Source: Nitrospira defluvii (lineage in GTDB: Bacteria > Nitrospirota > Nitrospiria > Nitrospirales > Nitrospiraceae). Taken from it: DNA of 64,000 nt. Shown piece after piece: positions 1 to 64,000 of the stretch. Every line of letters starts with the position of its first letter. Positions within the stretch are counted from its first letter, which is position 1. The DNA is taken from the NCBI GenBank assembly GCA_000196815.1, contig FP929003.1:992001-1056000 (forward strand). Reading direction: 5' to 3'. The translations under genes were made by a program, and so were the position numbers. Under the pieces are notes generated by a model, which saw only the letters and a program-made list of their open reading frames with translations, had not been told where the DNA came from and did no database searches.

Positions 1-2
1 AA

Positions 3-1118
3 ACCGCCGAAGATCTTCTTGGGGAGGAGTCGGGCGCCATCGTCGCGCTGGATCCGACCAACGGGGATATTCTGGCGATGGCCAGCCGTCCGGGATTCGA
101 TCCGAACATGTTGTCGAAAGAACTCACGAACAAACAGTGGGTGGAGATCGTTCAGAACGAGCGGCGTCCCCTGAATAATCGGGCCACGCAAGGGCAATAC
201 CCTCCAGGCTCGACGTTCAAAGTCGTTATGGCGGCGGCGGCGCTTGAATCGAACACCGTGACTCCCTCGACCATGGTTCGGTGTAACGGCGGATATCAAT
301 TCGGGAATCGACTGTTTCACGACTGGAAGCAGGGTGGTCATGGATCAGTCGATATGAACGAGGCGCTGATCCACTCGTGCGACGTCTATTTCTATACCGT
401 CGGACAGCGAATGGGGATCGATACGATCGCCGAGTATGCGAAGCAGTTCGGACTCGGGCAGGAGACTGGAGTCGAACTCCCGTCCGAACGTGTCGGAATC
501 GTGCCTTCCACAGCCTGGAAGCAGAAAGCCCGCAACCAACCCTGGTATCCCGGTGAAACCATTTCCGCGGCGATCGGGCAAGGATATGTCACGGTGACAC
601 CCTTGCAGATGGCCAGTGTCATCGGCACGGTGGCCAACGACGGCCTGTCGATCAAACCGCGTCTGGTGCAGGCGGTGATGAATCGGGCGACGGGAGAACG
701 GGCCGAATTCCCTCCGACCGTGCGCGGCAAGGTGGCGGTGAAGCCGGCCACCATTGCTTTGATCAAGGAGGCGCTGGCCGATGTGGTGACCAAAGGAACC
801 GCGACACGAGCGAAGTCGTCCCTCGTGACGATCGGAGGAAAAACCGGGACCGCTCAAACGGCGGCGCTCCGCACCGGTCCGGAGAAGGATATCCCGAAAA
901 AGCTTAGAGACCATGCTTGGTTCGTCGCCTTTGCGCCCGTGGAGGCTCCGCGCATTGCCGTGGCAGTCCTGGCTGAGCACATGGGGCATGGCGGATCCGC
1001 CGCGGCCCCCTTGGCGAAAGATGTGATTGAAGCCTACGTGAAGGCCTATCCCGAGGTCCTGAATGGAGTGCCTACGGGTGGGCGATCGAAATCCGCTGAC
1101 GCGCGACCGAAGACGTGA
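3..1118 (+). CDS. mrdA: Penicillin-binding protein 2, C-terminal part (5' end outside window)
   Basis: Peptidoglycan transpeptidase of the elongasome, acting in the periplasm while anchored in the inner membrane. The reading frame is open from base 3, so the gene begins upstream of the window; 371 residues are present. They hold the transpeptidase domain with all three signature motifs: SxxK as STFK (bases 210-221), SxN as SCD in HSCDVYFYTVG, and KTG in GGKTGTAQT (bases 840-848). The stretch GAIVALDPTNGDILAMAS is typical of PBP2/PBP3 class B enzymes. The downstream rodA overlaps its stop by four bases, the usual mrdA-rodA arrangement, which favours PBP2 over FtsI. The N-terminal anchor and dimerisation domain cannot be judged. 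Confidence 0.95.
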   Translation, partial: TAEDLLGEESGAIVALDPTNGDILAMASRPGFDPNMLSKELTNKQWVEIVQNERRPLNNRATQGQYPPGSTFKVVMAAAALESNTVTPSTMVRCNGGYQFGNRLFHDWKQGGHGSVDMNEALIHSCDVYFYTVGQRMGIDTIAEYAKQFGLGQETGVELPSERVGIVPSTAWKQKARNQPWYPGETISAAIGQGYVTVTPLQMASVIGTVANDGLSIKPRLVQAVMNRATGERAEFPPTVRGKVAVKPATIALIKEALADVVTKGTATRAKSSLVTIGGKTGTAQTAALRTGPEKDIPKKLRDHAWFVAFAPVEAPRIAVAVLAEHMGHGGSAAAPLAKDVIEAYVKAYPEVLNGVPTGGRSKSADARPKT

Positions 1119-2236
1119 TGATTGATCGGGTGATCGACAGTCGAGGGCTGGATAGTTTCGACCTCCGCTTCATGGGGTTGATCGCGGTCATCCTATCGGT
1201 CGGGGTGCTGTCGATCTACAGCGTCACGCATTCTCAGGACTCCGCCTTTCCTTTTTATCTCAAACAGCTCGTGTGGATTCTGTTGGGCACGATCGCGTTC
1301 CTGGTGATGTACCTGTCCGACTATCACAAGATTGCGCGCCTGGCCTATCCGACCTATGCGGTGATTCTGATCATGTTGGCGGTCGTGTTGGTCATGGGTA
1401 AGTCCAGCCGTGGTGCCCAACGGTGGATTCCGATCGGCCCCTTCGCCTTTCAACCGTCTGAATTTGCCAAACTGGTCCTGGTGTTGGTGCTGGCGAACTA
1501 TTATTCCCGGGTGTCGCGGGCGGGGTGGCTGCATCGGGTGGTCCTGCCGGGGTTGATTGTGTTACCCGGTCTGCTGTTGATCCTCAAGCAACCGGATTTG
1601 GGGAGCGGGTTGAGTTTTCTGGCCGTCTACGCGGCTATGTTATTGATGGTCGGTGTGCGCTCGAAGACCTTGGGTGTGATTTTGTTGCTCTCCGTCATGC
1701 TCTTCCCGTTTGTGTGGGAAATGGTCTGGGCGTCCCTGCATGACTATCAGCGGGAGCGTGTCATGGCTTTTGTCGATCCCGATTACGATCCGGGAGGAAA
1801 AGGCTATCATGCGCTCCAGTCCAGAATTGCCATCGGTTCCGGAGAATTGTCGGGAAAGGGGCTGTACGGCGGCACACAAAGCCAGCTGAAGTTCCTTCCC
1901 GAAGGCCACACCGACTTCGTGTTTGCGGTGTATGCGGAGGAATGGGGCTTTGTCGGTGTGCTGGTGCTCTTGGCCCTCTTTATCGCGCTGATATGGGTGT
2001 CATTGGAAATTGCCGCGCGTGCGAAGGATACCTTGGGGGCGTTACTCGCGGCAGGGATTGTGGCGATGCTCTGTTTTTGTGTGGTCGTCAACATCGGAAT
2101 GACCGCGGGGATGTTTCCCATTGTCGGTATTCCACTTCCGTTGGTCAGTTACGGAGGAAGTGCGACCATCATGACCATGGCTTCGTTGGGATTATTGTTG
2201 AACGTTAAACGACGTCGGTTGACCTTGTTCTATTAG
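1115..2236 (+). CDS. rodA: Rod shape-determining protein RodA (SEDS peptidoglycan polymerase)
   Basis: Integral membrane glycosyltransferase that polymerises lipid II during cell elongation with its partner PBP2. The 373-residue protein has about ten hydrophobic segments and the SEDS signatures: QPSEFAKL in the middle, LKQPDLGS, the large extracellular loop with FLPEGHTDFVFAVYAEEWGF, and the C-terminal block GIPLPLVSYGGSA. GTG at 1115 overlaps the PBP2 stop (GTGA); the adjacent ATG at 1118 is an equally possible start. Translational coupling with mrdA is likely. Length matches the family (about 370). Confidence 0.96.
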   Translation: MMIDRVIDSRGLDSFDLRFMGLIAVILSVGVLSIYSVTHSQDSAFPFYLKQLVWILLGTIAFLVMYLSDYHKIARLAYPTYAVILIMLAVVLVMGKSSRGAQRWIPIGPFAFQPSEFAKLVLVLVLANYYSRVSRAGWLHRVVLPGLIVLPGLLLILKQPDLGSGLSFLAVYAAMLLMVGVRSKTLGVILLLSVMLFPFVWEMVWASLHDYQRERVMAFVDPDYDPGGKGYHALQSRIAIGSGELSGKGLYGGTQSQLKFLPEGHTDFVFAVYAEEWGFVGVLVLLALFIALIWVSLEIAARAKDTLGALLAAGIVAMLCFCVVVNIGMTAGMFPIVGIPLPLVSYGGSATIMTMASLGLLLNVKRRRLTLFY

Positions 2237-2381
2237 GCTATGCCTGGACAGGGGCCGACTGGGTATGAAATAACCATGTGAACCGGATTGGCGTCGGACT
2301 GACGGCAAGACGAGAAAGAACCCGGACTCTGCGTCCGCGTTCGTCTGCCGATCCGACCGATCTGAGGGTAAAGGAGTGTTT

Positions 2382-3893
2382 ATGGGTGTGGAGATCGCAA
2401 TCAGTATAGCTCGGGAAGAAACCCGTGTAGCGGTACTCGACAACGGGGTCGTCACCGACCTCTATGGCGACCGCGCCAAAGATCAGGATTTCGTCGGGAA
2501 TATCTACAAGGGGCGTGTGGCGAAAGTCCTGCCCGGCATGCAGGCCGCGTTCATCGATATCGGGTTGGAAAAAGCGGCATTCATGCATGTCTCCGACCTC
2601 TCGATGGATGTCGAGCCTGGGGATACCCTCGTCGAGGGCGACGATGACGACAACAAGGACTCGGAGGTCCCCAAGCCCAAGCGGCAAAGCTCGAAACCCA
2701 TTGAAGAGTTGCTGTCCGAGGGGCAGGAAGTCATGGTGCAGATCTCCAAAGGTCCGATCGGCACCAAGGGATCGCGCGTGACGACCTATGTGTCTTTGCC
2801 GGGCCGGTACCTGGTGTTTATGCCGACGGTCGAGCATATCGGGGTCTCCCGCCGTATTCCCCGTGATGAGGAGCGGGCACGCCTGAAAGAAATTATGAAA
2901 CGGGCGCGGCGTCCGGGGTTCGGCTACATCGTGCGAACCGTCAGTGAAGGAGTCAAGGAAGAGGAGCTGCGCTCGGACGTCGAGTTCTTGCACGTCTTAT
3001 GGCAGGACGTATTGACGAAGCGTGACCAGCAGCCGGCCCCGAGCCTCTTGCACAGCGACTTGAGTTTGAGTTTTCGCGTCGTGCGCGATCTCTTCGGTCG
3101 TCGGGTGGACCGCCTCTTGATTGATTCCCGCGAGGAGTACAACGCGATTAAGGGGTTCGTCCAGCGGTTTTCGCCGGAGCAAACGTCGCGTATTCATTTC
3201 TACGACAAAGAAGAAAGCTTGTTCGATTACCTGGGCGTGGAACAGGAAATCGCCCGTGCGATGAGCCGCAAGGTGTGGCTCAAGTCCGGAGGATATTTGG
3301 TCATCGACCATACCGAGGCTATGACGGTGATCGATGTGAATACCGGCCGGTTTGTGGGGAAGCGCGATCAGGAAGAAACGATCCTGAGAAACAACCTGGA
3401 AGCGGCGCGTGAAATCGCCTATCAGGTGAAGTTGCGCGGGATCGGCGGCATCATCATTGTGGATTTCATCGACATGGAGCGGGAGAAAAATCGCGACAAG
3501 GTCTACCATGCGCTGGTGGACGCCATGTCGTCGGATAAAGCCCGCACCAGAATTTCCAGGGTGTCCGATCTCGGGTTGATCGAAATTTCCCGTGAACGGG
3601 TGCGGGAAGATCTGCTGCGTTCGTTGTCCGAGCCCTGCCACTATTGCGACGGTCGCGGGTACACCAAGTCGCCGATGTCGGTGGCCTACGAAATTTTCCG
3701 TGAAGTGCGGCGGCTCGGCCACGAGATCGAGCAGCAACGCGTGGTCGTCGGGGCGCATCCTGCCGTCGCGCTGCTCTTGCAGGAACAGGAGCAACCGGGC
3801 GTCGAAGAACTCGAACGGCGTTATAGCGCAAAAATTCTGGTCACTCCCGACGATCGGTTGCATCTGGAGCAATTCGATCTGGTCGTGATGTAA
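2382..3893 (+). CDS. rng: Ribonuclease G/E family endoribonuclease
   Basis: Single-strand-specific endoribonuclease for rRNA maturation and mRNA decay. The 503-residue protein is RNase G-sized: an S1 domain near residues 35-125 (the GNIYKGRVAKVLPGMQAAFI block) interrupted by an acidic insertion, then the RNase H-like catalytic region with VIDVNTGRFVG and the metal-binding IIVDFIDM, and a zinc-link motif CHYCDGRGY near residue 425. It lacks the long unstructured C-terminal scaffold of RNase E. ATG at 2382 is chosen because AAGGAG at 2371-2376 sits five bases upstream; an in-frame GTG at 2376 overlaps that site. It follows rodA after 145 bp, echoing the mre-mrd-rng grouping seen in other bacteria. 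Confidence 0.93.
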   Translation: MGVEIAISIAREETRVAVLDNGVVTDLYGDRAKDQDFVGNIYKGRVAKVLPGMQAAFIDIGLEKAAFMHVSDLSMDVEPGDTLVEGDDDDNKDSEVPKPKRQSSKPIEELLSEGQEVMVQISKGPIGTKGSRVTTYVSLPGRYLVFMPTVEHIGVSRRIPRDEERARLKEIMKRARRPGFGYIVRTVSEGVKEEELRSDVEFLHVLWQDVLTKRDQQPAPSLLHSDLSLSFRVVRDLFGRRVDRLLIDSREEYNAIKGFVQRFSPEQTSRIHFYDKEESLFDYLGVEQEIARAMSRKVWLKSGGYLVIDHTEAMTVIDVNTGRFVGKRDQEETILRNNLEAAREIAYQVKLRGIGGIIIVDFIDMEREKNRDKVYHALVDAMSSDKARTRISRVSDLGLIEISRERVREDLLRSLSEPCHYCDGRGYTKSPMSVAYEIFREVRRLGHEIEQQRVVVGAHPAVALLLQEQEQPGVEELERRYSAKILVTPDDRLHLEQFDLVVM

Positions 3894-4012
3894 TCCGCCG
3901 AGCGACCGGGCGTGACCTGTTCCAAGTGGGCATCCTGCCGCTGAGCGCGGTCTTTCTCCGGTACAACGGGCATGAGCATCGCACCGACGACGTGTGATGA
4001 GTTGAGACGACA

Positions 4013-5149
4013 GTGAGTCATCGATCTCTCCGTCCCTGGTTGGTGCTACGCGCTATTCCCGGTGTGGGCGACGCCATCCTCCTCAAGCTTGTGCAGGCAT
4101 TCGGGGCGCCGGATGCTGTGCTCTCGGCGTCGCAGTCGGCCTTGGAGGAGCTCGGATGCCGACCTCCTCTGGTCGAGGCCATTCGTCGCGGGCCGGCTCC
4201 GGATGCGATCCGGGAACTCGACAAGGAATTGGATCAGTTGCAGCGCCGGAAAGTCACGGTGCTCACATATCTCGACACGCACTATCCCGCGCCGCTCAGG
4301 ACGATTCCGGACCCGCCCCCGCTGTTGTATGTTCAGGGCTCGTTGCTTGAGACCGATCGGCATGCCGTGGCGATTGTCGGTACGAGGAAAGTCAGCGCGG
4401 CCGGACGCATTCTGGCTGAGGAATTAGCGCGCGACTTGGCAGAGATGGGTTTTACGATCGTCAGTGGTTTGGCGCGTGGAGTCGATGCGGCCGCGCATCG
4501 CGGGGCCCTTGTCGGCAAGGGGCGAACGCTTGCCGTCATGGGCTGTGGACTGGACCGGACCTATCCCGCGGACCATCGGCAATTGCGTGAGACGATTGAA
4601 CAGCACGGAGCCGTGTTGTCTGAACTTCCGTTGGGGGCGGCACCGCACGGCTATCACTTCCCGCGGCGCAACCGCATCATCAGCGGATTGTCGATGGGAG
4701 TCGTCGTGACGGAAGCGGCCATCGAGAGCGGGTCTCTGATTACGGCGAGATTGGCCGGTGAACAGGGGCGGGAAGTGTTTGCAGTGCCGGGTTTTGTCAA
4801 AGCGGAACAGAGTCGTGGCCCCAACAGTTTGATCAAGGATGGCGCCCGTTTGGTTGAGTCGGCCAAGGATATTCTGGAGGAATTGTTGCCGCAGCTTGAT
4901 CCGGCCTTCCGTGCGCGGTTGGCAGAGGGAGCAGGGACCGTCGCCCAGCCAAAGGAGCCATTCAGCTTGGATGAAACGTTGGTATACGATGCCTTATCCG
5001 TGTTGCCCCAGCCGGTTGATGAGGTGATTCGGCGCAGTGGGTTGCCTGCCGCTCAAGTGGCCGCGATTCTGCTCTCGCTCGAGTTGAAGAATTGTATTCG
5101 TCAGTTACCCGGCAACGAATATGTCCGTCTCGCACCGGGCCTGCATTGA
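4013..5149 (+). CDS. dprA: DNA-processing protein DprA/Smf
   Basis: Single-stranded-DNA binding protein that loads RecA during natural transformation or recombination. In 378 residues it shows an N-terminal helix-hairpin-helix/SAM-like part (LRAIPGVGDAILLKLVQAFG), the extended Rossmann fold with VGTRKVSAAGR and SGLARGVDAAAHRGAL, the core GCGLDRTYP and FPRRNRIISGLS, and a C-terminal winged-helix (DML1-like) domain around residues 315-375. The start is GTG at 4013; the preceding 120 bp carry only a weak ribosome-binding site. It directly precedes topA, a common smf-topA pairing. The cell's competence for DNA uptake cannot be judged from this gene alone. Confidence 0.95.
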   Translation: MSHRSLRPWLVLRAIPGVGDAILLKLVQAFGAPDAVLSASQSALEELGCRPPLVEAIRRGPAPDAIRELDKELDQLQRRKVTVLTYLDTHYPAPLRTIPDPPPLLYVQGSLLETDRHAVAIVGTRKVSAAGRILAEELARDLAEMGFTIVSGLARGVDAAAHRGALVGKGRTLAVMGCGLDRTYPADHRQLRETIEQHGAVLSELPLGAAPHGYHFPRRNRIISGLSMGVVVTEAAIESGSLITARLAGEQGREVFAVPGFVKAEQSRGPNSLIKDGARLVESAKDILEELLPQLDPAFRARLAEGAGTVAQPKEPFSLDETLVYDALSVLPQPVDEVIRRSGLPAAQVAAILLSLELKNCIRQLPGNEYVRLAPGLH

Positions 5150-5159
5150 GAGATTAGAG

Positions 5160-5187
5160 CTGACAGGAGCTCGATATTTGTTATAGT
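5160..5187 (+). promoter_or_regulatory. Candidate sigma-70 promoter for topA
   Basis: CTGACA at 5160-5165 and TATAGT at 5182-5187 are separated by 16 bp, ahead of topA and just after the dprA stop. The match is good but transcription could also continue from dprA. Confidence 0.4.
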
Positions 5188-5231
5188 GGGTGTGGTAGTC
5201 TGGGTGTAGGTACTGAGGAACGTGGAGCCAC

Positions 5232-7571
5232 ATGGCCAAATCGCTGATCATCGTTGAGTCGCCGACCAAGGCGCGCACCATCACGAAATATCTCGGTCGT
5301 GGCTATTCCGTCATGGCCTCCGTCGGCCACGTCAAGGATCTCCCTACCAGCAAGCTGGGCGTGGATCTCGACAACGATTTTGAACCCCAGTACGTCACCA
5401 TCAAGGGCAAGTCGAAAGTTCTTGCCGACATTAAGAAGAAAGCTCAGGAAGTCGACACCGTGTTTCTGGCGCCGGACCCTGATCGCGAGGGCGAAGCGAT
5501 TGCCTGGCATATTGCGCAGGAATTGCACGGCAAGGGGAAAAAGAAAGACGGCAAAGTCTATCGTGTATTGTTCAATGAGATTACGGAATCGGCGATCAAG
5601 CGGGCGCTGAAGTCGCCGGGTGAAATCGATATGAAGCTGGTCCAGGCTCAGCAGGCGAGACGAGTCCTCGATCGCATCGTGGGGTACCAGGGCAGTCAGT
5701 TGCTATGGAAAAAGGTGCGCCGCGGCCTCAGCATGGGCCGGGTGCAATCCGTGGCCGTGCGGTTGATATGCGACCGCGAGAAGGAGCGCGAAGCCTTCCG
5801 GGCGGAAGAATACTGGTCTATCGTCGCGCTGTTGGCCGGCGACAATCCTCCGGCCTTTGAAGCCAAATTGCATTCGATGAACGGTCAGGATGCCGATATC
5901 GGCACGGGTGAGCGGGCCCAGCAGATCCTCGATGCCGTGCAGGGGAAGTCGTTCGTCGTGCAATCGATCGAGCGCAAGGAAAAGAAACGCAATCCGGTCG
6001 CACCGTTCATCACGAGCCGGCTTCAGCAGGAAGCCGCGAGAAAGCTGCATTTCAGTCCGAAGAAGACGATGACACTGGCGCAGCAGTTGTATGAAGGCAT
6101 CGAAATCGGGGCAGAGGGGCCGACCGGTCTCATTACTTATATGAGAACGGACTCACCGAGGATTTCGCAAGAAGCGACCGAAGACGCCAGAGTTGTGATT
6201 CGGGAGCGGTTCGGAGTGGAGTATTTGCCTGCTACGCCCAATGTCTACAAAACCCAGAAAGCCGCGCAAGAGGCGCATGAAGCCATCCGGCCGACGTCCG
6301 CGGCGCGCGACCCCGAATCCATCAGGCAATATCTGGAGCAGGACCAGTACAACCTGTATAAGCTGATTTGGAATCGCTTCATTGCCTCACAGATGGTTCC
6401 TGCGATCATGGATGTGACGCGTGTGGATTCGTCTCCAATGGGAACGCCGGATCGATATGTGTTTCGCACGACCGGCACCGTGGTCAAGTTCGCCGGCCAT
6501 ACGGCGGTGTACTTGGAGGGAACCGACAAGGAATTGCCGTCGCACAAGCCCAAGAATGAGCAGGAGACTGATGACGAATCCGATCGCCAGCTGCCCGCAT
6601 TGCGCGAAGGTGAATCTTTGCATCTGGTCGCTCAGGAAGCCCAGACCTTGCCCGGGCTCGTTTCTAAACAGCATTTCACTCAGCCGCCTCCCCGGTACAA
6701 TGAAGCACTGCTGATTCGAGAGCTGGAGGAAAAGGGGATCGGCCGGCCGTCCACCTACGCTTCGATCATTTCGACGATCCAAGACCGGAAGTATGTCGAG
6801 AAGGTCGAAGGGCGGTTTCTCCCGACCGAAACCGGGAGAACGGTAAATGACTTTCTGTTGAAGGGATTTCCGGATCTGCTGGATACGGAATTTACGTCCC
6901 ACATGGAAGAGCAGCTCGATGAAGTTGAAGAGGGCACCAAGCCCTGGGTCTCAGCCGTGCGCGATTTTTACACACCCTTCGTGAGGGAAATGGAACTCGC
7001 TCAGGGCATTCCTGGGCCAAAGGATATCGTCGAGCCGCCCACGAATCTGCCCTGTGAAAAATGCGGCCGCATGCTGGAGATCAAATGGGGACGAAATGGG
7101 AAGTTCCTCGCATGCCCCGCCTATAAGGACGATCCTCCCTGCAAGAACACGCAAAATTTTGAAAAATTGCCGGATGGGACGATTAAGATTGTTCCTAAGC
7201 TGGAAGAGACGACGGACGAGAAGTGCGAAAAGTGCTCCAGCCCGATGGTGGTCAAATCGGGCCGCTTCGGTAAGTTTCTGGCCTGTTCCGCGTATCCGGA
7301 ATGTAAGACGACCAAAGCCATTGCTCTGGGTGTGAAATGTCCTCAGCCAGGGTGCGGGGGGGATCTGGTTCAGAAGCGCACGAAAAAGGGTCGCAATTTT
7401 TATTCGTGTAGTCGTTACCCGCAATGTGAGTATGCGCTTTGGGACCGCCCCATCAATAAGCCCTGTCCCAAGTGTCAGGCGCCGTTTCTTGTTGAGAAGG
7501 TCAGCAAGCAAGCCGGTCGTTCCGTGCAATGCCGCAATGAAGATGAGTGCGGCTATCGGGAGGCTGGCTAG
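5232..7571 (+). CDS. topA: DNA topoisomerase I (type IA)
   Basis: Relaxes negative supercoils through a transient 5'-phosphotyrosine link. The 779-residue protein opens with the TOPRIM fold (KSLIIVESPTKARTI, and APDPDREGEAIAWHI holding the metal-binding acidic residues). The active-site tyrosine lies in GLITYMRTDSPRIS. The C-terminal 190 residues carry four or five tandem zinc-ribbon modules (CEKCGRM, CEKCSSPM, CPQPGCGG, CPKCQAPF) used for single-strand DNA binding and RNA polymerase contact. ATG at 5232 has a weak GGAG-type site upstream. Size and architecture are standard. Confidence 0.97.
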   Translation: MAKSLIIVESPTKARTITKYLGRGYSVMASVGHVKDLPTSKLGVDLDNDFEPQYVTIKGKSKVLADIKKKAQEVDTVFLAPDPDREGEAIAWHIAQELHGKGKKKDGKVYRVLFNEITESAIKRALKSPGEIDMKLVQAQQARRVLDRIVGYQGSQLLWKKVRRGLSMGRVQSVAVRLICDREKEREAFRAEEYWSIVALLAGDNPPAFEAKLHSMNGQDADIGTGERAQQILDAVQGKSFVVQSIERKEKKRNPVAPFITSRLQQEAARKLHFSPKKTMTLAQQLYEGIEIGAEGPTGLITYMRTDSPRISQEATEDARVVIRERFGVEYLPATPNVYKTQKAAQEAHEAIRPTSAARDPESIRQYLEQDQYNLYKLIWNRFIASQMVPAIMDVTRVDSSPMGTPDRYVFRTTGTVVKFAGHTAVYLEGTDKELPSHKPKNEQETDDESDRQLPALREGESLHLVAQEAQTLPGLVSKQHFTQPPPRYNEALLIRELEEKGIGRPSTYASIISTIQDRKYVEKVEGRFLPTETGRTVNDFLLKGFPDLLDTEFTSHMEEQLDEVEEGTKPWVSAVRDFYTPFVREMELAQGIPGPKDIVEPPTNLPCEKCGRMLEIKWGRNGKFLACPAYKDDPPCKNTQNFEKLPDGTIKIVPKLEETTDEKCEKCSSPMVVKSGRFGKFLACSAYPECKTTKAIALGVKCPQPGCGGDLVQKRTKKGRNFYSCSRYPQCEYALWDRPINKPCPKCQAPFLVEKVSKQAGRSVQCRNEDECGYREAG

Positions 7572-7899
7572 TCAACGCGTATCCGTGTTCCTCCCTCCAT
7601 TCGCTCGCTTCGCTCAATATCTTCTTCTCCCGTACGTCGCTCTCCTTGATTCCGGTTCGTTTCGCCGTCGATCGCATACGGCATCCTTGCTTTCCCATCC
7701 TGTCCTGATGAGAAGAATGAGAAGCGTTCTCGGCGATGTTGATAACCCGCCTCATTTATACGTACTTCTCTTGTTGACAAGGGCTTCGAGAATCTCTAAG
7801 TAAGGTATACAATCAAAAGTAAGTCGATCGCACGTCGCGTCGGCTTCAACCAACAGGCCGGCAGATACCACAGCACTCCAAGGCCGGAGGGAGGGACCT
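7572..7899 (+). promoter_or_regulatory. Intergenic leader of the bacterioferritin pair with promoter-like sequence
   Basis: No credible gene is seen in this 328-bp gap. Possible promoter parts are TTGACA at 7774-7779 and TATACAAT at 7806-7813, but the 26-bp spacing means they do not form one promoter; TATACA may work with a weak -35 near 7783, or TTGACA with a poor -10 near 7798. A purine-rich ribosome-binding site (GGAGGGAGG) precedes the bfr start at 7900. Confidence 0.3.
7719..7731. promoter_or_regulatory. Palindrome GAGAA-GCG-TTCTC, possible iron-responsive operator
   Basis: A perfect five-base dyad with a three-base centre lies about 45 bp upstream of the nearest promoter-like sequence of the bacterioferritin genes. 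Read as a 7-1-7 site it agrees partly with the Fur consensus. The role is inferred from position and weak similarity only. Confidence 0.25.
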
Positions 7900-8376
7900 A
7901 TGAAAGCCAAACAAGGGGTCATTGAGATTCTGAATAAAGTCCTCACTGCGGATCTCACCGCGATCAATCAATATTTCGTCCATGCCAAAATGTGCTCGAA
8001 CTGGGGTTATGAGCGGCTGCATCACAAAGTTCGGGAGCGTAGCATCGATGAGATGAAAGATGCGGACGAACTGATCAGTCACATTCTGTACTTGGAAGGG
8101 GTGCCGAATGTTCAGCGTATGAACACGGTGCATGTCGGGGAAACTGTCCCCGAGCAGTTGAAGCTTGATCTCAAGGCCGAGCAGGAAATGCTCACCCTTC
8201 TGAGCGACGGGGTCGTGCATTGTACGAAGGTGGGAGACTTCACCACGCGCCACATGTTTGAGGACATGGCGAAGGATGTGGATGAGCATATCGACTGGAT
8301 CGAAACCCAAATTGAGACGATCAAGCAAGTGGGGCTTGAAAATTACCTTGCTGAGCAGATTCACAAAGACAGTTAA
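7900..8376 (+). CDS. bfr: Bacterioferritin subunit, haem-type (Met52 present)
   Basis: Four-helix-bundle subunit of the 24-mer iron store. It is 158 residues and aligns without gaps to E. coli Bfr, so positions compare directly. The haem ligand Met52 is present. Of the di-iron ferroxidase ligands Glu51, Glu94 and His130 are kept, but position 18 is Asp, position 54 is Asp instead of His, and position 127 is Val instead of Glu. The ferroxidase centre is therefore probably weak or absent, while interfacial haem binding should remain. The paralogue at 8412 has the reciprocal pattern, suggesting a mixed shell. A strong ribosome-binding site sits just before the ATG, and the two genes are 35 bp apart, so co-transcription is likely. 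Confidence 0.95.
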   Translation: MKAKQGVIEILNKVLTADLTAINQYFVHAKMCSNWGYERLHHKVRERSIDEMKDADELISHILYLEGVPNVQRMNTVHVGETVPEQLKLDLKAEQEMLTLLSDGVVHCTKVGDFTTRHMFEDMAKDVDEHIDWIETQIETIKQVGLENYLAEQIHKDS

Positions 8377-8411
8377 ACGCGCGCCGGCCCGGCGTGGTAT
8401 TGGGAGTATGC

Positions 8412-8891
8412 ATGAAAGCGAAAGAGGGCGTTCTCGATATTTTAAACAACGTGCTGGTGAGTGAACTCACGGCGGTGCATCAATATCTTCTGCACGCCGC
8501 CTTGTGCAAACATTGGGGCTACAACAGGCTGCACGAGCATTTCAGTCACCTGGCCCAGGAGGAAGTGAGTCATTCCTCGGGCTTGATCGATCATATTCTC
8601 TACCTGGGTGGCGCACCGGAGATCGATCATCTGGATGAGGTTGCGGCCGGCAAGAAAGTGTCTGATCTGCTGGAGGCCGATCTAGCCTTCGAGCGTGACG
8701 ACGCGGACGTCCTCCGCGACGGGATTGCCCATTGCACAAAGGTCGGCGACTTCACCACCCGTCATCGACTCGAAGAGATGATCGTCGATACGGAAGAGCA
8801 TATCGACTGGTTTGAGACTCAGCTCTGTACCATTAAGCAGGTGGGGTTGGAGCGTTACTTGGCCGAGCAGATTCATTCCGAGAAGCCGTAG
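8412..8891 (+). CDS. bfr: Bacterioferritin subunit, ferroxidase-type (no haem Met)
   Basis: Second bacterioferritin subunit, 159 residues. It keeps the ferroxidase ligands Glu18, Glu51, His54, Glu94 and His130, but position 52 is Val, so the haem-ligating Met is missing. Position 127 is Thr; a neighbouring Glu128 might substitute for the usual Glu127. ATG at 8412 is preceded by GGGAG at 8402-8406; a longer frame opening at 8394 is less likely because MKAKEGV matches the N-terminus of the first copy. Two-subunit bacterioferritins with split haem and ferroxidase roles are known in other bacteria; applying that to this pair is inference from the residues. Confidence 0.95.
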   Translation: MKAKEGVLDILNNVLVSELTAVHQYLLHAALCKHWGYNRLHEHFSHLAQEEVSHSSGLIDHILYLGGAPEIDHLDEVAAGKKVSDLLEADLAFERDDADVLRDGIAHCTKVGDFTTRHRLEEMIVDTEEHIDWFETQLCTIKQVGLERYLAEQIHSEKP

Positions 8892-8910
8892 CCCCTGCAC
8901 GCGGAGGTGT

Positions 8911-8946
8911 TCGGCCGGCGGGATCCCCTAAGGTCCCATCGGCCGA
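8911..8946 (+). terminator. Hairpin after the bacterioferritin genes
   Basis: TCGGCCGGCGGGATCC pairs, with a few G-U or mismatched positions, with GGTCCCATCGGCCGA across a short loop 20 bp after the second bfr stop. Only a weak T-rich stretch follows, so termination may be inefficient. The rest of the gap to 9148 shows nothing recognisable. Confidence 0.4.
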
Positions 8947-9148
8947 CATTCCTCTGTGTTGTCGTCGCTCCCAGCACACACATACTTTGCTGAATTTCCC
9001 TGTCCGATAGTCTGAATCACCCGCGCATTCATTCTTCCCTGATTGCCGCGAAGGCACTCGCTCGTTCTGTATTCCATGGCCATTCGGAGACAGTGTGCAT
9101 TCCACGTTCTCCTAGCCGTGAAGCCGTGTGTTTGGAACCGGCCGTGGG

Positions 9149-9691
9149 CTACAGTGCTTTTTGCATGGCGTGGACCGTCAGCCGGGATCGAATTTCCCTG
9201 GGGGAACGCCCGGTCGCGCGCTTGAAGAAATGGCTGAAAGCAAACTGATCGCTGAACCCCACCGCTGTGGCAACTTCTGCCAACGTCTGCGCGGTTGTGG
9301 TGAGGAGTGATTGAGCCCGCTCGACCCGATGTCGTCTCATGTATCCAGAAAACGATTCGCCCATGATGCGATAAAACAAGTCCGAGCAATACTTCTCCGA
9401 GTAGCCCAGGAAATTCGCCAGGACTTTGAGGGTCAGTCCACGATGGAGATTTTCGTTGATGAAGCGTGTGATGCGTCCGGAGAGCGTGTGTGTCTCATTC
9501 GAAGATTCTTTCTGGGAAGGCAGGGCATGGGACAGGTTGAAGAGATCGCACACGAGATTGCGTAGGTCCTGTTCCGTCGTGGCCTGCTCAAGACGATCAG
9601 CCCATTGTGGTGATTGTGCGCGAAGCTCGGACGAGAGGGTGCGGAGGCGGTCAGTTGGGATTGTGAGGTCGTGGGCGTCGTTCATCATCAT
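9149..9691 (-). CDS. AraC-family transcriptional regulator
   Basis: 180-residue DNA-binding protein. The C-terminal 105 residues form the tandem helix-turn-helix AraC domain: the first helix pair lies in LTLKVLANFLGYSEKYCS and the second in TLAEVATAVGFSDQFAFS, followed by the family signature FFKRATGRSPREIR. The N-terminal 70 residues are not a recognisable cupin ligand domain and the protein is much shorter than typical AraC members (about 290), so an effector site is not evident. It is co-oriented with, and 63 bp downstream of, the HD-GYP gene. AraC regulators often control iron genes, but no target can be read from the sequence. Confidence 0.88.
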   Translation of the reverse strand: MMMNDAHDLTIPTDRLRTLSSELRAQSPQWADRLEQATTEQDLRNLVCDLFNLSHALPSQKESSNETHTLSGRITRFINENLHRGLTLKVLANFLGYSEKYCSDLFYRIMGESFSGYMRRHRVERAQSLLTTTAQTLAEVATAVGFSDQFAFSHFFKRATGRSPREIRSRLTVHAMQKAL

Positions 9692-9754
9692 TCAGCTCCA
9701 TCAGTGAGGCCAATTGCCCGTATGCCGGGCATGGACTGTTTTTTGTCGGACTCC

Positions 9755-10510
9755 TCAGAATATTGAAAAGGGCATAGGCTGGTGACTCGGCCGTTCGACG
9801 GTCGGATCAACGGCGAGAGCGGTGTCATTCGCGTCACCGAATGGCAGCAGCGCGAATTGGTCTTGATTGTGAAGCCGTGCACAAAATGTGGCGGTCAGTA
9901 TCGGGTCAAATTGGGAACCTGCCGATACTTGCAGAGTTCGCAGGGCCCTGTGTAAGGAAGTTGAGCGAATGGCAATGGCGTCGAAGACGTCCGCAATGGC
10001 CAGAATTCTGGCGGCCATGGGGATGTAGGTTCCGCGAAGTCCATACGGGTACCCGGCGCCGTCCCATCGTTCGTGATGATGAGCGATCAGGCGTGCGGCC
10101 TCGGAGAGGAATGGATAGGGGCTCAGGAGTGCGGCGCCTTCACGGGGATGGCTTTGGATCAGGGCATAGTCATCCAAGCTGTGGGCTGCTGTCTCGTCGA
10201 GGAGTCTACCGGGTAACGTGAGGAGTCCCACATCGTGCAATAGGGCTGCATAGTGCAACTCGATCTGCTGGTACTCGGTCAGGCTGCTGGCCTCGCCCAG
10301 CAAGCGGGCATAGTGTGCGGTGCGCTCGCCATGTCCGAAGTGCCCAGGAATAAGGGTTTCGATCCTCCGGGTCAAGCGGCGAAGTTGTAGCAGGCGAACA
10401 GCATGCAATGATTCTTGGGGAAGCTGGAGCGAATCCAAGGCCTCAAGCTGTCGGGCTACTTCTTGGATGAGCTGCGTTGTGGCATTGATCGGCAATATCG
10501 ATGGCTGCAT
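9755..10510 (-). CDS. Stand-alone HD-GYP domain protein (putative c-di-GMP phosphodiesterase)
   Basis: 251 residues. The central region matches the HD-GYP family: HGERTAHYARLLGEA, the metal-binding HD in LLHDVGLLTLP, HPREGAALL, the HHHERWDGAGYPYGLRG block carrying the GYP triad, and ARILAIADVFDAI. All expected metal-ligating His and Asp motifs are visible, so hydrolysis of cyclic di-GMP to GMP is plausible. There is no receiver or PAS domain; the first 55 residues look helical and may be a sensor or dimerisation part. The ATG at 10510 follows GGAGG closely, and an intrinsic terminator ends one base before that ribosome-binding site (see the terminator at 10523), an arrangement suggesting conditional readthrough. 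Confidence 0.92.
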   Translation of the reverse strand: MQPSILPINATTQLIQEVARQLEALDSLQLPQESLHAVRLLQLRRLTRRIETLIPGHFGHGERTAHYARLLGEASSLTEYQQIELHYAALLHDVGLLTLPGRLLDETAAHSLDDYALIQSHPREGAALLSPYPFLSEAARLIAHHHERWDGAGYPYGLRGTYIPMAARILAIADVFDAIAIRSTSLHRALRTLQVSAGSQFDPILTATFCARLHNQDQFALLPFGDANDTALAVDPTVERPSHQPMPFSIF

Positions 10511-10522
10511 GGGAATCCTCCG

Positions 10523-10564
10523 AAAAAAAAGAGCCCAAGATCGTATGTAACGATCTTGGGCTCT
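10523..10564 (-). terminator. Strong intrinsic terminator directly ahead of the HD-GYP ribosome-binding site
   Basis: On the minus strand AGAGCCCAAGATCGT (10564-10550) pairs perfectly with ACGATCTTGGGCTCT (10544-10530) around a five-base loop, and eight U residues follow (10530-10523). It would end transcription of the operon that finishes at 10615. The GGAGG of the HD-GYP gene begins about one base after the U tract, leaving no room for a separate promoter downstream of the hairpin. Confidence 0.9.
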
Positions 10565-10614
10565 GGGCTGAATACCTCTGGCCGCAACGGGGTCAACGGA
10601 CTTTTTCTAGGCGT

Positions 10615-11133
10615 TCATGACTCTTCCCCTCGCTTTCCGGCCATCAGCGGTTGCTTCAAAATCCACATTTCGTAGAGCGGGATAGCCATCATGGCGAGAA
10701 AGCTGCCCATCATCAGAGTGTCCCCGGCCAGCATGGTAAGCACAAAAATAGGCGAGACGTAACTGATCAGCCAGGGGGAGAGAATGTCCAGCGCCACGCC
10801 TCCGAACGAAAGCCATGTCAGCCAGACTTGTGTGGCATGACTGGCCTGCGTGAGATAGAGGACATGAACGAGAATCATAAATACGACCGGCATGGTGAAG
10901 AGGTGAAAGTGCGTGACCTCGGCCAGCTCTCGAAACGACATCGGTTCGCCAAAGGTCGCGTCAGAGCCGCGGTAGTGGTCGGCGATACCTTGTGGGCTCA
11001 AGCTGGTCATGCTGTGCGCCCAGAAAAATGAAAAAAGAAACCCCACCAGCATCAAAAAGAGGAATTGCGTATACAACAACCTGATGTGACGATCCGAATC
11101 ACGCAGGCGGAATCGAGCATTAAAATTTCGCAT
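10615..11133 (-). CDS. Four-helix membrane protein with membrane histidines, function unknown
   Basis: 172-residue inner-membrane protein with four clear hydrophobic segments (about residues 20-40, 75-95, 103-122 and 128-155). Histidines fall in or next to the second segment (VTHFHLFTMPVVFMILVHV), which resembles the pattern of b-type cytochrome or heme-binding four-helix proteins; that reading is inference. It starts 23 bp after the periplasmic FMN-binding protein gene and is followed by the terminator at 10564, so it is the last gene of the operon. It could pass electrons from the quinone pool to the flavoprotein. No named family was recognised. Confidence 0.75.
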   Translation of the reverse strand: MRNFNARFRLRDSDRHIRLLYTQFLFLMLVGFLFSFFWAHSMTSLSPQGIADHYRGSDATFGEPMSFRELAEVTHFHLFTMPVVFMILVHVLYLTQASHATQVWLTWLSFGGVALDILSPWLISYVSPIFVLTMLAGDTLMMGSFLAMMAIPLYEMWILKQPLMAGKRGEES

Positions 11134-11156
11134 GTCAGTGCAGTGTCCCGACGGCC

Positions 11157-11843
11157 TTAGTTGCCGAAGAGGGTCCCCAACAATCCTCTCTCGGCCTTCT
11201 GCACTGCGACCGTGTCACTGCCTAAGCCGGCCGGCTTCAAGTAAAACTCATCTACCAGTACCAACACTCGTTTGACGCCGGCGTTCATCGACCGGACGGA
11301 CATCGTGGCTCCACTAATGTTGATAATGTCTTTGTTGATTCGAATGGGATCTGTGACAGTCTTGCCGTCATACTGAGAGTTAAATCGCTTCTTCCCGACC
11401 TCGCTGCCCTTTGCATCCCGAAACACCAGCAATTCGACGTCGGTGCAATTGCCTTTGGGATCTACTCCTACCATGTAAGTCATGGGCTTATATTTGCCGA
11501 TGGTGTTGTGGATCATCGCATACCCATCGACCTTGTCTCCGGTCTCCCCGATGTACAGGTCGAATGAGTCTTCAGGAAACTTCCAGCCGATGCGCTGTTC
11601 GATGAGTTCCTTCCTGTCCTGCGTGAGTCTGATCAGTTCCTTGCGCACACGTTGCGATTTGGGGAGGATGGTCTTCACGGCCTCCTCCTCGCTCATGAAC
11701 TCTTCGTATTTGAAGTCATCGTCTTTCAGAAAGCGGCGCAATTCGTTGTCCCAGACTTTCTCCGTCGCCAGCGCCGGGATCGACGATGCCAGAAGTAGTG
11801 CCACTGCGGTCAAGGTGCGGTACGCACTCAATGTACTGAACAT
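11157..11843 (-). CDS. Exported FMN-binding domain protein (predicted covalent flavinylation at Thr180)
   Basis: 228-residue periplasmic protein. Residues 1-26 form a signal peptide ending in PALA. The C-terminal half is an FMN_bind domain like that of NqrC and RnfG, with the flavinylation motif ISGATMS; the acceptor would be Thr180 (codon 11304-11306), linked through phosphoester to FMN by ApbE, which is encoded at 14437. The ATG at 11843 is chosen because GGAG lies six bases upstream and it begins the signal peptide. It overlaps the lipoprotein gene by 16 bases. Family knowledge places such proteins in extracytoplasmic electron transfer; a ferric reductase role here is inferred from the iron-uptake neighbours and the Fur-like box. 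Confidence 0.88.
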   Translation of the reverse strand: MFSTLSAYRTLTAVALLLASSIPALATEKVWDNELRRFLKDDDFKYEEFMSEEEAVKTILPKSQRVRKELIRLTQDRKELIEQRIGWKFPEDSFDLYIGETGDKVDGYAMIHNTIGKYKPMTYMVGVDPKGNCTDVELLVFRDAKGSEVGKKRFNSQYDGKTVTDPIRINKDIINISGATMSVRSMNAGVKRVLVLVDEFYLKPAGLGSDTVAVQKAERGLLGTLFGN

Positions 11844-12289
11844 CCATGCTCCTTCAATTTGGTGTCCAAGCGGTTCTGCACGTCGGTCATGATTTCGGTC
11901 GAGGGCTCGGTGTCGGTCCAGCCGAATAGGCGGGAGCCGCCACGGAATGCCCACCGTTGTCTCTCTTCGATGAATCCGATCTTTGTGACGTCGTCGAGTC
12001 GTTTGACTGTCAGGGAAATCCTGGACCGATCTTTGCTGTCCCCCAGGTCTCGCTGAAGAGCACCAAAGGTCCGTCCCGGCATGGGTATTTCAAGCCACGC
12101 GGTGTCGATCACGCCCGCGGCCTTATCCTGCCGCGCTATCGCGCGATCTTTGACCGCATCAAGCGCAGTTTCCCAGGCATGGTCGTAGCTGCAGACGGCG
12201 AATCGCTCCTGCATGCCGCCCAGCGATGCGCAGGCAGTCAGGAGAGCTGGAATCAGGAGGATGCTCAGTCGGCCGTAGTGTCGCGTCAT
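11828..12289 (-). CDS. Small lipoprotein, function unknown
   Basis: 153 residues with a lipoprotein signal peptide: positively charged start (MTRHYGR), hydrophobic stretch, lipobox LTAC with the lipidated Cys at residue 19. The mature part is an alpha/beta protein with no family recognised with certainty. The next cysteines are at residue 33 and near the C-terminus. It lies between the porin gene (55 bp upstream) and the FMN-binding gene (16-base overlap), so it belongs to the same operon and may anchor or bridge those proteins in the envelope. Confidence 0.82.
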   Translation of the reverse strand: MTRHYGRLSILLIPALLTACASLGGMQERFAVCSYDHAWETALDAVKDRAIARQDKAAGVIDTAWLEIPMPGRTFGALQRDLGDSKDRSRISLTVKRLDDVTKIGFIEERQRWAFRGGSRLFGWTDTEPSTEIMTDVQNRLDTKLKEHGCSVH

Positions 12290-12302
12290 ATCCGTTCTGT
12301 CG

Positions 12303-12334
12303 GTCCAGGCCGTCCCGATCGGGACGGCCTGGAC
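12303..12334. repeat. 32-bp perfect palindrome between porin and lipoprotein genes
   Basis: GTCCAGGCCGTCCCGA is followed directly by its exact reverse complement. It begins 11 bp after the porin stop on the minus strand, and no U tract follows in that direction. It may be a partial terminator, or a 3' stabilising stem that makes porin mRNA more abundant than the downstream part of the operon. Confidence 0.75.
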
Positions 12335-12344
12335 GAGGAGCCGG

Positions 12345-13793
12345 TTAGAAGTACGTGGCTGCTTGAATTAAGAATCCGTTTCCGTTCATCGGACTGCCTG
12401 CAGTGCCGAGATCTCCGGCGGCGACAAGTCCCTTTGGGTCTTTCTGGGTATTGAATTGCCAGTCGAATTTGATCACCGTGTCTTCGATCGGCCGGAAATT
12501 GAGACCGAGGGTCAAGCGCTCAAGCTTCCGCTGGCCTCCCAGTGCGTTCTGCTTGGTGCGATCGTCGGTGTCCGTGTTGACCTGTTCCCACCGGACGACT
12601 GCCGTGAATGTGGAGGCGTCGGTGAAATGGCTGGGCGCCCATTTCTTGAGGAATTCCGGCATGAAGTGATAATTCCCCTGAACGTAGTAGCCTTGCATGC
12701 CGGCCGGTCCGATGACCCGGTTGGCGACGCCGGTCGCATTGTTGTTGCTGATTCTCGTCCACGCGGACTCTCCGATGATTTCGAACGGGCCTCTTTGGAG
12801 AGTCCAGTCCAACGCGAACATATCGATATAGCCCGCCCCCACGGCTCCGGCAGCCGGCTTATACGCTCCATGGTAGCCGGATCCGGCGATTTCAATGCCC
12901 AGCATCGGGCTGAAGGCGATGCGGCCGACGACGGCTTTGTTGTCGTCGCGATCCCGAGAGACGCTGCCCCGCGCGCTTCGCACCCCAAGGTCGGTAATGC
13001 CGCCGGCCGTCTGGCTCATTCCATTGACGGCATAGACTTCGTAGTCCAGCTTCGAGCGTGACGAGGGATACAGGGTTCCGTAAATACCGGCACCGGCTTC
13101 GAACCAGGTGCTGGGGATGACGATGCGAGAGACCATCGGCCGATCGACGAGATCGTTCAAGGGTGAGTCGTGCAGCAAGTTAAACTTGCCGACCGGCATC
13201 AGCAGAATGCCAGCGCGGAGGTTGATGGCTTCGTTGATCAAATAGTCCAATTGGGCGAATTCGATCTGCATGGAGCCATCGCCGCTCTGCGGAGCATTCT
13301 GGCCCCCGCGTTCGATCTCGATTTCAGTGGCAAACTTGATATGGTCGGTAATATCCGCATAAATAAAGGGTACCAGCCGCTGCTGGCCGAATGAATTGCG
13401 GCTCGGGTTGTCCAGGTTCTGACGAGACAGGGAGTTGTACATGACATCGGCATATCCACCGACCGTTGCTTTCGGAGCGCTCAAGAAGGGCTTGGCGTAA
13501 ATGAGTTTGCCGGATCCGGTTGATCCGAATCCCAATGGGATCTTTTCCTCGCCCTTTCGCTCGACTCGAATGTCGGTCATGGGACCGGATGCCACAGGAT
13601 ATTGCGGAGTCGAGGCCGCTTCGCCCTGGCCTTGTTGCATGCCGCCTTCACGTCGTTCGTGTTCCTGAAGCCGTTTCTCGACTGCCTCATCCACCAGTTT
13701 TTTGATGTCCTCCGGGGTCATGTTTTCCGCCAGTGCCGGCATTGCCGGTAGACTGACTAAGACGAGAGCCCCGAGGATTGCCCTGATTTTCAT
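12345..13793 (-). CDS. Outer-membrane porin-like beta-barrel protein
   Basis: 482 residues. A signal peptide (MKIRAILGALVLVSLPAMPALA) is followed by a charged helical/coiled-coil stretch (MTPEDIKKLVDEAVEKRLQE) and then a long region of alternating short beta strands, ending in an aromatic residue (AATYF) as outer-membrane barrels do. The pattern resembles phosphate-selective porin O/P or short-chain porins with N-terminal coiled coils, but the substrate is unknown. ATG at 13793 is chosen from GGAGG upstream and the signal peptide; the frame stays open to 14000. It heads the lipoprotein/FMN-protein/membrane-protein operon behind the Com-like gene. Iron-related transport is inferred from the Fur-like box and the neighbours. 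Confidence 0.85.
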   Translation of the reverse strand: MKIRAILGALVLVSLPAMPALAENMTPEDIKKLVDEAVEKRLQEHERREGGMQQGQGEAASTPQYPVASGPMTDIRVERKGEEKIPLGFGSTGSGKLIYAKPFLSAPKATVGGYADVMYNSLSRQNLDNPSRNSFGQQRLVPFIYADITDHIKFATEIEIERGGQNAPQSGDGSMQIEFAQLDYLINEAINLRAGILLMPVGKFNLLHDSPLNDLVDRPMVSRIVIPSTWFEAGAGIYGTLYPSSRSKLDYEVYAVNGMSQTAGGITDLGVRSARGSVSRDRDDNKAVVGRIAFSPMLGIEIAGSGYHGAYKPAAGAVGAGYIDMFALDWTLQRGPFEIIGESAWTRISNNNATGVANRVIGPAGMQGYYVQGNYHFMPEFLKKWAPSHFTDASTFTAVVRWEQVNTDTDDRTKQNALGGQRKLERLTLGLNFRPIEDTVIKFDWQFNTQKDPKGLVAAGDLGTAGSPMNGNGFLIQAATYF

Positions 13794-13927
13794 GGGTATC
13801 CTCCATCCGCGAGTAAGGGTTTGGTTGGACTCGGGACTCAAAGGTCTCTGGTCTACAGGAAAAACAAGTGTACATAATCGATGCCCTGGGGTGTGCCTGG
13901 TGGTGAGGCCTCCTTTCATATATCGAA

Positions 13928-14107
13928 TCATGCTGTGACGGTGCCCCAGCCTTCGATTGAGGTGAAGGGGATGACGACGATGCGCTTGCAACGTTTGCAT
14001 TTGAGCTCAAGGCCTTGCCCGCGGACCTTGGCAATGAGTTGTCCACACTCGCAACGCGTCTCACTGTCTTGGCAGGAAGGGGATGCCAAACTTTTTTCTG
14101 TGATCAT
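13928..14107 (-). CDS. 59-residue Com-like zinc-ribbon protein
   Basis: Short gene, easily missed by length cut-offs. It encodes 59 residues with two CxC/CxxC knuckles: TRCECGQLIAKVRG and LELKCKRCKRIVVIPF (Cys19, Cys21, Cys37, Cys40). The spacing and the phrase LIAKVRGQGLELKCKRCK match the Com family of small zinc-binding translational activators first described in phage Mu. It starts at ATG 14107 without a strong ribosome-binding site and lies 134 bp upstream of the porin gene on the same strand, downstream of the Fur-like box. By analogy it may bind mRNA or DNA and tune expression of the porin; that is inference. Confidence 0.78.
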   Translation of the reverse strand: MITEKSLASPSCQDSETRCECGQLIAKVRGQGLELKCKRCKRIVVIPFTSIEGWGTVTA

Positions 14108-14135
14108 AGCGGGTGATCGGTCCCGTTAGTGAAAT

Positions 14136-14150
14136 TGAGAACGATTATTA
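14136..14150. promoter_or_regulatory. Fur-box-like operator in the com/porin - apbE divergent region
   Basis: TGAGAAC-G-ATTATTA agrees at 11 of 14 positions with the 7-1-7 Fur consensus (TGATAAT-n-ATTATCA). It sits 29 bp upstream of the minus-strand Com-like start and about 290 bp upstream of apbE, in an AT-rich pocket unlike its surroundings. The rest of the 329-bp gap shows no gene. A Fur-family gene lies 7.5 kb away at 21597. Confidence 0.6.
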
Positions 14151-14436
14151 ATATCCCGATCGGCGGAGAAATGTCAAGTCTGGCGACCAATTAAAAGTTG
14201 GCGGCCTTTTGGTGTGTTCCTCGCGCCTGTCGGACTTGATTCTGGAGGATAGCCTGGGCTAGGGAAAAGGAGTATGCGCCTCACCAAGGGCCGACGACGA
14301 CATTTGCATTTTGCAGGCGTCCCGCAGAAGATGAATGCCTCGACGCGAAAATCAGCGCCGGGTCGCGCAGATGAAGTTGTGTGAACTATTGAGTGCCAAG
14401 CATGGTCTGTTTGTCCTATTCGTCGGAGGTGGTGAG

Positions 14437-15468
14437 GTGTCGATCAGATATCGTTTTGCAGTCATAAGCGGGATCTTCCTGATCTTATTCTCGTCCGCAT
14501 GCACGACTACCAGGTCTGAATCCGCTCCTATCGTCGTGAAGCGAACGCAGATGCAGATGGGTACGCTCGTGACCATTACTTCTGTGGCGCCTGATCGCCG
14601 GCGGGCGCAGGATGCGGCATCGGCTGGGTTCCAAGAAATCCATCGCTTAGAAGAGCTAATCAGTACTTGGATTGCGACGAGTGAGCTCTCACGGGCGAAT
14701 GCTGCCGCCGGCAGGGCCGCTGTCTCGCTCAGCCGCGACACGATGAAGGTGCTGGAGGCCTCGCTCCAAATGGCCCGGATGACGGAGGGAGGGTTTAATA
14801 TTCTCGTCGGCCCGGCGGTTGAGGCCTGGAGTGTTCTCGATCGGCCGACCATTCCATCCGATGCGGTCTTGCAGGCGGTTCGCCCACTGACGGATTTACG
14901 TGAGCTACATCTGAATGTCGCAGAAGGGACGGTCTACCTGGCCAAGCCTGGAATGCGAGTGGATGTGGGCGGGATCGGCAAAGGCTTTGCCGCGGATATG
15001 GCTGTCGCAGCCATGCAGAAGGCCGGAGCCACTGCAGGGGTCGTTGCCCTCTCGGGGGACATCAGGACCTTCGGCGGACTTCCGGGCGGTGTGAAATTCC
15101 CCTTCGGCATCCGGCATCCGCGGCATGAAGAAGCTGTGCTGGCATTTATTGATCTTCAGGATGAGGCGATTTCGACGGCCGGTGACTACGAACGGTACTT
15201 CGAGCGGGACGGGGTGCGCTATCACCACATTCTCGATCCGATCACTCTGCAACCCGCTCGTGACTGTCAGAGCGTGACCGTCGTGGCCCGTGATGGGATG
15301 ACAGCGGACGGCTTGGATACCGGCATCTTCGTGATGGGGCGGGAGCGGGGACTGGCGTTGGTTGAGCGGTTGCCGGGGGTCGGTGCGGTGATCGTAGATC
15401 GCGACGGCAAAGTCTGGGTTTCTTCGTATCTCAAGGGGAGGGTGAGGATGAATGATGGTATCGAGTGA
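14437..15468 (+). CDS. apbE: FAD:protein FMN transferase ApbE (lipoprotein)
   Basis: Transfers FMN from FAD to a Thr of extracytoplasmic FMN_bind proteins. The 343-residue protein starts at GTG 14437, eight bases after GGAGG, and has a signal peptide with lipobox SSAC. ApbE motifs are present: KRTQMQMGTLVTIT, the TEGGFNILVGP region, DVGGIGKGFAADMA, LSGDIRTFGG and HHILDP, with DGLDTGIFVMG near the end supplying metal and FAD contacts. The frame continues upstream to 14335, but that part lacks signal-peptide character. The predicted substrate, the FMN-binding protein with SGAT, is encoded divergently 2.6 kb away. The following lipoprotein gene overlaps by 17 bases. Confidence 0.94.
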   Translation: MSIRYRFAVISGIFLILFSSACTTTRSESAPIVVKRTQMQMGTLVTITSVAPDRRRAQDAASAGFQEIHRLEELISTWIATSELSRANAAAGRAAVSLSRDTMKVLEASLQMARMTEGGFNILVGPAVEAWSVLDRPTIPSDAVLQAVRPLTDLRELHLNVAEGTVYLAKPGMRVDVGGIGKGFAADMAVAAMQKAGATAGVVALSGDIRTFGGLPGGVKFPFGIRHPRHEEAVLAFIDLQDEAISTAGDYERYFERDGVRYHHILDPITLQPARDCQSVTVVARDGMTADGLDTGIFVMGRERGLALVERLPGVGAVIVDRDGKVWVSSYLKGRVRMNDGIE

Positions 15469-15823
15469 TTCCGTCCAAGGCGGACGTTCCGGAGGGGGGA
15501 TGGCCTATGGTCGGTGCTGGGAAGGTATGCTCGCAGGGATAGTACTTGGCCTGCTCGTATTGAGTGCATGCAGCGGTAGCTCCAAGTATTTTCACGATGC
15601 GGTTAACGAGGCGACGCAAGAGATGGTGGGGAAGCGATATGGATCACCGCATAAGACACAAGCGGCTGCAGACGGGGGAGAAATCTGGACCTATTTCGAA
15701 CGCGGCAGCGGGACGGCAGGCTTCGGTGGTCAAGTGCGGGGAGGCAGCTGCCGGGCCTATGTCTTGAAGTTCGACAAGCAGGCGGTCTTGCGAGGCTGGG
15801 AACAGCAACCCTGCCAGGGATAA
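15452..15823 (+). CDS. Small lipoprotein downstream of apbE, function unknown
   Basis: 123 residues from ATG 15452; a start further in at ATG 15500 (MAYGRCWEG) would also give a good signal peptide. Lipobox LSAC is clear. The mature part is about 85 residues with the core VGKRYGSPHKTQAAADGGEIWTY, resembling the SmpA/OmlA-type pattern of small envelope lipoproteins in which a conserved G.P follows a short helix, and ends with a Cys pair. No function is known. Overlap with apbE suggests translational coupling; its end converges on tonB with only 10 bp between. Confidence 0.75.
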   Translation: MMVSSDSVQGGRSGGGMAYGRCWEGMLAGIVLGLLVLSACSGSSKYFHDAVNEATQEMVGKRYGSPHKTQAAADGGEIWTYFERGSGTAGFGGQVRGGSCRAYVLKFDKQAVLRGWEQQPCQG

Positions 15824-15833
15824 CTCCTGCGGC

Positions 15834-16796
15834 TTATCGATCCAGATAGTAGCCGAGCGGTATTTGCATCGTGACCGAGGACTTGTCAAGCGGCTGGGAC
15901 AGGGTGAGCGGTGAGGCCTGCCGAATGGTTTCCAGTGCTGCCTGATCGAGCACCTCGTGCCCGGAGGTTTTTGCGATGGTGGCCGATGTAATGTGTCCGT
16001 TTTCCTGAATCACGATCCGTACAATCACTCGACCTTCCAGGCGATGCAGCCTCGCCGTGACGGGATATTGTTTGAGTGCTTCAATCCGCTGGAGCAACGG
16101 TCCTGCGAGCCAACCATAGTCCGGTTTTCTGGCAACCTGAGTCGTGCTGGTCGATGGACTGAGCGCTGCCGTTTGTGCCGGAGAAGTGGCGGGCTCGGAG
16201 AGCGATTGCGATGTCGTTCCTGACATGTCCGGAGCAAGAGGCGCGTCTGCAAGTGTGGGATTCGCCATCTGGGGCAGTGAGCGAGGATCAGGGGGGGCCT
16301 CGATCACTGCTGACGTCGCATGCAGGGAAGGCTGAAGGTCGTCCTTCGTTTCCTGAGGTTCGGGAGGACTAGAGACCGCAGGAGTGCGTTCAAGTGGTTG
16401 TGCGGGAGCCTGCTGAGGTGGGGTGAGGGCCGGTTCGATTGTGTCACGCTCGGCCGTTGCCGGAAAGCTTGAGGTAGTGGCCGGCATGGTCGATAGCGTC
16501 GACTGAGATGGTGTGGGACGCAAGGCTGTCGCCGAAGTGTTACGTTGGGCCGGTCGGATAATAGCTGCAACAGGTGGTGGCGATCCGGGTGCGACTTGGG
16601 CAGGCGTCGCCGGAGGTTGAGAGACGACGACGGTCACATCCCATTGAAAGGATGAAGAGGGAGGTGCCAGGCCGATTCTGGCGACGAAGAGTCCGGCCAG
16701 GAGTATGGCGCTGCCATGCAGGCCGAGCGAGATGATCCATCCGCTCGCATGGAAGCGGATGAAGGGGTCTGATATGCCGGGCTGGCGGGCCGTCAC
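15834..16796 (-). CDS. tonB: TonB family energy-transducing protein
   Basis: Couples the inner-membrane proton-motive force, through ExbB-ExbD, to TonB-dependent outer-membrane receptors. In 320 residues: one N-terminal transmembrane helix (WIISLGLHGSAILLAGLFVA), a long Pro/Thr/Ser/Ala-rich periplasmic spacer (about residues 55-225), and the C-terminal TonB fold with YPVTARLHRLEGRVIVRIVI and a closing beta strand (VTMQIPLGYYL). It overlaps exbD by four bases. No TonB-dependent receptor is encoded in the window, so the partners must lie elsewhere. Confidence 0.93.
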   Translation of the reverse strand: MTARQPGISDPFIRFHASGWIISLGLHGSAILLAGLFVARIGLAPPSSSFQWDVTVVVSQPPATPAQVAPGSPPPVAAIIRPAQRNTSATALRPTPSQSTLSTMPATTSSFPATAERDTIEPALTPPQQAPAQPLERTPAVSSPPEPQETKDDLQPSLHATSAVIEAPPDPRSLPQMANPTLADAPLAPDMSGTTSQSLSEPATSPAQTAALSPSTSTTQVARKPDYGWLAGPLLQRIEALKQYPVTARLHRLEGRVIVRIVIQENGHITSATIAKTSGHEVLDQAALETIRQASPLTLSQPLDKSSVTMQIPLGYYLDR

Positions 16797-17167
16797 AGCC
16801 GTACCACCTCCAGACTGACGGACTGAAACCCCAGACCTCGTATTTCGTCTACCACCGAGACAAACCGTTCCAGTAGTGTAACTTTGTCGGCTCGTACGAC
16901 CACCAGCGATTCGCGAGGGTGCGCCAGCATGACAGTCTTCAGACCGTCCGGTGGGACGGGGCGGTCGTTGAGGAACAGATCGCCGTTCGCGGTTAAGGTC
17001 ACCACGACGGGGACATCTTTGTGATCTCCGGCCTCTTTGGCCTTGGCGAGATTCACAGGAATCTGGCCGGTACTGATGAAGGTGGCAGTGGTGAGAACGA
17101 TGACGAGCAGCACGAGCATCACGTCGACCAGCGGAATGACGTTGATTTGATTAACCTCGCGTTCCAT
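16793..17167 (-). CDS. exbD: Biopolymer transport protein ExbD/TolR
   Basis: 124 residues. The single transmembrane helix is INVIPLVDVMLVLLVIVLTT, containing the essential proton-path Asp in PLVDVMLVLL, followed by a periplasmic domain with the family phrase VTLTANGDLFLNDRPV. It is the proton-motive part of the TonB motor. Start ATG 17167 overlaps exbB by 17 bases. Adjacency to tonB rather than tolA/tolB points to ExbD rather than TolR. Confidence 0.94.
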   Translation of the reverse strand: MEREVNQINVIPLVDVMLVLLVIVLTTATFISTGQIPVNLAKAKEAGDHKDVPVVVTLTANGDLFLNDRPVPPDGLKTVMLAHPRESLVVVRADKVTLLERFVSVVDEIRGLGFQSVSLEVVRL

Positions 17168-17582
17168 GTTGCACCTTATAGATCGTCAGCAGTTCGGTCA
17201 CACGCCGGCGGAGAATATTGTTCATCACGACGCAGGGGATGGCGACGAGCAGGCCGACAGCCGTTGCCTTCAGGGCCAGGCTTAAGCCGATCATAATGGT
17301 ATTCACGGCCATCGTGCCGGAGGTTCCCATCGTATGGAAGGTCATCATAATGCCGAGGACGGTTCCCAGTAATCCGATGTAAGGGGCATTTGCGGCAACC
17401 GTACCTATGATGACCAGGCGTTTGGTCAGCGCCATTTCAAACGTTTGGATGTCCGTGAATTGGGTCAGGTCCACGCGACGATAGTAGAGCCATCGCTCGA
17501 CCGCCACCGCCACCGACCAGATGCTGAGCGCGATCAGCAGGCCGATGATTCCATATTCTACCGCATTCTTCAGCAGATCCAT
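17151..17582 (-). CDS. exbB: Biopolymer transport protein ExbB (short form)
   Basis: 143-residue MotA/TolQ/ExbB proton-channel protein. It has a first membrane helix (EYGIIGLLIALSIWSVAVAV), then the conserved core ANAPYIGLLGTVLGIMMTFHTMG and a third helix with SLALKATAVGLLVAIPCVVMNN, where the conserved Thr/Ala face forms the channel. The large cytoplasmic loop of enterobacterial ExbB is reduced, as in epsilonproteobacterial homologues. ATG at 17582 is chosen because GGAGG precedes it. It starts 89 bp after fbpC and is overlapped by exbD, so the fbp and exb-tonB genes may form one transcript. Confidence 0.92.
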   Translation of the reverse strand: MDLLKNAVEYGIIGLLIALSIWSVAVAVERWLYYRRVDLTQFTDIQTFEMALTKRLVIIGTVAANAPYIGLLGTVLGIMMTFHTMGTSGTMAVNTIMIGLSLALKATAVGLLVAIPCVVMNNILRRRVTELLTIYKVQHGTRG

Positions 17583-17671
17583 TCGTCGATCCTCCGCCTC
17601 TCGCTGTTGGTTGTCTAAGGGGGCACCCCCCTGCCCTGTTCTCGGCATGGAGGCCTGAATTGAGCCTGGGG

Positions 17672-18850
17672 TTACGGGGGTGGAGCGTTGCCGTGTCCTG
17701 GGTCCTTCTTTCCCGACGATTCGAGTGGTTGCGGGAAGAGGACGGTATGGGTTGCCACCACCCGAAGCGCAATTGCCGTGCCGACTTGATAAATGCTCAG
17801 AGACGACTCGCTGCTGTGGACGATCTGTCCGGAAGGGAGCTGAATCGTGTACACATTTTCGGAGCCTTTGAATTGCCTTGCCAGAATATGGGCATCAGCG
17901 CCCTTGGTCGGGACGATATGAATGTCGTCGGGGCGAATCATCACGACCACACTGGTTCCAGTCGCGAGATGCTGCGTGTTGGGGAACTCACCGATCTCGG
18001 AGGTCACCACATCATTGGTTACGACCCCGGAGATAAAGTCTGCCTGTCCGACGAAGTCGGCCACGAAGGGAGTCGTGGGGACGTGGTAAATCGCTTCAGG
18101 CGTATCGAATTGTTCCAGTCGCCCCCGGTTCAAGACTGCGACGCGGTCGGCCATGGAAAATGCTTCGTCGTGGTCATGAGTGACAAGGATGGCCGTGGTC
18201 TTGGTCTGTCGAAGCAGCGCGTGGAGATCTTGTCGCATGCGGCTCGCCATGTCGGGATCGAGATTGCTGAACGGTTCGTCGAGCAGCAACAACACCGGGC
18301 GCAGGGCGAGGGCGCGGGCAAGCGCGACACGTTGCTGTTGCCCCCCTGAGAGCTCATGCGGATACCGGTGTTCCAGGCCGCGCAAGCCGGTGAGGGTGAG
18401 GAGGTCATCGACGATGGCCTTCTGCTGTGGGCGGGAGAGGTGGCTGAGACCGAAGGCGATATTTTTCTCCACGCGCAGATGAGGAAACAGCGCGTATTCC
18501 TGGAAGACCATACCGATGTGCCGCTGTTCAGTCGGCACCATCACGTCGCGCGATGACACGAGCCGGCCGGACAGCGAAATGCTTCCGTCGGTTATCCGCT
18601 CAAATCCTGCAATCGCGCGAAGAATGGTGGTCTTGCCGCATCCGGATGGCCCCAGGAGGCAGAGAATTTCGCCCTGGTGGACCGTAAGTGTGATCTGTTC
18701 GACAGCAGGGCGATTGGGCTCGTAGGCGCAGGAGATCCCGCGAAGCTCAAGGACGGGAGACTGCCCGGCGGCGAGATCCATGGCGTCAGGCCTCGTGGAC
18801 GCACCTTGTGCCTGGTGCTCGCGGATGTCTGAGTTGTTCACGGGGTTCAA
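17672..18850 (-). CDS. fbpC: Ferric ion ABC transporter ATP-binding protein (FbpC-like)
   Basis: 392-residue ATPase of the Fe3+/thiamine/polyamine (CUT1-like) group. Walker A is GPSGCGKTT, the Q-loop is in GMVFQEYALFPHL, the signature is LSGGQQQRVALARAL, Walker B is LLLLDEPFSNLD and the switch His is in VTHDHDEAF. A C-terminal regulatory OB-like (TOBE) domain of about 120 residues follows. TTG at 18850 overlaps the permease stop by four bases and has AGAGG upstream; ATG at 18781 is an alternative. Iron as substrate is inferred from the permease and binding-protein types and from fur next door. Confidence 0.9.
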   Translation of the reverse strand: MNPVNNSDIREHQAQGASTRPDAMDLAAGQSPVLELRGISCAYEPNRPAVEQITLTVHQGEILCLLGPSGCGKTTILRAIAGFERITDGSISLSGRLVSSRDVMVPTEQRHIGMVFQEYALFPHLRVEKNIAFGLSHLSRPQQKAIVDDLLTLTGLRGLEHRYPHELSGGQQQRVALARALALRPVLLLLDEPFSNLDPDMASRMRQDLHALLRQTKTTAILVTHDHDEAFSMADRVAVLNRGRLEQFDTPEAIYHVPTTPFVADFVGQADFISGVVTNDVVTSEIGEFPNTQHLATGTSVVVMIRPDDIHIVPTKGADAHILARQFKGSENVYTIQLPSGQIVHSSESSLSIYQVGTAIALRVVATHTVLFPQPLESSGKKDPGHGNAPPP

Positions 18851-20451
18851 GTAACGACCTCTTGGTCACGTCCGCGCCAATCCTTGGATACCAGTAGCAG
18901 CAAGGCCGGCAGGCTCAGAATCACGATCAACAATGCGGCGGGCGCTGCCAGCTGATAATACTCCTCGCTGGCTTCGAGCCATACACGAATCGCCAGTGTA
19001 TCAAATCCAACCGGACGCAGCAGCAATGTGGCTGGAAGTTCCTTCATGGTCTGGAGGAACATCAGGACCCAGGCTGCAATGAAACCGTTACGAATGAGCG
19101 GAAGGGTCACGCGCCGGAGGGTCCGGCGAGTCGTGCAGCCCAGGGTGCGTGCCACCTCTTCCACATTGGGGGTGATTTGTTGGAGCGCCGGCTCCATCGA
19201 CTGCAGGCCGACCGGGAGAAAATGCAGGATGTAGGCCACGAGCAACACCGCGACGGTGCCGTACAAGACCGGCACGAAGTGCGTAAAGAGCACAAGGACT
19301 GCCAGGGCGGCGACAGGACCGGGCAAGGCATAGCCGGCATAGGCGGCTTGGAGGCAGGCGAGATTGAGTCGCGAAGGTCGGCGGCTGGCGAGGTAGGCCA
19401 GCGGAAGTCCGATGATCACGGCTCCGCAGGCAGCCAGTGCCGACAGGAAGCTGCTGTTCCAGATGAAGCCGAGAAAACGCGTATCCAGGGCCCCCTGTGC
19501 AATCGCTTCGATACTCCATTGAATCAACATGGCAGCCGGAATTCCGAATGCGGCCCCGAACACCAGTACGACGTACCCGGTGATGAGTGCCGTTCCGGCG
19601 GGGCCGGCGTGGTGCCGGGTTGCCCGACGGTAGCGGCCGGATGTTTGGTAGAAGCGACTCCGCTGGCGAAACCATCGTTCCGTGACTAGGAAGATGATTG
19701 CCATCACGACGAGGAGTAGGCTGAGAATGCTGGCGGCCGTATGGTCGTAGCGGCTGGTCATCTGTTGGTAGACCGCATAGGTGAGTGTCTGGTACCGCAG
19801 CAGAGAGACCGCCCCAAAGTCCGAAATTACATACAAAATCACCAGTGCCAGTCCTGCGGCAATGGCGGGGCGGATGAGCGGGAGTGTGACGCGCCAGAGC
19901 GTGGCCCAAAGGGACACGCCGCAGACGCGGGCCACTTCCTCAAAGGAGCTGTTCAGATTCAACAGTGCTCCTCGGACCAGCAGGTACACAAATGGAAACG
20001 TATCGAGGGCCATGATCAGTGTGACGCCGACAAAGCTTTGAGGGGAGAGCAGTCGCGCGTCTGGCCCGAGGAGTGTCTGCCATCCTTGTTCCACCGGGCC
20101 GCCCATTCCCAGAAGATGGGCATACACATAGGCCAGGACATAGGTCGGCATGGCGAGAGGCAAGGCGAGTGCCCATTCCCAGACCCGGCGACCAGGAAAT
20201 TCATATCGAACGGTGATCCAGGCGAGGGAGACGCCCAGCAGCAGTGTGGTCAAAGCGACGCCGGCGGCCAGGGAGAGGGTGTTCCAGAGAAGTTCGGGAA
20301 TGCGCGTCGACCAGAGGCGGCTCCACACGGTCGGAGCGGCGGTGAGCGCCACATAGATGATGTAGCAGGTGGGCAGAACCAGAAATGCGGCCGTGATCAG
20401 GCTGATCCATTGCAGCGAAGAGGGGGCGTGAGCTCTTGTGGCGGTAAGCAT
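18847..20451 (-). CDS. fbpB: Ferric ion ABC transporter permease (FbpB-like, fused two-half form)
   Basis: 534 residues with about twelve transmembrane segments arranged as two homologous halves, each with the permease coupling motif: EVARVCGVSLWATLWRVTLPLIRPA in the first and EVARTLGCTTRRTLRRVTLPLIRNG in the second (EAA loops contacting the ATPase). The fused layout is typical of FbpB/SfuB and ThiP permeases. It lies 18 bp after fbpA and overlaps fbpC. The pairing with an FbpA-type ferric-binding protein supports iron over thiamine. Confidence 0.92.
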   Translation of the reverse strand: MLTATRAHAPSSLQWISLITAAFLVLPTCYIIYVALTAAPTVWSRLWSTRIPELLWNTLSLAAGVALTTLLLGVSLAWITVRYEFPGRRVWEWALALPLAMPTYVLAYVYAHLLGMGGPVEQGWQTLLGPDARLLSPQSFVGVTLIMALDTFPFVYLLVRGALLNLNSSFEEVARVCGVSLWATLWRVTLPLIRPAIAAGLALVILYVISDFGAVSLLRYQTLTYAVYQQMTSRYDHTAASILSLLLVVMAIIFLVTERWFRQRSRFYQTSGRYRRATRHHAGPAGTALITGYVVLVFGAAFGIPAAMLIQWSIEAIAQGALDTRFLGFIWNSSFLSALAACGAVIIGLPLAYLASRRPSRLNLACLQAAYAGYALPGPVAALAVLVLFTHFVPVLYGTVAVLLVAYILHFLPVGLQSMEPALQQITPNVEEVARTLGCTTRRTLRRVTLPLIRNGFIAAWVLMFLQTMKELPATLLLRPVGFDTLAIRVWLEASEEYYQLAAPAALLIVILSLPALLLLVSKDWRGRDQEVVT

Positions 20452-20469
20452 GCGCGGCTACACAAGGGC

Positions 20470-21501
20470 TTAGCGAAGGCCGACCTGTTCGATCAGCGTA
20501 AGGGTGGCCTCGCGTAATTCGGCCAGTCGAGCCAGGGGGACTTGCGCCGCACGGAACGTGCGCCGGTCGATGAGTGTCGGATCGGCTTTCACGTCCGGAT
20601 GGAGAGGGTATTCCTTGTCCAGATCCGCGAACATTTTTTGCCCGGCCTGGGCAACCAGGAATTCAATCAGGAGTTTGGCGCTCTCAACGTGTTTGGACGC
20701 GCGGGTGACACCGATTCCGGTCACGTTCATGATGGCGCCCATGCCGCCTTCCTGCTGATCGGTCATGACCGCGGCGATCGGAGCGGTGGGCTGCGTGGCA
20801 AGGTGCCGATAGATATAGTAGTGGTTCACAATACCTGCCGCGACCTGCCCCTTCGCGACGGCCTCCACAATCTGCGAACTTTTTTGATACACCTGCGTGC
20901 CCGCATTGGCCTTGAGTCCTTGCAGAAACTGCTTCGTCCGTTCGTCTCCGAAGGTGGCTTTGATGACTGACACGCCGGCCTGAAGATACTCGCTGCCGGA
21001 ATTGGGAACGGCGATTTTGTCTTTCCATTGCGGCTGGGTGAGGTCGAACAAGGATTTGATCTGATCGGGCTTGACGAGATTGGTGTTGTAGACGACGATC
21101 CAGAAGCGGCCTGAAAGGCCGATCCAGCTGTTGTCGGCCGCGCGGAATTGCGACGGGATGGCCCGTTCAACTTCTCGCATGTTCATGGGCCGGAGGAGTT
21201 TGAGCTCACGGGCATGTTCAAGGCTCCCGGCATCGTTCGTCAGGAAAACGTCCGCCGGGGTATGGTCCCCTTCGGCTTGTAACCGGTTGACCAACTCGGT
21301 GGTGCCTGACGACAGCAATTCGATTTGGATACCACTCTTGGCCTGAAATTCGTCCAGCACAGGCTTGATGAGCCGTTCTGCGCGACCAGAATAGACGACG
21401 AGTTTCTCGGCGGCTTCCGCGGTTCCGGCGGCCCACTGCGGAAGCGTCAGCGCTCCGAGGAGCAGCGTCAACGCCAAAAATGTGCGACAGGATGAAGCCA
21501 T
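20470..21501 (-). CDS. fbpA: Ferric ion ABC transporter periplasmic binding protein (FbpA-like)
   Basis: 343 residues from ATG 21501, eight bases after GGAGG, giving a signal peptide (MASSCRTFLALTLLLGALTL up to an AEA cleavage site). The mature protein begins KLVVYSGRAERLIKPVLDEF, the classic start of class II ferric-binding proteins, and has the C-lobe block GIVNHYYIYRHLA, where the tandem tyrosines YY correspond to the iron-coordinating pair of FbpA/FutA. The dyad at 21553-21569 lies about 50 bp upstream, between fur and this gene. The frame extends to 21600, but without signal-peptide character. Confidence 0.92.
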   Translation of the reverse strand: MASSCRTFLALTLLLGALTLPQWAAGTAEAAEKLVVYSGRAERLIKPVLDEFQAKSGIQIELLSSGTTELVNRLQAEGDHTPADVFLTNDAGSLEHARELKLLRPMNMREVERAIPSQFRAADNSWIGLSGRFWIVVYNTNLVKPDQIKSLFDLTQPQWKDKIAVPNSGSEYLQAGVSVIKATFGDERTKQFLQGLKANAGTQVYQKSSQIVEAVAKGQVAAGIVNHYYIYRHLATQPTAPIAAVMTDQQEGGMGAIMNVTGIGVTRASKHVESAKLLIEFLVAQAGQKMFADLDKEYPLHPDVKADPTLIDRRTFRAAQVPLARLAELREATLTLIEQVGLR

Positions 21502-21552
21502 GCGGCATGCCTCCGGAGTGGGGACAGCCTGGATCGGCCATCCTAGTTGAAA

Positions 21553-21569
21553 TTGATAAGCTGTCTCAA
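21553..21569. promoter_or_regulatory. Imperfect dyad TTGATA..TCTCAA between fur and fbpA (Fur-box candidate)
   Basis: TTGATAAGCTGTCTCAA has arms matching at five of six positions and resembles the TTGAGAAC half of the box at 14136. Position before an iron-transport gene fits a Fur operator; agreement with the textbook consensus is only moderate. Confidence 0.4.
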
Positions 21570-21596
21570 GATAGTACTGGATGCGGACGCGATCCG

Positions 21597-22028
21597 TCAA
21601 TGGCGGCAGCGCGCACAGAGGCCGTATAGCTCCAGCCGGTGGGTTTGGATCACAAAGCCGTTCTTGGTCGCGACCTCCTCTTGTAGCCGTTCAATCTCGC
21701 AATTTTCGAACTCTACAATAGTCCCACAGCCGGTGCAGATGAGATGGTCGTGATGGCCCTTATGCGAGATATTGTCGTATTGCGTCTGGGTGCCGAAGTG
21801 GCGGGCTTGGGCAATGCCCGCTTCACAGAAGAGGTTCAGCGTGCGGTAAATGGTGGCGAGTCCGAGGTGGGGATCTTTCTTCGCCAGCTGATGATACATC
21901 GTCTCGGCCGTGACGTGTTCCTGCCGCAGGAACGCCGTCAGGATCAGTTCGCGTTGACGAGTCAGCTTCAGCTGATGCTTGGCCAGGTGCTGGCGAAGCA
22001 CGTCCATTTCTTTGAGAGTCTTGCTCAT
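21597..22028 (-). CDS. fur: Ferric uptake regulator family protein
   Basis: 143-residue metal-dependent repressor. The N-terminal winged helix holds LKLTRQRELILTAF and the recognition helix region LGLATIYRTLNLFCEAG. The dimerisation domain has the metal-binding cluster HKGHHDHLICTGCG, with a structural CxxC (ICTGCG) and a second C-terminal CARC pair (LCARCRH). ATG at 22028 gives a standard N-terminus; an in-frame ATG at 22058 adds ten residues, and neither has a strong ribosome-binding site. Followed by fbpA on the same strand, so Fur rather than Zur or PerR is likely. Confidence 0.92.
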   Translation of the reverse strand: MSKTLKEMDVLRQHLAKHQLKLTRQRELILTAFLRQEHVTAETMYHQLAKKDPHLGLATIYRTLNLFCEAGIAQARHFGTQTQYDNISHKGHHDHLICTGCGTIVEFENCEIERLQEEVATKNGFVIQTHRLELYGLCARCRH

Positions 22029-22114
22029 GGCGCGTGAACCGGCATGAAAGACGCCCATTAAAGACGAAAGTGCCTCGGCGGGTCAAGAGGGGAACCGACC
22101 GGTACGATCATCAA

Positions 22115-22144
22115 TTGACGAATCGAAACCTGCCTGTTTATAGT
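22115..22144 (+). promoter_or_regulatory. Candidate sigma-70 promoter for the Panacea-domain gene
   Basis: TTGACG at 22115-22120 and TATAGT at 22139-22144 with an 18-bp spacer. Transcription would start near 22151, about 30 bases before the preferred GTG start at 22182. Confidence 0.5.
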
Positions 22145-22181
22145 CCTGCCGGTTGTGGACGATTCAGAGGAGATTCAACAG

Positions 22182-22745
22182 GTGCGCAAATCTCATGAAA
22201 TGACGATCGATCGAGCGTTACTGCTGTACGCCTTATCGCTGGCCGAGCCCTATGGCTTGTTGAGCGACGTCAAGCTGCAGCAGCTCTGTTTCCTGTGCGA
22301 ATTGCAGATGTTCGGCAAAGGGATGAAGGGGTTTCATTTCGAGTTCGTCCGGTTTGCCTATGGCGCCTTCAGCCGCGATCTGGACAACGACTTGACGTCC
22401 CTTCGACGCAAGGAACGGGTCGAGAATTTCAGCCCATCCGACCAGGTGCGCGACGAGGTCCTTCCTCTGCTGATGAACGGCATCGAGGGAAACGAAACCA
22501 ATGAGAAAATTCGTGACCTGATGCAGGCGGTGATCACCACCTACGGACCGCAGGATGTCACTGCCATTACGCAGTCCGTCGAAACAGTCGAACTTAGTAC
22601 CCCGCAGCAGCCCGATTTCAAGATTCCCATCCGCGATATCGTGTTCCACACTACGCTGCTCGTTCCTGCCCGCATCGAAGCGTCGGCAGAGTTTCTTCTG
22701 CCTCCAAGCCAGTTGGCGAAGCTCAATACGGCCATGGGATACTGA
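22182..22745 (+). CDS. Panacea (SocA/DUF4065-like) domain protein, orphan
   Basis: 187 residues. The N-terminal half resembles the Panacea domain of SocA-type antitoxins: LLYALSLAEPYGLLSDVKLQQLCFLCE followed by FHFEFVRFAYGAFSRDLDNDL, corresponding to the family's KLQKLLYL and GPFSREL phrases. The C-terminal half is not recognised. Start GTG 22182 has AGAGGAG nine bases upstream; GTG 22155 falls too near the predicted transcription start. Panacea proteins usually neutralise a toxin encoded next to them, but no small toxin gene is adjacent here (fur is divergent, and a degenerate receiver gene converges downstream). The function is open. Confidence 0.7.
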   Translation: MRKSHEMTIDRALLLYALSLAEPYGLLSDVKLQQLCFLCELQMFGKGMKGFHFEFVRFAYGAFSRDLDNDLTSLRRKERVENFSPSDQVRDEVLPLLMNGIEGNETNEKIRDLMQAVITTYGPQDVTAITQSVETVELSTPQQPDFKIPIRDIVFHTTLLVPARIEASAEFLLPPSQLAKLNTAMGY

Positions 22746-22832
22746 GCCGGAGGCTTCCGGTCCGGTAAGACGTCGGCGCTGACGTGTCGTCGCAGCGGCT
22801 GGGTGGCGGGCGACCGGTGAAAACGGGTCGAT

Positions 22833-23219
22833 CTAGGGTCGTTTCGGAAGGGCGAGCGCGGACTGGATGGTATGGAGCATGGCGCCGGTCTCAATCGGTT
22901 CCAGCAAACAATACTCGATCTGGAGTTCGCGAACGACGCGCTGAAATTTCTCGCCTTCCAAGGCAGGGTCGTGCAGCGCCGCTGTAACGATCAAGCGGGC
23001 GGTCGGGAAGGTTCTGCGAAGTTCCATCAAGTCTTCCGGCCCTTGATCGTCGCCCGCGACGAATCGACTGACCACCAAGTCCACCTTGGACGGCGCAGAC
23101 TGAGCGCAGGCGGTCTGCAGGGTAGCGCTGTATTGAACAAAATGCTCCATGCCCGGTAAGGCCAGCTTGAGAAGCCGCTTCAGATTCGCGTCGGCATTGA
23201 TGATCAGAATATTGGCCAT
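22833..23219 (-). CDS. Degenerate response-regulator receiver domain protein
   Basis: 128 residues with a receiver-like alpha/beta pattern (NILIINADANLKRLLKLAL at the start). The usual phosphoacceptor Asp is replaced: the strand that should read LVLLD reads LVVSR. The conserved Lys near the end is also lost (YCLLEP instead of a KP motif), while the Thr in RLIVTAA remains. It therefore probably works without phosphorylation, as a binding or decoy domain. It begins 15 bp after the NarL-type regulator on the same strand, so the pair is likely an operon. Confidence 0.75.
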   Translation of the reverse strand: MANILIINADANLKRLLKLALPGMEHFVQYSATLQTACAQSAPSKVDLVVSRFVAGDDQGPEDLMELRRTFPTARLIVTAALHDPALEGEKFQRVVRELQIEYCLLEPIETGAMLHTIQSALALPKRP

Positions 23220-23234
23220 AGTCCTCCGACAGTG

Positions 23235-23939
23235 TCAGACCAACTGCTGGTCCAGGGCGTAGCGAATCAATTCTGCCGTGGTTCTCATGCCTAATTTGAT
23301 GAGCAGCCGGGAACGGTAGGTGCTCACCGTCTTGATGCTCAAATTGAGTTGCTCCGCGATTTCCGTCAGGCGTCGTCCCTGTGCGATCCACTGCAGCACT
23401 TCGATCTCGCGATCCGAGAGGGTTGCCGGGAGAGTGTCGGGGGAGGAACCATTTCGGTGCGGTCCTTCGTCCAGGCTGTGTTCGGTTTCGGGAGACGGCA
23501 GGTAGTGTCCGCCCTGAAGAATGCGTGAGACCGCCAGTCGAAGCTCCTGTGGCCCCCGCTCTTTTGTCAGGTATCCGAGTGCGCCGGCTCGAATGGCACG
23601 AGCCGAGTAATGTTCTTCAGCATAAATGCTGACAACCAGGACAGGCAGGGCCGGCCGCAACGATTTGAGAATACGCAGGACTTCGAGCCCCGGCATATCG
23701 GGTAGATTCAGGTCCAGAATGACTAAATCCCAGGCGCCTGTGCGGATGTGATCGATTGCATGGCGGGCAGAGGTTGTTTCGACAATGTCGGGCGTCAATC
23801 CGTCCTCAACGAGGAAGTCCCGCAGGAACTCTCGCAGGCCGCGACGGAGTAAGGCGTGGTCGTCCGCGAGCAGAATCCGGACATCGGCTTTCGCCGGGGG
23901 CAAGTCTTGGCATGCATCCATGGCCAGCGTTCCACTCAT
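23235..23939 (-). CDS. NarL/LuxR-type two-component response regulator
   Basis: 234 residues. The receiver domain spans about residues 20-140 with acidic pocket ADDH, phosphoacceptor Asp in LVILDLNLPD, Ser in VVSIYA and Lys in YLTKERG. A linker of 30 residues is followed by the LuxR helix-turn-helix (LSDREIEVLQWIAQGRRLTEIAEQL, then SIKTVSTYRSRLLIKLG). No histidine kinase is adjacent; the downstream gene is a phosphorylation-defective receiver. Start ATG 23939 gives an N-terminal tail of about 19 residues before the receiver. Confidence 0.92.
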   Translation of the reverse strand: MSGTLAMDACQDLPPAKADVRILLADDHALLRRGLREFLRDFLVEDGLTPDIVETTSARHAIDHIRTGAWDLVILDLNLPDMPGLEVLRILKSLRPALPVLVVSIYAEEHYSARAIRAGALGYLTKERGPQELRLAVSRILQGGHYLPSPETEHSLDEGPHRNGSSPDTLPATLSDREIEVLQWIAQGRRLTEIAEQLNLSIKTVSTYRSRLLIKLGMRTTAELIRYALDQQLV

Positions 23940-24429
23940 GGAGCACCCCGGAATTCAACTCTACCCGTTTCGGGCCGAGCGGAGGGAATGAACCAATCCG
24001 CCTTCGAGTCGGCGTCGTCATGGGGGGCCGTCAATGTCTGGGGCGTACGCGCAGAGAACACTCGATGGGCTCCTGTATGTCGTCTAGTCGTGGCAGCCAC
24101 TGATTCGGACATCGACGTTGACGACCTCGTTTTGCCGGATCCCATTCGGGCCGACGGGAACCTTCGAGGACTTCTCTGTCGATTCCTAATCCCACGTGCT
24201 CAGCCGATTCATCCCCTGGAGCAGGGTAACAAACTAAGAGGAAATTCCTAATTCATGTAGGTTGGAGAACTACCATGAACGCCGATTGGTCGAGTAGAGC
24301 TAAAGGGCCCTGTTGTGGCCCTAGAGCGATGCCTAAACGGTCGCCATCGTTGATTGAGCGGGAAGGCTTCAGGGTAAGAGGCCGGGGGGCCGTAGGCTAA
24401 TGGAGGGTGGCGAGAGGCCGCCTCCTAGG
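23940..24429. other. 490-bp intergenic region without a convincing gene
   Basis: No known gene or RNA was recognised. A 41-codon frame starts at ATG 24275 after GGAG at 24264 (stop 24400) and encodes a Cys-Cys-Gly-Pro containing, Arg-rich peptide; coding status is doubtful. A short stem (AGGGCC 24304-24309 with GGCCCT 24317-24322) lies inside it. Confidence 0.5.
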
Positions 24430-25953
24430 TCAAAGGCGGTATAATTCCCCGTACTTCGTTTCGAGGTAACGGAGAAACGGCTCGGGGTTCACTCCGCTAC
24501 CCGTCACCCGTCGGGCCAGATGGTCGGGCGTGAACATCCGTCCCCAGCGGTGAATTTTCTGCTCCAGCCATCGCCGAAGCGGCAAGAGGTGACCTGCCCG
24601 CATCTCCTCCTCCAGCTCAGGGAGTTCGAGTGCGGCTTGTTCGAAGAATTGTACGGAATACAGGTTGCCCAAGGTGTACGTCGGGAAATATCCGAAGGCA
24701 CCCATCGACCAATGCACGTCCTGTAGAACGCCCTCGGCATCCCGTTCCGGCACAATACCCAAATACGACTGCATTTTCTCGTTCCAGAGGCCGGGGAGGT
24801 CATCCGGTTCGGCTCGGCCTTCAATAAGGGCCTGTTCGATTTCGACGCGTAACATGATGTGCAGGTTGTAGGTCAACTCATCGGCTTCGACGCGGATCAG
24901 CGAGGGCGCGGCCCGGTTGATGGCTGCGTAGAACCGCTCGAGCGGCACGTCGGCCAACTGTTGCGGGAACGTGTGCTGCAGCAGCGGGTAGAAGCAGTGC
25001 CAGAACGCACGGGACCGGCCGACACAATTTTCCCAAAGGCGGGACTGGCTTTCGTGAAAGCCGAGCGACACGGATTCGCCAAGGGGTGAGCCATAATAGC
25101 GAGGGTCCAAGCCTTGATCGTACAGGCCATGGCCCCCTTCATGGATGCAACTAAACAGGCACGACGGCAGATCGTTCTCAAAGACCCGTGTCGTCACCCG
25201 GACATCGGTCGGATGAAAAGATGTCGTGAAGGGATGGGCCGAGAGGTCGAGGCGCCCGCGCTCGAAGTCGTAGCCCATGGCGGTCAGCACAAGCCGACCG
25301 AATTCCACCTGTTTGGACTGATCGAAGCTCTGGTGCAGGCAACGGTCGTCGATGGTGACGGTACTGCCCTGAACGCGCCGTAGGAGGGGGACAAGGCGTT
25401 CCCGCAATTGTGTGAACAGCGGCGCGAGTTGGGCGATGGTGGATCCTGGCTCATACGTATCTAAGAGCGCATCGTAGGGCGAGTTCCGATATCCCAAGTA
25501 CCGAGCCTCATCACGTTTGAGGCCGAGGATGGTCTTCAGTGAAGGAAGAAATTTTGAAAACCGGCTTTCTTCCCGTGCCGTCACCCAGGCCTGCTGCGCC
25601 AGGGAACACTCGCGGCTGAGGCGAATCACAAAGTCGGATGGAAGTTTCTTGGCGCGGCTGAAATCGCGCCAGGTTTCGCGCAGCAGCGACCGGGAAGGTT
25701 CATCCCAACTGTCCGCGGCCTGTCCGGTCACGGGGTCGACCCATTCGGTGAGCAGCGTTTCGAGTTCAGCGGACACGAGTCTTTGATGGGCAAGGCCTTC
25801 GAGCGTCGCGATCTGCTCCGCGCGTGCCGCCCCGCCGCCGGCGGGCATATACGTTTCCTGGTCCCACGAGAGCACTGCGGCCGCGCTCTGGATGCGCCGG
25901 ATTTCCAGCAACCGTGTTATCAGCGGTTCCAATGTCGTCAGTGTCTTCACCAT
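24430..25953 (-). CDS. M32 family metallocarboxypeptidase (carboxypeptidase Taq type)
   Basis: 507-residue cytoplasmic zinc carboxypeptidase. The active-site motif is HEGGHGLYDQG (HExxH), and the family block ESQSRLWENCVGRS follows about 27 residues later, including the Glu ligand. The N-terminus shows AAAVLSWDQETYMPAGG and AEQIATLEGLAHQ, typical of the M32 helical fold. ATG at 25953 has AAGGAG five bases upstream; the frame runs further upstream without support. It is divergent from the methyltransferase gene with a 92-bp gap that should hold both promoters. Confidence 0.93.
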   Translation of the reverse strand: MVKTLTTLEPLITRLLEIRRIQSAAAVLSWDQETYMPAGGGAARAEQIATLEGLAHQRLVSAELETLLTEWVDPVTGQAADSWDEPSRSLLRETWRDFSRAKKLPSDFVIRLSRECSLAQQAWVTAREESRFSKFLPSLKTILGLKRDEARYLGYRNSPYDALLDTYEPGSTIAQLAPLFTQLRERLVPLLRRVQGSTVTIDDRCLHQSFDQSKQVEFGRLVLTAMGYDFERGRLDLSAHPFTTSFHPTDVRVTTRVFENDLPSCLFSCIHEGGHGLYDQGLDPRYYGSPLGESVSLGFHESQSRLWENCVGRSRAFWHCFYPLLQHTFPQQLADVPLERFYAAINRAAPSLIRVEADELTYNLHIMLRVEIEQALIEGRAEPDDLPGLWNEKMQSYLGIVPERDAEGVLQDVHWSMGAFGYFPTYTLGNLYSVQFFEQAALELPELEEEMRAGHLLPLRRWLEQKIHRWGRMFTPDHLARRVTGSGVNPEPFLRYLETKYGELYRL

Positions 25954-26045
25954 CAGGCTCCTTAGGCTCCTTCTCCGGGCATGTCCATGGTATGATCCCG
26001 CGGCCGGTGCGAATTGTCGCACAACTCTCTGCCGGAGTGAAACCG

Positions 26046-26696
26046 ATGACCGATCTCGTGTTGCCGAAAATTGATGCCTACGCGGCTGCCTATTCATTGC
26101 CCGAAACTCCCATCCGCCGCGCGCTTCGCGAGGAGACGGAACGGACGATGGAGTTTGCGCGTATGTTGGTGGGGCCCCTCGAAGGGGCGTTCTTGCATAT
26201 GATGACCCGCCTGGTGCAGGCCACGCGAGTGCTGGAAATCGGCATGTTCACGGGCTATAGCGCACTGTGTTTTGCCGAGGCCTTGCCGGATCACGGGCGG
26301 GTCACGACGTGTGAAATCGATGACGCGTCCGCGGCGGTTGCCCGGCGATTTTTTGCGCAATCCCCCCATGGTCGCAAAGTCGACATTCGCATGGGGCCGG
26401 CCTTGGAGACGATGACAGGACTCACCGCTCCATTCGATCTCATTTTTATCGACGCCGACAAGCAAAACTATGTGAATTACTACCGCCGCTCGATGGAGTT
26501 GCTGTCCCCGCGCGGAGTCATTCTCATCGACAATGTCCTGTGGGACGGCGATGTGCTATTGGAGCCGCCTCCGGACGAGCGTACGGCGGCGATTCAGGAA
26601 CTCAACCGGGTCGTCAGGGCGGACGCGCGGGTGTCCGCTGTGTTGGCGACCATCCGGGACGGGATTTGGATCATCACCCCGACACCGTTCGCCTAG
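26046..26696 (+). CDS. SAM-dependent O-methyltransferase (caffeoyl-CoA/catechol OMT type)
   Basis: 216 residues of the class I methyltransferase family 3. SAM-binding signs: VLEIGMFTGYSALCFAEAL (motif I), TTCEIDD with the ribose-binding acidic residue, FDLIFIDADKQNYVNYY (metal-binding Asp), and GVILIDNVLWDGDV. These match divalent-cation-dependent catechol-like O-methyltransferases, which also occur widely in bacteria with unknown substrates. ATG at 26046 follows GGAG by eight bases. It is followed 60 bp later by an EamA transporter on the same strand; a functional link is not evident. Confidence 0.9.
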   Translation: MTDLVLPKIDAYAAAYSLPETPIRRALREETERTMEFARMLVGPLEGAFLHMMTRLVQATRVLEIGMFTGYSALCFAEALPDHGRVTTCEIDDASAAVARRFFAQSPHGRKVDIRMGPALETMTGLTAPFDLIFIDADKQNYVNYYRRSMELLSPRGVILIDNVLWDGDVLLEPPPDERTAAIQELNRVVRADARVSAVLATIRDGIWIITPTPFA

Positions 26697-26755
26697 CATC
26701 CGGTGCTCGCGGCCCGTGGCAGGCCACGTGTGTCGTCGATTGAGGAATTCCGTCC

Positions 26756-27667
26756 ATGCAGAAACCATCGGTATTCGCCGCCTATGCCGCGTTGACCACC
26801 TCGGCGCTGGTTTGGGGCGGGTCCATTGTGGGACAGAAGCTGGCGCTTGGCGTATTTTCGGCAGTGGAGACGTCCCTGCTGCGCGGCTTCGGCGCGCTGG
26901 TGATCCTGATTCCGCTCTGGTGGTGGCGCGAAGGCGGTCGCACGACATGGACGGCTCGCGATCTCAAGCTGTTGTCGCTGCTGGGGCTCGGGGTGTTGGG
27001 CAATCATCTTCTGACCCTCTTCGGCCTGCGTTATATCGGTGCTGCGACCGCCGGCGTCATTATCGGCGCCAGCCCGGCCATTACGGCGTTGCTGTCGTCT
27101 CTGCTCGTGCGCGACATTCCATTCAAAACGGTGGCGGCCGGTTGTGCGGTCTCCTTTGCCGGAGTCGCACTCGTGTCCGGTGTCGGAGGGGGGGCGCCGA
27201 GCGGGGATAGTCCCTGGTTGGGCGGCACATTGGTGTTGTTGGGATTGGTCAGTTGGGCGCTGTATTCCATCGGTGGTCGCCAGGTGATGGAGCGGCTCTC
27301 TCCGCTCACCGTCAACTGGACAACGCTGCTGCTGTCCCTGTTGTTGCAGATTCCTCTGCTGTGGACCGATCAGAAGCTGCTGCTGACCGGAGCGACTGCG
27401 GTTCCGATCTCCGGGTGGGTGGCCTTAGTGTATCTGATCGTGTTCGCCACGGCATTGGGGCAGCAGGCCTGGTTGTACGGGGTGCAAGGGGTGGGTCCTT
27501 CGCGGGCCGGCGTGTTCGTGAATCTCATCCCGGTATCGGCGCTGCTTCTGTCTGCGCTCGTGTTGGGTGAGGCGATCGGCATCCGCGAGATCGTGGGCAT
27601 TGCGCTCATCCTTGCCGGCGTCTGGTTGGTCGGTTGGCAATCGGCCCGACTCACACGCGCCGGCTGA
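26756..27667 (+). CDS. DMT superfamily (EamA) transporter
   Basis: 303-residue inner-membrane protein with ten hydrophobic helices in two EamA repeats: the first opens ALTTSALVWGGSIVGQKLAL and the second LGGTLVLLGLVSWALYSIGGR. The phrase PSRAGVFVNLIPVSALLLSALVLGE near the end is characteristic of the family. Such proteins export amino acids or metabolites; the substrate cannot be read from the sequence. A moderate AGGAA site precedes the ATG. Confidence 0.92.
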   Translation: MQKPSVFAAYAALTTSALVWGGSIVGQKLALGVFSAVETSLLRGFGALVILIPLWWWREGGRTTWTARDLKLLSLLGLGVLGNHLLTLFGLRYIGAATAGVIIGASPAITALLSSLLVRDIPFKTVAAGCAVSFAGVALVSGVGGGAPSGDSPWLGGTLVLLGLVSWALYSIGGRQVMERLSPLTVNWTTLLLSLLLQIPLLWTDQKLLLTGATAVPISGWVALVYLIVFATALGQQAWLYGVQGVGPSRAGVFVNLIPVSALLLSALVLGEAIGIREIVGIALILAGVWLVGWQSARLTRAG

Positions 27668-27940
27668 TGCAGCGTCCATTCTTCACATGGAGTTTCTTCC
27701 CGCCTCACAGATCTGCACAGCATGTGTTTGCGGTGTCATCGGTTTAACTACGCAGTTCTCACTCCCATAAAGCAGCAGTCTCGACACACCTCCTGTAATC
27801 CGCTAGAGTGAACCAGTGAGCCCACATGCCTGCCATGGCTCTCATCCTGTGTGAGCATACCGTACACGGTTGTCGGCGACTTGTCGCGAAGGGGTCTGAT
27901 TCCGTCGCGTCAGACACGACATTTTTTGCAAGGTGACGGA

Positions 27941-29047
27941 ATGACCAAATTAAGAGTGGGCGTCATCGGGGCCGGAGCGTTTGCCGAAAGCTGTCATGTG
28001 CCCGGCGTGCAGTCGCATCCGGAAGCGGAGGTTGTGGTCCTCTGCGGGAGAGACTCGGCACGGACCCGTGCGGCGGCGCAGCGGTTGGGTGTGCCGGAAG
28101 TATCGCTCGACTATGAGGAGGTCTGCGCACGGACTGACATCGATGCGGTCACGATTGCAACTCCGAATGTAGTGCACGCCCGTCAGGCCCAGGCCGCGTT
28201 TGCTGCCGGGAAGCACGTGTTCTGTGAAAAACCCCTCGGGATGAACACGGAGGAAGCGGCTGACATGCTTCGGGCCGCGGAGCAGAGCCGAAAGATTCAC
28301 CAGATCGCGTTCACGTATCGCTACTTGTACGGGGTGCAGGAACTGAAGCGCCGACTGTTGAACGGGGAGATCGGCGAACCGTATTATGTGGCGGTGCATT
28401 ATGATTCCTGGGACGGCCTGAGACCTGGTTCGAAGATTGGTTTTCGCGAACACCTCGATTCCGCCGGAGCCGGGGTGTTGTACGACGTCGGGTCCCACCT
28501 CTTTGACCTTGTCGGATTTGTGCTCGGGCCGATCGAGGCCGTCTCAGGAAATACCATTCTGGTTCCACGGACACGGATCGATGCGAGAACCGGCGCGCTC
28601 GCTCATGTGGAAACCGACGACATCGCATCGGCGGCGTTTACCTGTAGCGGCGGGATTCAGGGGCAGTTGTTTGCGAGTCGCGCGACCCCGAATTCCGGGG
28701 ACAAGGCGTACATCGAGCTGGTCGGGCGACAGGGGGCCCTGAAGGCTTCATTGAGCCGTGGGTCGGTGGATGTCCTGACGATCTCACGCCCGTCGCAGCC
28801 GACCTGGGAAGTCGTGCCGTTGCCGGTCCAGGCCTCGGATGGCCAGCCTCATTGTCTTTCCCGCATGATGCATAGTTTTGTCGATGCCTGTCTTCGCGGA
28901 AGGTTGAATGGGGAGGTCGATGCGTCCTTTCATGACGGACTCGCCGTGCAGCGTGCCATGGATGCGGTGCGACAATCCTCAGCCGAACCCGCTGCGATCT
29001 CCCTGGACGCCGATTTCGATTCCACGGCTTTCGGCGGAGTGGCATAA
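27941..29047 (+). CDS. Gfo/Idh/MocA family NAD(P)-dependent oxidoreductase
   Basis: 368 residues. The N-terminal Rossmann domain carries VGVIGAGAFAE and the family motif HVFCEKPLGMNTEEA with the catalytic-area Lys; the C-terminal alpha/beta domain contains YDVGSHLFDL. Substrates are typically sugars or their nucleotide derivatives. ATG 27941 is supported by an AAGG site nine bases upstream. The DUF5672 gene follows on the same strand, so the pair may act in a carbohydrate or glycan pathway; this is context inference. Confidence 0.93.
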   Translation: MTKLRVGVIGAGAFAESCHVPGVQSHPEAEVVVLCGRDSARTRAAAQRLGVPEVSLDYEEVCARTDIDAVTIATPNVVHARQAQAAFAAGKHVFCEKPLGMNTEEAADMLRAAEQSRKIHQIAFTYRYLYGVQELKRRLLNGEIGEPYYVAVHYDSWDGLRPGSKIGFREHLDSAGAGVLYDVGSHLFDLVGFVLGPIEAVSGNTILVPRTRIDARTGALAHVETDDIASAAFTCSGGIQGQLFASRATPNSGDKAYIELVGRQGALKASLSRGSVDVLTISRPSQPTWEVVPLPVQASDGQPHCLSRMMHSFVDACLRGRLNGEVDASFHDGLAVQRAMDAVRQSSAEPAAISLDADFDSTAFGGVA

Positions 29048-29232
29048 CCTGACCGATCATTCATGTGGTGCGGGCCGTCGCGCGGCCTGGCTCGGACGGG
29101 GTGCTGCCTGTCACTGCGCATGCATCAGTCGCTCCGCGGTCCTGGGAGGGGCGGAGCAAGACCACGGTGGAACTGCACGGTATGATCGGAGCGGGTGATG
29201 CTGATCCTAGCGAGCATGCGAGGTGGGGCCGG

Positions 29233-30078
29233 ATGATGATACCGCAGGACGGTGTGCTCGATACGGGAAGCGTCGCGGTGGTGGTGCCTGCATACAACAG
29301 AGCACACTTTACCCGGGATGAAGAACTGTCGTTTCGCCATCTGGAACATTTTCTCGGCCGGTACGACAAATTTCTGGTGGTGCCGCGGAGTCTAGAGATT
29401 GAGCGACCGGGCTATCAGATTCAACGGTTCGACGACGGCTATTTCGGGAGTGCGATTGCAAACGGGAAACTGATGCTGTCGCCTGCCTTTTACGAGTCCT
29501 TCCGGAAGTATCGCTATATTCTCATTTATCAGCTCGATGCCCTGGTGTTTTCAGATCAGTTGTTGGAATGGTGCGCCACGGATGTCGATTATATCGGCGC
29601 ACCGTGGGTGCAATGTGCCGACAGCCCCTGGGTGGGGACGCCGCGTGTCGGAAACGGCGGGTTGTCTCTCCGAAAAGTCTCGAGTTTTCTGCGCGTGCTC
29701 TCGTCGGAACAGTATTGGATCCATCCTGACGTGTATTGGCAGCGAGTCGTTTCGGGGACACCCTGGTACGTGCGAGGGGTGTATCTCCCGAGGAAGTGGT
29801 TCAAATATATCAAACGATTTAATGGGGTAAAGCGACAAGTCGCGCAATGGCATCTACGTCCCGATGGAACCAAAAATGAAGATCATTTCTGGTCCGACGA
29901 GGCGGTGCGCTATGACGATCAGTTCAAGGTCGCCTCGTTCGACATGGGACTTCGGTTCGCCTTCGAGGTTGTTCCCGGGCATTGTTTTGAACTCAACAAT
30001 CGGCGACTCCCTTTCGGCTGCCATGCCTGGCCGCGGTACGATCGTGCCTTTTGGGAGCCCTATCTCCTCAAATCGTAG
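29233..30078 (+). CDS. DUF5672 family protein (glycosyltransferase-like)
   Basis: 281 residues matching the DUF5672 pattern: VAVVVPAYNRAHFTRDEELSFRHL at the start, the acidic block ILIYQLDALVFSDQLLEW, DVDYIGAPW, VGNGGLSLRKV, and NEDHFWSD followed by FGCHAWPRYD. The fold resembles GT-A glycosyltransferases with the DxD-like QLDAL and ED residues, so sugar transfer is likely although unproven for the family. The start is uncertain: ATG 29233 has AGGTGGGG upstream and begins just before the conserved part, while ATG 29182 would add 17 residues. Confidence 0.82.
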   Translation: MMIPQDGVLDTGSVAVVVPAYNRAHFTRDEELSFRHLEHFLGRYDKFLVVPRSLEIERPGYQIQRFDDGYFGSAIANGKLMLSPAFYESFRKYRYILIYQLDALVFSDQLLEWCATDVDYIGAPWVQCADSPWVGTPRVGNGGLSLRKVSSFLRVLSSEQYWIHPDVYWQRVVSGTPWYVRGVYLPRKWFKYIKRFNGVKRQVAQWHLRPDGTKNEDHFWSDEAVRYDDQFKVASFDMGLRFAFEVVPGHCFELNNRRLPFGCHAWPRYDRAFWEPYLLKS

Positions 30079-30388
30079 TACTGTCCCGCCACATCGGTCT
30101 GTCAGGCAAGCCCCCTCCGTAGTTCGGGGCCGCATGCAGGAGCCGACCGACTCATCGCCCCCGTCCTTTCTCCTTGTCTCACATGATGTGATCGTGTGCC
30201 TGTCTGCCGTGAACGTGACGGGTTCTCTTTCAACTTCTTCTGCTCATTGCTCCACGGAATAGGGCCGTACTAGGGCCGATTGCCGGGGTTTACCTCAGTG
30301 AATCAGGGGCGTATCTTACGGAGGATTTAGGGGAGACCCACTTGCGAATCGGGTATTCGTGCGGAGTTCTGGGGAGAGGATTCTAAGG

Positions 30389-33300
30389 ATGCTGGCTGCG
30401 ATTTGCCTAGTGACTGCGGGAATCTTCGTGTTGGATGCGGCGGTTCCGCTGGGGCATGGGATTTGGCTTTTGTACCTGTTGCCGCTCTGGCTGAGTTCGC
30501 GGCTGGCTCCGCCCGCGGCTCCCCTGCGATATGCCTCGGTATGCACGGTCTTACTTGCCGGAGGATTGTGGCTTGCGCCTCCCGGTGTCGACGTGACGGC
30601 GGTGATGTTCAGCCGTGCCATAGGTACGGTCATGATTTGGGGAGCCGCCTACCTGCTGTCGCAGCGGCGTGAAGCCGAGGACGCACTTCGTGCCGCCAAT
30701 AGTCGCCTGGAGTTGCGAGTGGCGGAGCAGACGAAGAATCTGGTTTCTGCCAACGACCGGCTAACGGCTCAATTGGTTGAGCAGCGGCGGATCGAAGCCG
30801 AGCTGCGCGAGAGTCGGGAGCGGTTCGAATTGGCCGCGGAAGGTGCGGATGTTGGGGTGTGGGAGTGGGATCTGCAGGAACACACCGCCTACTATTCGTC
30901 ACGCTGGAAAAGCCAGCTTGGATGTGCCGAATCGGAAATCGGGGGGACGATCGCCGACTGGGAGACGCGTCTTCATCCTGACGATCGCGCGCGGGCGCTG
31001 GCGACAGTCACGCTGTTTCAGGAAGGGTATACCAAACAGTATCGCTTGGACCATCGCCTCCGTCATCACGACGGGTCCTATCGCTGGATCTCCTCGCTGG
31101 GCGCGGGAGTGTTTGATGAGCAGGGGCGGATGATCCGGATGACCGGTATCCACCTCGATGTCACCGCGAGGACGCAGGCTGAGGAGGCGAGACGGGAAAG
31201 CGAAGACCGATACCGCACATTGGTGGAACAGGCCGGCGATATCATCTATCGGACCGATGCCGCCGGGAGGTTCATCTACTGCAACCCAACCTCGCTTCGA
31301 GTCCTGGGCTATCTCCCGGAGGAGTTGCTGGGTCGGCACTACTTAGAGATCGTCCTGCCGCAGTGCCGTTCGCAAGCCGAGCGGTTCTATGGCCGACAGT
31401 TTGTCCGTAAAACGCCTCGTACCGTCTATGAGGTACCGGTGGCCACCAAGGACGGCCGGGAAGTGTGGTTGGGGCAGCATACGCAGCTGTTACTGGAGGG
31501 GGGCGTCGTCAGCGGCTTTCAGGTGGTGGCCAGGGATATCACCGAACGGAAGGGTGTCGAGCAGGCGTTGCGCGAAAGCGAGGAGCGCTTTTCCAAGGCG
31601 TTTCATAGCAGTCCGGCGGGGATGGCGATCAGCCGGCTTGAGGACGGTCGGGTGCTGGACGTGAATGAGGCGTTCGTACGGGTGTCCGGATTTTCCCGCG
31701 AAGAGCTGATCGGCATGTCCTCGCTCGATGTCGGAATCTGGGTGAATCCGGAGGATCGCCGGCACTTGGCTGAAATCTTGACGCGCGACGGCTTTCTGCG
31801 ACATCTGGAAAAGGAGTTCCGCACGAAATCCGGCGAAGTGCGGCACGGGCTGTTCAATGTCGAGCCGGTGTGCATCGGCCGGGAGACCTGCGTGCTCACC
31901 CTCGTGCTGGACATCACGAGACGCACGGAAGCGGAGGCGGCGTTGCGTCGCAGTCAATCGGTGCTGCAGGCGCACCAACATGCCTTGATGCGGCTCACAA
32001 AAAGCCAGCATATCGGATCGGGGGACTGGCAGTCGGCGCTGGAAGAACTCATGCAGACCTCGGCGCTGGTGCTGGCCGTGGATCGGGCGAGTGTCTGGTT
32101 GCTGGATCGAACCGGAACGATACTGGATTGTGTGGAGCTGTATGAGCAAGGTCAGGCGAGGCATTCACGGGGGCAGCGATTGAATGTGGCCGAGTACCCT
32201 CGGTACTTCGCCGAATTGCTCCAGGAGCAAGTGGTCGACGCGTATGATGTCGCCGCTGATTCGCGTGCGAGCGAATTGGTGCAGCCCTATCTCGGGGCTC
32301 TCGGGATCGCCTCATTGTTGGACGTGCCCATTTTCTTCGGCGGCCGATTGGCCGGCGTGGTCTGTCATGAGCGGGTCGGCCTGCCCCGTGAGTGGACGCG
32401 AGAAGAAGTACAGTTCGCCACGTCCGTCGGGAATCTGGTGGCACTGGCCTACGAAGCGAAACAACGGCTCGAGGCTGAAACTGCGTTGATGTCGGCGAAG
32501 GAGGCGGCCGAGTTCGCAAACCGGGCCAAGAGCGACTTCCTGGCGACCATGAGCCACGAGATCCGGACTCCGATGAACGCGATCGTCGGCATGGCGGATT
32601 TGTTGTCGGAAACACCCTTGAACGAGGATCAGCGGGAGTATGTGCAGATTTTTCGCGATGCCGGGAGCAACCTGCTCAGCCTGATCAACGATGTGCTGGA
32701 TCTGTCAAAAATCGAAGCCGGCCACTTGGATCTGGATTTGGTGGACTTCGATCTCAACGACCTGGTGCAACGGGCGGCTGAGCTGGTTGCCGTGCGTGCC
32801 AGCGAGAAAAACTTGGAGTTGGCCTATCAGATTCAGCCGGATGTGCCGACATCGCTGGTGGGGGATCCGAATCGTCTCCGGCAAGTGCTGCTCAACCTGT
32901 TGGGCAATGCCATCAAGTTCACCGATGAAGGCGAAGTGGTGTTGCGTGTGGAACGGGACCCGCAGGCGGACGGCCCCGGGACCATCCTGTTTACGGTGCG
33001 GGATACCGGCATTGGAATTCCCACAGACAAGCTGGCCGCCATCTTCGAACGATTTACCCAGGTGGATTCCTCGACGACCCGGCCGTACAGCGGCACCGGG
33101 CTCGGGTTGACGATTTCCCGGCGACTGGTTGAGCGGATGGGCGGCAAGATGTGGGTGGACAGCGAACTGGGCAGGGGGAGTACGTTCAGTTTCACGGCCA
33201 AGTTTGCCGTGCATGTGCAGCCGGCTTCGGCGGTGCCGCCGGCGCAGTGGGAGCAATTGGCGAGCTTGCGGACCTTGATCGTGGACGACAATGCGACTAA

Positions 33301-34411
33301 CCGCCTGATTGTGCGGGAAACGCTGGCGGGATGGGGCATTCCCGCGGCCGAGGTCCCTGGTGGCGAGGAGGCGCTGTTCGAGCTGCGTCGCGCGTTGAAG
33401 GCCGGTGTGCCGTACCGGTTGGTGATCCTGGATGTGCGGATGCCGAAACTCAGCGGGTGGCAGATCGCGGAGACGATTGCCCGTACCCCGGGGTTGGCGG
33501 GGGTATCCATGATCATGCTGACCTCCGAGCGGCGCGCCGGTGACCAGGCGCGAGCCCGCGAGTGCGGAGTGGTGCGCTATCTCACGAAACCGTTTCGACG
33601 ATCGGATTTGTTCAACGGCATGATGGCGGTGATCGGCAAGGTGGCGTTGGCCGAGAGCCATGCGCTGTTGCCTCAGCCGCCGGAGTCGACCGGGGACATG
33701 CCGGGGCTGAAGATTCTTCTGGCCGAAGATTTTGTCGACAACCGCCGTATGATGGAGTTTTATTTCAAATCCACCCCGCATCGGGTTGAGACGGCGGCCA
33801 ACGGCCAACTGGCCGTCGAGATGTTCCAGAGAAGCTCGTACGATCTGGTGCTGATGGATATTCAAATGCCCGTGCTGGATGGGTATGCGGCGACGAGGGC
33901 GATTCGGTCGTGGGAGCAGGCGCAGGGCCGGAGTCCGGTACCGATTTTGGCGCTGACGGCCAACGCGTTACAGAGCGAAGTCCAACGGAGTCTGGAGGCG
34001 GGGTGTACGGCGCATTTGACGAAACCTATCCGTAAGGCTCGCCTGCTGGAAGCCATGCAACTGTATTTTCAAACTTCCGATCCGGTCGCGCCGCCGTCAT
34101 CGGATGCGTCGTCCGAATCCGTCGTGTTGCAGGTCAGCGGAGAGTTTGAATCCCTGATGCCGGGGTTCCTGGAGCATCGACGACAGGAACTTGTCCAGCT
34201 TGCAGACGCATTCGATCGAGGAGATTTTGAGACGATTCGCGAGATCGGACATGGGCTCAAGGGGGCCGGGGGGACCTATGGTCTCGAAGCAATCAGCGCG
34301 TATGGGCGGGCGTTGGAAACGGCGGCGGGTGAGAAGGACGGCGCGTGCGTTCGCGAGACGCTCCACAGGCTGACCCGTTTTCTGGAGCGGCTGCAACTGG
34401 TCTATGTGTAA
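30389..34411 (+). CDS. Large hybrid sensor histidine kinase with PAS, GAF, two receivers and HPt
   Basis: 1340-residue membrane kinase. In order: about three N-terminal transmembrane helices (residues 1-90), a coiled coil, three PAS domains (approximately 140-265, 275-390, 395-515), a GAF domain (540-690), HisKA with phospho-His723 in [14 protein letters not shown], the ATPase domain with N box [15 protein letters not shown] and G boxes VRDTGIGIP and [12 protein letters not shown], receiver 1 with Asp1015 (LVILDVRMP), receiver 2 with Asp1157 (LVLMDIQMP), and a C-terminal HPt with His1288 ([13 protein letters not shown]). All phosphorelay residues are intact. ATG 30389 has GGGGAGAGG upstream; GTG 30359 is an unsupported longer start. 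The NtrC-type regulator follows 14 bp later and is the probable relay target. Confidence 0.94.
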
Positions 34412-34425
34412 GGAGTCCCCAAGCC

Positions 34426-35820
34426 ATGCGTGTCTTGCTGGTGGAAGACCACATCGATATCCGGCGCCTGTTCGAACAGGTCATTGAGGCGCGGGGACAT
34501 GACGTCACGGCCTGTGCGGATGGTGAGTCGGCCTGGGAGGCCTACAGTCGGCGGCCCTATGAACTCGTGCTGCTCGATTGGGAGTTGCGGGGGGACGGAA
34601 TGGACGGATTGCAGGTCTGTCGGACCATCCGATCGAGTCCCGGCGGCGATCGCTGCGTCATTGTCATGATCACCGGGCATGACTCTCCGGAATCCTTGCG
34701 TACGGCACTCCAGGCGGGAGTCAACGACTACCTGGTGAAGCCCGTCGGTGTCGAGTTCTTGAAGCTGCGGCTGACGATTGCGGAGCAGTGGGTGGAGAGC
34801 GTGCGACGGCGTTTCGCGGCGGAAGATCAAGCGCAGGCCTTGCAGTCGCAGTTGGCCGATCACGGCAAGTTCCATGACCTGATCGGCCGGAGTCCCGCGA
34901 TGGTGGTGCTCTACGAAGAGATCCAGAAGATCGCGGCCGTCGATGCGACGGTGTTGATCGAAGGCGAAACCGGCACGGGAAAAGAATTGGTGGCCCGCGC
35001 CATTCATCTCTCCAGCCGCCGCGCACCTCATACCTTTCTCGCCGTCAATTGCGCCGGGTTCACCGACTCCATTCTGGGCAGCCAGCTCTTCGGTCATAAG
35101 AAGGGGGCCTTCACCGGCGCGATCGATAATCAGGAGGGTGTGTTCGAGGCCGCGCAGGGGGGGACCATATTTCTGGATGAGATCGGCGATATTTCTCCCG
35201 CCGTGCAGACCAGCCTCCTGCGTGTGCTGCAAGAACGTGAAGTGACCCGGTTGGGAGAATCCAAGCCACGCAAGGTGGATGTGCGGGTGGTGGTGGCGAC
35301 ACACCACAACCTCGCAGAAGATGTGGAAAAAGGTACCTTCAGACGGGACCTGCTGTATCGTATCAAGGTGGCGCGAGTTCAGCTCGCCCCGCTTCGTGAA
35401 CGGCCGACCGATATCCCGCTGCTGGTCCATGCCTTCCTCGGACAGTTCCGATCCGTGATGGAAAAGCCTGTCCTGCAAGTGAGTCTGGAAGCACTGCAGG
35501 TCCTCACCAGGCATTCGTGGCCCGGCAATGTGCGAGAACTCAAGAGTGCGGTGGAGTCGGCCCTGATTCATTGCAAGGGGACTGTCGTACGGGTGGAGGA
35601 TCTTCCGCCGGAGGTCCGGAATCCGGAGCCAGCGGCGACGTATGTGCCGCTTCAGCGCCAGGACGAACGGACTCGCATGGTCGGAGCGCTGCAGCAAACG
35701 GGTGGTAACCGCTCGGAAGCCGCACGGTTGTTAGGGATGAGCCGGCGAACTTTCTACCGCCGCCTGGCTGAATACGATGTGTCCGCATTGGGTGATGGGG
35801 GGGATGCTCCCCTTCAGTAA
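34426..35820 (+). CDS. NtrC-family sigma-54-dependent response regulator
   Basis: 464 residues. Receiver domain with Asp51 (LVLLDWELRG) and Lys in DYLVKPVG; AAA+ domain with Walker A GETGTGK (180-186), the sigma-54 contact loop GAFTGA (227-232), Walker B GGTIFLDEIGD and the arginine-finger region FRRDLLYRI; C-terminal Fis-type helix-turn-helix (GGNRSEAARLLGMSRRTFYRRL). All elements needed to activate sigma-54 RNA polymerase are present. It starts at ATG 34426, ten bases after AAGGAG and 14 bp after the kinase. The TGGCAC-type promoters at 35992 and 38073, upstream of two paralogous cassettes, are obvious candidate targets. Confidence 0.95.
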   Translation: MRVLLVEDHIDIRRLFEQVIEARGHDVTACADGESAWEAYSRRPYELVLLDWELRGDGMDGLQVCRTIRSSPGGDRCVIVMITGHDSPESLRTALQAGVNDYLVKPVGVEFLKLRLTIAEQWVESVRRRFAAEDQAQALQSQLADHGKFHDLIGRSPAMVVLYEEIQKIAAVDATVLIEGETGTGKELVARAIHLSSRRAPHTFLAVNCAGFTDSILGSQLFGHKKGAFTGAIDNQEGVFEAAQGGTIFLDEIGDISPAVQTSLLRVLQEREVTRLGESKPRKVDVRVVVATHHNLAEDVEKGTFRRDLLYRIKVARVQLAPLRERPTDIPLLVHAFLGQFRSVMEKPVLQVSLEALQVLTRHSWPGNVRELKSAVESALIHCKGTVVRVEDLPPEVRNPEPAATYVPLQRQDERTRMVGALQQTGGNRSEAARLLGMSRRTFYRRLAEYDVSALGDGGDAPLQ

Positions 35821-35991
35821 ATTCGTCTCGATTGCCATCTAGAAGCGAGGTCCCGCACCTCCGTGTCAAATAAATCGTTTTTCCGATCTACCGTTCTTAC
35901 TTTTTTCGCCTGACGGGCCATTTCGCGCGCCTCAGATTCAGCTTGGGCACTCCCGCGTGCGCAGGTATTGAGACTGTGTGGCGAGGCAACA

Positions 35992-36007
35992 TGGCACAGG
36001 TCTGGCA
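35992..36007 (+). promoter_or_regulatory. Sigma-54-like promoter upstream of cassette 1
   Basis: TGGCACAGGTCTGGCA has the -24 element TGGCAC and a -12 GC placed ten bases after the GG, as sigma-54 promoters require; only one position of the -12 block departs from consensus. A second TGGCAC at 36003-36008 has wrong spacing. The remaining part of the 381-bp gap (35821-36201) shows no gene; the promoter would give a leader of roughly 180 bases. Confidence 0.5.
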
Positions 36008-36201
36008 CAACGCATTGCGCCATGTCCTTGACGCGCGAAATGGATGGATTGTCGATCGATCAGCGCAAGTGCCTAGTATTGCTTGATCCTTCACCCGCCA
36101 TCTCTGATGGCACGATCTTTGATATGAGAAGAGGCATGCGAACGAGTTGCTACCGGACCTAACGAGTCGAACGGCGGGGAGAGGCCAAAGAGGGGACCCC
36201 T

Positions 36202-36468
36202 ATGGATGTCGCAGGATTTTTACTCTCATACGATACGGATCAGGAAGTGTTGGTGACGATTCAGCCCTCGTCCCTCGGTCCCTTCGATCAGCCTGATGTG
36301 AAAGAACAGATTGACGGATATTGGATCGATATGTCGCGAGTGCCGCACCGAACCTGGACGGATCGAACACGGGCAGTCGGAGCGGTGCTGACCTATCTGC
36401 GAGGGTTGTCGCCGATCTCATCGGGGTTTCCGATCGCGACTCGTGAAGGAATGAAGGGCCTGAACTAG
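36202..36468 (+). CDS. Small conserved protein, cassette 1 (paralogue of 38187 product)
   Basis: 88-residue soluble protein of unknown function. It shares a clear pattern with the product at 38187: GFLL near the start, then an IQP motif, G.F, a Q..DG.W block and a W..RT.A..AVL.YL helix. Basic and acidic residues are mixed, with no signal peptide or cysteines. It is followed 16 bp later by a receiver-less LuxR-type regulator, and the same two-gene order recurs 2 kb downstream. GAGGGG precedes the ATG. A sensory or partner role for the regulator is inferred from the conserved pairing. Confidence 0.78.
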   Translation: MDVAGFLLSYDTDQEVLVTIQPSSLGPFDQPDVKEQIDGYWIDMSRVPHRTWTDRTRAVGAVLTYLRGLSPISSGFPIATREGMKGLN

Positions 36469-36484
36469 AACCAAGGAGCGCACC

Positions 36485-36805
36485 ATGTGGAGTGAACAGC
36501 AGAGTGTTGTGCAGGTTGAACGTGACGCGAACGCGCAGGGCTCAACACCGGGGATCCCGAAGGCGTTGGGCGGTGGCCTGCCGACCAAGCGGCGGCCTGA
36601 AGAGTTGACTCCTCGCGAACAGGAAATCTTGCAGTTGGTTTGGGCCGGCCTGACGAATCGCACGATTGCGGAACAGCTGCATATCAGCATCAAGACCGCG
36701 GAGGCTCACCGCGCCAATATGATGAAGAAATTGCGTGTCTCCAACATTGCGCAACTCTTGAAGACCGCGCTGGAAGAGGGGCTGCTCGCCACCCATGCGG
36801 GCTGA
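36485..36805 (+). CDS. LuxR-type HTH transcriptional regulator without receiver, cassette 1
   Basis: 106 residues. The last 65 form a LuxR/GerE helix-turn-helix: LTPREQEILQLVWAGLTNRTIAEQL with recognition helix ISIKTAEAHRANMMKKL. The first 40 residues are low-complexity and no receiver or ligand domain is present, so activity is probably set by level or by a partner. AAGGAG lies seven bases before the ATG. Strongly similar to the regulator at 38490, with the same KRRPE.LTPRE.EIL core. Confidence 0.9.
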   Translation: MWSEQQSVVQVERDANAQGSTPGIPKALGGGLPTKRRPEELTPREQEILQLVWAGLTNRTIAEQLHISIKTAEAHRANMMKKLRVSNIAQLLKTALEEGLLATHAG

Positions 36806-36806
36806 A

Positions 36807-36881
36807 GGGGTTCGCGGCGGCCTGCGTTCTCGGGGGAAGTCCCACTCCCGGCGACGCAGCAGCTCCCCGCGAATCCGCCCC
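36807..36881 (+). terminator. Long imperfect hairpin after the first LuxR gene
   Basis: GGTTCGCGG (36809-36817) pairs with CCGCGAATCC (36867-36876) with one bulge, and the inner CTGCGTT pairs with GACGCAG. No clear U tract follows, so it may be a weak terminator or an mRNA-stabilising structure. Confidence 0.35.
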
Positions 36882-36954
36882 CTCATAGTAGAAATGAGGC
36901 TCGCGCCGGCGAGGGTGTTTGCAGTAGAATGCCGCACCGTTGCAGGAGCGAGCC

Positions 36955-37347
36955 GTGGTCGAACAGCGTATCGAAGAAATCACCCGCGCCAATCTCGCCT
37001 TTTATGCCGCCTTTGAAAGTCTGGACATGCTCCAGATGGACAAAGTGTGGGCGCATCTCGAATACGTCACCTGCATTCATCCCGGGTGGAGCCTCCGCAG
37101 CGAATGGCCGGCGGTGCGCGATTCTTGGGTGCTCATCTTCAACAACACCTTCTCGATGAAATTCGAGCTGTCGGACGTGCAGGTTCAGGTCGCAGGGGAC
37201 CTGGGGTGGGTCATCTGCACCGAACATCTCACCAGCCGTCAAGACGACCAGCCGGTCGAAACGCGTGTCCTCGCGACCAATCTCTTTGAGCGTATCGGCG
37301 ACGAGTGGTTGATGATTCATCACCATGGCTCGCCGGTGATGGGCTAG
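36955..37347 (+). CDS. SnoaL/NTF2-like fold protein
   Basis: 130-residue soluble protein of the nuclear transport factor 2 / SnoaL-like group: N-terminal helices (TRANLAFYAAFESLDMLQMDKVWA), the block HPGWSLRSEWPAVRDSWVLIF, and the beta-sheet end ERIGDEWLMIHHHGSPV. This subfamily (often DUF4440 or SnoaL_3) usually acts as a small ligand-binding or protective protein; no catalytic role can be assigned. GTG 36955 has AGGAG six bases upstream. The HHHG at the end could bind a metal. Confidence 0.82.
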   Translation: MVEQRIEEITRANLAFYAAFESLDMLQMDKVWAHLEYVTCIHPGWSLRSEWPAVRDSWVLIFNNTFSMKFELSDVQVQVAGDLGWVICTEHLTSRQDDQPVETRVLATNLFERIGDEWLMIHHHGSPVMG

Positions 37348-37370
37348 CCCCATCGCTGCGGAGGCTCCGG

Positions 37371-37778
37371 ATGTCCGGCGAAGATCGAAGGACTGTCGGG
37401 GCCGGGCGGTTGGCGCTGGGCCTCCTCTTCCTCGCCGGCTGTACGAGCGTCGCTCAGGTCACGACGTGGTCGGATGAAGCCTGTCGGCAAAAGGTCAGAG
37501 ACCAGCTGCAATCGATCCTTACGGAGGAAGGTGAGCCAGGCGATGTCGCGAATCGCCTGGCCGTGAATACCACCGTGGTGTTGGCGACCGGTTCGTTGGG
37601 CCCCCGTCCTTTCGGTGTCTCGTCGCCATCCGGCGCCGACTATAGTTTCTTCGTGCAGCGTAAAGGCGAGGGTTGCCTCCTGCGATTATTCGGCCGTCAG
37701 AGGGGGTTTACCCGGTACAGCAATAACCTCACCTATATTTCCACTCGTTCCCTCGACGGTTGTGCTTGCGCTGAGTGA
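37371..37778 (+). CDS. Small lipoprotein, function unknown
   Basis: 135 residues from ATG 37371, directly after GGAGG. The signal peptide ends with lipobox LAGC. The mature part has several cysteines (including a terminal CAC) and a phrase SGADYSFFVQRKGEGC with mixed beta pattern. No family recognised. It begins 23 bp after the NTF2-like gene on the same strand. Confidence 0.75.
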   Translation: MSGEDRRTVGAGRLALGLLFLAGCTSVAQVTTWSDEACRQKVRDQLQSILTEEGEPGDVANRLAVNTTVVLATGSLGPRPFGVSSPSGADYSFFVQRKGEGCLLRLFGRQRGFTRYSNNLTYISTRSLDGCACAE

Positions 37779-37966
37779 CCCTCGCCTGACCGTTGCACTT
37801 CCCGCTTTCCTGCCGCTCTCGTTGGCTCTGTACACCGTCGTTCCGATCGCATTCCGCAAACTCCCTCCGCCTGCTCAGCATCACCGGAATCTGTTGCGCT
37901 ATTGCCGGCTCACTGGGCCAATCTGTCGCCAGAAGTGTCTCACGATACTGTCTCACGTTTAAATTC

Positions 37967-38088
37967 TGGCACACTCTTGTTTCTTGTGGCACACCCTGCG
38001 GCCTGCTGGGCAAATCAGGAATTATTGCACAACATATTGTTTTATATAGAACAATGTCCTTCTGGCGTCGCTTGGCACAGCCCTTGAT
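37967..38088 (+). promoter_or_regulatory. TGGCAC cluster and near sigma-54 promoter upstream of cassette 2
   Basis: Three TGGCAC copies occur at 37967, 37987 and 38073. The last, TGGCACAGCCCTTGAT (38073-38088), has correct -24/-12 spacing but GA instead of GC at -12. The rest of the gap 37779-38186 holds no visible gene. Confidence 0.35.
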
Positions 38089-38186
38089 CTAGTGGAGATA
38101 TGTCTCGTAGGGCAAAGACCTTGGGGACTTTGATGGAGTTGGGCAGTCGAGAGTCCTGAATGTGCAGAAGAAAGGGAGGAGTGATC

Positions 38187-38432
38187 ATGATGGTGAAGGG
38201 GTTCTTACTCAAAGACAGGGAAGAGCAGGAGTATCTGCTGGCCATTCAACCGGCCACCCACGGCATGTTCGAGCGGTTGATTGTTCGGCAAAAGGTCGAT
38301 GGGTGTTGGGTCGAGCTCAACGGGAATGCGCAAGGTTCCTGGCAGCCGCGGACCCAAGCCATTACTGCGGTGTTGGGGTACCTGCAACGGCTCTGGGACA
38401 CGTCCAAGCCTGCTTTGGCGCGGGGGAACTAA
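38187..38432 (+). CDS. Small conserved protein, cassette 2 (paralogue of 36202 product)
   Basis: 81 residues, unknown function, paralogous to the product at 36202 (shared GFLL, IQP, Q.VDG.W, W..RTQAI.AVLGYLQ pattern). ATG 38187 follows GGGAGGA by six bases; ATG 38190 is adjacent. It is followed 57 bp later by the second receiver-less LuxR regulator. The repeated pairing suggests the two proteins work together. Confidence 0.78.
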   Translation: MMVKGFLLKDREEQEYLLAIQPATHGMFERLIVRQKVDGCWVELNGNAQGSWQPRTQAITAVLGYLQRLWDTSKPALARGN

Positions 38433-38489
38433 AGAAGCGACATCCTCCGCGAAGTAAAGTCTGCGGAAAGGGTGCGAAGGAGGGACTTG

Positions 38490-38846
38490 ATGTTGGCTGA
38501 GAAAAAAGACAGCCGGGTAGGGAATCAAGAGGTGACGGAGGACGGGGTCTTTACGACACATCGTCCATCGTCCGACGCTCTTGCCGCGGCCGCCGTGAAG
38601 CGAAGGCCGGAGGATCTCACGCCGCGTGAGTTGGAAATTCTTCGCCTGATCTGGGATGGCCATACCAATCGAAGTATCGCAGAGCAGCTGAATATCAGCA
38701 TGAAGACGGCCGATACTCATCGCTCGAATATGATGAAGAAGTTGCGCGCCTGTAACACTGCCCAATTACTCAAAGCGGCGCTCGAGGGAAATCTGCTGGA
38801 GACCGACTCGGACCTGAGGCGTTCCGGTCGGGGAGGCCAACGCTGA
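38490..38846 (+). CDS. LuxR-type HTH transcriptional regulator without receiver, cassette 2
   Basis: 118 residues with a C-terminal LuxR helix-turn-helix (LTPRELEILRLIWDGHTNRSIAEQL and ISMKTADTHRSNMMKKL) and a variable 45-residue N-terminal tail. Compared with the cassette 1 regulator the DNA-binding part is highly similar, the flanks are not, and the C-terminus has a short basic extension. ATG 38490 follows AAGGAGGG closely. No receiver domain. Confidence 0.9.
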   Translation: MLAEKKDSRVGNQEVTEDGVFTTHRPSSDALAAAAVKRRPEDLTPRELEILRLIWDGHTNRSIAEQLNISMKTADTHRSNMMKKLRACNTAQLLKAALEGNLLETDSDLRRSGRGGQR

Positions 38847-38929
38847 GGACCGACAGCCGGGAAACCGGTTTGACTTGCCTGACCTTCCGTCCGGTGCAGG
38901 ACAGGAAGGCGCAGGTGAAGCAGGGAGAC

Positions 38930-39166
38930 TTACAAGCCGGGAATGGGGTGGGGCAGGTCTTTAGTGCCGAGGGTCTGGAGCCACTCACCCGCGATCGCAT
39001 CGCGTTCTTCCATGGTCATGCCGGCGTATTTACGAAACATCTGCGGGCCCCGTCGTCGTCTCCACGTGAGAAAACCGAGAAAGTGATCCTTGCAGATAGA
39101 ATGGGTGCCTGCCGGCGCATAGACTCTCGCCTGACATCCGTCGATTAAACAGCTCTGTCCGCTCAT
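38930..39166 (-). CDS. Small Cys/His protein, function unknown
   Basis: 78 residues with a possible metal-binding cluster: CLIDGC near residue 6 and CKDH near residue 25, followed by an aromatic/basic segment FLTWRRRRGPQMFRKYAG. GGGAGG lies seven bases before the ATG, supporting a real gene. No recognised family. It is convergent with the LuxR gene. Confidence 0.65.
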   Translation of the reverse strand: MSGQSCLIDGCQARVYAPAGTHSICKDHFLGFLTWRRRRGPQMFRKYAGMTMEERDAIAGEWLQTLGTKDLPHPIPGL

Positions 39167-39420
39167 CGAGATCCTCCCTTGATTGCGGCAAAGTATGCCG
39201 GAGATCGAACTGTAAATGCAATGCGGTGACTAGGCGGGCGCGCGCCGGTGGCCCGATCGGCGCAACGCCCTGCAGTGATGCGCGACCGCATCGGCACGAA
39301 CTCATCAGCGTCTTCTCGTCCCTTTCCCCGCGGGGAATTTCTGCTTGCAATCGTATCTAGCAGCCAGGTACCGTACCCCGTTCTCACGCGGCGTCTGGCA
39401 CGAAGTGCGCGAGCCATACC

Positions 39421-39675
39421 ATGGCGATGCAAATCATATCGGTGGTGGGAGCGTTGATGGTGCTCGTGGCCTATGGCCTCATTCAGGCCGGCACCTGGCG
39501 TGAATTGGACGCGGGGTATCTGGCGCTGAACATCCTCGGCTCGTTGCTCCTGGGAATTGTCGCCATTGAAGACCGACGGGTGGGTTTTGTTCTGCTGGAA
39601 TTCGCGTGGGCCGGCATTGCGCTGGTCGGGGTCGCCCGGGCGATTCGCGCCAGGCGGGCTGCGCGTAGCCTCTAA
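39421..39675 (+). CDS. Small membrane protein, CBU_0592-like
   Basis: 84 residues with three hydrophobic helices: IISVVGALMVLVAYGLIQAG, YLALNILGSLLLGIVAIE and VLLEFAWAGIALVGVARAI. The phrase LNILGSLLLGI and the E..W..IAL..V ending match the CBU_0592 family of small bacterial membrane proteins of unknown role. An ATG two codons later (39427) is an alternative start. Confidence 0.75.
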   Translation: MAMQIISVVGALMVLVAYGLIQAGTWRELDAGYLALNILGSLLLGIVAIEDRRVGFVLLEFAWAGIALVGVARAIRARRAARSL

Positions 39676-39729
39676 ATCGCCCATAAACAATAAACATCGG
39701 GCAGTCTTGTAACGAAGGAGTAGGGAACT

Positions 39730-40212
39730 ATGGCAGGGTTGTTGTCAGCAGATGAAATCTTTGAAAAGGCAAAGGATGCGGCGGTCGGGGCGACCACGGC
39801 CGATGAAAAGGCGCTTCAGATCGATTACGACGCTTTGCAGCTCAAGTTCCAGGCAGCCTTGGGCGATCGCAAAGTGGCACGGTGCCATATCAATAAGTTC
39901 CTGCCCGAAGGGTACGAAGATCAGGGACGGTTCAATCTGGTGCTGCTCACGGCGGGCAACGTGATTTTCGATATCGTCATCGGGGATTCCTATTTCCGCT
40001 ACGATGTCGTGTCCGTCGGTCAGCTGGATAAGGTGCAGGTCATCGATGCCATGTGGGATAACCGCGAAAAGCGCCGGGAAGAGCCCTTCTTGAGCCTGCG
40101 GCTGATGCATGCCGAAGAGACGCATCTCCTGTTGGCGTTGGATGATGAGGAGCGGAAGAGTCTGCTCGGATTCGCGTCAGCTGTGTCGGCCGTGCGCAAT
40201 CCTGAAAAGTAA
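39730..40212 (+). CDS. Conserved cytoplasmic protein, function unknown
   Basis: 160 residues, soluble, no signal peptide or membrane segment. The sequence shows an N-terminal helix followed by beta-rich parts (ARCHINKFLPEGYEDQ, NLVLLTAGNVIFDIVIGDSYFRYDVVSV) and a closing helix, a layout reminiscent of PH-like folds but without a family match I can name. GGAG lies ahead of the ATG with good spacing, and codon usage is like the neighbours, so the gene is convincing. Confidence 0.72.
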   Translation: MAGLLSADEIFEKAKDAAVGATTADEKALQIDYDALQLKFQAALGDRKVARCHINKFLPEGYEDQGRFNLVLLTAGNVIFDIVIGDSYFRYDVVSVGQLDKVQVIDAMWDNREKRREEPFLSLRLMHAEETHLLLALDDEERKSLLGFASAVSAVRNPEK

Positions 40213-40272
40213 CACACCTCTGCCGCTCGAAAACGTGTAGCTATTGGTTCGAGTGATCGACGCCCGAAGGGC

Positions 40273-40390
40273 GTTCAAAACGGCCGTCCGGCAAGGCGCG
40301 GAGGGTGAAGTGCTGACGCGTATCTTCAGAGTCGTGTTGAGGCGCTGAACGACGCAAGCACGACGCCGGCGAACGTGTTCAACCTCCTGC
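40273..40390 (+). repeat. Dispersed palindromic intergenic repeat, copy 1
   Basis: GGCCGTCCGGCAAGGC, a central GCGTA/GTCGTGTTGAG stretch and ACGCAAGCACGACGCCGG follow the same order as the copy at 56624 read on the minus strand. It fills the gap between the 39730 gene and ygfZ and ends at the ygfZ stop. Confidence 0.6.
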
Positions 40391-41481
40391 TACGAGTGCT
40401 TTTGAAAAGGTAGGGCATGGACGGCAGCCGAATGGCGCGTCCCTGCCACTTCGACCGTCAGTGTGGTGTCAGGGGAAGAAAAGTCTCGCAAGGGAAACCC
40501 GAAGGCCAGGACGGCATTGCGTTGCGGCGAGAAGACGGCGCTGCTGACCCATCCCACCTCCCGATCTCCGCTGAAGAGTTTCGATCCCGCAGGCGGGACC
40601 GCTTTGTCCTGGATGATCAATCCGACCAGATGCCGACGCACGTTCCCATAGGTATCCATTCTGGCCACGACTTCCTGCCCCGGGTAACAACCTTTTGAGA
40701 GGCTGAACGCCTTGCCTTCCAGGTTGGCTTCCGGCGGGACAATCTCCTCGTTGAGATCCGGACCCGCCTTGGGCAGACCGGCTTCGATGCGCAATAATTC
40801 GCGTGCCTGTGTGCCGACGGGCTTGATGCCGAATGGTGCGCCCGATGTCATAAGCTGGTTCCAGGCGGCGGGGACCGCATCGGCCGGCAGCAAGACTTCA
40901 AAATCCTGTTCGCCGGTTTCTTCGGTCCGCAGGATCAGCGCCTGCTGCCCGTCGATCGTGGCGGGGAGGGTGTGCAAGAGCTGAAGGGCGCGGACCTCGA
41001 TACCGAATGCCGCGGCGACGGCCTCTGCTGATTTCGGTCCGCTCACCAGTAACAAGCCCCAGCTTTCTCCGCAATTCTCCATCTTAGCCTTGGTGCCGTA
41101 GAGGAGAAACTTTCGCAACGCCTGAAATGTGGCATCACCCACCTCGCCCACATCTTCGACCCACACGGCATCGGCTGACACATACACCCGGAAGTAGCCG
41201 AGCATTTTCCCCTTGTGGGTCAGGAAGCTGGAGTAGCGCCCCTGGCCGGGTTGGAGTGGGAGGATGTCGTTGCTGATGATGCTCTGCAGCCACTTGATTC
41301 GATCGTCGCCGGTCACCCGGATTTTCCCGCGGTGCGACAGGTCGGACAGGCCGACGGCGCCGCGGACGGCGGCATATTCCGCTGCGGGATCGCCGTAGTG
41401 GGTCGGCATCGACCATCCTGCGGTGTCCTCGAAAATGGCGCCCAGTTGCTGGTGCTGATCGTCTAGTCGGGATTGTTTCAT
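40390..41481 (-). CDS. ygfZ: YgfZ/GcvT-like folate-binding protein (Fe-S cluster assembly factor)
   Basis: 363 residues of the GcvT/YgfZ fold. The diagnostic motif KGCYPGQEVVARMDTYG, with the conserved redox-sensitive Cys of YgfZ, is near residue 260, and the N-terminal part contains GLSDLSHRGKIRVTGDDRIKWLQ as in tetrahydrofolate-binding aminomethyltransferase relatives. YgfZ helps maintain Fe-S enzymes such as MiaB and uses folate, rather than cleaving glycine. It has no gcvH or gcvP neighbours, supporting YgfZ over GcvT. Two small signalling/TPR genes lie upstream on the same strand. Confidence 0.9.
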   Translation of the reverse strand: MKQSRLDDQHQQLGAIFEDTAGWSMPTHYGDPAAEYAAVRGAVGLSDLSHRGKIRVTGDDRIKWLQSIISNDILPLQPGQGRYSSFLTHKGKMLGYFRVYVSADAVWVEDVGEVGDATFQALRKFLLYGTKAKMENCGESWGLLLVSGPKSAEAVAAAFGIEVRALQLLHTLPATIDGQQALILRTEETGEQDFEVLLPADAVPAAWNQLMTSGAPFGIKPVGTQARELLRIEAGLPKAGPDLNEEIVPPEANLEGKAFSLSKGCYPGQEVVARMDTYGNVRRHLVGLIIQDKAVPPAGSKLFSGDREVGWVSSAVFSPQRNAVLAFGFPLRDFSSPDTTLTVEVAGTRHSAAVHALPFQKHS

Positions 41482-41501
41482 TGGATTCTTGCTCTCTGCT
41501 C

Positions 41502-41915
41502 TCAGCCTTCAGCATTTGGCGCTGAGCGGACCGGTGATTGCTGACCGCTGTTGGCTATGATGTCTTCAACCAGCTCTCTGGTTCGCGCGGAGAACTCATT
41601 CCTGGAGACAATCTTCGTCACGCCCAGTTCCTTGGCGCGGCGCCAGGTGTCCGTTTCTTCGTGATTGGCAAAGGCCAGGATGGGAAGCGAGCGCAACGCG
41701 GGGTCGGCCTGGAGGGTTTCGAGCGCTGTGAAGGCATCGATCGCCAGGTCGTTCATGTTGAGAATCAGAGCGGCAGGCGAAGCCGAGGCGGTTTTTCCCG
41801 CCACCTCGTCCTGGCTGCGGATCCGCTCCAGCGTGTAGCCCTGCGGCCGCAAGGCATCGCGTACCTTGGTGTAAAAGAAAATGTCGGTCACGGCCACTAA
41901 AATCGTAGTGCTCAT
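41502..41915 (-). CDS. Receiver-like protein lacking the phosphoacceptor Asp
   Basis: 137 residues with the receiver fold pattern TILVAVTDIFFYTKVRDALRPQG. At the phosphorylation site the strand reads ALILNMND, so the Asp is Asn, and the acidic pocket at the start is reduced to one Asp. The conserved Lys is also unclear. It is therefore probably a phosphorylation-independent interaction domain. It lies 20 bp upstream of ygfZ on the same strand and 21 bp after the TPR gene. Confidence 0.75.
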   Translation of the reverse strand: MSTTILVAVTDIFFYTKVRDALRPQGYTLERIRSQDEVAGKTASASPAALILNMNDLAIDAFTALETLQADPALRSLPILAFANHEETDTWRRAKELGVTKIVSRNEFSARTRELVEDIIANSGQQSPVRSAPNAEG

Positions 41916-41936
41916 CCGGTTCCTGTCCGATAGTTC

Positions 41937-42452
41937 CTAATTCAATGAGCTGATGAGCCGACCCAGAGCCTTCTTGGCTAAGGCGTAGTCCGGGTTCAGG
42001 GCGAGTGCCTGTTTGTAGCAGTCGATTGCCTCGCTCCACTTGCCCTGACGCTCGTAGACCCGGCCCAGATTCAGATGCGGGAACGCCGGGCTCTCATACC
42101 GTCTGGCCTGCATGGCTTTTTGAAACCAGGGAATCGCCTCATCCAGATCGCCCTTTTCGATCAAGTAGGCGCCGATGTCGTTATAGGGGTTGCCGAAGTG
42201 CGGATCGCAGGCGATGGCCTTGTGGCATTCGTCGATCGCCTCGTCCAGCTTACCCATGAAGCTATACGTCCACCCGAGAAACGTATAGGCCTCGGCGGTT
42301 TGATGCGTCGCGAGCGACAGTTTGTAGAGACTAACCGCTTCTTCCAGCTGCCCCTTCATCTGCTGCTCGTAGGCTTGCTGAAAGAGCTGCCAGGCTTCGC
42401 GCTTGTCTTCTTCGCTGCCGTCGCCTTGTATGAGAAAATCTTGTACATCCAT
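41937..42452 (-). CDS. Tetratricopeptide repeat protein
   Basis: 171 residues with about four TPR units: AVSLYKLSLATHQTAEAYTFLGWTYSFMG, DEAIDECHKAIACDPHFGNPYNDIGAYLIEKG, DEAIPWFQKAMQARRYESPAFPHLNLGRVYERQG and EAIDCYKQALALNPDYALAKKALG, each with the usual W/L/G/A/P positions. It has no signal peptide, so it is probably a cytoplasmic scaffold. It is upstream of the degenerate receiver and ygfZ, possibly co-transcribed. Confidence 0.9.
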   Translation of the reverse strand: MDVQDFLIQGDGSEEDKREAWQLFQQAYEQQMKGQLEEAVSLYKLSLATHQTAEAYTFLGWTYSFMGKLDEAIDECHKAIACDPHFGNPYNDIGAYLIEKGDLDEAIPWFQKAMQARRYESPAFPHLNLGRVYERQGKWSEAIDCYKQALALNPDYALAKKALGRLISSLN

Positions 42453-42460
42453 AAACGGCT

Positions 42461-42560
42461 TCTGAAAGAGGTTGCCGGCTGCGTTCTCGGGCGCTCAATC
42501 AATTCGACGTGCCAACACCGTACGCCTCATCGATTTCGCTTCCTGCGGCCTTGACGGTAA
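42461..42560 (-). repeat. Dispersed palindromic intergenic repeat, copy 2
   Basis: Contains GCCGGCTGCGTTCTCG, a central CGACGT...CCGTACGCCTCA and CCTGCGGCCTTGACGG in the order seen at 56624. It fills the gap between the TPR gene and thi4. Confidence 0.55.
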
Positions 42561-42591
42561 CCCGTTAGAGCAGCCGCAGGGTAGTTGTGGG

Positions 42592-43392
42592 TTAGCGATT
42601 CTTAAGTTTATCTCTGATCAATTCCGCGCCGTACCGGCCGGAGAGCAACATCGATCCGAAGGCCGGGCCCATTCGTGGTGTGCCGAACACGGCTGCGACG
42701 GCCAACCCGATCACGAAGCAATTGGGAGAGACTTCCCCGGTCCGGTCCATCACTTCTTCTTCCGACCGCGACACCCACATCGCGCCGTTGCCCGGCACCT
42801 GCTGGTAAAGCCCGCGCTTATGCAGGAGGTTGACCACCACCGCATCATGCCCGGTGGCATCGACCACGATTTTACTCTCCAAGGCGATCGGATCGACATG
42901 GATAATATCGTGGCCTGCCATTTCGGCTGTGGTGCTGTTGACGACGACGCCTTCGAGCACGCCTTCGCGGCGCAGGATCAGATCGACGACCCGCGTCAGG
43001 TTCATGATCTTCGCGCCGGCGTTGTAGGCGGCGGCAATCAGCGCTCCGGTGGCATGCGGAGGATCGACCATGTACATGCCGGGGCATTCCTTGATCTGCT
43101 TGCAAGGCACGCCCACTTCTTTGAGAATCTTATGCGCGGGGGCGCAGATGGTGGCTTTGTTCATCAAATACCCGCCGGACCAGAAGCCGCCGCCGAGGGC
43201 CAAACTCTGCTCTACGATGAGGGTCTTGATGCCCATCCGGCCAAGATCGTGGGCGCAAATGAGGCCGGATGGCCCGGCGCCGACGATGATGACGTCACTC
43301 TCGATCAGTTGATCGAACTCTTTATAGTACTCCCGCGCAATCTGGCGGGTGATGTCGCGCTCGCGTAACGGCGCCGGTTTTGGCTTCCCCAT
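42592..43392 (-). CDS. thi4: Sulfide-dependent thiazole synthase Thi4
   Basis: Makes the thiazole half of thiamine from NAD and glycine. The 266-residue protein begins its dinucleotide-binding fold with SDVIIVGAGPSGLICAHDL and continues with the Thi4 block GGGFWSGGYLMNKATI and DATGHDAVVVNLL. In the stretch aligned with the sulfur-donating Cys of yeast Thi4 it reads GHDIIHVDPIAL, with His, as in archaeal Thi4 enzymes that use free sulfide catalytically instead of sacrificing a Cys. ATG 43392 has AAGGGG upstream. It lies 138 bp downstream of thiC on the same strand; a repeat separates them. Confidence 0.92.
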   Translation of the reverse strand: MGKPKPAPLRERDITRQIAREYYKEFDQLIESDVIIVGAGPSGLICAHDLGRMGIKTLIVEQSLALGGGFWSGGYLMNKATICAPAHKILKEVGVPCKQIKECPGMYMVDPPHATGALIAAAYNAGAKIMNLTRVVDLILRREGVLEGVVVNSTTAEMAGHDIIHVDPIALESKIVVDATGHDAVVVNLLHKRGLYQQVPGNGAMWVSRSEEEVMDRTGEVSPNCFVIGLAVAAVFGTPRMGPAFGSMLLSGRYGAELIRDKLKNR

Positions 43393-43410
43393 GCGGTATT
43401 CCCCTTCAAC

Positions 43411-43519
43411 GGCTGTTGAACATGCCTTCCGGCTTCGTGCCAGCTCTTCCACGCCCTCAACGCACCCCTGAGGGTACGATTCCTGATTGGCCTCGGCCGA
43501 GACCTCGCCGGGCCGCCAT
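43411..43519 (-). repeat. Dispersed palindromic intergenic repeat, copy 3
   Basis: A diverged copy: GGCTGTTGAACATGCC, CCTCAACGCACCCCTGAGGG and GACCTCGCCGGGCCGCC follow the same plan, with a GCACCCCTGAGGGTAC centre replacing the GTACC/GGTAC core. It occupies the gap between thiC and thi4. Confidence 0.45.
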
Positions 43520-43530
43520 ATTGACCAACC

Positions 43531-45642
<2,112 letters not shown>

Positions 45643-45646
45643 GGTG

Positions 45647-45675
45647 ATCGTACCGACCTGTGGATACGAAGTCAA
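45647..45675 (-). promoter_or_regulatory. Sigma-70 promoter for the thiC leader
   Basis: On the minus strand TTGACT (45675-45670) and TACGAT (45652-45647) are 17 bp apart; transcription would begin near 45640, exactly where the riboswitch starts. Confidence 0.6.
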
Positions 45676-45896
45676 TGCGCTGGAAGGCCTAGGGGCTGAG
45701 CCTTCCTGGACGTGAGTTCACGACTGTCCGACCCCAATCGACGGGGCGCGAACCGACGGACTACAGTGTGACGAGTTCGGTCTCTGGCCTTCCAAGGTTC
45801 AACGAACCAATCCTGACGAAAATTCCGAAGCGGCTATGGAGTAAAGTCGCATGGCAGGAACGAAGAAGGTGTGTACAACAGCGAATCCATTACGCT

Positions 45897-47774
45897 TTAA
45901 AAAAGCTTGGTCCCAACTCCTCGTACTGTCTCCGAGATCATATTGCTATTGCCGGACGTGAGGATCACAAAGACATTTCCTGGATATGTAACTCCTGCTC
46001 TCAATCGTTCCAGCACCGCTTCGCGTTTTGATTCAGATAAAAGCCTTCGTGGTTGCGCAGATAACACGTACACGGGGCGAGCCGGCAGGATCTTAATATC
46101 TTTCTCGCAAATCCATACGGATTCCACCTCCGGAATGACTTGCAGTTGTTGTCTAAGTGCCGCAAGCGCCTCATCGGAAAGTGACGTTCTCTTCAGACGG
46201 TCCTGAGGCGAAAGGAGTGTTCGCTCCTGCCGACTCAGGAGTTCTAGATCATAGTGCTGCTCTGCACGTCGTTTCCACTTTTCAGCCAACTGGATGTCGT
46301 TGCTGTTCTCTGCGTACCGGAGGGCATATTCGCAGGCGGCGTTGACGAGATGAAATTCGTCGGCAGCTCGTTCGAGATGCTGCAAGCCGATTTCATTGTT
46401 GCGGTGAAGCAAAAGCCGACCGATAGCAAGATCGGCTGCGCGATCAGTCGGATGGTCGGCTTTGTAGCGTTCATAGGACGGAAGGGGATCGAAGTCGGGT
46501 CGCAACTGCTCACTCAGCCATATGAATTCCCACTGTTCTTCTCGGGTCTGCTTTGCATGATCTATCTGGTCGAGTTCGGCCATTCGCATGGTCATTCTTT
46601 CACGGCGAGCAAATTGTTCCTTCCAAACTTCTTCATTGGCTTGTCGCCACTGCCGGTCGAACTCGGTGAGAATCGGACCTATCATTGACCCGAGCCACTC
46701 GTCTGCTGCGCGTGTATCCCCAGGTAGAGATAATTCCATCCGGGCTCCTAAGGCCGAGAGTCGATCCGGCAGGGAAGGGTGGGTGTCTGAAAGATTCGTT
46801 TTTCGGGAAATAAGTTTGCTGAGAAGTCTCCCATACTGAGTCGGGTCTAGTGTCCGATGTTGAACATGTCGGGCAAATTCTGAGACCGCCGTGTCCGGCG
46901 GGGTCGGCTCGGCACCTGACCGTTTACAGAGCGGTTCCCAGTATTGTTCATGATCAAGGGTGGGGAGTGCGGCTACTGCTACCAAGGCTGATGCCGTTTT
47001 GTGAGGCGAAGTCAGCACGGCCGCGATTCGGTCAGCTTCATACTCATTCGCTCGTGCCAGCGCAAAACTATATGCGGTGAAATAGGAGGCGTACCACTCA
47101 AGGAACCGGGCGGGAACTTCCCAGGAACGATGGTTCATCTGCGCGAATGCATCCTGTATGCGACACCAAGAGAGCCGGACGCGATAGATCCAGCCTCCAA
47201 ATCGACTATGATTGCCCGAAAGGTGCCCGAGTTCGTGAGCCAGGACGGCGCGTGCTTGCTCCGTTGAAAGTTCGAGGAGCAACGGAAGCCCGAGCATGAG
47301 GTAGTTGCGTTGCCAACCGAAAATTCCCAGCCTAGGCACTTGACTGATCGCCGCATTGAAATCATTGACAATCAATATGCGATGAATGCGCGGTGTTTGA
47401 AGCCTGGAACTCAGATGAGCGACTTCCTGGAATAGGCGAGGGCATTGTGCTTGTCGAACCCGATATCCAGTAGGTGCCTTAATCCGGACCCACAATGAGC
47501 GCAAAATCAGCAGACAAAACGCGGGAAAGAGCCAAATCAGCTTAGTCTTGATGAGCAGCAGCCACCAAGCATGACCGGACCAGGCCGCCCACACGCACAG
47601 GAAACCGATTAACAGCAAGACGCCCAGGATTCCGAAAATGACAAGATATCCAAGGATAGCCAGCAAAGCGATCGTGATGCGGTATTTTCGAGGGTTGGCC
47701 CGCATTGCTTGTTCCGCTTGTAAAACAAACGCTTCAAACCGTTCCCGTCGCTCGGTTGTGGACTGCGTTTTCAT
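45897..47774 (-). CDS. Membrane-bound M48-type zinc metallopeptidase
   Basis: 625 residues. Two or three membrane helices occupy residues 35-115, followed by the M48 catalytic region: HELGHLSGNHSRFGG (HExxH) and, further on, NEYEADRIAA supplying the Glu ligand and conserved Asp. The remaining 350 residues are a large helical C-terminal extension with TPR-like stretches (NNEIGLQHLERAADEFHLV). The architecture resembles peptidases of the HtpX/Ste24 clan rather than HtpX itself, which is far shorter. Start ATG 47774 is preferred over TTG 47780. Quality control of membrane proteins is a family inference. Confidence 0.88.
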   Translation of the reverse strand: MKTQSTTERRERFEAFVLQAEQAMRANPRKYRITIALLAILGYLVIFGILGVLLLIGFLCVWAAWSGHAWWLLLIKTKLIWLFPAFCLLILRSLWVRIKAPTGYRVRQAQCPRLFQEVAHLSSRLQTPRIHRILIVNDFNAAISQVPRLGIFGWQRNYLMLGLPLLLELSTEQARAVLAHELGHLSGNHSRFGGWIYRVRLSWCRIQDAFAQMNHRSWEVPARFLEWYASYFTAYSFALARANEYEADRIAAVLTSPHKTASALVAVAALPTLDHEQYWEPLCKRSGAEPTPPDTAVSEFARHVQHRTLDPTQYGRLLSKLISRKTNLSDTHPSLPDRLSALGARMELSLPGDTRAADEWLGSMIGPILTEFDRQWRQANEEVWKEQFARRERMTMRMAELDQIDHAKQTREEQWEFIWLSEQLRPDFDPLPSYERYKADHPTDRAADLAIGRLLLHRNNEIGLQHLERAADEFHLVNAACEYALRYAENSNDIQLAEKWKRRAEQHYDLELLSRQERTLLSPQDRLKRTSLSDEALAALRQQLQVIPEVESVWICEKDIKILPARPVYVLSAQPRRLLSESKREAVLERLRAGVTYPGNVFVILTSGNSNMISETVRGVGTKLF

Positions 47775-48385
47775 CGACAATTCTCAGCATTTCCCGAAGT
47801 CTGATGTCGTGTCAGGCCGCTGAGTTCCTGTAGGAGGGAAATGGTGAGTTCATGGTGTGAATGGGGGGATACTGGCCGCATCAATAGGCGATATCGGATA
47901 GTTGGACCAAGACTTGAGCGCTCAGCGTCAGGGAGGAAAACCGACGGATTGCTTTAGCGTACCTACCCAGCCAGAACTCACTGATTTCAACCAATTTCTT
48001 CATGGGTTCTCCCACCACGGCTCGGCATCTCAAATCACGGGAGCTACCAATCGAACCCCACCTTCTTAACGTGCAGCGGCAGCGCGAAGATATGCCCGGT
48101 GTAACTGCGCGCCTGTATCGCATCAGATACCGATCTCGTATCGTATCGGATACGAGATCGGATGCCGTAACGACGCCGCTGTTCCGGATCTTCAAGGTGT
48201 ATCTGTATAGCCGCTCGCAGGCGGTGAGCCGGGCGCGCCGTATTTCACAGACTTCCAAATACCTGCTTTCTTTTTGCAGTCGTTGAATGCGCCCCTGTCG
48301 AATGCGGTACACGGTTTGCTCTAGAGATACCTTTGGAGCGCTTCCCCGCAACCGCCACATTGCGACGATCCGGACGAGGTGAATC
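47775..48385. other. 611-bp intergenic region containing a strong inverted repeat
   Basis: No convincing gene. A 159-codon minus-strand frame (48360-47881) has very Arg-rich composition and no supporting start signals. The notable structure is the inverted repeat at 48131-48160. Confidence 0.5.
48131..48160. repeat. Perfect 12-bp inverted repeat with 6-bp spacer
   Basis: CGATCTCGTATC (48131-48142) and GATACGAGATCG (48149-48160) are exact reverse complements around GTATCG; further GTATC/GATAC words occur on both sides. It lies about 225 bp before the small gene at 48386, so it could be an operator. Confidence 0.7.
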
Positions 48386-48685
48386 GTGTTGCTGCACGTC
48401 GCACTGCAAGAGGGTTTTCATCATGATGAGGTGCGTGTGTCGGTGGATGCCCGGGAGGTGTTGGTGAGTGCCGACCTCACGACGCGTCGGCAAACCGGGT
48501 ATGCGGCGGCTGTGGAAGTCGACGTTGCACATACCCCGGTCGTCGTGGAGGTCGTTTTGAGCAAGCGGGGAGTGGCTGACAGCCAATCAGTTTCAGTGGA
48601 TCGTCCGACCTATCTCGGTGTGTCACTCACAACCGAAGGGAACCTCACCTGGAAAACTTCGTACGAACCCTTCGGGTACCTGTGA
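48386..48685 (+). CDS. Small beta-rich protein upstream of the metzincin-like gene, function unknown
   Basis: 99 residues from GTG 48386, seven bases after GAGG. The sequence alternates hydrophobic and polar residues (VRVSVDAREVLVSADL, YAAAVEVDVAHTPVVVEVVL), suggesting a small beta-sandwich; there is no signal peptide or Cys. No family recognised. It ends 62 bp before the metzincin-like gene on the same strand and could be its partner or inhibitor; this is inference from adjacency alone. Confidence 0.6.
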   Translation: MLLHVALQEGFHHDEVRVSVDAREVLVSADLTTRRQTGYAAAVEVDVAHTPVVVEVVLSKRGVADSQSVSVDRPTYLGVSLTTEGNLTWKTSYEPFGYL

Positions 48686-48747
48686 CGGGACGTACCGAAA
48701 CAGCGTGATGCCTGAAGGTCGTGACCTATCACAACAGGAGGTAGCGT

Positions 48748-51000
48748 ATGAAAGAGCAAGACCAAATCGATCAGGAGTATCGAGTCGAAGCCGCCGAAAT
48801 TGCCCGTCCTGGCATAGAGCCCCTCATCCCGATCATTCCCTGGCCGCCACGTCTCCGCGTGAGCGGATTGTATGCTGCGTCCCGGATCGTGACGCCCGCT
48901 ATCCCGGCGCCGGGTCCCCTGCCGATTCAACCCGTTCCAGTCGCGCAGCCGATGCCGGGCATGGCGCCGACAGCAGCCGCTCCGTGGCAAATTGAGGAAC
49001 TGCTCCCATGGGGTTTTCTTCGTGAAGAGCTGCGGCTCGATGTCGACGGGCGTTATCCGCAGATGATGGCCAGCGGAACGCTCTATGGCGTGTTGGCCAA
49101 ACGTGTGCACTGGATTGCCCGTCTCACCGCATCCGGGCCGAACGCTTGGACCGGTTCGATTTGGTTCAAGGACGGCGACGTCGCCAGCTTCCCTTACACG
49201 ATGGTCGAAATCACGACGACGGCGACCTTTCTCTCCAGCCAGCGCAAGGCGGTTGTCCGGTTCTCAGGCGGCGGCACGTCGGTCCGGACGAGAACGCTGG
49301 CGTTCAAATCTCCGTATTTCAGACAGGTGGAATTCGAGTTCGACTGCGCCACCGGTGTCACCGCGACCACGCACATCGGCACCCATGATCATCCGAACCG
49401 TCCGGCTACGTTGCCGGGCGAGACGCTCACTATCGAGGAGGTTTACCGGAGGGTCGGGTTCGACGTGCGGAAGTCCGGCAGCGACAGCATCGTTCCCATC
49501 GGCGATGCGGGTACGAATGCGCGTTGGAGCGACAACGAAATGCATGATGCGATGCAAGTGTACTGGTCGCGATTTGCCGGCAAGGCGCAGTGGTCGCTGT
49601 GGGTGTTCTTCGCCCGGTTGCACGAGCAAGGCACGAGCCTGGGCGGTATCATGTTTGACGACATCGGGCCGAATCATCGCCAGGGGACGGCGATTTTCAA
49701 CGAGTCGTTCATCTCGACGGCGCCGACCGGTGATGCCAATCCGGTCGCGTGGGCCAAGCGGATGCGGTTCTGGACGGCGTGCCACGAAATGGGACACGCC
49801 TTCAATCTCGCGCATTCGTGGCAAAAGCAACACCCGCCGGACTGGGGTACCCCGTGGATTCCGTTGGCCAACGAGCCGGAAGCCCGCAGCTTCATGAACT
49901 ACCCCTACAACGTGTCCGGCGGCCAGACGGCGTTTTTCTCCGACTTCGCCTTCCGGTTCAGTGACAATGAGTTGATATTCATGCGCCATGCGCCGGAGCG
50001 GTTTGTGCAGATGGGGAATGCCGATTGGTTCGATCACCATGGATTCGAGCAGGCGAGTGCTTCACCGGAGCCCGCGTTAAAGCTCAATCTTCGCGTCGAT
50101 CGGGCCCAAGCCACGTACCAATTCCTCGAACCGGTCGTGCTTGAGCTCAAGCTCACCAATATCGGTCCGCGTCCGATGGTGCTGGAAAAGGAATTGCTGT
50201 CCATGACGGATCACATGACCGTCATCGTCAAGAAGCGGGACAAGCCGGCCCGGCAGTACCTGCCCTTTGCGCGCTATTGCCACGACATGCAGGCTCAGGT
50301 GGTGATGCCCGGGGAATTTGTGACCGATTCGCTCTTTATCTCTGTCGGGCGGAACGGCTGGGATATTGCCGAGCCGGGCTATTACACGATCCAGATCGCC
50401 CTCCATATGGAGACGGAGGATATTGTCTCTGAGGCTCTGACGATCCGTGTCGCTCCTCCACGGGGCTACGACGAAGAGTTTATTGCGCAGGACTTCTTTT
50501 CTGATGACGTCGGCCGCATCCTCAATTTCGACGGCAGCGCCATACTTCGTCGAGGGAACGATACGCTCAGGGAGGTGAGTGAGCGGTTCGGTGATCGTGC
50601 GGTGGCCAATCATGCGCGTGTGGCCCTGGCTGCGCCGCTGGCCAGGGACTACAAGGTGCTCGACATGGGCGATCGAATGGGAGAGATGGCCTCCGCAAAG
50701 GAGGCCGGAGGACGTCTCCGTCGAGCCGCCCCCCGTATTGAGGAGGCTCGGCAGCTCTATACGAGCGCTCTGCTTGAGAAGAAAGATCAGGCGATTGCGA
50801 CCTTGGGACGGACCGACTATGAATATTATCTGGGCCGGTTCAGAGAGTCATTGATGGAGCATGGAGCCGTGCTGAAGAAAGAGCCGCGGGACGTCAAACG
50901 AGATGCCAAGCGCGAAAAGAACGGTGATATCGAGCACACGATGAGAGTGATTAAGGAGACACTCTCCAGCCTCAAAGATCAGGAGCCGGTCTCTCGCTAA
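48748..51000 (+). CDS. Metzincin-like zinc metalloprotease with HExxHxxNxxH motif
   Basis: 750-residue protein. After a Pro-rich N-terminus (residues 25-75) and a beta-rich region, the zinc site reads HEMGHAFNLAHSW: His346, Glu347, His350 and His356, spaced as in metzincins but with Asn where Gly is usual. A Met-turn follows in SFMNYPY (Met383), 27 residues after the third His. Residues 435-575 look like an Ig-like beta domain (VVLELKLTNIGPRPMVLEKEL), and the C-terminal 150 residues are helical and charged. There is no signal peptide, which is odd for a metzincin. A fine AGGAGG site lies ahead of ATG 48748. Protease activity is inferred from the motif. Confidence 0.78.
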   Translation: MKEQDQIDQEYRVEAAEIARPGIEPLIPIIPWPPRLRVSGLYAASRIVTPAIPAPGPLPIQPVPVAQPMPGMAPTAAAPWQIEELLPWGFLREELRLDVDGRYPQMMASGTLYGVLAKRVHWIARLTASGPNAWTGSIWFKDGDVASFPYTMVEITTTATFLSSQRKAVVRFSGGGTSVRTRTLAFKSPYFRQVEFEFDCATGVTATTHIGTHDHPNRPATLPGETLTIEEVYRRVGFDVRKSGSDSIVPIGDAGTNARWSDNEMHDAMQVYWSRFAGKAQWSLWVFFARLHEQGTSLGGIMFDDIGPNHRQGTAIFNESFISTAPTGDANPVAWAKRMRFWTACHEMGHAFNLAHSWQKQHPPDWGTPWIPLANEPEARSFMNYPYNVSGGQTAFFSDFAFRFSDNELIFMRHAPERFVQMGNADWFDHHGFEQASASPEPALKLNLRVDRAQATYQFLEPVVLELKLTNIGPRPMVLEKELLSMTDHMTVIVKKRDKPARQYLPFARYCHDMQAQVVMPGEFVTDSLFISVGRNGWDIAEPGYYTIQIALHMETEDIVSEALTIRVAPPRGYDEEFIAQDFFSDDVGRILNFDGSAILRRGNDTLREVSERFGDRAVANHARVALAAPLARDYKVLDMGDRMGEMASAKEAGGRLRRAAPRIEEARQLYTSALLEKKDQAIATLGRTDYEYYLGRFRESLMEHGAVLKKEPRDVKRDAKREKNGDIEHTMRVIKETLSSLKDQEPVSR

Positions 51001-51019
51001 GCCGGCAAGGGCGGTGGAG

Positions 51020-51053
51020 AAGCGGGCCGTTGCCGTGAGGCATCGGCCCGCTT
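51020..51053 (+). terminator. Hairpin downstream of the metzincin-like gene
   Basis: AAGCGGGCCG (51020-51029) and CGGCCCGCTT (51044-51053) form a perfect ten-base stem, with an inner TGCC/GGCA pair. No T tract follows on the plus strand. Confidence 0.5.
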
Positions 51054-51105
51054 CCTCTGAGCGTCTACAAGGGTTCAGCGCGGCCCGGATTGAACGTTGT
51101 GTTGC

Positions 51106-51558
51106 CTACACCGCTAGGGCCAGATGATACACGGAAAATTGTTCGTCGCGGTTCCATCCCGCTGAGCGGTAGAGCGCCTGGGCGGCGTCGTTCGTGAGCG
51201 CGGTTGAGAGCGAGAGGCGCACCGCACCGAGTGAAACTGCAAAGGTGGCGGCAGCCGACAACAGTGAAGAGGCCACGCCGGTTCTGCGAGCCTGCTCCTG
51301 CACGAACAGATCGTTGAGAATAAAAATCCGCGCCAGCGAGACGGACGAAAAGCTCGGATAGAGCTGGGCGAATCCGATCGCCATCTCTCCCTGATGCGCA
51401 ATGAACAGCGTCGACTCCCTGCTTGCAAATCGGGCGAGCAGGAACGTCCGCGCGGCGGCCACATCGCTGGTCCGACCGTAAAACTGACGATAGGCGTCGA
51501 AGAGTGGAACGAGTTGTTCGACATCATCGACGGTGGCTTGCCTGATGGTATGTGTCAT
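51106..51558 (-). CDS. GNAT family N-acetyltransferase
   Basis: 150 residues of the GCN5-related fold: IRQATVDDVEQLVPLFDAYRQFY at the start, the acetyl-CoA loop region LNDLFVQEQARRTGVASSLLSAA (motif A with RxxGVxxxLL) and the closing NDAAQALYRSAGWNRDEQF. Substrate unknown. It is the last gene of a run of cassette-sized minus-strand genes and is separated from its neighbour by the 173-bp element at 51593. Confidence 0.92.
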   Translation of the reverse strand: MTHTIRQATVDDVEQLVPLFDAYRQFYGRTSDVAAARTFLLARFASRESTLFIAHQGEMAIGFAQLYPSFSSVSLARIFILNDLFVQEQARRTGVASSLLSAAATFAVSLGAVRLSLSTALTNDAAQALYRSAGWNRDEQFSVYHLALAV

Positions 51559-51592
51559 AGATCTCCGGCGGGCATTGTGAGCAGCCTGCTAA

Positions 51593-51765
51593 CCCGGATT
51601 ATTCATGAATGCCGTCGCGAGGCGTTCGGGACCGAATCCCGCCGAGGCTGCTCGCCCGTGAGGCGAACGCAAGCGTACTCGCAGTCCGTCGAGGAGGCCG
51701 AACGAGAACAGCCCCGCCGGGCGAGAGGATCGGACGCCGGAGCAGGCATTGATGAATAGTCCGGG
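51593..51765. mobile_element. MITE-like element with 21-bp terminal inverted repeats
   Basis: The ends 51593-51613 (beginning CCCGGATTATTCATGAATG) and 51745-51765 are reverse complements over 21 bases with two mismatches. The 173-bp interior is GC-rich, itself partly palindromic (GGCGTTCGGGACC / GGTCGGAC-like arms) and has no gene. It begins 35 bp upstream of the GNAT start and ends immediately at the ABM-like stop codon. No transposase is nearby, so mobilisation would be in trans. Confidence 0.65.
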
Positions 51766-52047
51766 CTAGAGGACGCCTCGTTCGATCTCTTCCAGATACA
51801 GAAAGTCCGGCGCTTTTACCCCGGCTGCTCGCCTCAGTTCGACCAACTCCGGTGACTCGAAGAAGCGCCGGGCGCTCTCTAGCGAAGACCAGGCCGAGAA
51901 GTGGACGATGCGGTTGGCATCTTCGTTGTAACGCAGGAGTTGGTAACTGATTTCCCCGGCACGTTTTCGCAGATCCGTCGCGCCATCGAACACGGCTTTC
52001 CAAGCCGGGTAGGCTTCGACTTCGTGAATAATCAACACGTGGGGCAT
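51766..52047 (-). CDS. ABM-like dimeric alpha/beta-barrel protein, intact copy
   Basis: 93 residues: MPHVLIIHEVEAYPAWKAVFD, then a helix with LRKRAGEISYQLLR, the strand VHFSAWSSLESARRFFESPEL and the C-terminal AGVKAPDFLYLEEIE. The beta-alpha-beta layout and the W/F phrases match the antibiotic-biosynthesis-monooxygenase / DUF1330-like superfamily of small dimeric barrels, whose members are heme-degrading, monooxygenase or stress proteins. A truncated duplicate lies at 53690. A shared promoter-like module precedes both. Confidence 0.8.
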   Translation of the reverse strand: MPHVLIIHEVEAYPAWKAVFDGATDLRKRAGEISYQLLRYNEDANRIVHFSAWSSLESARRFFESPELVELRRAAGVKAPDFLYLEEIERGVL

Positions 52048-52075
52048 GTGAACTCCGAAATGAATGGTGCGGCTC

Positions 52076-52104
52076 AGTGTACTGCAAAGGCAGAGGGGGA
52101 TGCA
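52076..52104 (-). promoter_or_regulatory. Shared promoter-like module, copy 1
   Basis: On the minus strand TGCATC (52104-52099), a 17-bp spacer ending CCTTTGCAG, and TACACT (52081-52076), 29 bp before the ABM-like start. The same layout and spacer occur at 53620 and 54073. Confidence 0.4.
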
Positions 52105-52282
52105 TCACGATGGAAGCGAAGGGGGCACGATGAAGGGGCTGTCGGGAGGGTATGCAGAAACGGGAAAGGTGTTACATGAGGGGAAGGGAAATGTTCAGGG
52201 CGCAATGTGAAATGGCCAGCGCAACCTGGCAACACAGGACCACCCCGCGCCGTGAACTCGTTTCGGGCGCTTGTTTCTTTCG

Positions 52283-52612
52283 CTACGTTTTGTGTTTGAG
52301 CAAGTCGGCGAGATGGGCGAAGGGCGTGAAGGTTGACGGTTGATCCTGCTTCCGGCTCGGCGGTGTCTCCCCCGACATGTCCGCCGCCAGATACCGCTGG
52401 TGCTCATTGTCGTGACAATAGAGACAGAGCAACTCCCAGTTGCTCCCGTCGGGCGGATTGTTGTCGTGGTTGTGGTCCTTGTGGTGGACCGTGAGCTGGC
52501 TCAGCTTCTTTCCGTCGAATTCACGCCCGCAGTGCGCACAGATCCACGGCAATAATTTGAGCGCGCGTTCTCGAAGATTATGGTCGCGCTGAGACTGGTT
52601 GCTCCGTGTCAT
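52283..52612 (-). CDS. HNH endonuclease domain protein (YajD-like)
   Basis: 109 residues. The HNH motif is LTVHHKDHNHDNNPPDGSNW followed by LLCLYCHDNEHQ, and the zinc-knuckle pairs are CAHCGREF and CLYCH. This matches the small YajD/HNH family of putative nucleases. The C-terminal 35 residues are Pro/Ser-rich. No methylase or other restriction component is adjacent, so it is listed as an isolated HNH protein. Confidence 0.88.
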   Translation of the reverse strand: MTRSNQSQRDHNLRERALKLLPWICAHCGREFDGKKLSQLTVHHKDHNHDNNPPDGSNWELLCLYCHDNEHQRYLAADMSGETPPSRKQDQPSTFTPFAHLADLLKHKT

Positions 52613-52698
52613 GCGAGCCTCCGTGGGGAAGGCGACTCGTCACAAGGCTATTTTAGCGCAAGTCTGAAAGGAATGCCTGCTACCGCCGTGAAATGGGA

Positions 52699-52953
52699 CT
52701 AGCGAATCAACTGGTCATATTCGGCGTGTATTCCAATCCAAAACCAGACGATTCCGTCCGCTGCCTCTACTCCCACCGCCCGGTAACTGAGACTCACACG
52801 AGCGGACCAGTATCGACCTACCTTTTTGAAATGCAAAGACGGATGCTGAGGTTTTGCCTTCAGGAGTGCAAAGGCTTTGTCGGCTTGTTCACGGATCGGA
52901 GCCGGGAGGGCGTTATAACAGGACCAAAACTCTGGTGAAGCGTGATGGTTCAA
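52699..52953 (-). CDS. RelE/ParE superfamily toxin-like protein
   Basis: 84 residues with the RelE/ParE-type pattern: FWSCYNALPAPIREQADKAFALLKAKPQHPSLHFKKVGRYWSARVSLSYRAVGV and a closing WFWIGIHAEYDQLI. Close in style to the small toxins often found with AbrB- or helix-type antitoxins. It begins four bases inside the end of the antitoxin-like gene, so translation is coupled. Whether it cleaves mRNA or acts on gyrase cannot be told. Confidence 0.85.
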   Translation of the reverse strand: MNHHASPEFWSCYNALPAPIREQADKAFALLKAKPQHPSLHFKKVGRYWSARVSLSYRAVGVEAADGIVWFWIGIHAEYDQLIR

Positions 52954-53150
52954 AGTTTCGTTGACTGCCCGGAAGTGTGGGCACGAAGCGCCTTCTTGGC
53001 CAGCGCATCAAGCTTGCCGGCTTGGACATCGGCCTCGAACTGGCGGTCCCAGGCCTCGGCGTCAAACGCGGCATACCAAGAACGGAACGCGGCAAGCTCT
53101 GCGGGAGAAAGCTTCTCAATCTGCTGCTCGATCGCTTCGACGTTGCTCAT
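52950..53150 (-). CDS. Antitoxin-like partner of the RelE/ParE toxin
   Basis: 66 residues, acidic and helical: EQQIEKLSPAELAAFRSWYAAFDAEAWDRQFEADVQAGKLDALAKKAL. This matches the small antitoxin type that pairs with RelE/ParE-like toxins and contains SPEEL.FR.W, D..AWD.Q.E.D, and GKLD.LA..AL phrases. Antitoxin first, toxin second, four-base overlap, is the usual type II order. The DNA-binding part is not obvious. Confidence 0.83.
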   Translation of the reverse strand: MSNVEAIEQQIEKLSPAELAAFRSWYAAFDAEAWDRQFEADVQAGKLDALAKKALRAHTSGQSTKL

Positions 53151-53262
53151 CCATCACCTCACTGCCGAGTATACCAGCCTCCAAAGCGAGTGTCAGCCAC
53201 TTCATGTGGGGCCGCCACGTGCTACGAAATGATTCCCGGCACCTTTTATCCACTTTGACGTG

Positions 53263-53571
53263 CTACCGTTTTTCAGGCGGGATAGCTCGAATCGCGGCTG
53301 CGAACGACTCATGAGCCGCGAGATCAACCGGCCTGTGTTTGACGGTTGTGTTCGCCGGGTCCTTACCAAGAAAGTTGTCACCCTTCCAGTTGTTCGACGG
53401 TCTGATGGGTCTGGGAGCGAAGCCGCCACCACAGTTCGGGCAGACATTGCCCAACACCTGCTCCACACAGGCGGCACAAAACGTACATTCATAGGAGCAG
53501 ATGCGCGCTTCACGCGAATTGGGTGGCAGCGATTTGTTGCATTGCTCGCAGGTCGGCCTGAGTTCCAGCAT
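53263..53571 (-). CDS. DUF1272 family zinc-binding protein
   Basis: 102 residues matching DUF1272: LELRPTCEQCNKSLPPNSREARICSYECTFCAACVE and VCPNCGGGFAPRPIRP. Eight cysteines in four CxxC pairs would bind two zinc ions. The function of the family is unknown. It is one of several cassette-sized genes on the minus strand and is preceded by the second copy of the promoter-like module. Confidence 0.92.
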   Translation of the reverse strand: MLELRPTCEQCNKSLPPNSREARICSYECTFCAACVEQVLGNVCPNCGGGFAPRPIRPSNNWKGDNFLGKDPANTTVKHRPVDLAAHESFAAAIRAIPPEKR

Positions 53572-53619
53572 GGCGATTCCTTTTATGTGGAGCGGCTCGC
53601 ACAGAGGTCTGCTGTGGCA

Positions 53620-53648
53620 AGTCTACTGCAAAGTCGGAAGCGTATCCA
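53620..53648 (-). promoter_or_regulatory. Shared promoter-like module, copy 2
   Basis: On the minus strand TGGATA (53648-53643), a 17-bp spacer CGCTTCCGACTTTGCAG, and TAGACT (53625-53620), 49 bp upstream of the DUF1272 start. Confidence 0.45.
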
Positions 53649-53689
53649 TTGCTGCGGAGGTAGGGGGGAATGGGGGGAATGTTCAATGA

Positions 53690-54016
53690 TCAATGTTGAA
53701 TGGTCTGGATAAGCGGCGAGGGGCACCTTACAGATGACGAAGGAGCCGGTCCGCCACGCGCCGCGAAATATTGATTCAATAAAAGATTCCCGACCCCTTT
53801 TCTGTCACCGAACAACTCCGGGGACTCGAAGAAGCGACGGGCGTTCTCCAGTGAAGACCAGGCCGAGAAGTGGACGACGGTGTTGGCATCGTTGTCGTAC
53901 CGCAGGAGTTGGTGGCTGATTTCCCCTGCACGTTTTCTGAGATCTGCCGCGTGATCGAACACGGCTTTCCATGCGGGATAGGCTTCGACTTCATGAATGA
54001 TCAACACGTGGGGCAT
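53690..54016 (-). pseudogene. Truncated duplicate of the ABM-like gene
   Basis: The first 71 codons match the gene at 51766 nearly throughout (MPHVLIIHEVEAYPAWKAVFD identical, then LRKRAGEIS.QLLRY and VHFSAWSSLE.ARRFFESPEL). After ESPEL the sequence diverges: the family's C-terminal strand is replaced by an unrelated tail ending at 53690, so the frame stays open for 108 codons. The break is next to a sequence GATTCCCGACCCCTTTT on the plus strand, resembling REP-type repeats. The product would lack a conserved strand and is probably non-functional. Confidence 0.7.
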
Positions 54017-54072
54017 GTGAGCTCCAAGTACTGGTGGCGCGGTCGGATCTCATAAGTAAGTACGGTCGGCCA

Positions 54073-54101
54073 AGTGTACTGCAAAGGCGGAGGCGTATCC
54101 A
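54073..54101 (-). promoter_or_regulatory. Shared promoter-like module, copy 3
   Basis: On the minus strand TGGATA (54101-54096), a 17-bp spacer CGCCTCCGCCTTTGCAG, and TACACT (54078-54073), 57 bp upstream of the truncated ABM-like copy. Confidence 0.45.
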
Positions 54102-54129
54102 TCACTCCTGAAGCGTTGGTGGCGTACTC

Positions 54130-55095
54130 CTACAGCTTTCTAAGCGGAATGTCGGAGACAATGATTTTCTTTTCTGGTTCTGGTACCTCAGCATCTATAA
54201 GTAGCTTGAGGAAGGCGCTGCAGATGACTTGAGGGAATTCGCAAGGTCCGATAATGATTCTATCTAGCAGATCAGGGATGGCTAAACCGACAAGACCTTT
54301 CTCGGGGTTATTCTGCAGATTAAGCTTTAGCACTGGTTGAGGTGTCCCGCGAATGATCTCAACGCCCAATGTCGCGTGGTCTGTGGGATGCATTTTGGGC
54401 GACGCTACGTTCCGCCATTCTCGTTCCTCATGGAACCCAGGATGTTTCGTGCAGAGGACAGCGAAGCGAAGCATGATGAACACGATCTGTTTCACTGCTT
54501 CCTTGCCGAGACTCTTAATGAAATCGACCTCACTTTCCATGTTCTTCGCTATCTGTTCGAACTGGGCGGCGAAAGCGTCTGGATTGAGGTAGTTTATTGG
54601 ACTAGAAAACACGTTAAGCGTATTGGATTTACTGAACATCACCGCGCCATTGATAACGAGTGCAACTCCAGCCTGTCCACCGTAAGCCCTCCACATCGAA
54701 AGGCGCCCATGTTGATCTTCTTCTGGTAAGTGTTCGGACACGCAAGCGATAAATGTATCCTGCCTGATGCTAGGCCACCATCCATTAAAGAAGTCTTTGA
54801 CTTCATCGGCCAATCCGGGGAAACAGGCATTGAGCGTAGCATTGAAAATGTTGCCAGGCGCCGCATTGTAAGAGGCGTTGAGGCAATTGAATCCGTGGTC
54901 GACTTCCGAATAGTCATTCATCGTCGTGGTGTTTCGCATCCAAATCTGTTTATTCGTGAGGATGCAAGTCGCAGTTTCTGCAGTCGTGTAATAGACGAAG
55001 CGTCCTCCTGCTTCCAGGACTTCCTGGGTTTTACGTTTGAGGTGCGGAAAGAAGATGTGGGTAATTCGATCTTGATCTGCTGGCGAAAATGACAT
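54130..55095 (-). CDS. DUF2971 family protein
   Basis: 321 residues. The N-terminal part matches DUF2971: FVYYTTAETATCILTNKQIWMRNTTTMND, then FIACVSEHLPEEDQHGRLSMWRAYGGQAGVALVI, and a later REWRNVASPK block. Members are found in accessory and mobile regions, often near defence genes, but activity is unknown. Its base composition is visibly more AT-rich than neighbours (many AAT, ATT codons), which points to recent acquisition. It opens the minus-strand run of cassette-like genes. Confidence 0.85.
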   Translation of the reverse strand: MSFSPADQDRITHIFFPHLKRKTQEVLEAGGRFVYYTTAETATCILTNKQIWMRNTTTMNDYSEVDHGFNCLNASYNAAPGNIFNATLNACFPGLADEVKDFFNGWWPSIRQDTFIACVSEHLPEEDQHGRLSMWRAYGGQAGVALVINGAVMFSKSNTLNVFSSPINYLNPDAFAAQFEQIAKNMESEVDFIKSLGKEAVKQIVFIMLRFAVLCTKHPGFHEEREWRNVASPKMHPTDHATLGVEIIRGTPQPVLKLNLQNNPEKGLVGLAIPDLLDRIIIGPCEFPQVICSAFLKLLIDAEVPEPEKKIIVSDIPLRKL

Positions 55096-55520
55096 TTAGT
55101 TTGCGCCTCGTTTACTTACTAAAGGAGACTCCCGGGATTGATCATCAACTAATAGGACGAGAACCATTCTACTTTTTCAAGGTAGTCCCGTCTATTTCTA
55201 AGCGCGCGCATCGGCCGAGCAGCGCCGGTTGCATACAAGGTTCGATAGGTTTGGCTTGCCGCGGCTCGCGTGCACAAGGAATCGCCAGGGCTGCGCTATC
55301 TTCCCGTCCGACTGATACCATGATCCTGGGTGACGCTGAGCACTCCAGATTCCGGTTGCTACCGAGCCTCTCCAGGGCCCCTTCGGCCCATCTCACCGAC
55401 TTCCCCTAGGCCCTCTTCTCAGCGGTGGTTTCATTGATTGTGCGGGAAGGGGTGTCGTAGAATTATGCAGGGCACAGCGGCCCATAATTCTGAGTGTCTC
55501 ATTCAACTGAAAGGCTGCAG
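55096..55520. other. 425-bp intergenic region upstream of nadA
   Basis: A 75-codon minus-strand frame (GTG 55396 to 55169) has no matching family or ribosome-binding site, so coding is doubtful. The dyad at 55460-55490 lies just before nadA. Confidence 0.45.
55460..55490. promoter_or_regulatory. Dyad GAATTATG-15-CATAATTC upstream of nadA
   Basis: Two perfectly complementary eight-base arms (55460-55467 and 55483-55490) flank a 15-base GC-rich centre, about 30 bp before the nadA start. It could bind a dimeric regulator or form a leader hairpin. Confidence 0.4.
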
Positions 55521-56624
55521 GTGAAAACGGTCGCCACGCTTCCCCGTCCCATTACCGACTATCAATCCTTGTCTGCCGAAGAACTCTTCGAACGGACCCG
55601 CGCGGCCAAACGGACCCTCGGCGACCGGGTGATGATCCTCGGCCACAATTATCAGCGCGATGAAGTGATCCAGCATGCCGACTTTCGCGGCGACTCCCTG
55701 ATTCTTGCGCAGGTGGCCGAGCAGCGTTCCGATCGTCCGTACGTCGTGTTCTGCGGTGTCCACTTTATGGCGGAAACCGCCGATGTGTTGAGCCGTTCCA
55801 ATCAGACGGTCATTCTTCCTGACATGGCGGCCGGCTGTTCCATGGCCGACATGGCTGCGATCGAGCAAGTCGAACAGTGCTGGGACGCACTCGGGCGGGT
55901 CGTGCCGGTCGAAGAAACGGTCATGCCGGCGGTCTATGTGAACTCAGCCGCGATCTTGAAGGCGTTCTGCGGCGAACATGGCGGGCTCACCTGTACCTCG
56001 TCCAATGCGCGGAAGGTCATCGAGTGGAGCTGGGCGCGTCGCGAAAAAATTCTGTTTTTCCCCGATGAGCACCTGGGCCGCAACACGGCCAACAAAATGG
56101 GCATTCCTCGCGAGCAGATGATCGTGTGGGATCCTTACATGCCGCGCGGCGGTAATTCGGTTGAAGCGATTCAGCGGGCCAAGTTGATCCTCTGGAAGGG
56201 CCATTGCAGCGTGCACCAGATGTTCCAGCCGTCCCATGTGGACTATTTCCGCAAGCAGTACCCGGACGTGAAGGTCATCGTCCATCCCGAATGCCATGAG
56301 GATGTGGTGAACCAGGCCGATCTGGTCGGCTCGACGGAGTACATCATCCGGACAATCACAGCGGCCCCGGCGGGCACCACCTGGGCGGTCGGGACGGAAC
56401 TGAATCTGGTCAATCGCCTGAAGCATGAGCAGACCGATAAGAAGGTGTTCTTCCTGTCGTCGATCGTCTGCCAATGCGCAACCATGTACCGGATCGACGC
56501 CCCGCATCTCTGCTGGGCGCTGGAAAACCTTGCCGACGGTCATGTCGTGAACCGGATTGTGGTCCCGGATGACGAAAAGCAGTGGGCGAAGGTGGCGTTG
56601 GACCGCATGATGGCGCTCAGCTAG
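55521..56624 (+). CDS. nadA: Quinolinate synthase NadA
   Basis: Condenses iminoaspartate with dihydroxyacetone phosphate to quinolinate in NAD synthesis, using a [4Fe-4S] cluster. 367 residues from GTG 55521, where AAAGG precedes by seven bases; GTG 55494 is a longer alternative. Signatures are VMILGHNYQRDEVIQHADF, VVFCGVHFMAETADVL, TCTSSNARKV, IVHPECHEDV and VCQCATMYRID. The three cluster Cys residues (FCGVH, LTCTS, VCQCA) are present. nadB and nadC are not in the window. Confidence 0.96.
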   Translation: MKTVATLPRPITDYQSLSAEELFERTRAAKRTLGDRVMILGHNYQRDEVIQHADFRGDSLILAQVAEQRSDRPYVVFCGVHFMAETADVLSRSNQTVILPDMAAGCSMADMAAIEQVEQCWDALGRVVPVEETVMPAVYVNSAAILKAFCGEHGGLTCTSSNARKVIEWSWARREKILFFPDEHLGRNTANKMGIPREQMIVWDPYMPRGGNSVEAIQRAKLILWKGHCSVHQMFQPSHVDYFRKQYPDVKVIVHPECHEDVVNQADLVGSTEYIIRTITAAPAGTTWAVGTELNLVNRLKHEQTDKKVFFLSSIVCQCATMYRIDAPHLCWALENLADGHVVNRIVVPDDEKQWAKVALDRMMALS

Positions 56625-56747
56625 CAAGCTGTGGAAAAGGCCGCCTGCGGCGTTCTCGCGTCGATCGCATGTTCAACGTACCGCAAGGGTACGCCTCACA
56701 TGCTCCCTCGCTGCGGCCTTGCCGGACGACCATTCTGAACAGCTTGC
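56624..56747 (-). repeat. Dispersed palindromic intergenic repeat, copy 4 (best preserved)
   Basis: 124 bp with complementary ends GCAAGCTGT (56624-56632) and ACAGCTTGC (56739-56747), a core CGTACC-GCAAG-GGTACG, and internal arms GGCCGCCTGCGGCGTTCTCGC and CTCGCTGCGGCC. The whole element can fold into one long imperfect hairpin. It begins at the nadA stop. The other copies are at 40273, 42461, 43411 and 60225. Confidence 0.7.
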
Positions 56748-56886
56748 AGGACAGCCAGATCCTACCAGTCACTTTGCTAAATGGCTCCGGCTGCCAACAA
56801 ACCACTGGTTCCTCTCGCCTCGTTTCGGTATAGTCCTATTTTTACGCGCACTTCATGACTCTTTTGTTCCTCAGATAGATCATCCT

Positions 56887-59706
56887 ATGGACTATAAATC
56901 GACCCTTAACTTGCCCAAGACCGACTTCCCGATGAAGGCGAACCTGCCGCAGCGGGAGCCGGAGATGCTGGCCCGATGGACGCAGGAAAAGCTGTACGAG
57001 CGTATCCAGGAGTCCCGCCAGGGTTTTCCGCGCTATGTGTTGCACGACGGGCCACCCTATGCGAACGGGCGGATCCACATCGGCCACGCGCTGAACAAGA
57101 TTCTGAAAGACATCATCATCAAGTCGAAAACGATGTCCGGCTATCAAGTTCCCTACGTGCCCGGCTGGGATTGCCACGGTCTGCCGATCGAGCATCAAGT
57201 CCTGAAGGAACTGGGGGATAAGAAGCGGGATTTGGATGCCCTCGCCATCCGCAAGCTCTGTAAGGAATATGCCGAGAAATACGTCTCGATTCAGCGGGAA
57301 GAGTTTCAGCGGTTGGGTGTGCTGGGCGAATGGCAGCAGCCGTATCTCACGTTGAACCCGGCCTATGAAGGCACCATCATCCGTGAGTTCGGTCGCTTCG
57401 TGGAGCGCGGCGGGGTCTACAAGGGCCTGAAGCCGGTCTTGTGGTGCACCCAGGACCAGACCGCGTTGGCCGAAGCGGAAGTCGAATACGACGATCACAC
57501 GTCGCCCTCGGTCTATGTGAAGTTTCCGCTGGTAAGTCCCCCGGTTGTCTTGAGCAAGCGGTTCGGCGGGCTTGCATTTCCTGCCGATGTGAAGAGCGCC
57601 TCCGTCCTGATCTGGACGACCACCCCTTGGACCCTGCCGGCGAACCAGGCCGTCTGTCTGCATGCCGACATCGACTATGCCTTTGTGCAGGTCGGCGACG
57701 AGCTGCTCGTCATCGCCGAGAAGTTGGTGGAGTCGGTGGCGAAGGCCTGCGGTCTTCCCCCCTACAACGTTGTGGGCGTCAAAAAAGGCGCTGAGGGGTT
57801 CGAAGGGTTGGAAACGCAACGCCCATTGACCACCGGCCTGTCACCGCTGCTTCTGGGCGACTTCGTCACGTTGGAGCAGGGAACGGGTTGCGTGCACATC
57901 GCGCCGGGCCACGGTATGGAAGACTATCTGCTGGTGTTGGATCACAATGCCAAGGCCAGCGTCGGTGAGCGGCTGGAAATCCTGGCGCCGGTGGATAACG
58001 GCGGGAAGTTCACGGCCGCTGTTCCGGAGTTCGCCGGGCAACATGTCTTCAAAGCCAATCCCAAAATCGTGGAGCGCCTCAAGGAAAACGGCCGCTTACT
58101 CGGCCACGGATCGCTCAACCACTCCTATCCCCACTGCTGGCGTTGCAAGCAGCCGGTCATCTTCCGCGCGACCGAACAGTGGTTCGTCTCGATGGAGACG
58201 AATGAGTTGCGGAAGGAAGCGCTGGCGGAGATTGAACGGGTGCGCTGGATTCCCGCCTACGGGCGCGACCGGATCAACGGAATGATCGAGAACCGGCCCG
58301 ATTGGTGCCTCTCGCGCCAACGTGTCTGGGGCACGCCGATCCCGGGTTTTACCTGCGTGAAGTGCGGCAAGGTGCTAGCGCATCCGCGGGTGATCGATCA
58401 TGTCGCCGATTTGATCGGCCAACATGGGACCGACTATTGGTTTGCCAACCAGGCTGCCGCATTGCTGCCTGACGGGACTCAGTGCGAAGGCTGCGGCGAA
58501 GCCGAGTTCGAGAAGGAGCGTGACATTCTGGACGTGTGGTTCGAGTCCGGCGTGAGTTATGCGGCTGTGCTCAAGTCCCGGCAGTGGTATCCGGCGGATT
58601 TGTATCTGGAAGGATCGGACCAGCATCGCGGCTGGTTCCATAGCGCCCTGTTGGCCGGCGTGATCACCGACCATCGCGCGCCATATAAGGCCGTGCTGAC
58701 GCATGGATTTGTATTGGACGGGGCGGGGCGGAAGATGTCCAAATCGGCGGGCAACGTCGTGGCGCCGCAGGATGTGATCAAACAATCGGGTGCGGAAATT
58801 CTCCGCCTCTGGGTGTCGGCGCAGGACTATCGTGAGGATCTGCGGATTTCCCAGGAGATCCTGAACCATCTCATCGAAGCCTACCGCAAGATCCGCAACA
58901 CCTGCCGGTTCCTGCTGAGTAATCTCTACGACTTCGATCCGGCGCAGCACCGCGTGCCGTTCGAGCAGTTGCCTGAATTGGATCGTTGGGCATTGATGCG
59001 CTTGGGCGACCTGGTTCCGCGCGTGCGCAAGGGCTACGACGAATTCGAGTTCCATACGATCTTTCATGCGCTGAACAACTTCTGTTCGGTGGATTTGAGC
59101 GCGGTCTATCTCGATATCCTGAAGGACCGGCTTTATACGTTCCGCAAGGATTCGCCGCTACGGCGCGGGTCGCAGACCGTGTTATTCGATATCCTGGTGG
59201 CCCTCACGAAGCTGATGGCGCCGGTGCTGAGTTTCACCGCCGAGGAAATCTGGCGGATGCTGCCGGAGTCGGTGCGGGCGGATTCGAAGGCCGATAGCGT
59301 GCACCTGGCCATGTTCCCGGAAGTCGATCCGCGCTGGGCGGACACGAAGCTGGCTGAACGGTGGGAGCGATTGCTGGAAGTGAGAACGGCCGTCCAAGCG
59401 GCGCTGGAAGTGCAACGGCGTGAGAAGGTGATCGGCGCGCCGCTGGAAGCGAAAGTGCTGATCGACGCTCACCCTGCCCGGTACGACCTTTTGAAAACGT
59501 ACGGCCAGGATCTCCCGGCGTTTTTCATCGTCTCTGATGTGGTTCTGCAGTCTGTGCCGCAGCTGCCCGAGAAGCCAGGTTTTGCGATTACCGTGGAGAA
59601 GGCGACGGGTGTGAAATGCGAACGGTGCTGGAATTATCGTGCAGCCGTGGGAAGCTTCCCCGACCATCCGACCCTCTGCGACCGTTGCGTTGAGGCGGTC
59701 CGTTGA
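56887..59706 (+). CDS. ileS: Isoleucyl-tRNA synthetase
   Basis: 939-residue class I synthetase. HIGH signature HIGHALNKILKD, KMSKS as RKMSKSAGNVV, the CP1 editing domain region (LIWTTTPWTLPANQAVCL) and WFESGVSYAAVL are all present. The C-terminal zinc-binding module reads CERCWNY and CDRC, as in bacterial-type enzymes of the E. coli class. ATG 56887 (MDYKSTLNLPKTDFPMKANLPQ) is chosen because it matches the usual bacterial N-terminus; the frame opens further upstream at 56719. lspA starts within its stop codon. Confidence 0.97.
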   Translation: MDYKSTLNLPKTDFPMKANLPQREPEMLARWTQEKLYERIQESRQGFPRYVLHDGPPYANGRIHIGHALNKILKDIIIKSKTMSGYQVPYVPGWDCHGLPIEHQVLKELGDKKRDLDALAIRKLCKEYAEKYVSIQREEFQRLGVLGEWQQPYLTLNPAYEGTIIREFGRFVERGGVYKGLKPVLWCTQDQTALAEAEVEYDDHTSPSVYVKFPLVSPPVVLSKRFGGLAFPADVKSASVLIWTTTPWTLPANQAVCLHADIDYAFVQVGDELLVIAEKLVESVAKACGLPPYNVVGVKKGAEGFEGLETQRPLTTGLSPLLLGDFVTLEQGTGCVHIAPGHGMEDYLLVLDHNAKASVGERLEILAPVDNGGKFTAAVPEFAGQHVFKANPKIVERLKENGRLLGHGSLNHSYPHCWRCKQPVIFRATEQWFVSMETNELRKEALAEIERVRWIPAYGRDRINGMIENRPDWCLSRQRVWGTPIPGFTCVKCGKVLAHPRVIDHVADLIGQHGTDYWFANQAAALLPDGTQCEGCGEAEFEKERDILDVWFESGVSYAAVLKSRQWYPADLYLEGSDQHRGWFHSALLAGVITDHRAPYKAVLTHGFVLDGAGRKMSKSAGNVVAPQDVIKQSGAEILRLWVSAQDYREDLRISQEILNHLIEAYRKIRNTCRFLLSNLYDFDPAQHRVPFEQLPELDRWALMRLGDLVPRVRKGYDEFEFHTIFHALNNFCSVDLSAVYLDILKDRLYTFRKDSPLRRGSQTVLFDILVALTKLMAPVLSFTAEEIWRMLPESVRADSKADSVHLAMFPEVDPRWADTKLAERWERLLEVRTAVQAALEVQRREKVIGAPLEAKVLIDAHPARYDLLKTYGQDLPAFFIVSDVVLQSVPQLPEKPGFAITVEKATGVKCERCWNYRAAVGSFPDHPTLCDRCVEAVR

Positions 59707-60224
59707 GCAACTCCGTCCGTTATCTGCTGCTTGGTGTGCTCAGCCTGGCGATCGTCGTGCTGGATCAAGTCACCAAGCTCTCCGTCATGGAGTCCATGCG
59801 GCTCCATGAATCCATTCCGGTCATCACCAACTTCTTCAGCATCACTTACATCCGGAACCCCGGCGCGGCCTTCGGGTTTCTCTCCTCCAGCAGCAGCTCG
59901 TTCCGGTTCGTGTTTTTTGGAGTGACCTCGGTTTTTGCCGTGGGTCTGCTCGGGACGATTCTGGTTCGCATGCCGAAGGATGATTGGATGGGGCGGCTGA
60001 GCGTGGCGGCGATTCTCGGCGGGGCGATCGGGAATTTACTGGACCGCTTGCGCTACGGGGAAGTGATCGACTTTCTGGACTTTTATTTCAACGCCTACCA
60101 TTTCCCTGCGTTTAACGTCGCCGACTCGGCGATCACCGTCGGGGTGGCGTTTCTGATTCTGCACTTCGCGTTGGAGAAGGAGCCGGAGGCGACTCCGGTG
60201 GTACCCGACAACCCTCCTTCCTGA
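59703..60224 (+). CDS. lspA: Lipoprotein signal peptidase
   Basis: Aspartic membrane protease that removes the signal peptide of lipoproteins after lipidation. 173 residues, four membrane helices. Catalytic Asp residues lie in GNLLDRLRYGEVIDFLDFYF and FNVADSAITVG, and ITYIRNPGAAFGFL is the other conserved block. Start TTG 59703 overlaps the ileS stop by four bases, the widespread ileS-lspA arrangement. It would process the several lipoproteins encoded here. Confidence 0.95.
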   Translation: MSNSVRYLLLGVLSLAIVVLDQVTKLSVMESMRLHESIPVITNFFSITYIRNPGAAFGFLSSSSSSFRFVFFGVTSVFAVGLLGTILVRMPKDDWMGRLSVAAILGGAIGNLLDRLRYGEVIDFLDFYFNAYHFPAFNVADSAITVGVAFLILHFALEKEPEATPVVPDNPPS

Positions 60225-60263
60225 CAGGATGCTGGCGAATCCCGCCGGCAGCGTTCCCGCGTC
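60225..60263 (-). repeat. Dispersed palindromic intergenic repeat, copy 5 (truncated)
   Basis: CAGGATGCTGGCGAATCCCG then CCGGCAGCGTTCCCGCGTC corresponds to the outer arm of the family only. It directly follows the lspA stop. Confidence 0.45.
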
Positions 60264-60274
60264 ATTCTTCCTAA

Positions 60275-60547
60275 TCAGACCGGCATCGTGATGATAAAGC
60301 CGCCTTGTTCCCGGAATTGGCGCTGCTGCTCTTCCGAAAACATGACCAGTGGTTCACTGTGGCAGAACTGGCATTCCTTAAGGGTGATGACCGCGTTCGG
60401 TTCACCGATTCCCACCAGATATTGCTTGGCGAGGACGAGGGCCTTCTCCTGATTTGTGGTCATCACGTCGAAGTGGAGCTTGCCGTTCTTTCCTTTGACC
60501 CAGGTATCGTAGACGTGGACGCTGTCCGTTTGGTTTGCCATGGTCAT
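60275..60547 (-). CDS. DUF2024 family protein
   Basis: 90 residues from ATG 60547, with AAGGAG seven bases upstream. The pattern VHVYDTWVKGKNGKLHFDVMTTNQEKAL, LVGIGEPNAVITLKECQFCHSEPL and a closing GGFIITM matches DUF2024, a small cytoplasmic family of unknown function with a CxxCH-like motif (CQFCH) that is not a heme site here because no export signal exists. It lies 23 bp after the uppP gene on the same strand. Confidence 0.9.
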   Translation of the reverse strand: MTMANQTDSVHVYDTWVKGKNGKLHFDVMTTNQEKALVLAKQYLVGIGEPNAVITLKECQFCHSEPLVMFSEEQQRQFREQGGFIITMPV

Positions 60548-60570
60548 TCGGCTCCTTGGTATGAGTGTAG

Positions 60571-61446
60571 TTAGCGGACGACCAGCAGCACGATGACACC
60601 CAGTACCATGCGGTAATAGGCGAAGACGCTCAGGCTGTGGCGTTGCACATAGGTGAGGAAGGCGGCGATGACGGCCCAGGCGACGGCGAACGAGACCACC
60701 AGCCCGATGCCGAGCGCCACGTAGTCGTCCTGGCTGAATGCGGCTTGGGATTTCAGCATCTGATAAATGGTGGCGATGATCATCGTCGGCAGTGCCAGGA
60801 AGAAGGAATATTCCGTGGCGACGCGGCGGTCGAGGCCGGCCAGCAGTCCGCCGACAATGGTTGCGCCGGAACGGGACATGCCGGGAATCAATGAGGCGCA
60901 TTGGGCCAGGCCGACCCACAAGGCCAAGCGAGGCGTGACCTGGAGTAGTTCCTTGACGCGCACACGATCCCGCATCCGTTCGACCACTAGTATGATGATG
61001 CCCCCCACGATCAGCGAAATCGCCACGGTCGTCGGTGAGAAGAGATAGGCCTTGATCGACTTATGGGCGAGGAACCCCACGAGCGCCGCGGGCAAGAAAG
61101 CCAATCCTAAGCCGATTACAAACCAGAGGTTCGGCTGGGCTTGAATGGACTGTTGAATGAGAGTTGCCCACGAGGCATTCCCTCGGGCGGCCACGAGCGA
61201 CCGGAAGTCACGCTGTTCACGGAATGCGTGCGAGGCCAGCGAGGCCAGCTTGGTGCGTTCGTAGGCGATGATGGCGAGGATGGATCCCAGCTGGATCGAA
61301 ATCTCGACGTTTGAGGCGATGTCCCCGGTGAATCCGAGCGCGTGGCCGACGAGAATGAGATGCCCCGTCGAGGAGACGGGAAGAAATTCCGTCAGCCCTT
61401 CGATGACGCCGAGAATGATCGCGAGCTCCGGGCCCCAGTTCATCAT
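60571..61446 (-). CDS. uppP: Undecaprenyl-diphosphatase UppP/BacA
   Basis: Dephosphorylates undecaprenyl pyrophosphate to recycle the lipid carrier for peptidoglycan synthesis. 291 residues with eight membrane helices. Conserved blocks are IEGLTEFLPVSSTGHLILVG and SLIPGMSRSGATIVGGLLAG, which hold the catalytic Glu/Ser/Arg residues. Starts at ATG 61446 or the adjacent 61443. Length is standard (about 270-290). Confidence 0.96.
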   Translation of the reverse strand: MMNWGPELAIILGVIEGLTEFLPVSSTGHLILVGHALGFTGDIASNVEISIQLGSILAIIAYERTKLASLASHAFREQRDFRSLVAARGNASWATLIQQSIQAQPNLWFVIGLGLAFLPAALVGFLAHKSIKAYLFSPTTVAISLIVGGIIILVVERMRDRVRVKELLQVTPRLALWVGLAQCASLIPGMSRSGATIVGGLLAGLDRRVATEYSFFLALPTMIIATIYQMLKSQAAFSQDDYVALGIGLVVSFAVAWAVIAAFLTYVQRHSLSVFAYYRMVLGVIVLLVVR

Positions 61447-61620
61447 AATAGTCTGATCAGGATGGTCTGTGAGTGTGCTGCTGGTCGGTTACGGGGTTGT
61501 GCTGAACGGTGTTTGCATATTCCCAGACTGCTCCCTGGCAGTCAAGTGTCGTCGAAATTTGCGGAGTCGCCGCGGACTGTGGGCGACTCACCGGCAGGCA
61601 CTTGGCAATCGGCAAACTTG

Positions 61621-61649
61621 TTGACAAAGTTGAGATGATGGCATACACA
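61621..61649 (+). promoter_or_regulatory. Candidate sigma-70 promoter of the coiled-coil lipoprotein gene
   Basis: TTGACA at 61621-61626 and TACACA at 61644-61649 with a 17-bp spacer, about 45 bp before the ATG. Confidence 0.4.
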
Positions 61650-61700
61650 CAACAAGAGAGAAGAGGTCCGATCGGTCCAGATCGAACAGGGGAGGGTCGC

Positions 61701-62429
61701 ATGAGGCATGTGTGGATGGCTGGGCTCGCGCTGATGAGTGCGATGGCCGTCAGTGGGTGCGTAAGTGACAAGAAATACCATGAGGCGCTTGCCGATGCCG
61801 ACACCGTCCGGGGAGACCTGGAGCGGGCGCGGGCGCAGAAGAATGCGCTGGAGCAACAGGTCAAGACGCTGAAAGATCTCAACGCCAAGTTCGGTTCGGA
61901 AAGCCAGATTGCCCGGGATGAACTACAGCGGATCCAGCATGGCCGGGACAAGGAGCGCGATACCATTGAGGTCCGGACCAAGGAATTGGAAGACAAGGTC
62001 AAGCAGCTGAGTGCGCAGAATCGAAACATCAAGCAGGAGTATGACGAGGCTCGCCGACACAATGAGCAGCTGAAGGCGCTGGTCGCGCGGTATCAGAAAG
62101 AGATGAAGGAGCGCTCGCGGTCGCTGAGCTCCTCGGCCCCCGCGGAATTGACCGCGCCGTTGTCAGGCGGTGCGTCCTCGGCGAAATCGGCGCCATCGTC
62201 GAATCCGTTCGGTGGACCGGTTGAGGCTGCGGCTCCGCCGGTGTCCTTGCTGAATATCAACAAAGCGCCGTCGACCGATTTGGTCCTGACGCTGGGTGTC
62301 AGCCAGGATGTGGCCGACCGGATCGTGAGTAATCGCCCGTATCGCGTGAAGGGTGAGCTGGTGGCCAAGAATGTGGTTCCGAAGGACATCTTCGACGATA
62401 TCAAGGACCGCATCACGGTCAGTCCCTAG
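61701..62429 (+). CDS. Lipoprotein with periplasmic coiled coil and helix-hairpin-helix-like end
   Basis: 242 residues from ATG 61701 (GGGGAGGG upstream). Signal peptide with lipobox VSGC, then a heptad-rich coiled coil (residues 30-140, many E/K/Q), a Ser/Pro/Ala-rich linker and a C-terminal 50 residues LLNINKAPSTDLVLTLGVSQDVADRIVSNRP, which reads like the ComEA/DUF655-type helix-hairpin-helix. That domain usually binds DNA, which is odd for an envelope lipoprotein. The protein may span between the outer membrane and a partner. It ends before a strong terminator. Confidence 0.8.
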   Translation: MRHVWMAGLALMSAMAVSGCVSDKKYHEALADADTVRGDLERARAQKNALEQQVKTLKDLNAKFGSESQIARDELQRIQHGRDKERDTIEVRTKELEDKVKQLSAQNRNIKQEYDEARRHNEQLKALVARYQKEMKERSRSLSSSAPAELTAPLSGGASSAKSAPSSNPFGGPVEAAAPPVSLLNINKAPSTDLVLTLGVSQDVADRIVSNRPYRVKGELVAKNVVPKDIFDDIKDRITVSP

Positions 62430-62470
62430 TCGTGCGCTGAATGTCCGCTCATAGCGGACCCATGAGTTCG

Positions 62471-62504
62471 AAAGGCCGTTTGCCGTCATAGGCAAACGGC
62501 CTTT
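62471..62504 (+). terminator. Intrinsic terminator after the coiled-coil lipoprotein gene
   Basis: AAAGGCCGTTTGCC (62471-62484) and GGCAAACGGCCTTT (62491-62504) form a perfect 14-base stem with a six-base loop, followed by GTGTTTT on the plus strand. Confidence 0.88.
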
Positions 62505-62616
62505 GTGTTTTCTGCGTCGGCGCTGTTCTACCGTGCCCGACCGGGTGGCGGTGCTGCATCGCAAAATCGTTTCCTGCTAGAATGGCCGCGTCATTCGAGG
62601 GAGAAGGGGCCTGTCC

Positions 62617-63891
62617 ATGCGTCGGATCGGAGTCATCGTCGGAGTCCTTGTGCTGGGCCTTGTCATCGCCGGGTATGTGTTTTTCAACGGCGAGCGAAAG
62701 GCCGTTGTGCGCTACCGCACGGTTCCTGTCGAACGGGGCACCATCGTCTCGCTGGTCACGGCGACGGGGACAATCAATCCCATCACCACGATTCAGGTCG
62801 GCAGTCAGGTGTCGGGCATGATCGAAAGCCTCCATGCCGATTTTAACTCCAAGGTCACGGCGAATCAGGTGGTGGCCCGTATCGATCCGTTTCCCTACCA
62901 GGCCAGACGCGATCAGGCGGTTGCGAGCCTGGCAAACGCCAAGGCGGCGTTCGATAAGGCCCGGATCGATCTGGCCCAGCGGCGACGTGAACTGGACCGG
63001 GCCAAGTCGCTGATCGGCCAACAATTTATCTCGCAAAACGAAGTGGACGTCGCGTTGACCGCCTCCGAAGGCGCCGTTGCGCAGGTGAAGGTCACGGAGG
63101 CCGCCGTTAAACAGGCGGAAGCGATGCTGCAGGCGGCCGAACTAGATCTGAAGTATACGGTGATTCGTTCACCGGTCGACGGGGTGGTGATTTCGCGTCT
63201 CGTCGAGGTCGGGCAGCGGATCGCAGCCAGCTTTACCATTCCCATGCTGTTTCTGATTGCTGAAGATGTCACGAAGATGCAGGTCGATACCAATGTCAGC
63301 GAAGCCGACATCGGCGGGATCGCCGAAGGGAAATCGGCTTCGTTCACGGTGGACGCCTACCCCGGAGAGCAGTTTCACGGGCGGGTGCGCCAGGTGAGAA
63401 ATGCGCCGATCAACATCCAGAATGTGGTGACCTACGACGTTGTGGTCGAATTCGAGAACCCGGTGTTTCGCCTGAAGCCTGGCATGACAGCGAACGTCTC
63501 CATTGTCGTGGCGAAGAAAGAGAACATTCTCAAGGTGCCGAATTCGGCCCTGCGCTTTACCCCGCCGAAGACGGTGCGCGAGGAACAGGTCTCGGGAAGA
63601 CCCGCCAAGAGTGAGGGCGGCGGCCGTATGTCCGGCGGCGGGGCCTCTGAACCAGGGACCCGCCAGTTGGCCATTTGGAAGCAGGGGGTCGACGAGGCGT
63701 TGGAGCGAGTCCCTGTCGAGATGGGCATTTCAGACGGGGCCTACGCCGAAATCAGCTCCGCTTCGGTCAATGAGGGGGACCAGGTCATTATCGGGATCGA
63801 CTCTCCGCGTGGGGATCGCAAGGGCGGTGACCTGCCGCCGGGATTCGGGTCCGGGCAACAGCGCGGGCCCCGGCGTGATCGTGGTCTCTAG
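62617..63891 (+). CDS. Periplasmic adaptor (membrane fusion protein) of a MacAB-type efflux system
   Basis: 424-residue HlyD/MacA-family protein: one N-terminal membrane helix, a barrel-sandwich half (TVPVERGTIVSLVTATGTINPITTIQVGSQVSGMIESL), an alpha-helical hairpin (residues 85-180), the second lipoyl half (LKYTVIRSPVDGVVISRLVEVGQRI) and a beta barrel with RLKPGMTANVSIVV. A Gly/Ser/Arg-rich insertion (residues 325-350) and a glycine-rich tail are unusual. A macB-like ATPase gene is expected downstream but lies beyond the window. GGAG-type site precedes the ATG. Confidence 0.9.
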   Translation: MRRIGVIVGVLVLGLVIAGYVFFNGERKAVVRYRTVPVERGTIVSLVTATGTINPITTIQVGSQVSGMIESLHADFNSKVTANQVVARIDPFPYQARRDQAVASLANAKAAFDKARIDLAQRRRELDRAKSLIGQQFISQNEVDVALTASEGAVAQVKVTEAAVKQAEAMLQAAELDLKYTVIRSPVDGVVISRLVEVGQRIAASFTIPMLFLIAEDVTKMQVDTNVSEADIGGIAEGKSASFTVDAYPGEQFHGRVRQVRNAPINIQNVVTYDVVVEFENPVFRLKPGMTANVSIVVAKKENILKVPNSALRFTPPKTVREEQVSGRPAKSEGGGRMSGGGASEPGTRQLAIWKQGVDEALERVPVEMGISDGAYAEISSASVNEGDQVIIGIDSPRGDRKGGDLPPGFGSGQQRGPRRDRGL

Positions 63892-64000
63892 CTGGGGGCG
63901 AAACGCTGTGTCCGTGCCGTACTCGCGTTGCTGGATGCCTCTAGTGAGTCTTCTGTTCACTGTCTCCGGCACTGCCGTGATTTCGGGTTGAGCCCCGGCG

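What the first reader, a model, noticed from the sequence alone, without database searches (positions are those of the whole stretch)
48386..51000. Cytoplasmic metzincin-like protein with Asn in the zinc motif and a small beta partner
HEMGHAFNLAH with Met-turn SFMNYPY fits metzincins except for Asn in the Gly position, and the protein lacks a signal peptide yet carries an Ig-like domain and a charged helical tail. A 99-residue beta-rich gene precedes it. Metzincins are normally secreted, so the location, target and possible small inhibitor make this pair worth attention as an undescribed system.
Basis: partly seen in the sequence, partly recalled or inferred. Interest (0 to 1): 0.55.

Follow-up and report, generated by a model that had tools for sequence, protein, structure and literature searches.

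The report
Sigma-54-switched metzincin with small partner
A nitrite-oxidising Nitrospira carries a two-gene cassette that makes a zinc-protease-like protein without an export signal together with a small beta-sheet protein, apparently switched on by the same kind of control sequence as many surface and injection-machine genes; the protease motif itself is ordinary, the packaging is not.

Summary
Both genes are real. The 99-codon gene stays open in 13 of 13 genomes that carry the pair (dN/dS 0.20); the 750-aa protein evolves very slowly (0.06). In 175 Nitrospiraceae genomes no intact orthologue of the large gene lacks the small one. In the 8 pair-less genomes whose site is readable back to thiC, the whole cassette is missing. 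The Asn in HEMGHAFNLAH is not an exception: a 2024 paper gives the clan motif as HExxHxxG/NxxH, and ulilysin has Asn there.

New here: (1) Two GTATC-N6-GATAC sites exactly 23 bp apart and a sigma-54 (-24/-12) promoter stand before the operon in 13 of 13 genomes. The site is enriched genome-wide, also precedes the homologous metzincins, and stands before the activator gene of an eCIS (contractile injection) cluster in 11 of 17 copies examined. (2) The 750-aa protein is a signal-less fusion of what relatives encode as two exported proteins: a metzincin and an Ig/TPR-like protein. (3) A full-length paralogue family has canonical Gly and a different small neighbour.

Best reading: a sigma-54-switched metzincin made in the cytosol, with its small transthyretin-like protein as guard or chaperone. 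Protease activity, inhibition, export route and target are untested; delivery by the eCIS is only a possibility.

The parts
48115..48130 (+). upstream activator-type site 1, GTATCGCATCAGATAC
   Evidence: present with at most 1 mismatch in 13 of 13 loci, always 23 bp (start to start) before site 2; genome-wide excess of the motif
48138..48153 (+). upstream activator-type site 2, GTATCGTATCGGATAC
   Evidence: no mismatch to GTATC-N6-GATAC in 13 of 13 loci
48305..48320 (+). sigma-54 -24/-12 promoter element CGGTACACGGTTTGCT (GG-N10-GC)
   Evidence: GGTA[CT]AC-N3-TTGC in 13 of 13 loci, beginning 79-95 bp before the GTG; score p = 0.004 against random 350-bp stretches
48386..48685 (+). small gene, 99 aa, transthyretin-like beta-sandwich, proposed cytosolic guard or chaperone
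   Evidence: coding conservation; AF2 pLDDT 81.7; fold matches
48736..48741 (+). Shine-Dalgarno AGGAGG of the large gene
   Evidence: AGGAGG followed by ATG in 13 of 13 loci
48748..51000 (+). large gene, 750 aa, signal-less metzincin-like protein
48811..48987 (+). Pro-rich N-terminal stretch (about residues 22-80), no signal peptide
   Evidence: 20% Pro in the first 90 residues, no hydrophobic segment
49327..50049 (+). metzincin-like region (residues 194-434)
   Evidence: profile-profile match to the separately encoded metzincins, 98.6%, E 1.3e-15
49783..49815 (+). zinc motif HEMGHAFNLAH (residues 346-356)
   Evidence: H346, E347, H350 and H356 invariant in alignments A2 and A3
49888..49908 (+). 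Met-turn SFMNYPY (residues 381-387)
   Evidence: M383 and N384 invariant in A3
50083..50679 (+). Ig-like plus TPR-like region (residues 446-644)
   Evidence: profile-profile match to the separately encoded ~335-aa exported protein, 99.3%, E 9.5e-21; weak TPR_19 hits in relatives
50695..50997 (+). charged C-terminal tail (residues 650-750), helical by eye
   Evidence: sequence only; structure model failed

Best explanation
A two-gene operon switched on by a sigma-54 enhancer-binding activator that binds tandem GTATC-N6-GATAC sites. The first gene makes a 99-aa transthyretin-like beta-sandwich that stays in the cytosol. The second makes a 750-aa zinc metzincin that is the single-chain, signal-less form of a protease plus Ig/TPR-like protein that relatives export separately. 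Proposed mechanism: the small protein binds the protease as it is made and keeps it harmless or export-competent, as staphostatins do for staphopains (recalled analogy). The protease is then released by a non-Sec route or on lysis and cuts envelope or matrix proteins under the conditions in which the cell remodels its exterior. Shown: gene reality, co-inheritance, conserved regulatory sites, motif, homology to the split exported pair. Inferred: that an activator binds the sites, zinc binding, proteolysis, guard role, export, target.
For: Small and large genes occur in the same 13 of 175 Nitrospiraceae genomes; no genome has the small gene alone and one (G027) has only a large-gene remnant. The site pair, -24/-12 and the ribosome site of the large gene are conserved in 13 of 13. 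In the 8 of 12 fetched pair-less intervals that reach back to thiC, neither genes nor tandem sites are found. Three paralogues and the 33% relative in G040 keep the same type of upstream site (4 of 4 tested). The motif is in excess genome-wide (33+31 matches against 1+2 for the reversed control). 14 of 25 site groups have a -24/-12-like element at p < 0.05 in one direction (about 2 expected over the 35 directions scored; 12 of 23 without the window itself and the hand-added eCIS group). Genes near the sites lean to the exterior. Homology to a lipoprotein-type metzincin and an exported Ig/TPR-like protein. Catalytic motif kept at dN/dS 0.06.
Against: No direct sign that the small protein inhibits or binds the large one. 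The 99-aa gene is not found next to the paralogues or the G040 relative, which have unrelated small neighbours; in G040 the paralogue's neighbour has a signal-like N-terminus, so it would not be a cytosolic guard there. No export signal is seen, so action in the cytosol is equally compatible with the sequence. Metzincin membership rests on short motifs and sub-threshold profile hits. The upstream site is found at only 1 of 8 split operons. Two of the four relatives with the site show no -24/-12 by the pattern used, and 11 of 25 site groups lack a convincing one.
Confidence: 0.4

Rival explanations
1. eCIS cargo: the metzincin (and its paralogue) is loaded without a Sec signal into the extracellular contractile injection system of the same genome and delivered to neighbouring cells, the small protein being its chaperone or immunity protein.
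For: An eCIS cluster lies at G000:2161-2193 kb: sheath, tube, baseplate and spike proteins, an AAA ATPase and five eCIS_core proteins. Its sigma-54 activator gene has the same kind of site upstream in 11 of 17 copies examined and a -24/-12 element in the own genome. All 14 genomes with a full-length fused form have a sheath gene. Cargo of eCIS lacks Sec signals (general knowledge).
Against: Sheath genes are common in this genus (26 of 29; 13 of 16 without the pair), so co-occurrence is not informative. The site at the eCIS activator does not track the pair: 6 of 10 pair carriers and 5 of 7 others have it; three more carriers (G009, G010, G020) were not examined because their sheath is more diverged. 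The pair is 1.1 Mb from the cluster with no eCIS_core gene beside it. The N-terminus does not fit the published eCIS signal trend (residues 6-21 slightly positive, PMC11297309 passages): here the net charge is -2. Most genes near the sites are unrelated to eCIS.
Confidence: 0.12
2. Cytosolic protease acting on intracellular targets during the sigma-54 response, with the small protein as adaptor or regulator.
For: No signal peptide, lipobox or TM-like segment in 5 of 5 fused forms tested. Extreme sequence conservation fits a specific intracellular partner network.
Against: The separately encoded relatives are exported and the genes near the shared sites lean to exterior functions.
Confidence: 0.28
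3. Catalytically inactive metzincin fold used as a binding scaffold; the small protein is a structural partner.
For: I know of no activity for any member; the catalytic region matches metzincin models only below their cut-offs.
Against: All three zinc-ligand His and the Glu are invariant across the fused (A3) and separately encoded (A6) forms, which are about 25-33% identical; this is unexpected for a dead enzyme.
Confidence: 0.12
4. Two independent genes that only share a promoter; the small protein serves another function.
For: Different small genes flank the related metzincins.
Against: Strict co-inheritance and joint absence.
Confidence: 0.08

Closest known systems
Pappalysin-type metzincins (ulilysin, mirolysin, cytophagalysin; MEROPS M43)
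   Same: HExxHxxNxxH zinc motif with Asn in ulilysin (HEIGHWLNLYH); Met-turn followed by Tyr two residues on, like the tyrosine switch described in PMC11674741 (passages)
   Different: No Pfam M43 match at E <= 1; no signal peptide; fused to an Ig/TPR-like part; the paralogue has Gly and no Tyr after the Met-turn
Matrixins, adamalysins and reprolysin-like M12B peptidases
   Same: best Pfam hits: Reprolysin_4 E 4.9e-4 for the window protein, Matrixin E 3.5e-4 for the paralogue; the separately encoded forms hit a snake-venom metalloproteinase at E 6.9e-4
   Different: all these Pfam hits are below the curated cut-offs; multidomain context not shared
PEP-CTERM/PrsR sigma-54 control (Haft et al. 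2006, PMC1569441)
   Same: a sometimes repeated activator motif followed by a -24/-12 element upstream of exterior genes; the genome has a PrsR-like regulator scoring 501.6 bits against a cut-off of 502.6
   Different: published motif 1 ends in TTTACA and is reported only for proteobacteria; here GTATC-N6-GATAC, with a longer spacer (151 bp here against 32-92), and the large protein ends without a PEP-CTERM tail
eCIS and its associated toxins (PMC8213781, PMC11297309)
   Same: signal-less proteins in a genome with an eCIS whose activator gene carries the same kind of upstream site
   Different: not in the eCIS locus, no DUF4157/eCIS_core, N-terminal charge does not fit
Staphostatin/staphopain and similar protease-inhibitor operons (recalled; only a search listing seen)
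   Same: small beta protein co-transcribed with a protease
   Different: no sequence relation shown; protease class differs; inhibition untested

Membership tests
metzincin clan | HExxHxx(G/N)xx(H/D) motif | tested here: met
   HEMGHAFNLAH; equivalent motifs in all members of alignments A2, A3 and A6; G/N as in PMC11674741
metzincin clan | Met-turn downstream of the third zinc ligand | tested here: met
   SFMNY, Met 27 residues after His356; M383 invariant in A3
metzincin clan | profile match above a curated cut-off | tested here: not met
   best Reprolysin_4 20.2 bits against 22; Matrixin 20.9 against 24 for the paralogue
metzincin clan | catalytic-domain fold | tested here: inconclusive
   AF2 model of the large protein failed, pLDDT 29.8
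metzincin clan | zinc binding and proteolysis | not testable with these tools
   needs protein
pappalysins (M43) | M43 family model match | tested here: not met
   no M43 model at E <= 1 for the window protein
pappalysins (M43) | calcium site and disulfides of the bacterial and archaeal members | not tested
   no reliable structural alignment
PEP-CTERM/PrsR regulon | repeated activator motif plus -24/-12 element | tested here: met
   architecture met in 13 of 13; motif letters and spacer differ from the published ones
PEP-CTERM/PrsR regulon | published motif 1 (3' end TTTACA) | tested here: not met
   the conserved sites read GTATC-N6-GATAC
PEP-CTERM proteins | C-terminal PEP plus TM plus basic tail | tested here: not met
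   large protein ends SSLKDQEPVSR, no hydrophobic segment
eCIS cargo | encoded in or next to an eCIS locus, or next to an eCIS_core/DUF4157 gene | tested here: not met
   pair at 1.04 Mb, cluster at 2.16 Mb; conserved neighbours are thiC and a 376-aa gene
eCIS cargo | slightly positive residues 6-21 | tested here: not met
   net charge -2 in residues 6-21 by sequence; trend from PMC11297309 passages
eCIS cargo | found in eCIS particles | not testable with these tools
   needs protein
transthyretin-like beta-sandwich (small protein) | fold similarity | tested here: inconclusive
   Z 9.3 to the HGSNAT lumenal domain, 7.7-8.2 to transthyretins; a common arrangement

The most novel reading that the evidence does not exclude
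Nitrospira keeps a family of signal-less, single-chain metzincins related by fusion to an exported protease and its Ig/TPR-like partner. They are wired to the sigma-54-type activator site also found at the genome's injection system and surface genes, each fused member with its own small beta protein as guard, and are delivered by the contractile injection system to other cells in the floc.
Probability: 0.1. Interest if true: 0.75.

Novelty: new variant of a known kind. Interest (0 to 1): 0.47.

Why it matters
Metzincins are usually exported through a signal peptide. A conserved branch without one, built as a single chain from two parts that relatives export separately and tied to a sigma-54-type programme that also touches an injection system, gives a concrete case for asking how such a protease is kept harmless and how it leaves the cell. 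It also yields a testable activator motif for the exterior programme of nitrite-oxidising Nitrospira.

Tried and rejected
The Asn as an anomaly: rejected, because the clan motif allows G or N. The small ORF as a spurious frame: rejected. AF2 on the large protein: failed with an 8-row alignment (pLDDT 29.8); no fold search was made with it. Small protein: no match in NCBIfam or PHROGs and only one sub-threshold Pfam hit (DUF5403, E 0.21); two PDB sequence hits at E 0.65 and 0.67; no relation to the 171-aa neighbour in G040; the viral fold library gave nothing at E <= 0.001. Other small neighbours: no Pfam match at E <= 1. The genome-contig scan used two near-exact peptide patterns, so it would miss distant small-gene homologues; it found 8 loci, all Nitrospira. 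Pair and sheath association within the genus is not informative (13 of 13 against 13 of 16), and the site at the eCIS activator does not track the pair (6 of 10 carriers, 5 of 7 others). M48 peptidase next door (45897-47780) as part of the system: rejected, no match at E 1e-15 in the 8 orthologous loci examined. PrsR as the binding protein: not shown; the genome has 29 strong matches of this activator type. In the regulon analysis the L110 group was added by hand because it has one mismatch and no clean second site; the 25 groups come from stretches I chose from hits, L093 was left out because one search showed no qualifying site in it, and directions without a called gene were not scored. The control for the motif count is the reversed pattern; as the motif is nearly palindromic, many places are counted on both strands. 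In the window alone the motif at up to 2 mismatches is not in excess (15 against 15.5 expected). Relatives of the Ig/TPR-like part were first taken for stand-alone proteins; in all 8 loci examined they follow a metzincin gene. PADLOC was not searched.

Literature: PMC1569441 section 7 and passages read; PMC11674741, PMC9850573, PMC9445424, PMC11297309 and PMC8213781 passages only; PMC3162934 seen only as a search listing. PMC9445424 prints the pappalysin motif with G only. None of the listings shows this pair; no search could name it, so absence from print is not established.
Full report
What was checked. The window is G000:C1:992001-1056000 of a 4,317,083-base single-contig genome. The assembly is unnamed; the 8 named loci that encode the small protein are all Nitrospira, and the size is what I recall for Candidatus Nitrospira defluvii. 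Both reported ORFs are present at the stated places.

The small gene is real. In 13 loci (L001-L013) the 99-codon frame starts with GTG and has no stop and no indel. The other five frames are open in 0, 3, 0, 0 and 0 of 13. Variable sites by codon position are 38, 28 and 79, and the median NG86 dN/dS is 0.197 over 78 pairs. The large gene has a median dN/dS of 0.062 over 66 pairs of 12 copies; the thirteenth copy (G026) has a TAG in frame.

Co-occurrence. Of 175 Nitrospiraceae genomes, 13 have the small gene. These are the 13 genomes with a full-length orthologue of the large gene at 91% or more (13 of 100 genomes, counting the window's own; one search adds none among 175). G027 has only a broken stretch of the large gene, at the same place upstream of the 376-aa gene, and no small gene. 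The pair lies between thiC and that 376-aa gene in the 8 of 8 orthologous 20-kb loci examined. The genus has 16 genomes without the intact pair; I fetched the stretch upstream of the 376-aa gene for 12 of them. Eight of the 12 contain thiC; none of those 8 has either gene or the tandem sites. The other 4 were G027 with its remnant, a 0.9-kb contig end, and two in which thiC was not reached.

Regulation. In 13 of 13 loci two GTATC-N6-GATAC sites (one mismatch in one site of one copy) begin exactly 23 bp apart. A GGTA[CT]AC-N3-TTGC element (GG-N10-GC) begins 79-95 bp before the small gene, and AGGAGG precedes the ATG of the large one. In the own genome the pattern TGTATCNNATCNGATAC with up to 2 mismatches has 33+31 matches against 1+2 for the reversed control, and GTATC-N6-GATAC with up to 1 mismatch has 135 places against 46. 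Many sites are tandem at 20-23 bp. Of 25 site groups in the stretches I fetched, 14 have a -24/-12-like element within 350 bp in at least one direction at p < 0.05, where about 2 are expected over the 35 directions scored; without the window itself and the hand-added eCIS group it is 12 of 23. This is the architecture of sigma-54 promoters with enhancer-binding activators. Haft et al. described such an arrangement, with a different activator motif and a shorter spacer, for PEP-CTERM genes in proteobacteria (PMC1569441, section 7).

Genes near the sites. With a promoter-like element at p < 0.05: a ShlB-type two-partner-secretion transporter (L101), a polysaccharide deacetylase with DUF3473 (L097), a tyrosinase (L102), a di-haem cytochrome c peroxidase (L105), a PilZ protein 0.9 kb away (L092), unassigned proteins (L098, L106, L109), a protein with only a weak EI24 hit (L108), a 1031-aa ORF upstream of a second ShlB-type gene (L094), and an element 1 kb before a TonB-dependent receptor (L094). 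With a site but no such element: a caspase-domain protein (L099), a pYEATS membrane protein (L107) and a patatin-GNAT protein (L095). One site lies 239 bp before a sigma-54 activator gene (PF00158, E 3.4e-60) that opens an eCIS cluster with sheath, tube, baseplate and spike proteins, an AAA ATPase and five eCIS_core proteins. Of 17 genus copies of this activator region examined, 11 have such a site upstream of the activator gene at up to 1 mismatch and 6 do not. Pair carriers do not differ from others (6 of 10 against 5 of 7). In three further sheath loci from other genera no activator gene was recognised; one of them has a site.

The protein family. A3 aligns the window protein with a relative in another genus (G040, 31% identity in A3) and with three full-length paralogues (25-26%), one in the own genome. 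The window branch and the G040 relative have Asn in the motif (HEMGHAFNLAH, HELGHCFNLLH); the paralogue branch has Gly (HE[TA]GHAMGLYH). All four of these relatives carry a similar site at -265 to -286; by the pattern used, two of them have a -24/-12 element, at -141 and -143. Other Nitrospiraceae encode the two halves apart: a 250-280 aa metzincin with a hydrophobic N-terminus, in three of the four scored with a lipobox (HE[IMAL]GH[AG]FNL[HN]H), followed in 8 of 8 loci examined by an exported Ig/TPR-like protein of about 320-360 aa. Profile comparison matches the first to residues 194-434 (98.6%, E 1.3e-15) and the second to residues 446-644 (99.3%, E 9.5e-21) of the window protein. Which form is older, fused or split, was not tested. 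The fused forms have no hydrophobic N-terminus in 5 of 5. The upstream site was found at 1 of 8 split operons (L050).

Neighbours of the relatives. The paralogue is followed by a 120-aa gene, beta-rich by eye, with matches of 84% and 47% beside the paralogues of two other genomes; in G040 this has a signal-like start. The G040 relative of the window branch is followed by a 171-aa gene. The 171-aa protein is not related to the 99-aa one by BLASTP; the 120-aa one was not compared, but a genome search with the 99-aa protein did not find it.

Structure. The small protein is predicted as an eight-stranded sandwich (pLDDT 81.7, pTM 0.75). Its nearest folds are the lumenal domain of HGSNAT (Z up to 9.3) and, at Z 7.7-8.8, carbohydrate-binding modules, the fourth domain of cholesterol-dependent cytolysins, transthyretins and TssJ, a common arrangement that shows no function. 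The large model failed.

Is the Asn unusual? No. The 2024 cytophagalysin paper writes the metzincin motif as H-E-x-x-H-x-x-G/N-x-x-H/D (PMC11674741, passages), and ulilysin reads HEIGHWLNLYH in the PDB alignment. Profile hits to metzincin families are consistently weak: Reprolysin_4 E 4.9e-4, below cut-off; Matrixin E 3.5e-4 for the paralogue, below cut-off; myroilysin E 0.0086 with A3; a snake-venom metalloproteinase E 6.9e-4 with the separately encoded forms.

Interpretation. I think it most likely that this is a sigma-54-switched operon for a metzincin that is made in the cytosol and kept safe or export-ready by its small partner, and that acts on envelope or matrix proteins after leaving the cell by a route not visible in the sequence. 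The regulatory wiring and the exported split relatives favour action outside; the missing signal and the missing eCIS signature weigh against any named route. The eCIS idea is attractive but only weakly supported, and I give it 0.12. A purely cytosolic role is the strongest rival at 0.28. The corrections made on checking (11 instead of 12 of 17 copies; five eCIS_core proteins; GTG in 13 of 13; 8 of 8 split loci) did not call for other odds.

Noticed in passing
G000:C1, L110/L112/L113 (2161-2193 kb): eCIS cluster opened by a sigma-54 activator gene; a GTATC-type site upstream of it in 11 of 17 genus copies examined. The Nat Commun 2021 passages I saw name GerE, BTAD and RfaH regulators, not a sigma-54 activator.
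   Followed up: partly
G000:C1 genome-wide, e.g. 498858, 508950, 1742527, 3657209, 4231426: A sigma-54-type regulon of tandem GTATC-N6-GATAC sites, leaning to exterior genes; the binding activator is unknown.
   Followed up: partly
L016-L020, L049, L050, L181: Two-gene operons of an exported metzincin and an exported Ig/TPR-like protein, the split form of the window protein.
   Followed up: yes
window 45897-47780 (-): M48 peptidase beside the pair, without a match in the 8 orthologous loci examined.
   Followed up: partly
window 45539-45642 (-): TPP riboswitch at the 5' end of thiC, as expected.
   Followed up: no
window 51766-52047 and 53690-54016 (-): Two similar copies of a small gene (MPHVLIIHEVEAYPAWKAVFD...), the second with a different C-terminus.
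   Followed up: no
window 52699-53150 (-): Looks like a RelE/ParE-type toxin gene with a small antitoxin-like gene (by eye, not tested).
   Followed up: no
L012/L026 (G026): Copy of the large gene with an in-frame TAG just after the Met-turn, in a metagenome assembly; decay or assembly error.
   Followed up: no
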